From positions 1 to 25,647 of the forward strand of contig JAFGFO010000399.1 in assembly GCA_016931085.1 (NCBI GenBank): a stretch of 25,647 nucleotides of DNA, given 5' to 3'. Of this stretch, positions 1 to 25,647 are shown piece after piece; positions within the stretch are counted from its first letter, which is position 1, and the number at the start of each line of letters is the position of its first letter. Under the pieces are notes generated by a model. It was not told the origin of the DNA. It saw nothing but the letters and a program-made list of their open reading frames with translations, and made no database searches. This DNA comes from Thermoflexales bacterium (GTDB lineage Bacteria; Chloroflexota; Anaerolineae; Fen-1058). Both the position numbers and the translations under genes were made by a program.

Positions 1-1814
1 CTCAGCTCTTCCACGCGCCGGTTGAGATCGACAAAGATGCGCGCCTTGTCCAGCGCCAGCGTCGTCTGGTCGGCCAGTGACAACACAAAGTCCAGGTCGT
101 CGTTGGTATAACGCTGCTCCGACTGCCGGTCGCCCAGGGCCAGCCAGCCCTCCAACGCGCGGCCGGAGCCGGAGCGCCGGCTGCTGCGCAGGGGCACGAA
201 CAACGAGGCGCCCAACACGTTCAGCCGGTCCAACTCGGGTGCGAGGCCAGGCGGCAGAGGCCGCTCGGCTTCGAGATACAGCGGGACGCGGCTCTCGGTC
301 AACAAGGCCGCCAGTGGGCTATCGGGCGGGAAGCGCACCGCCCCGGGGGCGGGGCGAGGCATGTCAGGCAAAGTCGAGGCCAGGTAGCCGGCCACCTGGG
401 GGTTATGCAAATAAACGTACATCGCCTTCGGGTGCAGAGCGTGCTCGATCTCGGCGCGTAGCGATTCCAGCATGTGCTCGACGTCAACTTGTTCGGTCAA
501 TCGCTCGCTAAAGGCCTGCAGCGAGCTGCGATAGTCCACCCTCCCGCGTTGAAAAATAGCGTCCACGGCGTGCTGGATCCTGTCTCGAGCCGGGTCGAGC
601 AGCACGGCCACCACCAGGACGAGCGCGGCGATCAGCCAGGGGGTGTGGACCTCCACCGTCGAGCGCAGCAGTAGGCTGACGGCATTGATCATCAAAAAGT
701 ACACGCCGACAATCACGGCGGTCAACAGCGCATAGCTCACGCCACGACTGACGACCATGTCAATGTCCAGGGCACGGTAGCGCACGATCGAATAGGCGAT
801 GGCCAGGGGGAACAGGACCAGCGGCAGCATATAGACCCAGGGGACCAGCACCGTCGTCATGCCAAATAGCGCGCGAACGACGTACACCCCCACCGGCACA
901 AAGGCCAGGAACGTCCCCCACAAGATGACGTTGCTCTGGCGGCGGACGATGGGAGAAGACGAGAAGAAGCGGCGATAAGCTATCATGCCGATAAAGGCCA
1001 GCAGTCCCAGGCCGCCGTAATAGTAGCCATAGCGCCAGGCGGGAATATACGCCAGCGGGTCGGCCATATCGTACACGACCCTCAGGCCATAGAGGAACAA
1101 GGCCAAGGTAGGCAGGTAGGGCAGCCAGCGCAGCGCCTGCCAGCGCGCCGCCAGGCGCTGTTCCTGGGGAAACAAGAGTGCCAGGCCGATCATGGCGCCG
1201 CCGACCAGGGGGACGCTGCCCGTCCACAGCCAGGACAACTGGTGCGTCGTGATCAGGTCGAACAGCAAGCCGGTCATGACGGCCACGCCGCAGCACATCA
1301 GCGCAAAAACGCGCCCGACGGCCTGCCGGTAACGCATCCGAAAGACCCAAATGCCAATGACCAGGTAGCTCAAGCCGACCAGGTAGGGGATGAGGAAGAA
1401 TCCCACGATATCCCAGCCGCTGAAAGGCGCCAAGGCAAGGATAAACTGGGTGTGCTGGCCAGTGTTCGGGTCGACGAAATCAAAAACGGCCGCGTCTCCA
1501 ACGCGACGCTCGCGCAGCAGTTCGTTCAGACCAGCCGTTGTCTGCACGGGCTTGCTGTTCACGGCCACCAGGCGGTGCGGCTGCAGCACGCCGGCCTGCA
1601 CCCCGTGCCACTGCGGGTCGAACGTACCTGCCACGACCAGGGTTGGCTCAAGCGTAAAGCCTGGGAAAGGCAAACGCACCCACGACCAGGCCAACAGCGG
1701 CGCAGCGACATAGACTGCCACCGTGATGGCCAGGATGACGGAGCTTACGATCAAAGCCCCACGTTCCAGGTATGTATGCCATCGAGCCGCTTGACCGGGA
1801 TTTTGCACTGCCAT
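1..1814 (-). CDS. Membrane-bound GAF sensor protein, probably a histidine kinase (C-terminus outside window)
   Basis: An open minus-strand frame starts at ATG 1814, with an in-frame TAA a few codons upstream, and runs off the window at base 1, so only about 604 residues are visible. I read a first hydrophobic helix at about residues 19-43, then a roughly 90-residue extracytoplasmic segment resembling a PDZ-like fold (VQAGVLQPHRLVAVNSKPV). Several transmembrane helices follow between about 133 and 400, ending with the text AIVRYRALDID-like 'AIAYSIVRYRALDIDMV' typical of 7TM sensor kinases. A GAF-like domain occupies about 430 to the end and closes with LADQTTLALDKARIF, the usual last GAF helix before a kinase or cyclase module. 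The output domain is not visible; histidine kinase is the commonest partner but a GGDEF or phosphatase module is possible. It is transcribed divergently from the B12-binding gene. Confidence 0.8.
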   Translation of the reverse strand, partial: MAVQNPGQAARWHTYLERGALIVSSVILAITVAVYVAAPLLAWSWVRLPFPGFTLEPTLVVAGTFDPQWHGVQAGVLQPHRLVAVNSKPVQTTAGLNELLRERRVGDAAVFDFVDPNTGQHTQFILALAPFSGWDIVGFFLIPYLVGLSYLVIGIWVFRMRYRQAVGRVFALMCCGVAVMTGLLFDLITTHQLSWLWTGSVPLVGGAMIGLALLFPQEQRLAARWQALRWLPYLPTLALFLYGLRVVYDMADPLAYIPAWRYGYYYGGLGLLAFIGMIAYRRFFSSSPIVRRQSNVILWGTFLAFVPVGVYVVRALFGMTTVLVPWVYMLPLVLFPLAIAYSIVRYRALDIDMVVSRGVSYALLTAVIVGVYFLMINAVSLLLRSTVEVHTPWLIAALVLVVAVLLDPARDRIQHAVDAIFQRGRVDYRSSLQAFSERLTEQVDVEHMLESLRAEIEHALHPKAMYVYLHNPQVAGYLASTLPDMPRPAPGAVRFPPDSPLAALLTESRVPLYLEAERPLPPGLAPELDRLNVLGASLFVPLRSSRRSGSGRALEGWLALGDRQSEQRYTNDDLDFVLSLADQTTLALDKARIFVDLNRRVEEL

Positions 1815-1891
1815 GAACCCTGCCCACGCTTACGTCATTGGGGGGACCGCCACAGGAACGGCAAAAGCACTCCGTTCACTCACACGAGTTC

Positions 1892-1920
1892 ATTTTATCA
1901 CAAGCCAGGCATTTTGTCTA
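1892..1920 (-). promoter_or_regulatory. Predicted promoter of the sensor gene
   Basis: Read on the minus strand, TAGACA (1915-1920) and TAAAAT (1892-1897) are separated by exactly 17 nt and lie about 80 bases upstream of the ATG at 1814. The -35 box overlaps that of the divergent promoter for the gene at 1989. Confidence 0.5.
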
Positions 1921-1941
1921 TTCCGATAATGTGTGTATAAT
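1914..1941 (+). promoter_or_regulatory. Predicted promoter of the B12-binding/MeaB operon
   Basis: TTGTCT (1914-1919), a 16-nt spacer and a perfect TATAAT (1936-1941) lie 47 nt upstream of the ATG at 1989. The -35 box occupies nearly the same bases as the -35 box of the oppositely oriented sensor promoter. Confidence 0.55.
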
Positions 1942-1988
1942 GTGCCTACAACTATTGTACCCTGAACGAGCAAAAAGGCAAATAGATC

Positions 1989-2387
1989 ATGGACAAATTT
2001 CGCATCTTGATCGCCAAGCCAGGACTGGACGGGCACGATCGCGGCGCCAAGATCATCGCCCGCGCGCTGCGCGACGCCGGCTTCGAGGTCATCTACACCG
2101 GCCTGCGCCAGACGCCGGAAATGATCGCCGAGGCGGCGCTGCAGGAGGACGTGGACGCCGTGGGGCTGTCCATCTTGTCCGGCGCGCACAACACCCTCCT
2201 GCCGCGCGTGGCCGAGCTGCTGCGGAAGAGCGGCCTCGACGACGTGCTAATCTTTGCCGGCGGCATCATACCCGACGAGGACATCCCAGCGCTGAAAGAG
2301 GCCGGCGTGCGGGCCGTGTTCGGGCCGGGGACGAATACGGACGAGGTGGTGAGAGTGATCAGGGATGATATAATGCGTAAAACGTAA
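1989..2387 (+). CDS. Cobalamin (B12)-binding subunit, methylmalonyl-CoA mutase small-subunit type
   Basis: This 132-residue protein is a free-standing B12-binding domain of the kind found at the C-terminus of methylmalonyl-CoA mutase or as a separate small subunit. The sequence [17 protein letters not shown] carries the DxHxxG motif whose histidine ligates cobalt in base-off/His-on enzymes. Later glycines ([15 protein letters not shown]) match the family's nucleotide-tail pocket. The length matches stand-alone subunits of about 130-140 residues. A weak AAGG lies about ten bases before the ATG. A MeaB-type GTPase follows directly, supporting a mutase role, but no catalytic large subunit is present in the window, so the exact mutase (methylmalonyl-, ethylmalonyl- or isobutyryl-CoA) is unresolved. 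The last residues RKT and the stop are encoded by a dispersed 12-nt word. Confidence 0.88.
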
Positions 2388-2400
2388 TTACGTTTCACGC
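2371..2400. repeat. Dispersed word CGTAAAACGTAA at gene end
   Basis: CGTAAAACGTAA at 2376-2387 provides the last three codons (R-K-T) and the TAA stop of the B12-binding gene. The same 12 nt lie on the minus strand at 24267-24278, at the end of the RNase D-like gene. TAATGCGTAAAAC (2371-2383) is also shared, with 24257-24269. Confidence 0.5.
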
Positions 2401-2434
2401 TTCAGAGGCACTCGACATAGTCACACATACCTCC

Positions 2435-3364
2435 CTGATCCAAGACACCCTGGCCGGCAACCGCCGCGCGCTGGCCCGTCTGCTGAGCCGGATCGAAGAC
2501 GGCGGGGCGGCGGCGGGCGCGTTGCTGGCCGCGCTGTACCCGCACACCGGCCGCGCTTACCTCCTCGGCGTCACCGGCGCGCCGGGCACGGGCAAAAGCA
2601 CGCTGGTGGCCGAGCTGGCCAAGGCGTATCGCCGCCAAGGCCAGACGGTCAGCATCGTCGCCGTCGATCCGAGCAGCCCGTTCAGCGGCGGCGCGCTGCT
2701 GGGCGACCGCATCCGCATGCGTGATCTGGCCGGCGACGCGGGCGTGTTCATACGCAGCATGGCCACGCGCGGCAGCCTGGGCGGGCTGGCGCGCGCCACG
2801 GCCGGCGTGTGCCAGGCGCTGGACGCGGCCGGCTACGGCCTGATCTTGATCGAAACCGTAGGGGCGGGCCAGGCCGAGGTGGACATTGCTCGCACGGCCG
2901 ATACGACGCTAGTGGTCGAAGCGCCCGGCATGGGCGACGAGGTGCAGGCCATCAAGGCCGGGATCTTGGAAATCGCCGACGTGCTGGTGGTGAACAAGGC
3001 CGACCGCGAGGGCGCCGACAGCACCGCTCGCGCGCTGCAGGCCATGCTGGAGCTGGGCGCGGCCGGGCCGTGGCGGGTGCCTGTTTTGAAGACGATCGCC
3101 TTGGAAGGCAAGGGGATCGCGGAGGTGGTGGAGGCGGTCGAGCGGCACCGGCAGTACCTGGCCGGCAGCGGCGAGAGAGAGCGGCGGGCGCGCCGGCGGG
3201 TGGAGGGCGAGCTGGACGCCGTCCTGCGCGAGGCGTTGATGCGCGATCTTGTGAAGCGACTGCCGGACGGCGAGCTGGAGGCGGCCGTCGAGCGCATCCT
3301 GGCGCGCGAGACGGACCCGTATTCGGCGGCGGACGAGTTGTTGGAGGGTACAGATGTTGGATAA
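2435..3364 (+). CDS. meaB: MeaB/ArgK-family GTPase, mutase chaperone
   Basis: The MeaB/ArgK family are G3E P-loop GTPases that load, protect and reactivate B12-dependent acyl-CoA mutases. Visible motifs are the P-loop GVTGAPGTGKST, VAVDPSSPFSGGALLGDRIRM (switch I/Mg region), ETVGAGQAEVD (switch II) and VVNKAD (the NKxD base-specificity motif). Placement after the B12-binding subunit fits this role. The start is uncertain. The family's N-terminal helix (here IQDTLAGNRRALARLLSRIE) lies upstream of the first ordinary start codon, TTG 2522, and the frame is open back to a TAA at 2378, but it contains no ATG, GTG or TTG. I place the start at CTG 2435 because family proteins begin near this point; ATA 2417, which has AGAGG eight bases upstream, is an alternative. 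The last 11 bases overlap the next gene. Confidence 0.85.
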   Translation: MIQDTLAGNRRALARLLSRIEDGGAAAGALLAALYPHTGRAYLLGVTGAPGTGKSTLVAELAKAYRRQGQTVSIVAVDPSSPFSGGALLGDRIRMRDLAGDAGVFIRSMATRGSLGGLARATAGVCQALDAAGYGLILIETVGAGQAEVDIARTADTTLVVEAPGMGDEVQAIKAGILEIADVLVVNKADREGADSTARALQAMLELGAAGPWRVPVLKTIALEGKGIAEVVEAVERHRQYLAGSGERERRARRRVEGELDAVLREALMRDLVKRLPDGELEAAVERILARETDPYSAADELLEGTDVG

Positions 3365-3620
3365 AGAGCTGTACAAGCGCATGTATGCCGCTTACCGGCA
3401 GTGGAACAAGGCCGAGCTGGCCGAGCAGGTGCGCAATGCCGGGCAACTGGCGCCGGCCCAGGCCTGGCGGCGCTATGTCGAGCTGGTCGAGTTGTGTTGG
3501 AAGCTGAGCCCACCGCAAAGTGAGGCGCAGCAAAAGCAAAAGACGGCCGAGTTGGCGCGGTATTACGAGCGGGTTCAGAAGCTGGAAGCGTGGAGGCGGG
3601 AGCATGGAAAGACGGCTTGA
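3354..3620 (+). CDS. Small conserved-looking helical protein of unknown function
   Basis: This 88-residue protein starts at ATG 3354 inside the last codons of meaB (11-nt overlap), so it is almost certainly co-translated with it. It is rich in K, E, Q, R and aromatic residues (YKRMYAAYRQWNKAELAEQV, QSEAQQKQKTAELARYYERV), has no signal peptide or membrane segment, and is probably all-helical with a short coiled coil near the C-terminus. I do not recognise a family. Its position at the end of a B12-subunit/MeaB operon suggests, but does not show, a link with acyl-CoA mutase metabolism. Confidence 0.65.
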   Translation: MLDKELYKRMYAAYRQWNKAELAEQVRNAGQLAPAQAWRRYVELVELCWKLSPPQSEAQQKQKTAELARYYERVQKLEAWRREHGKTA

Positions 3621-3750
3621 GCCGGCGCTCCGCACCCATATTCAAGACTAGCTGGAGCAATTTGCCGCTGCGCTTGAGACACCAAATCTGCTGGTCGAGT
3701 ACCACCAATCTTTGTTGGCACAGATCGAAGCGTTATTTAATGAGGCATAG
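3604..3750 (+). pseudogene. Amber-interrupted mini-ORF after the mutase operon
   Basis: ATG 3604 opens a 48-codon frame that overlaps the end of the 88-residue gene by 17 nt. It reads MERRLEPALRTHIQD, then TAG at 3649-3651, then continues LEQFAAALETPNLLVEYHQS and so on to a TAG at 3748-3750. The stretch after the amber codon looks like a normal amphipathic helix, so this may be a small gene broken by one base change (for example CAG or GAG to TAG). It could equally be a chance open frame; there is no homology I recognise. Confidence 0.3.
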
Positions 3751-3796
3751 AATAGACCCTCCCCACATTCCCCAAGTGTGGTAAAATTGGGCCAAT

Positions 3797-5731
3797 ATGC
3801 CTATCTTATCCACATCCGCCATTTCCAAATCCTACGGCGCGCAAGACGTGCTGGAGGGTATCACGTGCGCCCTGGCCCATGGGCAGCGTGCAGCCCTGGT
3901 CGGCGCCAACGGCACCGGCAAGACAACGCTGCTGCGGATCCTGGCCGGCCTGGAGGAACCCTCCGGCGGGCAGGTCCACCGCGCGCGCGGCGCAAGCATA
4001 GGCTACCTGCCCCAACGCGCCGACGAGGAGCTGGCAGGCTCGCAAACCGTCCACGCGGAGATGCTGAGCGTGTTCACTGACCTGCGCGCCCAGGCCGAGG
4101 AGCTGCGCCGGCTGGAACAGACCATGGCCGAGCCGGGCCAGTACGAAGCGGTGGTCGAGCGCTACGGTGAGCTGCTCGAACGCTTCGAGCACGCCGGCGG
4201 CTATACCTACGAGCAGCGCATCGTGCAGACCTTGTCAGCATTGGGCTTTGACCCAAGCGAGCTGGAACGACCCGTGTGCCAACTGTCGGGCGGGCAAAAG
4301 ACGCGCGTGCTGCTGGCCAAGCTGGTGCTGCAAACCCCCGACGTGCTGCTGCTCGACGAGCCGACGAATCACCTCGACGTCGAGGCGGTCGAATGGCTAG
4401 AAGCGACGCTGCGCGATTTCAAGGGCGCGCTGATCGTCGTGGCCCACGACCGCTACTTCCTGGACGCCGTGGCCCAGACGGTCTGGGAGCTCGAGCGGGG
4501 CCACATGGAAAGCTACCCGGGCAATTATTCGCAGTACACGGCCCTGCGCGCCGAGCGGCACGCCCAACGCCAACTCGAGTACAAGCGCCAGCAGGAATAC
4601 ATCGCCCACCAGGAGGATTTCATCCGCCGCTACATGGCCGGGCAAAAGACGCGCCAGGCCCAGGGCAGGCTCAAGCGCCTCCAACGGCTGGAACGCGCCG
4701 AGCGGCCCCGGGACGCTAAAGCGTTGGGGCTGCGCCTGCAGACCGAGCTGCGCAGCGGCGACCTGGTGCTGTACGCGCGCGAGCTGGTCATCGGCTACCC
4801 CGGCGACGAGCCGCTGCTGGCCTGCCCCTGGCTAGAGCTGCGGCGGCGGCAGCGCGTGGCCTTCTGGGGGCCAAACGGCACCGGCAAGACCACCTTCCTC
4901 AAGACCGCGCTCGGCCAGGTGCCACCCCTGGGCGGCGAGATCGAGTTCGGCGCTTCGGTCTACGTGGGCTACTTTGCCCAGGTACACGAGGAGCTGGACC
5001 CGGCGCGCACGATCCTCGAGACCATCCTCGACGTCAAGAACCTGCCCATCGAGCAGGCACGCGGGCTGCTGGGGCGCTACCTGTTTTCGGGCGACGAGGT
5101 GTTCAAGCCGGTGGGGGCGCTGTCGGGCGGCGAAAGAGCCCGCGTGGCCTTGTGCGTGCTCACGCTGCAAGGCGCTAACGTGCTCCTGCTCGACGAGCCG
5201 AGCAATTACCTGGACATCGCCTCGCAAGAGGTGCTGGAAGAGGTGCTGGCCGAGTTTGGCGGGACGATCCTGATGGTCAGCCACGACCGCTACCTGGTGG
5301 ACCGGCTGGCCACCCACGTGTGGGCGATCGAAGACAGGCAAGTGGTGGTGTATGAAGGCGGGTACAGCGCCTGGCAAGAGAGACGCGAAGCTAAAAAGCA
5401 GGCGGGGAAGAAGGGCACAGGGACGATTGGCAGGCAAGAGGGGAAGCGGGAAGCCGGCGACGAGCGGGAGGAATGGAAAAAGCGGCGAGCGGAAGAGTCC
5501 CGCCTGGCCCGCCAGCAGCGCCACCAGGCCCAACACGCGGCCGAGCTGGAGAAAGCGATCGCCGAGAAGGAGGCGCGCCTGCAAGCCCTGTCTGCCGCAT
5601 TGGAACAGGCGGGCACGGCCGGCCTGGTCGAGCGCGTGCAGCGATTGGGCACGCAGTACGCGCAGATGGAGGCCGAGCTGCACGCGGCGATAGAGGAATG
5701 GGAACGAATTGCACAGAGCACAGAAACGTGA
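3797..5731 (+). CDS. ABC-F family ATPase (ribosome-associated translation factor type)
   Basis: This is a 644-residue soluble protein with two ABC cassettes and no membrane segment, the ABC-F layout. Cassette 1 has Walker A GANGTGKT (residues 36-43), signature LSGGQ (about 163) and Walker B with LLLDEPTNHLD. An arginine/lysine/glutamine-rich linker (about 240-310, QRQLEYKRQQEYIAHQ) is the P-site tRNA-interaction motif region. Cassette 2 has GPNGTGKTT (about 357), LSGGE (about 441) and LLLDEPSNYLD. A charged, coiled-coil C-terminal tail (about 525-644) resembles the Uup/EttA-relative type. Members act on ribosomes in the E site, in stalling rescue or antibiotic protection; the subtype cannot be assigned by eye. 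The start ATG has no Shine-Dalgarno, but a TAAAAT box ends 9 nt before it, suggesting a leaderless message. The final residues (IAQSTET) are encoded by a CACAGAGCACAGAAAC word. Confidence 0.92.
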   Translation: MPILSTSAISKSYGAQDVLEGITCALAHGQRAALVGANGTGKTTLLRILAGLEEPSGGQVHRARGASIGYLPQRADEELAGSQTVHAEMLSVFTDLRAQAEELRRLEQTMAEPGQYEAVVERYGELLERFEHAGGYTYEQRIVQTLSALGFDPSELERPVCQLSGGQKTRVLLAKLVLQTPDVLLLDEPTNHLDVEAVEWLEATLRDFKGALIVVAHDRYFLDAVAQTVWELERGHMESYPGNYSQYTALRAERHAQRQLEYKRQQEYIAHQEDFIRRYMAGQKTRQAQGRLKRLQRLERAERPRDAKALGLRLQTELRSGDLVLYARELVIGYPGDEPLLACPWLELRRRQRVAFWGPNGTGKTTFLKTALGQVPPLGGEIEFGASVYVGYFAQVHEELDPARTILETILDVKNLPIEQARGLLGRYLFSGDEVFKPVGALSGGERARVALCVLTLQGANVLLLDEPSNYLDIASQEVLEEVLAEFGGTILMVSHDRYLVDRLATHVWAIEDRQVVVYEGGYSAWQERREAKKQAGKKGTGTIGRQEGKREAGDEREEWKKRRAEESRLARQQRHQAQHAAELEKAIAEKEARLQALSAALEQAGTAGLVERVQRLGTQYAQMEAELHAAIEEWERIAQSTET

Positions 5732-5738
5732 TAAGACT

Positions 5739-5760
5739 CTCCTGAAAAAACTAGGAGTTT
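5739..5760 (+). terminator. Weak hairpin after the ABC-F gene
   Basis: CTCCT (5739-5743) and AGGAG (5753-5757) form a 5-bp stem with a nine-base A-rich loop, followed by TTT. It lies 8 bases after the ABC-F stop. The stem is short and the T-tract poor, so this is a tentative terminator. Confidence 0.25.
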
Positions 5761-5845
5761 ACCGCATCGAGCGCCTGCTCGACCTGGCGCGGCGAGCAAA
5801 AGGGGGACACGATGCCAAGTCATCATCAGCGGTGGCGAGGTAACC
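5760..5845 (+). pseudogene. Possible remnant of an S4-type RNA-binding domain gene
   Basis: One frame reads YRIERLLDLARRAKGGHDAK up to about 5820. The adjacent frame continues IISGGEVTT to about 5845. Joined by a one-base shift these resemble the core of small S4-domain proteins (pattern: hydrophobic helix, GG.AK, I..GEV.VNG). There is no start codon, no complete domain and a frameshift, so if the reading is right it is a dead fragment. The similarity is from memory and short. Confidence 0.28.
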
Positions 5846-5871
5846 ACACAAGTTTGCTGGCAAATTGTGTC

Positions 5872-5896
5872 TACATGATGTATAATGTAGTTACAT
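5872..5896 (+). promoter_or_regulatory. Promoter -10 and four-half-site operator of the toxin-antitoxin pair
   Basis: Four copies of one pentamer lie in 25 bases: TACAT (5872-5876), ATGTA (5878-5882), ATGTA (5885-5889) and TACAT (5892-5896). They form two palindromes, TACAT-g-ATGTA and ATGTA-gt-TACAT. The -10 box TATAAT (5881-5886) is embedded between them; no convincing -35 is seen. Phd/YefM antitoxins bind such repeated palindromes to repress their own promoter, so this is the expected operator about 20 nt upstream of the antitoxin start. Confidence 0.6.
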
Positions 5897-5915
5897 TTTG
5901 ACGAGAGGTGGTGTG

Positions 5916-6191
5916 ATGAACGAAATGAGTGTGGGTGTGCGGGAATTGAAAACGCGCTTGAGCGAATACCTGCGCCAGGTCAAGACCGGACAGACAATCG
6001 TTATTACTGAGCACGGACAGCCAGTAGGCCGCATTGTGCCGGCCACTCGAACAATCGATGCGCGCCTGCGTGCTATGGTGCAGGCCGGGTTGATCGCTTG
6101 GAGCGGCAAAAAGTTGTCGTTGATGGCGCCGGTGGCGCGGGCACACGGTGAGCGCAGCGTGGCCGATTTGTTGGTGGAGGATCGCGAATGA
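5916..6191 (+). CDS. Phd/YefM-type antitoxin
   Basis: This is a 91-residue antitoxin of the Phd/YefM superfamily. The N-terminal DNA-binding fold reads VGVRELKTRLSEYLRQVKTGQTIVITEHG in two adjoining pieces, followed by QPVGRIVPA, the family's signature strand. The C-terminal part is the flexible toxin-binding tail (ARAHGERSVADLLVEDRE). The start ATG 5916 is preceded by GAGAGG (5903-5908) at seven bases and conserved sequence begins right after it; an upstream TTG at 5898 in the same frame would put the SD inside the gene. Its stop overlaps the toxin start by four bases (ATGA), the usual coupling for such pairs. It is likely to autoregulate through the operator just upstream. Confidence 0.9.
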   Translation: MNEMSVGVRELKTRLSEYLRQVKTGQTIVITEHGQPVGRIVPATRTIDARLRAMVQAGLIAWSGKKLSLMAPVARAHGERSVADLLVEDRE

Positions 6192-6640
6192 TTGTTTACC
6201 TGGATGCCAGCGCACTCGTCAAGCGTTACGTGGCCGAAAGCGGTTCGGCGGAAATGGGACATTTGATCGCTCATGCGGATGCCGTGGGCACATCGCTGAT
6301 AAGCCGGGCCGAGGTGGCGGCTGCGCTGGCTAAAGCGGTGCGGATGGATGTGCTGTCACGCGACGAAGCCCTGGCAGCCTTGCAAGTCTTTCGCGCCCAA
6401 TGGACTGACCTGGCGCGCCTGCAGCTCACAGAGTTGATCTTGGCGCAGGCAGACAGTCTTACCTGGGAGCATGGATTGCGGGGTTATGATGCCGTTCACC
6501 TGGCGGCAGCATTGTTCTGGCAAGAAACGCTCGGCGAGCCAGTCACATTGGCGACGTTTGACGTGCAGTTGTGGCACGCTGGGCGTGCGGCTGGTTTGCT
6601 GCCATGGCCGGCCAGTTTGGAGCCATTGCAATTTGGATGA
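6188..6640 (+). CDS. VapC-family PIN-domain ribonuclease toxin
   Basis: This is a 150-residue PIN-domain protein, the VapC toxin class of Mg-dependent endoribonucleases that cut tRNA or rRNA when free of antitoxin. The acidic active site is visible: MIVYLDASALVK (Asp6), SRAEVAAAL (Glu in the second helix), LRGYDAVHLAAAL (Asp) and LATFDVQLWHAG (Asp). The length is normal for the family. It is paired with a Phd-type rather than VapB-type antitoxin, a mix seen often in Chloroflexota and cyanobacteria. It begins inside the antitoxin stop codon and is followed by a gene remnant rather than a partner gene. Confidence 0.92.
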   Translation: MIVYLDASALVKRYVAESGSAEMGHLIAHADAVGTSLISRAEVAAALAKAVRMDVLSRDEALAALQVFRAQWTDLARLQLTELILAQADSLTWEHGLRGYDAVHLAAALFWQETLGEPVTLATFDVQLWHAGRAAGLLPWPASLEPLQFG

Positions 6641-6668
6641 AAATACAGGGGCAGAGAATATTTCCTAG

Positions 6669-6827
6669 ACCTACGGCAAGCCCTATGACGAAGCGACCGA
6701 TGATTATCACCGCGAGCCGTTCGTTGGAGATGTGAGTGAGGGCAAGGGCGACCCGATTTACCAGGCGCGTGCCTATCATACCAAGTCCAAGTGTGAGCAA
6801 ATCATCCAAGCTGTAGAGCAAGAATAA
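6669..6827 (+). pseudogene. C-terminally cut fragment of a DNA methyltransferase
   Basis: The frame after the TAG at 6666-6668 reads TYGKPYDEATDDYHREPFVG, then DVSEGKGDPIYQARAYHTKS, and ends at TAA 6825-6827. The run YHREPF..DVSEGK.DPIY.A..YHTK matches my memory of the stretch just before the FDGFCGTG SAM motif in a family of large site-specific DNA methyltransferases. There it continues VPHKAIMRYILHYT; here it departs after K-S-K. There is no start codon and no catalytic motif, so this is an internal gene fragment. It suggests an eroded restriction-modification or phage-defence locus beside the toxin-antitoxin genes. The fragment's parent family is remembered, not searched. Confidence 0.5.
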
Positions 6828-6909
6828 AGACCTTTACGCAAAGCGTGCAGAGGATTTTTAATTCTTCTCTGTGCTCTCTGTTCGCTTCGCGTCTGTGGCT
6901 AAATTCCCT

Positions 6910-7596
6910 ATGTACATCATCGGACTGACCGGCAACATCGCCACGGGCAAAAGCACGGTAAGCGCCATGCTAGCCGAGCTGGGCGCGCACGTGATCGACG
7001 CCGACGCGCTCGTCCACACGCTCCAGCAGCGCGGCCAGCCGGTCTATACCGCCATCGTGGCCGAGTTCGGCCCAGGCATTCTGCGCCCCGGCGGCGAAAT
7101 CGAGCGCGGACGGCTGGGCGCGCGCGTCTTTGCCGACCCGGCCGAGCTGGCCCGCCTGGAAGCCATCGTCCACCCGGCGGTGAACCAGGAAATAGAATAT
7201 CAAATAGCAAATATCAAATCGCAAATCGCGACGGCGCCGGCCGAAGGCGAGGGGCAGAAACATGCCAGGGCAACTGGTCGCAGTGAACCTGAAACGTTAA
7301 ACCTGAAACCTGAAACCGGCATCGTCGTCATCGAGGCGATCAAGCTGATCGAGACCGGCCGGCACGCGAGCTGCCAGGCATTGTGGGTGGTGACGGCCCC
7401 CTACCAGGTCCAGCTCGATCGGCTGATGCGCCGGCGCGGCTTGGGTGAAGCTGAAGCGCGCCTGCGCATCGAGGCCCAACCGCCACAGGCGGACAAGATC
7501 GCCCTGGCCGATGTGGTGATTGACAACGGCGGCGATATGGCCTATACTCGTAGGCAGGTGATCGAAAACTGGGAAGAGATTAGGAAACGACTATGA
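6910..7596 (+). CDS. coaE: Dephospho-CoA kinase with an in-frame repeat insertion
   Basis: CoaE phosphorylates dephospho-CoA to coenzyme A, the last step of CoA synthesis. At 228 residues it is slightly longer than the usual ~200. Motifs: P-loop [12 protein letters not shown] near the N-terminus, DADALVH (substrate Asp), LEAIVHPAV (the HP motif) and [12 protein letters not shown] in place of the usual 'VPLLFE' strand, then [19 protein letters not shown] (lid) and [11 protein letters not shown] at the C-terminus. The start ATG 6910 gives the canonical MYIIGLTG; an upstream TTG at 6871 only adds non-conserved sequence. Residues about 94-136 are an extra low-complexity segment ([12 protein letters not shown] and [12 protein letters not shown]) encoded by dispersed repeat words. 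The stop overlaps the next start (ATGA). Confidence 0.93.
7191..7317. repeat. Two repeat-word clusters inside coaE
   Basis: 7191-7231 is built of AAATAGCAAATATC and AAATCGCAAATCGC units. 7283-7317 is built of AACCTGAAAC and GTTAAACCTGAAAC units. Both are AT-richer than the surrounding gene and recur elsewhere: the first type in rsmA (11627-11664), the second upstream of rsmA (11977-12000) and upstream of the beta-CASP gene (24235-24258). Confidence 0.6.
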
Positions 7597-9293
7597 GAGC
7601 AAGATATTCGCCACTCGTCGAGCGGGGACAAGCCGTGTGGGGTCGGGTCCGGCGCTTTTTTACCGCGCCGGTTTTCGAAGACGAAGACAAGAGCCGCAGC
7701 GCCGGGCTGCTGAGCGCCATGCTGAACGTGATCCTGGGCGTCATGCTGACCGGGGTGACCTTCATGGTCATCCAAGACCCTAGACACTTGACGTTGAGCA
7801 TAGGAAGCATCACGGTGACGCTGAGCCTGGCGCTCCTGGGCCTGCGCCTTCTGATGCGCCGCGGGCGCGTACGCCTGGCCAGCGCCTTGTTGTCGCTCAC
7901 GCTGATGCTGGCGATCACCCTCTCCACCTACGACTATGGCGGCATCACGAACCCCATCATCTGCGGCGGCTACCTGCTGTGCATCATCATCGCCGGTCTG
8001 CTGCTGGACGGGAGCGCCGCAGTCGCCTTCACCTGCCTGGGCATGCTGGCCATAGCCTGGATGTGGTACGGCGCCCAAAGCCAGGCGACGAGCGAGCTCG
8101 TGCGGTCAGACCTGGCGTTTGGCCTGATGGCGGACAATCTCATCCTCATCATGGGCGGGCTGCTGCTGCGCTACGCCGCCGACAACACGGCCGACGCGTT
8201 CGCGCGCGTCCGCCGCCACGAACGCCAGTTGGCCGAGAGCAACCGCCAGTTGCAAGCCACCCGTCTCTCCCTCGAAGATCACAGCCAACGCCTGGGAAGC
8301 ACGGTCCAGCACTATGCCGATTACATCACGCGGGTGATACAAGGCGACCTGGCGGCCCGCCTGGAGATCGACGAAAACGGCCCCAACGCGGACGATCCGC
8401 TGCTGGTGATGGGGCGCCAGTTGAACGACATGACCGCCAACATGCAGCACGTCATCGGCCAAATCTGGTACGCGGTCAGGAGCTTGAACAAGTCGGCCGG
8501 CGGCATCCTGGAGGCGACCACCCAGCAAGCGGCCGGCGCCAACCAACAATCCAGCGCGATCGCTCAAACGGTCACGACGATGGACGAGGTCAAGGCCCTC
8601 ACCGAGCAAGCGGCCAACCAGGTGCGCGAGGTGGCCGACGCGGCCAAGCGCACGGTCGAGGTCTCGCGCGATGGCCAAAAGGCCGTCCAAAATAATATCG
8701 AGAGCATGAACGAGATCAAGGAACACGTGAATGGAATCGCTCGAAACATCGTGGCGTTGTCGCAGCGCGTGCAGCAAATCAGCGAGATCATCACCACAGT
8801 GAGCGAAATCGCCGCGCGTTCCAACATGCTGGCGTTGAACGCCGCGATCGAGGCGGCCCGGGCCGGGGAGCAAGGGCGCGGCTTTGCCGTGGTGGCCGCC
8901 GAGGTGCGCTACCTGGCCAAGCAATCGCGCCAGGCCGCCACCCAGGTCAAAGCCATCTTGTCGGAAATCCAGCAGGCGACCGAGGCGACGGTGGCGGCGA
9001 CGGAGGGAGGCGCCAAGGGCGTCGACAAAGGCGTGCAACTGGCCGAGCAATCCCGGCAGGCGATCGAGCAGTTGTACGGCGTGATTCACGAGTCCGCGCG
9101 GGCCGCGGTGCAGGTGGTGAGCGGCGGGCAGCAGCAGCAACTGGGCATCGAGCAAATCGCACAGGCCATGCAGAACATCAACCAGGCCACGCTCCAAAAC
9201 CTGTCCAGCGTCCGCCAGGCGGAAAAAGCCGCCCAAGACCTGAACGGGCTGGCGCGCGAGCTGATGGCCGCCGTGGAACAGTACCAGTTGTAA
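7593..9293 (+). CDS. Membrane-anchored methyl-accepting chemotaxis-type transducer
   Basis: This 566-residue protein has five or six hydrophobic helices in its first ~190 residues (for example [20 protein letters not shown]) and no periplasmic ligand domain. A linker with HAMP-like character ([17 protein letters not shown]) follows, then a long coiled coil ending in the canonical signalling hairpin: [20 protein letters not shown], then [18 protein letters not shown], at about residues 400-450. That tip is the CheA/CheW contact surface of chemoreceptors. No che, flagellar or pilus genes are in the window, so whether it controls motility or another two-component output is unknown. The N-terminal helices may sense within or near the membrane. 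It starts in the coaE stop codon (ATGA), so the two are co-translated. Confidence 0.9.
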
Positions 9294-9361
9294 TTTGACC
9301 TTCTGCACTTTCTGGTTTACAATAAATCGCGAACGCTAACGCAAATCCCTGGGGGTATAAT

Positions 9362-9865
9362 GTGAGTGAATTGAACGAATCCGATGTCAAAGTACGGCGC
9401 GCTAAACCGTCCGACTCGGCGGCGATCAAGGCCTTTGTGGAAGATGCCACCCACGGGCGGGTCGACACCGACCGGGCTCAGATCCTGGAAAAACTCGGCT
9501 CCAAAGGGGTCCTGCTGGCCCACACCGAGCGCCTGATCGGCCTGGCCGGCTTTCGGGTGGAGAACCTGGTGGGGCGGGTCGAAGATTTGCTCGTTTACCC
9601 GGCGGCGCTACGCCCGGTGGCCGGCAAGGTCCTGCTGGATGCGATCGAAACCGAGGCCAACGGGCTCAAGTGCGAGATTGTGTTGATCTTTATCCACATG
9701 GAAGCCTCGCAAGAGCTGGTCGACTTTTGTGAATCGCGCGGATACGCCGCGCCGGACACGAGGAACTGGCCGCCTCCCTGGACAGGCGCGGTCAAAGAAT
9801 TCGGCGGCTCGGACCGCTTCGTCCTGTTCAAGCAACTGCGCGAGCGGGTGCTCAAGCCGATCTAA
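9362..9865 (+). CDS. GNAT-like acetyltransferase-fold protein
   Basis: This 167-residue protein starts at GTG 9362. It begins VKVRRAKPSDSAAIKAFVED, the usual first strand and helix of GNAT N-acetyltransferases. GVLLAHTERLIGLAGFRVEN and VEDLLVYPA fit the central beta strands (beta4), and QELVDFCESRGY the C-terminal helix before the last strands. The acetyl-CoA loop R/QxxGxG/A is poorly preserved (AALRPVAGKVLLDAI), so activity is uncertain. GGGGG lies just upstream. A perfect TATAAT (9356-9361) abuts the GTG; if used as a -10 box, transcription would begin inside the first codons and translation might start at TTG 9371. Substrate unknown. Confidence 0.65.
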   Translation: MSELNESDVKVRRAKPSDSAAIKAFVEDATHGRVDTDRAQILEKLGSKGVLLAHTERLIGLAGFRVENLVGRVEDLLVYPAALRPVAGKVLLDAIETEANGLKCEIVLIFIHMEASQELVDFCESRGYAAPDTRNWPPPWTGAVKEFGGSDRFVLFKQLRERVLKPI

Positions 9866-9884
9866 TCACATCGAAAGGAAGACG

Positions 9885-10103
9885 ATGCAGCGCATCATAG
9901 ACGTTTACAACCAACACCCCAAGCTGACGGCCTGGGCGGTACTGGCCATCGGGATGGTCGCCATCTTGTTGTGGTCGGCCCGCGACGTGGGACTGCTGCC
10001 GCAGCAGACGGCCGCCCTGGTGATCGCCACGATTGGCCTGGCCGGGCTGTGCGTGTGGATCATCGGCTGGGAAGACGAAGAGGCCGAAGACGAGGCCGCG
10101 TAG
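9885..10103 (+). CDS. Small two-helix membrane protein
   Basis: This 72-residue protein starts at ATG 9885 with AAAGGAAG upstream. Two hydrophobic helices are evident, LTAWAVLAIGMVAILLWSA (about 14-32) and TAALVIATIGLAGLCVWIIG (about 43-63), and an acidic tail EDEEAEDEAA follows. The frame is open further upstream into the GNAT gene, but that part is compositionally unlike protein. It follows the GNAT-like gene by 19 bases and is probably co-transcribed. Function unknown. Its TAG stop lies inside a palindromic repeat. Confidence 0.7.
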   Translation: MQRIIDVYNQHPKLTAWAVLAIGMVAILLWSARDVGLLPQQTAALVIATIGLAGLCVWIIGWEDEEAEDEAA

Positions 10104-10131
10104 GGGCAGACACACACGTCTGCCCCCCTAC
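10100..10131. terminator. Palindromic repeat (GGGCAGAC type) between convergent genes
   Basis: GGGGCAGAC (10103-10111), loop ACACAC and GTCTGCCCC (10118-10126) form a 9-bp stem, bounded by GTAG at 10100 and CTAC ending at 10131. The outer TAG at each end is the stop codon of the gene on that side: 10101-10103 for the plus-strand gene, and 10128-10130 read on the minus strand. It is probably a bidirectional terminator. Related copies lie at 19404, 20733 and 22762. Confidence 0.6.
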
Positions 10132-11072
10132 CACCAGACCAGGAACGAGGTCCAGGTCAAAGCCGAAAGCGCACCCCACCCCGCCCGCACGCTGATGACG
10201 ACGCGCTGCCCCGGGGTCAATTGCCCCAGCTCGAACACACGCACCGTGTAGCCGCGTTCGTCACTTGGCATCATGGCCAACTCCTGGTCACCGCCTGGGA
10301 AATGAACCACGGCGACGACGTTGGCGTGCGGCACAGGTTGGCCGCGCTGATCCATAACATAGACGTGCAGCTTTTGCGTGCCCCAACGCCCGGTGACAGC
10401 CGAGTGCAGTGAGGCAAGCGGCTTGAGCGCCGTGACTTGAACGGCTTGGGCCGGGCTGGCCGGCGGGGGGTCCAGCACATCGAAACTCAGACGTTGGGAG
10501 GCATACACCTGGCCCAGATCCCCCAAGTGGACGCGCTGCTCGGGGGCAAGGTCAGGATGCCATTCCATGCGCGCGCGCTCAAAGTACTGCACGATCCGCC
10601 CACCCTCCGACTTGAACTCGGTAATAGGCCAGCCGAAAAATGCCTCCCCACCGTGGGCATTGAAGAAAATCAGGAACGCGTACGACACCGTGTGGCCGGT
10701 GGCGGGGAAATAGCGCCGGTTGGGATCGCCGGCGGAAGGGATGTCCGAGCTCGGGATGGGCGGGTCACCCCGTCCAAGCAAGCTGCCCAGGGGGCCGGGC
10801 TGCACGGGCGAGGTCGAGTTCTCGGGATAGGCGTCCAGGCGCAGGTTCTGGAAATATTGAACCTGCCGGCCGTCTTGGAGGATCTCTCCGGTCAGGGGCT
10901 GGCCCACGATGTCCACACCGCCGTTCTCGTTGAAAAAGCGCAGGAACTCGCCCCGCACGTTGTGGCCGGTATCGGGGAAATACTGGTTGGGGACAGTTTG
11001 GGCCTGCAAGCCGCCGACTGCCACCAACAAGCTGACGATCACCGCCAAGGCCGCCAGTCCAGACTTGTTCAT
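10128..11072 (-). CDS. Secreted protein with two YFP.TGH-type repeats
   Basis: This 314-residue protein has a signal peptide (NKSGLAALAVIVSLLVAVGG, then LQAQ). Two copies of a ~55-residue repeat follow: NQYFPDTGHNVRGEFLRFFN through FQNLRLDAYPE (about 27-82), and RRYFPATGHTVSYAFLIFFN through YFERARMEWHPD (about 118-175). Each has the pattern YFP.TGH, FL.FF, GG, G.P.TE, G...QYF, R....P. I know this repeat as common in exported Chloroflexota proteins. The last ~100 residues (LHVYVMDQRGQPVPHANVVA and onward) look like an immunoglobulin-like beta domain. Function unknown; cell-surface binding is a guess. ATG 11072 is chosen because the signal peptide starts there; longer frames run back into rsmA. 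A strong promoter ends nine bases before the ATG, implying an almost leaderless message. Confidence 0.8.
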   Translation of the reverse strand: MNKSGLAALAVIVSLLVAVGGLQAQTVPNQYFPDTGHNVRGEFLRFFNENGGVDIVGQPLTGEILQDGRQVQYFQNLRLDAYPENSTSPVQPGPLGSLLGRGDPPIPSSDIPSAGDPNRRYFPATGHTVSYAFLIFFNAHGGEAFFGWPITEFKSEGGRIVQYFERARMEWHPDLAPEQRVHLGDLGQVYASQRLSFDVLDPPPASPAQAVQVTALKPLASLHSAVTGRWGTQKLHVYVMDQRGQPVPHANVVAVVHFPGGDQELAMMPSDERGYTVRVFELGQLTPGQRVVISVRAGWGALSALTWTSFLVWW

Positions 11073-11081
11073 CTTGATACT

Positions 11082-11110
11082 ATTGTACACCCGCGCGGCG
11101 CTTTTGGCAA
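11082..11110 (-). promoter_or_regulatory. Promoter of the secreted repeat protein, near-leaderless
   Basis: On the minus strand TTGCCA (11105-11110), a 17-nt spacer and TACAAT (11082-11087) precede ATG 11072. The expected transcription start lies about three bases before the ATG. Confidence 0.65.
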
Positions 11111-11139
11111 TACTGCGCCCGTAGGGCTCGAAGCGCGTC

Positions 11140-11961
11140 CTAGCCCAATTCACGCGCCAGGCTGGCCCACTCGGCCAGCGACAGCGTTTCGGCGCGGCGG
11201 CGGCCGTCCAGCCCGGCCCGCTCGAGGGCGGCGGCGACCCGGTCCTGGGAGCAGGCCAAGCCGCCGGCCAGGGCATTGTGAAGCTGTTTGCGCCGCTGCG
11301 AAAAGCCGGCCCGCGCGACGGCAAAGAAGCGCTCGACGTCGGCCACCTCCACCGGCGGCTGCGCGTAGGTCTCGATCCTGACGATGGCCGAGTCCACCTT
11401 GGGCGGGGGGTAAAACGCGCCGGCCTTGATCCGGCCGGCGATCGAGGGATGGCCGTAAAACTGGACGCTGAGCGCCAGCAAGCTCATGTCACCCGGCCTG
11501 GCCGTGATGCGTTGGGCCACCTCCAACTGAACGGTCAGCACGATCACGCGCGGCCGGGGGCTGGTCTCCAGGAGGCGTCTGAAAATCTGGGCGGTGAGGT
11601 TGTAGGGGATGTTGCCGACGACGGCGGAAATCGCGATTTGCGGTTTGCGATTTGCGATTTGCAAGATGTCGCCGTGGACGATCTGGACGTTGGGATAAGG
11701 GGCGAGCGTCTGGTGCAAGATGGGGATGAGGGCGGCGTCCAGCTCGACCGCGATCACCTGCCTGGCGCGCTCGGCCAGGTGGCGGGTCAAGCCGCCAAGC
11801 CCCGGGCCGATTTCCAGCACCGTATCCTGGTCTGTCAACTCAGCCGCGTTGGCGATGCGCGCCAGCACCCGCTCGTCGGACAAGAAATTCTGTCCCAGGC
11901 TCTTTTGGGGGCGCAGGCCGGCTTGTTTCAACAGCTCGCTGACGTTGATCGGCTGAGGCAT
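11140..11961 (-). CDS. rsmA: 16S rRNA adenine dimethyltransferase
   Basis: RsmA (KsgA) dimethylates two adjacent adenines in the 3'-terminal hairpin (helix 45) of 16S rRNA using SAM, a late checkpoint of small-subunit assembly. This 273-residue protein has the family's normal length and motifs: KSLGQNFLSD (20-29), SAM-binding LEIGPGLGGLT (49-59), acidic VIAVELD (69-75), HGDIL (96-100), the catalytic NIPY (117-120, the N-[I/L]-P-Y methylase motif), GAFYPPPKVDSAIV and FAVARAGFSQRRKQL. Residues 101-112 (QIANRKPQIAIS), between the GDIL strand and the NIPY strand, are encoded by a repeat word shared with coaE. No clear Shine-Dalgarno precedes the ATG. It lies downstream of a YabE-like gene, as in Bacillus, but without the intervening rnmV. 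Confidence 0.95.
   Translation of the reverse strand: MPQPINVSELLKQAGLRPQKSLGQNFLSDERVLARIANAAELTDQDTVLEIGPGLGGLTRHLAERARQVIAVELDAALIPILHQTLAPYPNVQIVHGDILQIANRKPQIAISAVVGNIPYNLTAQIFRRLLETSPRPRVIVLTVQLEVAQRITARPGDMSLLALSVQFYGHPSIAGRIKAGAFYPPPKVDSAIVRIETYAQPPVEVADVERFFAVARAGFSQRRKQLHNALAGGLACSQDRVAAALERAGLDGRRRAETLSLAEWASLARELG
11627..11664. repeat. GATTTGC word array inside rsmA
   Basis: On the plus strand this reads as repeated GATTTGCG and GGTTTGCG units. On the coding strand it gives the in-frame peptide QIANRKPQIA. The same AAATCGC word type sits inside coaE at 7191-7231, giving [10 protein letters not shown] in that protein. Confidence 0.55.
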
Positions 11962-11976
11962 GGCTGTTCTAAAGAT

Positions 11977-12040
11977 AGTTTCAGGTTTCAGGTCTCAGGT
12001 CTCATTCCCGCGAAGCGTTCCTACTCCCTACTCCCTATCC
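11977..12040. repeat. Intergenic word arrays between the YabE-like gene and rsmA
   Basis: 11977-12000 is a 24-nt word (AGTTTCAGG...CTCAGGT) identical to 24235-24258. It ends exactly 15 nt before the rsmA start codon, as the other copy does before the beta-CASP gene. 12021-12039 is CTACTCCC repeated, sharing 15 nt with the complement of the topA linker word (22521-22538). Apart from these words the 79-base gap between the two genes holds nothing I recognise. Confidence 0.6.
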
Positions 12041-13567
12041 TCATGGCTCCGGCGGCCAGTCGGGGATCACGTAATTGATGTCCGAAGGCACCGGGGCGAG
12101 CAAGTACACGTCGACCCAGCGATACCACAGCACCAGGTTATGGTCATCGTAGCCCAGGTCGATGCGGCGTCCCTTGATGGCCCCGCCCGTGTCGCCGGCG
12201 GCGCCCACGCCATAACCCGGCACGAACACGCGGCTGCCCAATTGCACCACGCGCGGGTCGACGGCCACGATGCCGTGCCCCATCGTCCAGCCCAGCCGGG
12301 TGCGGCCATAATACGAAGCCGTGGTGGGGGTGCCGGCCGTCGAGGCGCTGTAGGACGTGGCCAGCATGCGCACCCGCCGCCAGTAGTCGACCGGCCCCTG
12401 AGGTGTCTCCAGCGTGCGCACGATCACGCCCGTGCCATAGCTGATGATCTTGTTCTGGGGTGGGCGGACGATGCCCTGGTCTTCTAATCTACGGCTGGTT
12501 TCTTGCCCGTCTTCATAGTGCACGCGGATCCGTTTTTGGAGCACGCCGTTCTCGCCGGCGTGGCGCAGCGCCTGGTGATCTATCTCCAGATCGGGGTCGG
12601 GCATCCACAGGACTTCGAAAGGCACCGGCTCTTGCTCGATCGAGAACGTTTCTCGCACGCGCACCACCTTGATGTCCATGCCGGCCACCAGGCCGCTGTC
12701 CAGTGGTGGTTGAGCGTAATCCAGCCCGGTCAAGGCCACGTTCGCCTCGGCCAATGCGTCGGCCACGTTGGCGCTGTGGGTGCGCGCGCGCAGCCGGCGG
12801 CCGTCCACCAGGATCGTCAGCGGGGTGGCGGTCTTGACGGCGATGGCCAAGCCAGGCTGGGTGGGGGCCGACAAGGCGGGCTGGACGCGATCCGCCTCGT
12901 GCAGCACGATGCCGGCCTCGCGCAGGGCCTCGCCCACCGAGGGAGCCGTCGTGTTCAGGCTGTAGGAACGGCCGTCCAGGCTCAACTCCATGGCTACCGC
13001 GCGCTTGACGATCAACTCGAGCGCCGGCTTGGACGAGTCGAGCCAGCCAAGCCGGGCGGTCAACGCTCGGCCCAACGGCAAAGCGGCCGCCAGGGCCCCG
13101 CTTCCTCTTTCAGATGAGCTTCCAGGCGGCGCGGCAGCGGATGACGCTTCCGGGAAGGCGACGACTTTATCGTGGGGCGAGAGCGCGATACCCAACTCGG
13201 CCAGGATATCTGGGACGGAATGCTTGAGGCTGCGCCCGGTGACGAGCGTGCCGTCGACGTGAACGCGGACAGGGCGAGCGCGGTCGATGCGGATGATCTC
13301 GCCCGGCTCGATCCGTTCGGCCAGCGCCGGGGTGACGCGATCCTCGGCGTAAACGACAACGCCGGCGTCCTGCAGGGCGCTTTCCACGGTCGGTTGATGG
13401 GTACGCCATTCGTACCTGGCGCCCTCCACATGGAGGACGACCGGGACCAACAAGCGAAAGTAGCCGGCGCCCATCAGGCCGCCAGCGAGGGCCACGAGGG
13501 CCAGGGTCAATAAGCCCGCGCAGCCGGCCGGCCGGCGGGGGTGTGTCGGAACAGATGTCGTTACCAT
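12041..13567 (-). CDS. YabE-like cell-wall protein (DUF348 repeats, G5, 3D domain)
   Basis: This 508-residue exported protein has a hydrophobic N-terminal anchor (about 17-42) and several DUF348 ubiquitin-like repeats (about 44-140 and 185-302, each with a T.....V..AL..AGI..., D.V.P..... pattern). A G5 domain follows (about 304-382, ETFSIEQEPVPFEVLWMPDP ... RVHYEDGQETSRRL). The C-terminal 3D domain (about 398-490) has the aspartates expected of MltA/RlpA-like double-psi barrels: VAVDPRV (D437), GDTGGAIKG (D459) and GRRIDLGY (D470). Family members (YabE, Rpf2-like, YocH relatives) are peptidoglycan-remodelling hydrolases or lytic transglycosylases. The gene sits just upstream of rsmA, the same neighbourhood as yabE in Bacillus. 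The N-terminal Pro/Arg stretch (MVTTSVPTHPRR) leaves the exact start slightly uncertain. There is no visible Shine-Dalgarno. Confidence 0.88.
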   Translation of the reverse strand: MVTTSVPTHPRRPAGCAGLLTLALVALAGGLMGAGYFRLLVPVVLHVEGARYEWRTHQPTVESALQDAGVVVYAEDRVTPALAERIEPGEIIRIDRARPVRVHVDGTLVTGRSLKHSVPDILAELGIALSPHDKVVAFPEASSAAAPPGSSSERGSGALAAALPLGRALTARLGWLDSSKPALELIVKRAVAMELSLDGRSYSLNTTAPSVGEALREAGIVLHEADRVQPALSAPTQPGLAIAVKTATPLTILVDGRRLRARTHSANVADALAEANVALTGLDYAQPPLDSGLVAGMDIKVVRVRETFSIEQEPVPFEVLWMPDPDLEIDHQALRHAGENGVLQKRIRVHYEDGQETSRRLEDQGIVRPPQNKIISYGTGVIVRTLETPQGPVDYWRRVRMLATSYSASTAGTPTTASYYGRTRLGWTMGHGIVAVDPRVVQLGSRVFVPGYGVGAAGDTGGAIKGRRIDLGYDDHNLVLWYRWVDVYLLAPVPSDINYVIPDWPPEP

Positions 13568-13598
13568 ACGTTCTGTGGCAGGAACAGAAACGCCCGAT

Positions 13599-13627
13599 GC
13601 CTTGAACCTGCAAGCTCAGACCTTAAA
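13599..13627. repeat. Word-like sequence after the SRP RNA
   Basis: CCTTGAACCTGCAAGC and AGACCTTAAACC resemble the GAACCTGAAAC/TTAAACC words in coaE. It lies between the SRP RNA 3' end and the YabE-like start. Similarity is loose. Confidence 0.3.
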
Positions 13628-13633
13628 CCGCTT

Positions 13634-13903
13634 TGGTCGTGCACCCTTTGTCGAACCTGGTCGCCCGACTTGCTCCAGCCAGTTAGCTCCAGCCCGGCGC
13701 TCCTGCGTCACCCAAGAGTTATTCCTAACCGTTGCTGCCTTCCGGCCCTGGCGGGGTTGGGGAACCTCCTGCCGCGCAGGACCAGACCTTCAACGCCACT
13801 TGTCTGTGGTAGGCTCGAACGTCCAGGCCCTCGAAAGGGGCTTCCGCCCCGCTAAGCAGATTTCGGGTTCAGGGCACTGCTAGCTCCCCGCCTAGCACGA
13901 CCA
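13634..13903 (-). ncRNA. ffs: Signal recognition particle RNA, large bacterial type
   Basis: The minus strand carries the S-domain core CCAGGGCCGGAAGGCAGCAA, the near-invariant Ffh-binding helix 8 with its GGAAG tetraloop flanked by AGCA. The 5' part reads GTGCTAGGCGGGGAGCTAGC, followed by GTGCCCTGAACCCG, which I recognise as the Alu domain of the large (~270-nt) SRP RNAs of Bacillus-like and Chloroflexota bacteria. The two ends pair perfectly: TGGTCGTGC at 13895-13903 with GCACGACCA at 13634-13642 (9 bp), which sets the boundaries at about 270 nt. A consensus promoter ends six bases upstream. No U-tract terminator is obvious at the 3' end. The RNA pairs with Ffh to target nascent membrane proteins; ffh is not in this window. 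Confidence 0.9.
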
Positions 13904-13908
13904 GGCTA

Positions 13909-13937
13909 ATGGTAATGCAGGCTGGGGAATTTGTCAA
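13909..13937 (-). promoter_or_regulatory. SRP RNA promoter
   Basis: A perfect TTGACA (13932-13937 on the minus strand), a 17-nt spacer and TACCAT (13909-13914) predict a start at about 13902-13903, exactly where the terminal helix of the RNA begins. Confidence 0.75.
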
Positions 13938-13956
13938 GCCCGGGACAAAAAAATAG

Positions 13957-14043
13957 CGGAGAGGGTGGGATTCGAACCCACGGAGCATTTCTGCTCACGC
14001 GCTCTCCAGGCGCGCGCGTTAGGCCAGACTACGCTACCTCTCC
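13957..14043 (-). tRNA. tRNA-Ser, anticodon GGA
   Basis: The acceptor stem GGAGAGG/CCTCTCC pairs perfectly. The anticodon loop CTGGAGA gives GGA (reads UCC/UCU). A long class II variable arm (GAGCA-GAAA-TGCTC) and a T arm GTGGG-TTCGAAT-CCCAC are present. The discriminator base is G, as usual for tRNA-Ser, and no CCA is encoded. A T7 run just after the 3' end may terminate the transcript. The anticodon is not UCA, so this is not the selenocysteine tRNA. Confidence 0.95.
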
Positions 14044-14058
14044 AGCTAATCCGGCGCC

Positions 14059-14087
14059 ATTATACCATCGCTGCGGGCATTTGTCCA
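14059..14087 (-). promoter_or_regulatory. tRNA-Ser promoter
   Basis: Minus-strand TGGACA (14082-14087), a 17-nt spacer and a perfect TATAAT (14059-14064) lie 15 bases upstream of the tRNA 5' end. Confidence 0.65.
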
Positions 14088-14108
14088 TACAGATGGCCAG
14101 ACGCTAGG

Positions 14109-14136
14109 CTTCCGAAGTCTTAGACTTTGGAAGTCT
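14109..14136. repeat. Dispersed palindrome of the GACTTCcGAAGTC type, copy 1
   Basis: CTTCCGAAGTCT (14109-14120) pairs with AGACTTTGGAAG (14122-14133) across one base, with a single G-T mismatch. It sits between divergent tRNA-Ser and nadK. A perfect, longer copy is at 25589-25622. Confidence 0.5.
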
Positions 14137-14141
14137 TTGGA

Positions 14142-14171
14142 TTGGACAGTCCGGCTGAATCCGGCTATAAT
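14142..14171 (+). promoter_or_regulatory. Promoter of the nadK operon
   Basis: TTGGAC (14142-14147), an 18-nt spacer and TATAAT (14166-14171) lie 13 bases before the ATG at 14185. No Shine-Dalgarno fits in the short leader. Confidence 0.55.
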
Positions 14172-14184
14172 AGCGCCATTGGCC

Positions 14185-15093
14185 ATGAACGACGACAAAG
14201 TGGGGGTCTTGGATCCCCGCACTCAAAATCAAAAACGAGACGCTCGACGTCCCAACGCCATCGGTGTGCTGCACCACCCCAAGCTGCCCGGCTCGATCGG
14301 CCTGGCCGACGAGATCGCGGCGGCTCTGCGTGACGAGTGGGGAGTCCAATCCTGGCGCGCTTCGACTTGGGATACGGCGGCCATCGGCGAGCGATTGGCT
14401 GGCCTGGACCTGCTGGTCATCCTGGGCGGCGACGGTTCGCTGCTGCGCGGGGCGCGCATGGCCGCCCCTCAGCACGTGCCGATCCTGGGGGTGAACATGG
14501 GGCGGCTGGGCTTTTTGACCGAGTGCAGCCCGGAGGAATGGCGGCAGACCCTGGGCGAGGTGATGCGCGGGCGCTACTGGATCGAGCGGCACATGATGCT
14601 CCAAGTCGAGTCCTTCCGAGACGAACAAGTGCTGGGCCGGCACACGGCGCTCAACGACGTGGTCGTCAGCCGCGGCAGCCTGGCCCGCCTGGTGCGCCTG
14701 CCGACCCACATCGATGGCGGCTACCTGAGCACCTACGCTGCCGACGGCCTGATCGCCTCGACCGCCACCGGCAGCACGGCCTACGCCCTGGCCGCTGGCG
14801 GCCCGATCCTGCCGCCCCAACTGGGGAACATCCTGATCATCCCCATCGCGCCCCACATGAGCATGGAACGGGCTATCGTGCTGGATCGCGATGCGCGCGT
14901 AGACGTCGTCGTCAACACCGACCACCAGGCGATCTTGACGGTCGATGGCCAGTTCGAATTCGCGCTAGAAGATGGCGACCGTGTCACCGTGCAGGCTGCG
15001 CCGCACACGGCCGATTTTGCGCGCGTGCAGCCGCCGCACTATTTTTATCGCACGCTGATCGCGCGTCTCAAACCCCAAGGAGCCAGCGAGTGA
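14185..15093 (+). CDS. nadK: NAD kinase
   Basis: NAD kinase makes NADP from NAD using ATP or polyphosphate. This 302-residue protein shows the defining LVILGGDGSLLRGAR (GGDG at 81-84, catalytic Asp83), then LGVNMGRLGFLTE and LNDVVVSRG (the NE/ND motif). YAADGLIASTATGSTAYALA is the second signature (DG..ASTATGSTAY), and ILTVDGQFEFALEDGDRV the C-terminal beta region. The first ~25 residues (DPRTQNQKRDARR) are an unusual polar extension before the first strand AIGVLHHPK, so translation could begin later, but no better start exists. A TTG at 14137 in the same frame would overlap the promoter. The next gene starts in its stop codon (GTGA). Confidence 0.95.
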   Translation: MNDDKVGVLDPRTQNQKRDARRPNAIGVLHHPKLPGSIGLADEIAAALRDEWGVQSWRASTWDTAAIGERLAGLDLLVILGGDGSLLRGARMAAPQHVPILGVNMGRLGFLTECSPEEWRQTLGEVMRGRYWIERHMMLQVESFRDEQVLGRHTALNDVVVSRGSLARLVRLPTHIDGGYLSTYAADGLIASTATGSTAYALAAGGPILPPQLGNILIIPIAPHMSMERAIVLDRDARVDVVVNTDHQAILTVDGQFEFALEDGDRVTVQAAPHTADFARVQPPHYFYRTLIARLKPQGASE

Positions 15094-15581
15094 GCGAACA
15101 AAGCTTTTGCATCAACCACCCGAGCGAGCCCACCAACCTGCGCTGTAACAAGTGCAATGCCCCGATTTGCCCGCGCTGCGCGGTGAGCACGCCGGTGGGC
15201 TATCGCTGCAAAAATTGCGTCAGGAGCCAGCAGACCACCTTTTACACGAGCACGTGGTACGATTATCCCCTGGCCGCCGCGGCGAGCCTGGCCATCGGCG
15301 GCCTGGCCCAGGTGATCCTGTTTTTCGTCCCCTTCCTGTTGCTGGTCATCTTTGCCGGCGTCCTGGTCGGCGGGATCGTGGCCGAGGCGGTGCGCCTGGT
15401 CAACGGCAAGCGGCGCGGGCAGTACACGTGGTTGGTGGTGGGCGCCTGCCTGGTGGCCTGCTCTGTGCCCGGCTTGCTGTGGGGGCTGTTGAGCATGGAC
15501 CTGGTGAGGGTACTGGTCGGCGGGGTATACCTGGTGCTGGCGGTGGGTGCCGCCAACGCTCGCCTGCGAATAGGAAAATAG
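15090..15581 (+). CDS. B-box-like zinc-finger membrane protein
   Basis: This 163-residue protein starts at GTG 15090, overlapping the nadK stop by four bases, with AAGGAG eight bases upstream. The N-terminal 45 residues hold a treble-clef or B-box-like zinc-binding array, FCINHPSEPTNLRCNKCNAP followed by CPRCAVSTPVGYRCKNC. About four transmembrane segments follow (for example VILFFVPFLLLVIFAGVLVG and YTWLVVGACLVACSVPGLLW). Such zinc-ribbon plus membrane proteins are frequent in Chloroflexota and Actinobacteria and are of unknown role; the N-terminus probably binds a protein partner at the cytoplasmic face. It sits between nadK and recN in a tight operon. Confidence 0.8.
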   Translation: MSEQSFCINHPSEPTNLRCNKCNAPICPRCAVSTPVGYRCKNCVRSQQTTFYTSTWYDYPLAAAASLAIGGLAQVILFFVPFLLLVIFAGVLVGGIVAEAVRLVNGKRRGQYTWLVVGACLVACSVPGLLWGLLSMDLVRVLVGGVYLVLAVGAANARLRIGK

Positions 15582-15586
15582 GCATT

Positions 15587-17356
15587 ATGTTAGCAGAATT
15601 GACCATCCGCGATTTCGCCATCATCGATGAGCTGCGCCTGAGCTTGTCGCCGCACTTTAACGTCTTGACCGGCGAGACGGGCGCCGGCAAATCCATCATC
15701 ATCGACGCCGTCAGCTTGCTGCTGGGCGGGCGCGCCGAGGCGGTCATGGTGCGCACAGGCGCAGAACGCGCCTTGACAGAGGGGGTCTTTCACCTGGACG
15801 GCAGCCTGCGCGAGGCCATCGCCCCGCTGTTGGCCGAGCACGGTTTGGAAGACGACGAGCCGTCCGTGTTGAGCCTGGCGCGCGAGGTGCGCGGCAACGG
15901 GCGCGCCGTCTGCCGCGTCAACGGGCGCTCGGTGGCCTTGTCCATCCTCAAAGAGATCGCCCAAAACCTGGTGGATATTCACGGCCAAAGCGAGCACCTC
16001 AGCCTGCTGCGCGTGCGCGAGCACGTCAATTTGCTGGACCGTTACGCCGGCTTGTGGGAGCAGCGGGAGCAGTTCGCCGGCTGGGTAGGCCAACTGCGCG
16101 CGCTGCAAAGCGAGCTGGGCGCGTTGGAACGCGACGAACGCCAGTTGGCGCAGCGCGCCGACCTGCTCAAGTTCCAGGTCGAGGAAATCGAGGCAGCCAG
16201 GCTCAGGCCAGGCGAAGACCTGGAGTTGGAGGCGGAACAACTGCGGCTGGCGAACGCCGAACACCTGGCGCAGTTGGCCGAGGAGGCCTACAGCCTGCTC
16301 TACGAGGGAAGCGCCGAGGCGCCGTCCGTCCTGGACGGGCTGGCGCAGGTCAACCGGGGCCTGACCGGCCTGGCGAAAATCGACCCGGCCTTGAGCGAGC
16401 TGGCCAAGTCAGTTGAAGAAAGTGGCTATGTGCTGGACGACGCCGCGCGCAGCGTGCGCGACTACCGTGAAAAGATCGAGTTCAACCCCCGCCGGCTCGA
16501 GTACGTCGAGGAGCGGCTGGCCCTGGTCAAGCGTCTCAAGCGCAAGTACGGGGCATCCATCGAGGACGTCAACGCCTTTGCCGGCCAAGCCGCCGCTGAG
16601 CTGGATCAGATCACGCACCGTGACGAGCGGATCGAGAGCCTGCGCACGCGGGAACGAGAGCTGCTGGACGAGATTGGGCAGAGGGGGCAGGCGCTCTCGG
16701 AGGCGCGCCGGGCAGCCGCTATCCAGTTGGCCAAGCAGATTGAGCTCGAATTGAACGACTTACACATGGCTGGGGCGCGCCTGGGCGTTTCGATCGAGTG
16801 GGAGGCGGACGAAAGCGGGGCGCGCGCCTCGCATCCCTCGACGCAAGAAGCCGGCCGCTACGTCTTTGACGCCAGTGGCCTGGATCGCGTGGAATTCCTC
16901 ATCGCGCCCAACGTGGGCGAAGGGCTCAAGCCGCTGAGCAAGGTCGCCTCCGGCGGCGAGACCTCGCGCCTGATGCTGGCGCTCAAGACCGTGCTGTCAC
17001 GCGCCGACCGCACGCCCACGCTCATCTTTGACGAGATCGACCAGGGCATCGGCGGGCGCGTTGGCGCGATCGTCGGGCGCAAGTTGTGGGGGCTGACCCA
17101 AGCCGGCCGGCAGGGCATCAACCACCAGGTGATCTGCATCACCCACCTGCCTCAACTTGCCGCTTATGGCGAGGCGCATTTCAAGGTGGAGAAAAGCGTC
17201 GCGGGCGAGCGGACGAGCACGCGCGTCAGCCGCTTGAAAGAGAAGGCGCGGGTCGAAGAATTAGCCCAGATGCTGGGCGCTTCGGGCGAAGGCGCGCTGC
17301 GCAGCGCCCAAGAGATTCTGGCCGCCGTCCAGGCTGACAAGAAAGCCAAACCGTGA
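15587..17356 (+). CDS. recN: DNA repair protein RecN
   Basis: RecN is an SMC-like ATPase that tethers DNA ends during double-strand-break repair. This 589-residue protein has the family's normal length. Walker A is VLTGETGAGKS (26-36). AQNLVDIHGQSEHLSLL is a RecN-typical motif near residues 125-141. A shortened antiparallel coiled coil runs from about 150 to 400. The signature KVASGGETSRLMLALK lies at about 452 and Walker B TLIFDEIDQGIGG at about 477; CITHLPQLAAYGEAHFKVEK is the conserved H-loop region. The start ATG 15587 lies five bases after the preceding stop. Its stop overlaps the next start (GTGA). Such genes are often SOS-regulated, but no LexA site is evident inside this operon. Confidence 0.95.
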   Translation: MLAELTIRDFAIIDELRLSLSPHFNVLTGETGAGKSIIIDAVSLLLGGRAEAVMVRTGAERALTEGVFHLDGSLREAIAPLLAEHGLEDDEPSVLSLAREVRGNGRAVCRVNGRSVALSILKEIAQNLVDIHGQSEHLSLLRVREHVNLLDRYAGLWEQREQFAGWVGQLRALQSELGALERDERQLAQRADLLKFQVEEIEAARLRPGEDLELEAEQLRLANAEHLAQLAEEAYSLLYEGSAEAPSVLDGLAQVNRGLTGLAKIDPALSELAKSVEESGYVLDDAARSVRDYREKIEFNPRRLEYVEERLALVKRLKRKYGASIEDVNAFAGQAAAELDQITHRDERIESLRTRERELLDEIGQRGQALSEARRAAAIQLAKQIELELNDLHMAGARLGVSIEWEADESGARASHPSTQEAGRYVFDASGLDRVEFLIAPNVGEGLKPLSKVASGGETSRLMLALKTVLSRADRTPTLIFDEIDQGIGGRVGAIVGRKLWGLTQAGRQGINHQVICITHLPQLAAYGEAHFKVEKSVAGERTSTRVSRLKEKARVEELAQMLGASGEGALRSAQEILAAVQADKKAKP

Positions 17357-19290
17357 AACACAAGCTGATCAACCGCCGCACGGGCTGTAGCCTCTGCCTG
17401 GCCCTCCTGGCCCTCGCGCTCATCGTGCTGGCCTATAAAGTGGGCCGGGTGGGCAGCCTGGGCCTGTCGCTGCTGGGACGCGCTGAGCGCATGCTGGCCA
17501 TCCAGCCGGCGCAACTGACGCTCGAGAGTTTGGGGCCGATAGCCGGCGAGGTGCACGCCACTCGCTCCGAATTACACGCCCTCCGTTCAGAACTCGGCCC
17601 CGTGCTCGCCATCGCCCCCTATCTTGGCTGGCTGCCGCGTTACGGCGCGGACGTCGAGGCTGCCCCGGCCCTGATGGACTGCGCCATCGAGCTGGTCGAC
17701 GCGGGCGACCTGGTCCTGACCGGCTTGCAGCCCGCCCTGGCCGAGCTGCCGGGCGACAAAATGTCCATCCAGGCCGCCGTCCAGATCATGCAAGCATTGC
17801 AGCCGGCCCTCGAGCAGGCACGGCCTCACCTGGACCAGGCGGCGCAGGCCAGGGCGCGCATTCGCCGCCCCCTTTCTCCACGCCTGGCAAGCCTGTTAGC
17901 TCAAGCCGACAAGGCCCTGCCGGCGACCGTGATTGCCGCCGACGCGGCCAGCCTGGCCCCTGAGCTGCTGGGCGCCGACGGGCCACGCACGTACCTGGTT
18001 TTGGCTCAGAACAGCGACGAGCTGCGCCCCACCGGCGGCTTTATCAGCAGCGTCGGGCGGGTGGTGGTCGAGAACGGTCAAATCGTCTCGCAGGGCTTTG
18101 AAGACAGCTACGCCGTAGACGACTACAGCTTCTCCTATCCCGACGCACCGGCCGAGCTGCAAGCGTATATGGGCTCGGAGATATGGGTGTTTAGAGACTC
18201 GAACTGGTCGCCGGACTTTCCCACCAGCGCCGCCAAGGCGATCGAGTTGTACCAGCTCGGCCGGCCTGGCCCCATCGACGGCGTCATCGCCATCAATCTG
18301 CGTGCCATCCCGACCTTGTTTGAGGGCTTGGGGCCTGTCAGCGTCCCCGGCTTTAGCCAGGCCGTCACCAGCCAAAGCGTCATTGCCGTCACACGCCAGG
18401 CGCTGCTGTCCGAGCCGAACGATCGCTCGGGCGATTGGTGGACCCACCGCAAGGATTTCATGGGATCGTTGGCCGGGGCCGTGATGGGCCGTGTCCAGGC
18501 CGGCCTGACGGCCTCGCAGGCCTCGCGCCTGGCATCGGCGGCCCTGGAAACGCTCGAACGGCGCGACATGCTGATCTATCTCACGTCACCCCAAGCGCAG
18601 CGCGTATTGGCGCAGCGCAAATGGGACGGCGCGTTGGTGCGCAGCACGGGCGACTCGCTCATGGTGGTTGATGCGAACATGGGATTCAACAAAGTCAATC
18701 CCAACATTGACGAGCGACTGGAATACACCGTTCAGCTCGACCAAGCCGGCAGCGGCCGGGCCAGCCTGGTGGCCCGGCACAGCAGTCGCGTCCGCCCCCA
18801 AGCGGACTGCGATCCCACGCCACGCTACGACAAGACCTACGAGGGCATGATGAACCGCTGTTACTGGGACATGCTGCGCGTATATGCGCCGGGCGGCAGT
18901 TCTCTCATCACCGCCACGCTCCAAGCGCCCGCGCCGCTGGTGGGCAAGCGCTCTAGCGACGGGCAACCCACGGCAGCCCAAGAGCTGGGGTACAGCGTAT
19001 TTGGATCGTTCTTCGTGCTCGACGGAGGCGCCAGCCAGGTGACACGTTTTGAGTACAGCTTGCCACAGCTCGTCGAGGAAGAGGCTGGGCTGCGGGTCTA
19101 CAGCCTGTACGTCCAGCGGCAGCCGGCGACGAGTGACCTGCCACTCGATATCGCCGTCGTGCTGCCGGAGGGCGCGCAGTTGGTCAAGACCGACCCGCCG
19201 GCGCGGGCATCCGGCCATATGGTGGAGTGGTCACTATCCCTGTCCGCCGACCGGCAGGTGCGCGCCTGGTATCGCCTGCCGCAAAAATAG
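17353..19290 (+). CDS. DUF4012 family exported protein
   Basis: This 645-residue protein starts at GTG 17353 inside the recN stop. It has one N-terminal transmembrane helix (CSLCLALLALALIVLAYKVG, about 12-31) and a large extracytoplasmic part. The stretch TYLVLAQNSDELRPTGGFIS is the hallmark of DUF4012, followed by the typical SNWSPDFPTSAAKAIELYQL and IDGVIAINLRAIPTLFEGLG. The C-terminal ~170 residues are beta-rich. Family members in Chloroflexota and Actinobacteria are often near polysaccharide or envelope genes and share features with LytR-CpsA-Psr proteins; the biochemical role is not known to me. Co-translation with recN looks like genome compaction rather than shared function. Confidence 0.82.
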   Translation: MKHKLINRRTGCSLCLALLALALIVLAYKVGRVGSLGLSLLGRAERMLAIQPAQLTLESLGPIAGEVHATRSELHALRSELGPVLAIAPYLGWLPRYGADVEAAPALMDCAIELVDAGDLVLTGLQPALAELPGDKMSIQAAVQIMQALQPALEQARPHLDQAAQARARIRRPLSPRLASLLAQADKALPATVIAADAASLAPELLGADGPRTYLVLAQNSDELRPTGGFISSVGRVVVENGQIVSQGFEDSYAVDDYSFSYPDAPAELQAYMGSEIWVFRDSNWSPDFPTSAAKAIELYQLGRPGPIDGVIAINLRAIPTLFEGLGPVSVPGFSQAVTSQSVIAVTRQALLSEPNDRSGDWWTHRKDFMGSLAGAVMGRVQAGLTASQASRLASAALETLERRDMLIYLTSPQAQRVLAQRKWDGALVRSTGDSLMVVDANMGFNKVNPNIDERLEYTVQLDQAGSGRASLVARHSSRVRPQADCDPTPRYDKTYEGMMNRCYWDMLRVYAPGGSSLITATLQAPAPLVGKRSSDGQPTAAQELGYSVFGSFFVLDGGASQVTRFEYSLPQLVEEEAGLRVYSLYVQRQPATSDLPLDIAVVLPEGAQLVKTDPPARASGHMVEWSLSLSADRQVRAWYRLPQK

Positions 19291-19326
19291 ATCACGAATG
19301 ACACGAATAGTCGAATTCCACGAATG
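19291..19326. repeat. CACGAAT word cluster
   Basis: ATCACGAATGACACGAATAG and TTCCACGAATG repeat the word CACGAAT three times right after the DUF4012 stop. This is another low-complexity word of the type scattered through the window. Nothing else is recognised in 19327-19368. Confidence 0.45.
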
Positions 19327-19368
19327 CCTTTTGGCAAGCGGCCCGCTTCTGAGTGAACGGCGCGTTGG

Positions 19369-19397
19369 TTGACTTAACGGCCAAACGGTTATATACT
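19369..19397 (+). promoter_or_regulatory. Promoter of the selenoprotein candidate
   Basis: TTGACT (19369-19374), an exact 17-nt spacer and TATACT (19392-19397) give a near-consensus housekeeping promoter. Transcription would start at about 19404, so the GGGCAGAC palindrome at 19404-19433 would form the 5' end of the message, with the ribosome-binding site AGAAGGAG directly after it. Confidence 0.65.
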
Positions 19398-19403
19398 CCT
19401 AGC

Positions 19404-19433
19404 CCCAGGGCAGACACAGGGGTCTGCCCCTAC
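19404..19433. repeat. GGGCAGAC-type palindromic repeat, copy in 5' leader
   Basis: GGGCAGAC (19408-19415), loop ACAGGG and GTCTGCCC (19422-19429) form an 8-bp stem. The 30 bases 19404-19433 are identical to 22762-22791. Here the hairpin lies between promoter and ribosome-binding site, so it may stabilise or regulate the message. Confidence 0.6.
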
Positions 19434-19445
19434 AGAAGGAGAACT

Positions 19446-20726
19446 ATGCACAGAAACGCGTTCTATTTGATTGGCCTGAGCCTGGCGTTGGCCGCCTGCG
19501 GGGGTGGGACCGCGACGCCGGCGCCTACGGCCACGTCTCAAGCGGCCGCCACCAGCACGGCACCCCCCACCGCTACGGTGGCTCAAGTGGCGACGTCCGC
19601 GCTGCCCAGCCAGCCTTCGTCGTTCAAGCTCAACCCGGCGGCGGCCTGCCAGCCGGCCGGCAAGCCGGCCTCCGTGCCGGGGCTCTCGCCGGTGGGGGCA
19701 GACGACTGGATCAAGGGTTCACCCAGCGCCCCGGTGACGCTGATGGAATACGCCGACTACCAGTGACCGGGCTGCTCAGGGATTGCGCCCCTGCTCGTGA
19801 GTCTGGTAGACTCACATAAAGATACACTCAAGGTTGTTTATCGACATTTTCCGCTGTCGTTTCACGAACACGCGCAAATCACGGCCGAAGCGTCTGAGGC
19901 GGCCGGCGCCCAGGGCAAGTTCTGGGAGATGAACGAGCTGCTGTACGCCAGGCAGAGCGAATGGGCTGGCAAGACGGTGGACGAAATGCCCAAGGTCTTG
20001 GAAAGCTATGCCAAGGAGATAGGGCTGGATACGGCCCGCTTTGCAAAGGAGCTGGCCGAGGGCACATACAAGGCCAACGTGGAAGCGGATTTGCAAGAAT
20101 CGCTGGAAGTGGGGCTGCCGGGCACGCCGACCTTCTTCCTCGACGGGGTCCATCTCCCTTCCGACTACCTGGGCATGCTGGATAGCCTCATACCCTGGTT
20201 TGCATGGCTCAACAGCAGCCCGATGCAGTTTTCCGCCCCGGACGAGGTGATCGACCCGGCCAAAACGTACACCGCCATCTTCAAGCTGGACAAAGGTGAC
20301 ATCGTCGTCGAGATGTATGCCAGCCAGGCGCCCAACACCGTCAACAGCTTTGTCTTCCTGGCACGCCAAGGCTATTTCGACGGCGTGACCTTCCACCGCG
20401 TGCTGAAGGACTTTGTGGCCCAGGCCGGCGACCCCAGCGGCACCGGCATGGGCAGCCCGGGCTATCAATGCAACGACGAGATCGTGCCTGGGCTGAAATT
20501 CGACGGCCCAGGCGTGGTTGCCATGGCCAATTCAGGCGAGAACACCAACGGCAGCCAGTTCTTTATCACCTACGCGGCGGCGCCGCAGTTGGACGGCGGC
20601 TTTACGATCTTTGGACGCGTGATCGCCGGCATGGACGTGGCGCAGAACATCACCGCGCGCGACCCGGACCAGAACCCCAGCACGCCGGGGGACGCGATCA
20701 GGACCGTCGTCATCGAAGAAAAATAG
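19446..20726 (+). CDS. Selenocysteine-containing lipoprotein: DsbA-like thiol oxidoreductase fused to cyclophilin-type peptidyl-prolyl isomerase
   Basis: This is read as one 426-residue protein with an in-frame TGA (19764-19766) decoded as selenocysteine at residue 107. It starts at ATG 19446, preceded by AGAAGGAG. Residues 1-18 are a lipoprotein signal with lipobox LAAC (Cys18), followed by an Ala/Thr/Pro-rich spacer. The DsbA-like thioredoxin domain (about 90-255) has VTLMEYADYQ-U-PGC (U107, C110), YRHFPLSFHEHA, an alpha insertion and the cis-Pro loop GTPTFFLDG (P228). The cyclophilin domain (about 275-426) has FHRVLKDFVAQAGDP, NSGENTNGSQFFI and GGFTIFGRVIAGMDVAQNI, including the catalytic Arg (318) and QFF. 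The product would sit outside the membrane, reshaping disulfides and prolines. Without recoding, the first part ends just before its active site and the rest has no signal. A pseudogene or sequencing error is the alternative; the SECIS-like hairpin argues against it. Confidence 0.82.
19797..19815 (+). promoter_or_regulatory. Putative bacterial SECIS hairpin
   Basis: GTGAGTC (19797-19803), loop TGGTA (19804-19808) and GACTCAC (19809-19815) form a perfect 7-bp stem; the loop T-A could add an eighth pair, leaving a GGU triloop. The loop starts 37 nt after the TGA. Bacterial SECIS elements sit in the reading frame just after UGA and carry a G within the first two loop bases (GGU in E. coli fdhF); the spacing is at the long end of what I recall as allowed (about 16-37 nt). 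Confidence 0.65.
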
Positions 20727-20732
20727 ACCTAT

Positions 20733-20760
20733 GTAGGGGCGCAGCATGCTGCGCCCCTAC
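20733..20760. repeat. Perfect 28-bp palindrome between the selenoprotein gene and topA
   Basis: GTAGGGGCGCAGCA and its exact reverse complement meet with no spacer. It shares the GTAGGGGC...GCCCCTAC ends of the other palindromes at 10100, 19404 and 22762. The ATG at 20746 is the palindrome's centre (GCATGC), so it is unlikely to be the true topA start. Probable terminator of the upstream gene. Confidence 0.65.
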
Positions 20761-20772
20761 CACATTGGCAAG

Positions 20773-22743
20773 ATGGCCAGGATTCTCGTCATCGTCGAAT
20801 CGCCCGCCAAGGCCAAGACGATTGGCCGCATCCTGGGCGGGGGATACGTCGTGCGCGCCAGCATGGGGCACGTGCGAGACTTGCCCGCCAAGCAATTGGG
20901 CGTGGAGCTCGAGCGCGACTTTCGCCCTACCTACCACCTCGTGCGGATCAAGTCCAAGACGATCGGCGCCCTGCGCGACGCGCTGGAAGGCGCCGGCGAG
21001 TTGTACCTGGCCACCGACCCCGACCGCGAGGGTGAGGCGATCGCCTGGCACCTGCTCCAGGTACTCAAGCCGGGCAGTAGACCGGTCCGGCGGGTGGCCT
21101 TTCACGAGCTGACGGAGGCAGCGATCCAGGCCGCCTTCGCTCACCCGCGCGGGCTGGACATGGACCTGGTCAACGCCCAGCAAGCGCGGCGCATCCTCGA
21201 CCGCCTGGTCGGCTACCAGGTCTCGCCCCTCTTGTGGCACACGACCGGCGGCAAGAGCGCCGGGCGGGTGCAGAGCGTGGCGTTGCGCATGGTGGTCGAG
21301 CGCGAGCGCGAGATCGCGGCGTTCATCCCAGAGGAATACTGGTCCATCCACGCCCACCTGGCCAAGCCGGCCGATCACGCAGGGTCGCACTTTTGGGCCC
21401 GCCTGGTCAAGCTCAACGGCAAAAAGGTGGGGCTGCACGAGACGATCGATCTCAAGACCAGGGAGGAGGCCGAGCACATCATCGCCGACCTGGAAGACGC
21501 CGAGTATCGCGTCAAGTCTGTCCAGCGTGAGGAGAAAAAACGCTACCCGTGGCCGCCGTTCACCACCAGCACGCTGCAGCAGGCGGCCTCCGCCCGGCTG
21601 CGCATGTCGCCGGCCGAGACGATGAAGATCGCCCAGGAGCTGTACGAGGGAGTCGATATCGGCCAAGGCAAGCCGGTGGGGCTCATCACGTACATGCGGA
21701 CCGACTCGACAGCCGTGGCGCCCGAAGCGCAGGCGGCCGCCCGCGAACTGATCCGGGAGATGCTGGGAGAGCGCTACTTGCCCCCCACCCCACCCCAGTA
21801 CAAAACCAAGGTCAAGAACGCCCAAGAGGCGCACGAGGCCATCCGCCCGACCGGCGTGAGGCGCACCCCAGATGCGCTCAAGGCCTATTTGACAGAGCGC
21901 CAGCACCGCGTATACGACCTGGTCTGGCGGCGCTTCCTCGCCTCGCAGATGGCGCCGGCCGTGTACGACGTGACGACGGTGGACGTGGAGGCCATCCAAG
22001 AAACGCTCAAAGCCGACTTTCGCGCCGTGGGGCGCGTGCTGCTCTTTGACGGCTTTTTGCGAGTGTGGGAAGAGGCGGAAGAAAAAGCCGACGACGAAGA
22101 CGAGGCCCAGGCGTTGCCGGAGCTGGCAGCCGGCGAGCTGCTCGACTTGCTCGAGCTGCTCGCCCGGCAGCATTTCACCAAGCCGCCGCCGCGTTACACC
22201 GAGGCCAGCCTGATCAAGGCGCTCGAAAAGCTCGGCATCGGCCGCCCCAGCACCTATGCCAGCATCGTGGCTACGCTCAAAGATCGCCAGTACGTCAGGC
22301 TGGAAAAGCGCTACCTGTATCCCACCCCGCTGGGTGAGGCCACCTGCGACGCGCTGGTGGCAGCTTTCCCCGAGCAGATGGACTATGGCTTTACGGCCCA
22401 GATGGAAGACCGGCTGGACGAGGTGTCGCGCGGCGAGCGAGACTGGGTGGCGATGCTGCGCGAGTTTTACACGCCGTTTTCAGCCGCGTTGGGGGAGGCC
22501 AAGGGCAAGATGCAGGGAAAGGGAGTAGGGAGTAGGGAAGTAAGAAGTAGGAAGAAAGAGAAGCGAGAGGGCAAGACAAGGGGCAAGAGAGAGAGCAACA
22601 AAACCGCAGCGCAGACGGTGGACGTGGCGTGTCCCTTGTGCGGCGCGCCGATGGTCGCGCGCAGCAGCAAGTACGGGCCGTTCCTGGGCTGCTCGACTTT
22701 CCCGGCCTGCAAGGGCACGCGCAAGATCGGTGCGACTTTGTAG
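20773..22743 (+). CDS. topA: DNA topoisomerase I
   Basis: Type IA topoisomerase that relaxes negative supercoils. This 656-residue protein has the TOPRIM domain at the N-terminus (ILVIVESPAKAKTIGRILGG with its catalytic Glu, and YLATDPDREGEAIAWHLLQ with the DxD Mg site). The active-site tyrosine is in GLITYMRTDST (Tyr307), followed by AHEAIRPTGV and LIKALEKLGIGRPSTYASIV. A single C-terminal zinc ribbon (C620, C623, C640, C646) replaces the several repeats of E. coli TopA. I choose ATG 20773 because it gives the family start MARILVIVESP; the frame's earlier ATG 20746 lies in a palindromic repeat. Residues about 581-614, a Lys/Arg/Glu-rich linker before the zinc ribbon, are encoded by GGGAGTA-type words. 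Confidence 0.95.
   Translation: MARILVIVESPAKAKTIGRILGGGYVVRASMGHVRDLPAKQLGVELERDFRPTYHLVRIKSKTIGALRDALEGAGELYLATDPDREGEAIAWHLLQVLKPGSRPVRRVAFHELTEAAIQAAFAHPRGLDMDLVNAQQARRILDRLVGYQVSPLLWHTTGGKSAGRVQSVALRMVVEREREIAAFIPEEYWSIHAHLAKPADHAGSHFWARLVKLNGKKVGLHETIDLKTREEAEHIIADLEDAEYRVKSVQREEKKRYPWPPFTTSTLQQAASARLRMSPAETMKIAQELYEGVDIGQGKPVGLITYMRTDSTAVAPEAQAAARELIREMLGERYLPPTPPQYKTKVKNAQEAHEAIRPTGVRRTPDALKAYLTERQHRVYDLVWRRFLASQMAPAVYDVTTVDVEAIQETLKADFRAVGRVLLFDGFLRVWEEAEEKADDEDEAQALPELAAGELLDLLELLARQHFTKPPPRYTEASLIKALEKLGIGRPSTYASIVATLKDRQYVRLEKRYLYPTPLGEATCDALVAAFPEQMDYGFTAQMEDRLDEVSRGERDWVAMLREFYTPFSAALGEAKGKMQGKGVGSREVRSRKKEKREGKTRGKRESNKTAAQTVDVACPLCGAPMVARSSKYGPFLGCSTFPACKGTRKIGATL
22517..22560. 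repeat. GGGAGTA word array inside topA
   Basis: GGGAGTAGGGAGTAGGG followed by AAGTAAGAAGTAGG encodes the linker peptide VGSREVRSRK in front of the zinc ribbon. Fifteen bases are shared, in inverted orientation, with the intergenic word at 12021-12039. Confidence 0.55.
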
Positions 22744-22761
22744 AGACAAGCCGGTGGGTCG

Positions 22762-22791
22762 CCCAGGGCAGACACAGGGGTCTGCCCCTAC
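22762..22791. terminator. GGGCAGAC-type palindrome between convergent topA and beta-CASP genes
   Basis: GGGCAGAC (22766-22773), loop ACAGGG and GTCTGCCC (22780-22787). The 30 bases are identical to 19404-19433. Its place 18 bases after topA and just after the end of the convergent gene suggests a bidirectional terminator. Confidence 0.6.
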
Positions 22792-22797
22792 TAACCA

Positions 22798-24219
22798 TCA
22801 CACCTCGAACGCGTCGCCGCGGGCGGGGATGACAACCTTGGGCAAGCCCCCGGCATGCAAGTCCTTCTGCAAGGCCTGGGCGGCTTCCAGCTCGGCGTGG
22901 ACGATAAAGACGTGGCGTGGGGTACCAGTGTGGCGGATGTACTCCAGCAGGCCGGCGTGGTCGGCGTGGGCGCTGTAGCCTTCCAGGCGCTCGATACGGG
23001 CACGCACGGCCAGCTCCTCGCCAAAAACCTTGACGGACGCCCCATTGCGGCCAGACTGGGGAGCCAGGTCGAGCAGCCGGCGGCCCAGCGTGTTTTCGGC
23101 CTGGAAGCCGACAAAGAGGATCGTCGTGGCCGGATCATTCAGGCGGTTGTTCAAGTGGTGCAGGATACGCCCACCCTCGCACATCCCGGACGCGCTGATG
23201 ATGACGGCCGGCCCTTTGAGGGCGTTGAGCTGTTTAGACTCGTCGACGCTGCGCGTGTAACGCAGGCGCGAAAAGCCAAACGGATCGTTGTGAGGGGCGG
23301 CGTACATAAAGTCGGTGATTTCCTCGTCGTAGCACTCGGGGTGAATGCGAAAGATCTCGGTCACGTTGGTGGCCAGCGGGCTGTCGACGTAAATCGAGAT
23401 GGGAGGGAGCTCGCCGGCTTCGAACAACTGGTGCAGGCCGTAGACGAGTTCCTGGGTGCGTCCGACGGCAAAGGCTGGGATGAGCACCGCGCCCTTGCGC
23501 TTGTAGACCTTGGCGATCACCTCGGCCAGCTCGGCCAGTCCCCGCTCGTAATCGAGATGGTAGCGCCCGCCGTAGGTCCCCTCGGTGATCAACACGTCGG
23601 CGTTTTCCACGTACTGGGGGTCGCGCAGGATGGGCAGTCCCTTGCGCCCGACGTCGCCGGTGAACACCAGGCGCTGCGGGGGCTGCGTCCCGTTTTCCTC
23701 GATCAGCAGCTCGAGCGCCGCCGAGCCCAAGATATGGCCGGCGTCGCGGAAAGTCACCGACACGCCCGGCACGACTTGAATGGCATAGTCATACTCCACG
23801 CTCACGAAATGGCGCAAGGCCGTCAGCACGTCGGCCAGCGTATACAGCGGCTTGAAAGGGGACAAGCCCTGCCGTTGGCGGCGCTTGTTGACGTAAGCCA
23901 CGTCGCTTTCCTGGATATGGGCGCTGTCGCGCAGCATGGTGGAGCACAAATCGCGCGTGGCCGAGGTGCAAAACACGCGCCCCCGGAAGCCATTTTTGAA
24001 CAGTGAAGGCAGGTTGCCCGAGTGGTCGATGTGGGCGTGGGACAGGATACAGGCGTCTATCTCGGACGCATCGAACGGCAGCGTTTTGTTGCGATCGTAG
24101 GTCTCGGAGCGTTTGCCCTGCAGCAAGCCACATTCGAGCAGGATCGAGTGACCGTTCACCCGCAGGAGGTGCATCGAACCCGTCACGGCGCGGGCCGCGC
24201 CCCAGAATTGGAGTTGCAT
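22798..24219 (-). CDS. Beta-CASP metallo-beta-lactamase ribonuclease
   Basis: This 473-residue protein belongs to the MBL-fold beta-CASP family, bacterial relatives of CPSF73. The di-zinc site is visible: SHAHIDHSG (H61, H63, D65, H66), DAGHILGSAALEL (H162) and LVFTGDVGRKGLPIL (D189), plus EGYSAHADHAGLLEYI near the C-terminus. The beta-CASP insert contains GTYGGRYH, IPAFAVGRTQELVYGLHQL and SPLATNVTEIF, and ASGMCEGGRILHHL is the typical motif B/C region. Homologues cleave RNA endo- or exonucleolytically. GAGG sits seven bases before the ATG. It lies 47 bases downstream of the RNase D-like gene on the same strand, suggesting an RNA-processing operon. A 24-nt repeat word ends exactly 15 nt before its start codon. 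Confidence 0.93.
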   Translation of the reverse strand: MQLQFWGAARAVTGSMHLLRVNGHSILLECGLLQGKRSETYDRNKTLPFDASEIDACILSHAHIDHSGNLPSLFKNGFRGRVFCTSATRDLCSTMLRDSAHIQESDVAYVNKRRQRQGLSPFKPLYTLADVLTALRHFVSVEYDYAIQVVPGVSVTFRDAGHILGSAALELLIEENGTQPPQRLVFTGDVGRKGLPILRDPQYVENADVLITEGTYGGRYHLDYERGLAELAEVIAKVYKRKGAVLIPAFAVGRTQELVYGLHQLFEAGELPPISIYVDSPLATNVTEIFRIHPECYDEEITDFMYAAPHNDPFGFSRLRYTRSVDESKQLNALKGPAVIISASGMCEGGRILHHLNNRLNDPATTILFVGFQAENTLGRRLLDLAPQSGRNGASVKVFGEELAVRARIERLEGYSAHADHAGLLEYIRHTGTPRHVFIVHAELEAAQALQKDLHAGGLPKVVIPARGDAFEV

Positions 24220-24234
24220 GTCAGCCTCTTTAAG

Positions 24235-24283
24235 AGTTTCAGGTTTCAGGTCTCAGGTTTTACGCATTACGTTTTACGTATCA
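24235..24283. repeat. Word array between the RNase D-like and beta-CASP genes
   Basis: 24235-24258 is identical to 11977-12000 upstream of rsmA. 24257-24283 (TTTTACGCATTACGTTTTACG and flank) runs into the 3' end of the RNase D-like gene and shares CGTAAAACGTAA with 2376-2387. The array therefore bridges two genes and encodes the last residues of one. Confidence 0.6.
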
Positions 24284-25445
24284 CGCCCAGCACTTGCGGC
24301 CCGTAAGTTTTGCGCCGCCAAGGTCCCAGTCCCTCGATGTCTTCAAGCTCAGCCAGCGTTGTGGGGCAACGCTGAGCGATGTCCATCAGGGTCGCGTTGG
24401 ACATGATGACGTCCGGCTCGACGCCGCGTTGGTGGGCCAGGTCATTGCGCCAGGCGCGCAAGGTCTCGTAGCGCTCCAGGATATGCTCATCGGGCCGTGG
24501 TGAATAGGGCGGGCGGGGGATGCTGGCTTCCTGTCCGCGCGCCAACGCCTCCAGGATACCCGGCCCATAGCGCTTGACGTGCAGCGACTTGAGGCCATCA
24601 ATGCTGAACAGCTCCTGCAAGCAGTGAGGCTGGGCCTGGGCCAGGTTGACGAGGGTCTTGTCGCTAAAGATGTAAAAGACCGGCTGGTCGCGCCGGCTGG
24701 CCTCGTGTTCCCGGTAGGCGTGCAACTCGCGGACGAGGGCCTGCTCGCGCCCGGTCAGGTCCCACACCCCCTTGACACGCCAAAAACTGTGAGGGTCGGG
24801 CACATCCGGCGGCGCCAGCTCGGCTTGCTGGTCAAAGATCTCGCGTGCTTCTTCCAGGCGGCCGGCGGCTTGCAGCGCGGCCAGTTGCATGGCGCGGATG
24901 TCCAGCAAAAAGTGGGTATCCAGGCGGGCATACGCCAAGGCCCCAGGCACCAGGGGGCGCTTGCCCCAATTGTAGCGCTGCCAGCGCTTGTTCAGGCTGA
25001 CACCGAAGCGTTCCTCGAGGATAGAGGCCAGCCCCAGGCGCGGCCAGCCCAGCACGCGCGCGGCCCACATCGTGTCGAACAAGTTGCGAAATTCAAAGCC
25101 CTCGTCGCGCTTGAGACACAAGACATCGTACTCGGCGGCGTGAAAGACTTTTTCCACGCGCGGGTCGGCAAACAAGCTGCCCAAGGGGGCCATGTCCAGG
25201 CCGCTGAGCGGGTCGAGCAAATAGTCGCAGGTGGGGATTGAAAACTGCACCAGGCAGACCTTTTCGCGGTAGACGTACATGCTGTCTGACTCGGTGTCTA
25301 CCGCCACGGCCGGCTCGTCCAGCAGGCGAGCGAGCATCTCGTCCAGGCTAGCCTGGCGTGTAATCAAGGTGGGGGGAGCTAAAGGCTCAACTCGTTTCGT
25401 CACGCTGGATTGCATCATCTTTGTCTCGTAAACGCCTGTCACCAT
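24267..25445 (-). CDS. rnd: RNase D-like 3'-5' exoribonuclease with HRDC domains
   Basis: RNase D trims 3' ends of tRNA precursors and other small RNAs. This 392-residue protein carries a DEDDy exonuclease domain: AVAVDTESDSMYVY (D50, E52), VFHAAEYDVLCL (D107) and ALAYARLDTHFLLDI (Y172, D176). Two HRDC-type helical domains follow, at about 225-300 (FYIFSDKTLVNLAQAQP, ISIDGL-like 'FSIDGLKSLHVKRYGPGI') and about 318-390 (DVIMSNATLMDIAQRCPTTL, EDIEGLGPWRRKTYG). The size and order match the RNase D family. Its promoter places the transcription start at the ATG itself, so the message looks leaderless. The last three residues and stop come from the CGTAAAACGTAA word. The beta-CASP RNase gene follows and is probably co-transcribed. 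Confidence 0.92.
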   Translation of the reverse strand: MVTGVYETKMMQSSVTKRVEPLAPPTLITRQASLDEMLARLLDEPAVAVDTESDSMYVYREKVCLVQFSIPTCDYLLDPLSGLDMAPLGSLFADPRVEKVFHAAEYDVLCLKRDEGFEFRNLFDTMWAARVLGWPRLGLASILEERFGVSLNKRWQRYNWGKRPLVPGALAYARLDTHFLLDIRAMQLAALQAAGRLEEAREIFDQQAELAPPDVPDPHSFWRVKGVWDLTGREQALVRELHAYREHEASRRDQPVFYIFSDKTLVNLAQAQPHCLQELFSIDGLKSLHVKRYGPGILEALARGQEASIPRPPYSPRPDEHILERYETLRAWRNDLAHQRGVEPDVIMSNATLMDIAQRCPTTLAELEDIEGLGPWRRKTYGPQVLGVIRKT

Positions 25446-25452
25446 GCGCTAT

Positions 25453-25481
25453 ATATTACACGCTTACGGGCAATTTGGCAA
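25453..25481 (-). promoter_or_regulatory. Leaderless promoter of the RNase D-like gene
   Basis: Minus-strand TTGCCA (25476-25481), a 17-nt spacer and TAATAT (25453-25458). The -10 box ends seven bases before the ATG at 25445, so transcription should start at or next to the start codon. Confidence 0.65.
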
Positions 25482-25588
25482 GGGCAACTTTCATGGTCTG
25501 AGGGCTATTTTCGAAAAACTCGGTTTCTGGCCTCCGTATTTGAAAAAGTATCGAGCTAGCGTATCTTCTCAAAAAAGCGGGGGATGGA

Positions 25589-25622
25589 AGACTTCCGAAG
25601 TCTTCTTAGACTTCGGAAGTCT
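25589..25622. repeat. Dispersed palindrome of the GACTTCcGAAGTC type, copy 2
   Basis: AGACTTCCGAAGTCT (25589-25603) and its exact complement (25608-25622) flank TCTT, giving a 15-bp stem; each arm is itself a palindrome around one base. The degenerate copy is at 14109-14136. The rest of 25482-25647 holds no gene that I can see. Confidence 0.6.
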
Positions 25623-25647
25623 GGCCCGAAGCCCGGCGGCCCCGAAA

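Follow-up and report, generated by a model that had tools for sequence, protein, structure and literature searches.

What does the TGA codon at positions 19764-19766 stand for? In the window, by which we mean the whole 25,647-nucleotide stretch of DNA from a Thermoflexales bacterium analysed here, a single frame on the forward strand extends from the ATG at 19446 to the TAG at 20724-20726, and the initial annotation had described it as one gene broken by this TGA alone. The translation bears this out: 19446-20726 gives 426 residues and a final TAG when TGA is read as U, and U107 is the sole difference from a table 11 translation. Codon 107 lies within EYADYQ-TGA-PGC, that is, at the first Cys position of a DsbA-type CxxC (UPGC), flanked by intact DsbA and cyclophilin domains, again as annotated. 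With a probability of about 0.9 we read the gene as encoding a selenoprotein, in which a selenocysteine (Sec) inserted at residue 107 by means of SelB and a downstream hairpin would belong to an exported, anchored UxxC foldase joined to a prolyl isomerase.

The complete reading frame comprises a putative signal peptide with lipobox, a linker, a DsbA-like domain and a cyclophilin. From the sequence we read AAGGAG (19436-19441, +), just 5' of the ATG, as a probable Shine-Dalgarno-like element. The putative signal peptide (19446-19499, +) ends in a lipobox-like LAAC at residues 15-18, which was assigned by eye and makes Cys18 a putative lipidation site. Over the Pfam gathering scores, Thioredoxin_4 (PF13462) matches residues 89-236 (71.6 bits, 1.1e-19), DSBA (PF01323) residues 98-236 (42.9 bits) and Pro_isomerase (PF00160) residues 280-419 (140.8 bits, 5.7e-41), which places the DsbA-like thioredoxin-fold domain at 19710-20153 (+) and the cyclophilin-type peptidyl-prolyl isomerase domain at 20283-20702 (+). 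Both domains are confident in the AlphaFold model of the window protein (mean pLDDT 83.5; DsbA-like domain mostly >90), while residues 1-65 stay below 50. The best Foldseek rows are solved cyclophilins (best 4.1e-17), with no DsbA chain named among the best 50; by sequence, the DsbA part is matched by solved DsbA and BdbD chains (best 1.9e-13). As expected of a DsbA fold, U-x-x-C sits at the start of a helix (residues 108-123 in the model, beginning right after Sec107), with Cys110 (19773-19775, +) as the resolving residue, and a Thr227-Pro228 loop (20124-20129, +) is present, the cis geometry of which is predicted. Pro108, Cys110 and Thr227-Pro228 are kept in 57 out of 57 distinct TGA sequences, window included, and the Thr-Pro pair is invariant in the alignment of relatives. 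Arg318 and Gln326, which we take to be the catalytic Arg and Gln of the cyclophilin, each occur in 49 of the 57; together with the Pro_isomerase domain they allow a peptidyl-prolyl isomerase activity to be predicted.

From conservation and RNA structure, we propose that SelB binds a hairpin at 19797-19815 and brings Sec-tRNA(UCA) to the TGA at 19764; Sec insertion would then yield a single 426-residue chain. Judging from the lipobox, this chain would be exported and lipid-anchored at Cys18. Outside the membrane, Sec107 would attack and Cys110 resolve, as the UPGC motif and the Thr-cisPro loop suggest, and the fold and its conserved residues point to a thioredoxin-fold domain that makes or exchanges disulfides in exported proteins, and likewise to a C-terminal cyclophilin that isomerises prolyl bonds. 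Two folding activities would thus be united in one anchored chain, and the product is probably a UxxC oxidoreductase that is exported, held by a lipid anchor and joined to a prolyl isomerase. The redox direction, however, is not fixed by the UPGC pair, and the DsbA half of the selenoprotein might instead be a reductase or a peroxide-handling enzyme rather than a foldase that forms or exchanges disulfides. We regard this as possible but unlikely: by sequence, the DsbA half is closest to solved structures of DsbA and disulfide-formation proteins, and the fused partner belongs to a folding enzyme family. Such an enzyme would be a variant of our best explanation, compatible with its Sec part, and the odds given to the individual readings add up to more than one.

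For the selenocysteine itself, we compared codon 107 among relatives. One genome per species was scanned and 80 loci were kept, which were not chosen for stops. Position 107 is covered in 64 of these: 33 have a Cys codon, 19 another sense codon and 12 a stop, which is TGA in every case; none of the 64 aligned frames contains a further stop. The extended collection of 151 sequences contains 135 covering codon 107 and 125 distinct ones (window included; duplicates judged on the first 80 bases). Here we find 57 TGA, 49 Cys and 19 other sense codons, proportions that are no frequencies since the set was enriched by choice (L111-L139 were fetched as TGA-marked, L140-L150 as without stop). TGA or Cys thus occupies the position in 106 of the 125, and TAA or TAG in none. 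This is the alignment of an in-frame UGA with the Cys of homologues by which bacterial selenoproteins are recognised, and it gives the answer that the initial annotation had sought from close relatives. Nor do the orthologues show varied stops, which would have spoken against Sec: the stop at 107 is always TGA, and an additional one occurs in the best aligned stretch of 0 of the 135 sequences. A read-through search in 396 genomes of the class of one relative gave matches in 386; among the matches listed, at least 55 of the 396 genomes hold the TGA form with one internal stop, always TGA, and in all 55 it falls on aligned position 107.

The protein databases hold the gene in truncated form. P0002 (309 aa), the form in which the window protein is listed there, begins with GTG 19797, 3' of the TGA and within the stem of the predicted hairpin, and covers 19797-20726 (+); that an automatic caller would split the gene had been foreseen. 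Among the best 120 of 7998 scored candidates of a protein search, the eight nearest relatives (61-72% identity, with a minimum of 60% set for both identity and query coverage) are likewise short, each starting 3' of the TGA equivalent, and this truncation suggests that they, too, may stem from TGA genes. The most direct hint comes from P0003, P0006 and P0054, which start close behind the TGA equivalent; P0004, P0019, P0032, P0046 and P0055 start well downstream and may owe this to something else, e.g., the end of a contig. Relatives of full length, at about 50% identity, read EYADFQCPGC or similar.

A bacterial SECIS (bSECIS) element, according to the figure legend (Fig 2) of a 2026 review (PMC13188914), has an apical loop of 3-9 nt with G in the first two positions, a stem of 4-16 bp, a distance of 16-37 nt from the UGA and an MFE of at most -7.5 kcal/mol. 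In the window, a predicted hairpin of 8 bp, GTGAGTCT-GGT-AGACTCAC (19797-19815, +; -9.6 kcal/mol), fits this model with loop UGGUA and 7 bp outside the loop; its spacing of 37 is at the edge of the range and counts the closing U-A as loop, while from GGU alone it is 38. Scripted here, the published model is matched by 46 of the 57 TGA genes, with 11 failing it, against 2 of 68 genes without TGA (2/49 Cys, 0/19 other), so the SECIS prediction proposed as a check on the initial annotation turned out in its favour. A looser hairpin rule of our own is satisfied in 51/57 TGA versus 3/49 Cys and 1/19 other genes (4/68; Fisher p 2e-23), our hairpin rules having been set after the first sequences had been looked at. 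Under the looser rule, synonymous-codon shuffles reach a mean of 4.1/57 and a maximum of 11/57 in 2000 runs. For the window alone, a stem of at least 8 bp arises in 0.8% of the synonymous shuffles, and the RNA case therefore rests on the family. The 19797-19815 hairpin has a z of -3.47 against shuffles, for a stretch picked after being seen; neither the 77-nt region (z -0.54) nor a 57-nt stretch (z -1.16) is unusually stable compared with shuffles. The RNA signal sits in the hairpin and its covariation, not in the whole 77-nt stretch. Rfam at a lax threshold returned no SECIS family for 19200-20200 and one chance-like miRNA match.

Two layouts of the hairpin can be distinguished. Type A, to which 40 sequences belong by the three loop letters, has the distal GGU-loop hairpin found in the window; type B, the remaining 17, has a proximal CGUGYU-loop hairpin at spacing 23, with the exception of L056, which is without this hairpin, and of L098, L114, L119 and L123, which show shorter or shifted stems or loop variants. 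The window also has a proximal hairpin, CAGGG-loop-CCCTG (19777-19793, +; -6.7 kcal/mol), which is without G at the loop start; stems occur there in most type A relatives, and it may be accessory or incidental. The idea that the SECIS type follows the genome was dropped because both occur in G309, which carries two TGA copies of the gene, L099 of type A and L128 of type B. In the type A stem, five of the eight pairs are changed on both sides. Compensatory changes amount to 40 cells in type A, compared to at most 20 in 1000 arm swaps, to 19 (at most 13 in arm swaps) in type B, and to 50 (at most 26) over all 57 TGA sequences. Moreover, 92% of the type A cells are paired, against 27-59% in slid versions.

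How far hairpin and Sec change together was followed on a quick maximum-likelihood tree of 125 rows from which the residue 107 column had been removed. One group with SH-aLRT 99 unites 54 of the 57 Sec rows with 18 Cys rows. The Sec label changes 13 times on the best tree, as opposed to 41.5 in shuffles, and at least 8 times by supported branches; on this tree, Sec and Cys have thus replaced each other several times, and either direction is possible. Cys genes nested among Sec genes are devoid of the hairpin (e.g., L002 by L096, L141/L142 by L118, L143/L146 by L015/L130). Across supported branches, 8 independent pairs of rows have Sec in one member only; averaged over 200 pairings, the hairpin differs the same way in 7.2 of them, the opposite way in 0.0 and not at all in 0.8, and the pair test has a median p of 0.016 (range 0.008-0.125). 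Taken together, the codon 107 pattern, the fit to the bSECIS model, the compensatory stem changes and the co-change of hairpin and Sec uphold the reading of the TGA as selenocysteine.

A separate observation from this tree concerns the 19 rows with another sense codon, which encode Ser, Thr, Ala, Asp or Glu at 107. Fourteen of them form one supported group (L018, L020, L033-L035, L037, L040, L041, L044, L045, L047-L049, L063), in which the first active-site Cys is replaced by Ser, Thr, Ala or Glu and the following Pro is often absent. Apparently, this lineage gave up the redox pair and kept the fold.

The unremarkable folding of the 77-nt region would suit a TGA that is a true stop, left by a recent pseudogenization or a sequencing error. 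This is strongly disfavoured, since 56 distinct relatives besides the window share TGA at the same place, never TAA or TAG, in aligned frames otherwise free of stops, and dN is below dS on both flanks of the TGA in 8 close pairs of TGA genes (60 codons 5', 130 codons 3'; the upstream comparison is gapless, and upstream dN is inflated in more distant pairs for that reason).

The selenocysteine reading also presupposes the machinery for it, which is predicted for the source genome and was searched in the genomes of relatives. Of the 12 genomes that gave the first TGA loci, 10 have selA over the cut-off and 2 a fragment; the same search found it in 9 of 10 non-TGA genomes, with none in G021. All seven near relatives, six with TGA (G196, G346, G162, G140, G097, G352) and one with Cys (G302), have selA over the cut-off. 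For selB, 314 of the 396 class genomes have a match over the cut-off, as do 2 of the 14 control genomes. Judged from E-values (estimated cut-off near 3e-72), 45 of the 55 TGA genomes have it; the three best candidates were scored per genome, and a missing selB is therefore weak evidence. Seven of the 10 TGA genomes that are without a full selB match have selA over the cut-off. The other three, G326, G329 and G335, have neither, and each has selD with an in-frame TGA.

tRNA-Sec scores at least 59 bits in 10 of the 12 first TGA genomes and about 47 bits in G003 and G005, where the matches may really be tRNA-Ser; the model also exceeds its own cut-off in 5 of the 14 control genomes. The anticodon tca was found in L155 and L158-L162. 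G326 has such a tRNA-Sec, and ARAGORN reports one in the best matches from G097, G302, G140, G352 and G267. ARAGORN assigns the best matches from G346, G196 and G162 to tRNA-Ser, and no match reaches the cut-off in G329 and G335. In 6 of 8 genomes searched, selD was found (G326, G329, G335, G196, G267, G140); in G346 it is fragmentary, and no match in G162 exceeds the cut-off. As a side observation, each of these six selD genes carries an in-frame TGA of its own, as expected of Sec-type SelD. With these gaps, selA, selB, selD and a UCA tRNA-Sec are present in most of the relatives' genomes searched for each. We considered telling Sec genomes from Cys genomes by selB and gave this up, given its occurrence in 314 of 396; machinery so common in the class supports the Sec reading and does not discriminate.

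Since Cys is the commonest residue at 107 in relatives without TGA, one might suppose that the TGA is simply read as Cys, Trp or some other standard amino acid, without any selenium. We hold this to be very improbable in view of the Sec machinery in the relatives and of the downstream hairpin, which accompanies the TGA and seldom occurs in relatives with Cys. Moreover, TGA is a normal stop here, as the annotation had stated. Counting the present one, 17 ORFs of the window were taken as genes; TGA ends 7 of them, TAA 5 and TAG 5, and 85 codons are TGG. The 7 terminations led us to reject an alternative genetic code. That translation stops at the TGA and begins afresh at GTG 19797, giving a cyclophilin with no signal and an incomplete DsbA fold, the form that the automatic caller supplies in P0002, is hardly credible: this product would have neither the signal nor the U/C residue, its thioredoxin fold would be missing the first strands, no Shine-Dalgarno-like stretch is seen by eye before the GTG, the motif is kept on both sides of the TGA (UPxC in 57/57), and the Cys relatives are one unbroken chain.

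Is a Sec-containing DsbA-cyclophilin fusion new? The initial annotation knew of no description of the arrangement, and this stands in part. Sec in a DsbA-like lipoprotein is already known: the review mentioned above (PMC13188914) lists DsbG-like (NF041057) and DsbA-like UxxC selenoproteins. We found no description of the form fused to cyclophilin, of how widely it occurs in the class, or of its two SECIS layouts. Titles and abstracts under open licence describe no such fusion among the matches listed, the main text of PMC13188914 contains none of the terms Chloroflex, cyclophilin, peptidyl or prolyl, and searching PMC12013277 by terms gave no match either. A table in PMC1794560 gives 3 selenoproteins in 3 families for Chloroflexi. 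'Form 1' of the DsbA-like selenoproteins (PF01323, NIP15863.1), compared by its table entry in PMC13188914, shares the DsbA domain with UxxC, and that entry names no cyclophilin domain. The Cys-type DsbA-cyclophilin proteins of Anaerolineae (e.g., P0033, P0041), named 'peptidylprolyl isomerase' in one source, have the same two-domain layout at about 50% identity; they differ in having Cys for Sec, and just the 2 of 49 distinct Cys genes noted above fit the SECIS model.

The closest known family is NF041057 in NCBIfam, the Rcas_1661 family thioredoxin-like (seleno)lipoprotein, which PMC13188914 gives as the domain of the 'DsbG-like' UxxC selenoproteins. Like the window protein, it is a lipoprotein by name with a DsbA/DsbG-like domain and Sec at the first CxxC position. 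Aligned over its residues 10-235, the window protein scores 100.7 bits against a cut-off of 190 and is by that test a relative and not a member; it also differs in carrying the cyclophilin domain. In all four members fetched (L151-L154), the stop aligns with window residue 107, and the two on the + strand (L152, L154) have a proximal CGTGC-loop hairpin in contrast to the distal GGU hairpin of the window. In 60 class genomes, the NF041057 model has matches in 54 and exceeds the cut-off in 9; many of the matches listed contain one TGA.

Several class genomes show a further peculiarity, namely two or three adjacent NF041057-like (DsbA-type) matches per contig (G053:C6:50099-51736, G040:C134:52151-53932, G033:C24:20064-21797, G034:C33:44696-46069, G051:C147:93035-95002), some of them within a single long open frame, the longest of 922 aa. 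An in-frame TGA stands in one or two of the neighbouring matches in G033, G034 and G051; possibly, these are proteins built of tandem DsbA domains, not all of which carry Sec.

Beyond the single locus, we see an even chance that the gene represents a widespread, undescribed architecture of the Anaerolineae: a dual foldase, lipid-anchored on the outer side of the membrane, in which a Sec disulfide enzyme and a prolyl isomerase in one chain would act on the same client, and in which the two SECIS layouts (distal GGU at spacing 37, proximal CGUGYU at spacing 23) would have been exchanged or lost along with repeated Sec/Cys replacement. The bacterial class of the relatives is abundant and mostly uncultured. 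What gene callers cut in two would be a selenoprotein architecture whose TGA form occurs in at least 55 of the 396 sampled class genomes and, if the reading is true, selenium has a part in the folding of exported proteins in this class. Within this one enzyme, Sec and Cys have been exchanged several times and the RNA signal has changed along with them, a natural experiment that could allow a direct test of the cost and benefit of Sec.

As to the surroundings in the window, the genes at 15152, 17353 and 20746 (of six neighbours) are absent at 1e-20 from 79 loci of relatives longer than 5 kb, a set that left out the nearest relatives, whose flanks are shorter. A scan of viral_contigs gave no relative of the window gene. 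ARAGORN reports a tRNA-Phe with anticodon aaa (24629-24707, +) inside a long ORF on the opposite strand (24267-25445); it is probably a false call, since Rfam at the gathering threshold does not list it. A bacterial large SRP RNA lies at 13637-13900 (-; 161.9 bits) and adjoins a tRNA-Ser(GGA) at 13956-14043 (-).
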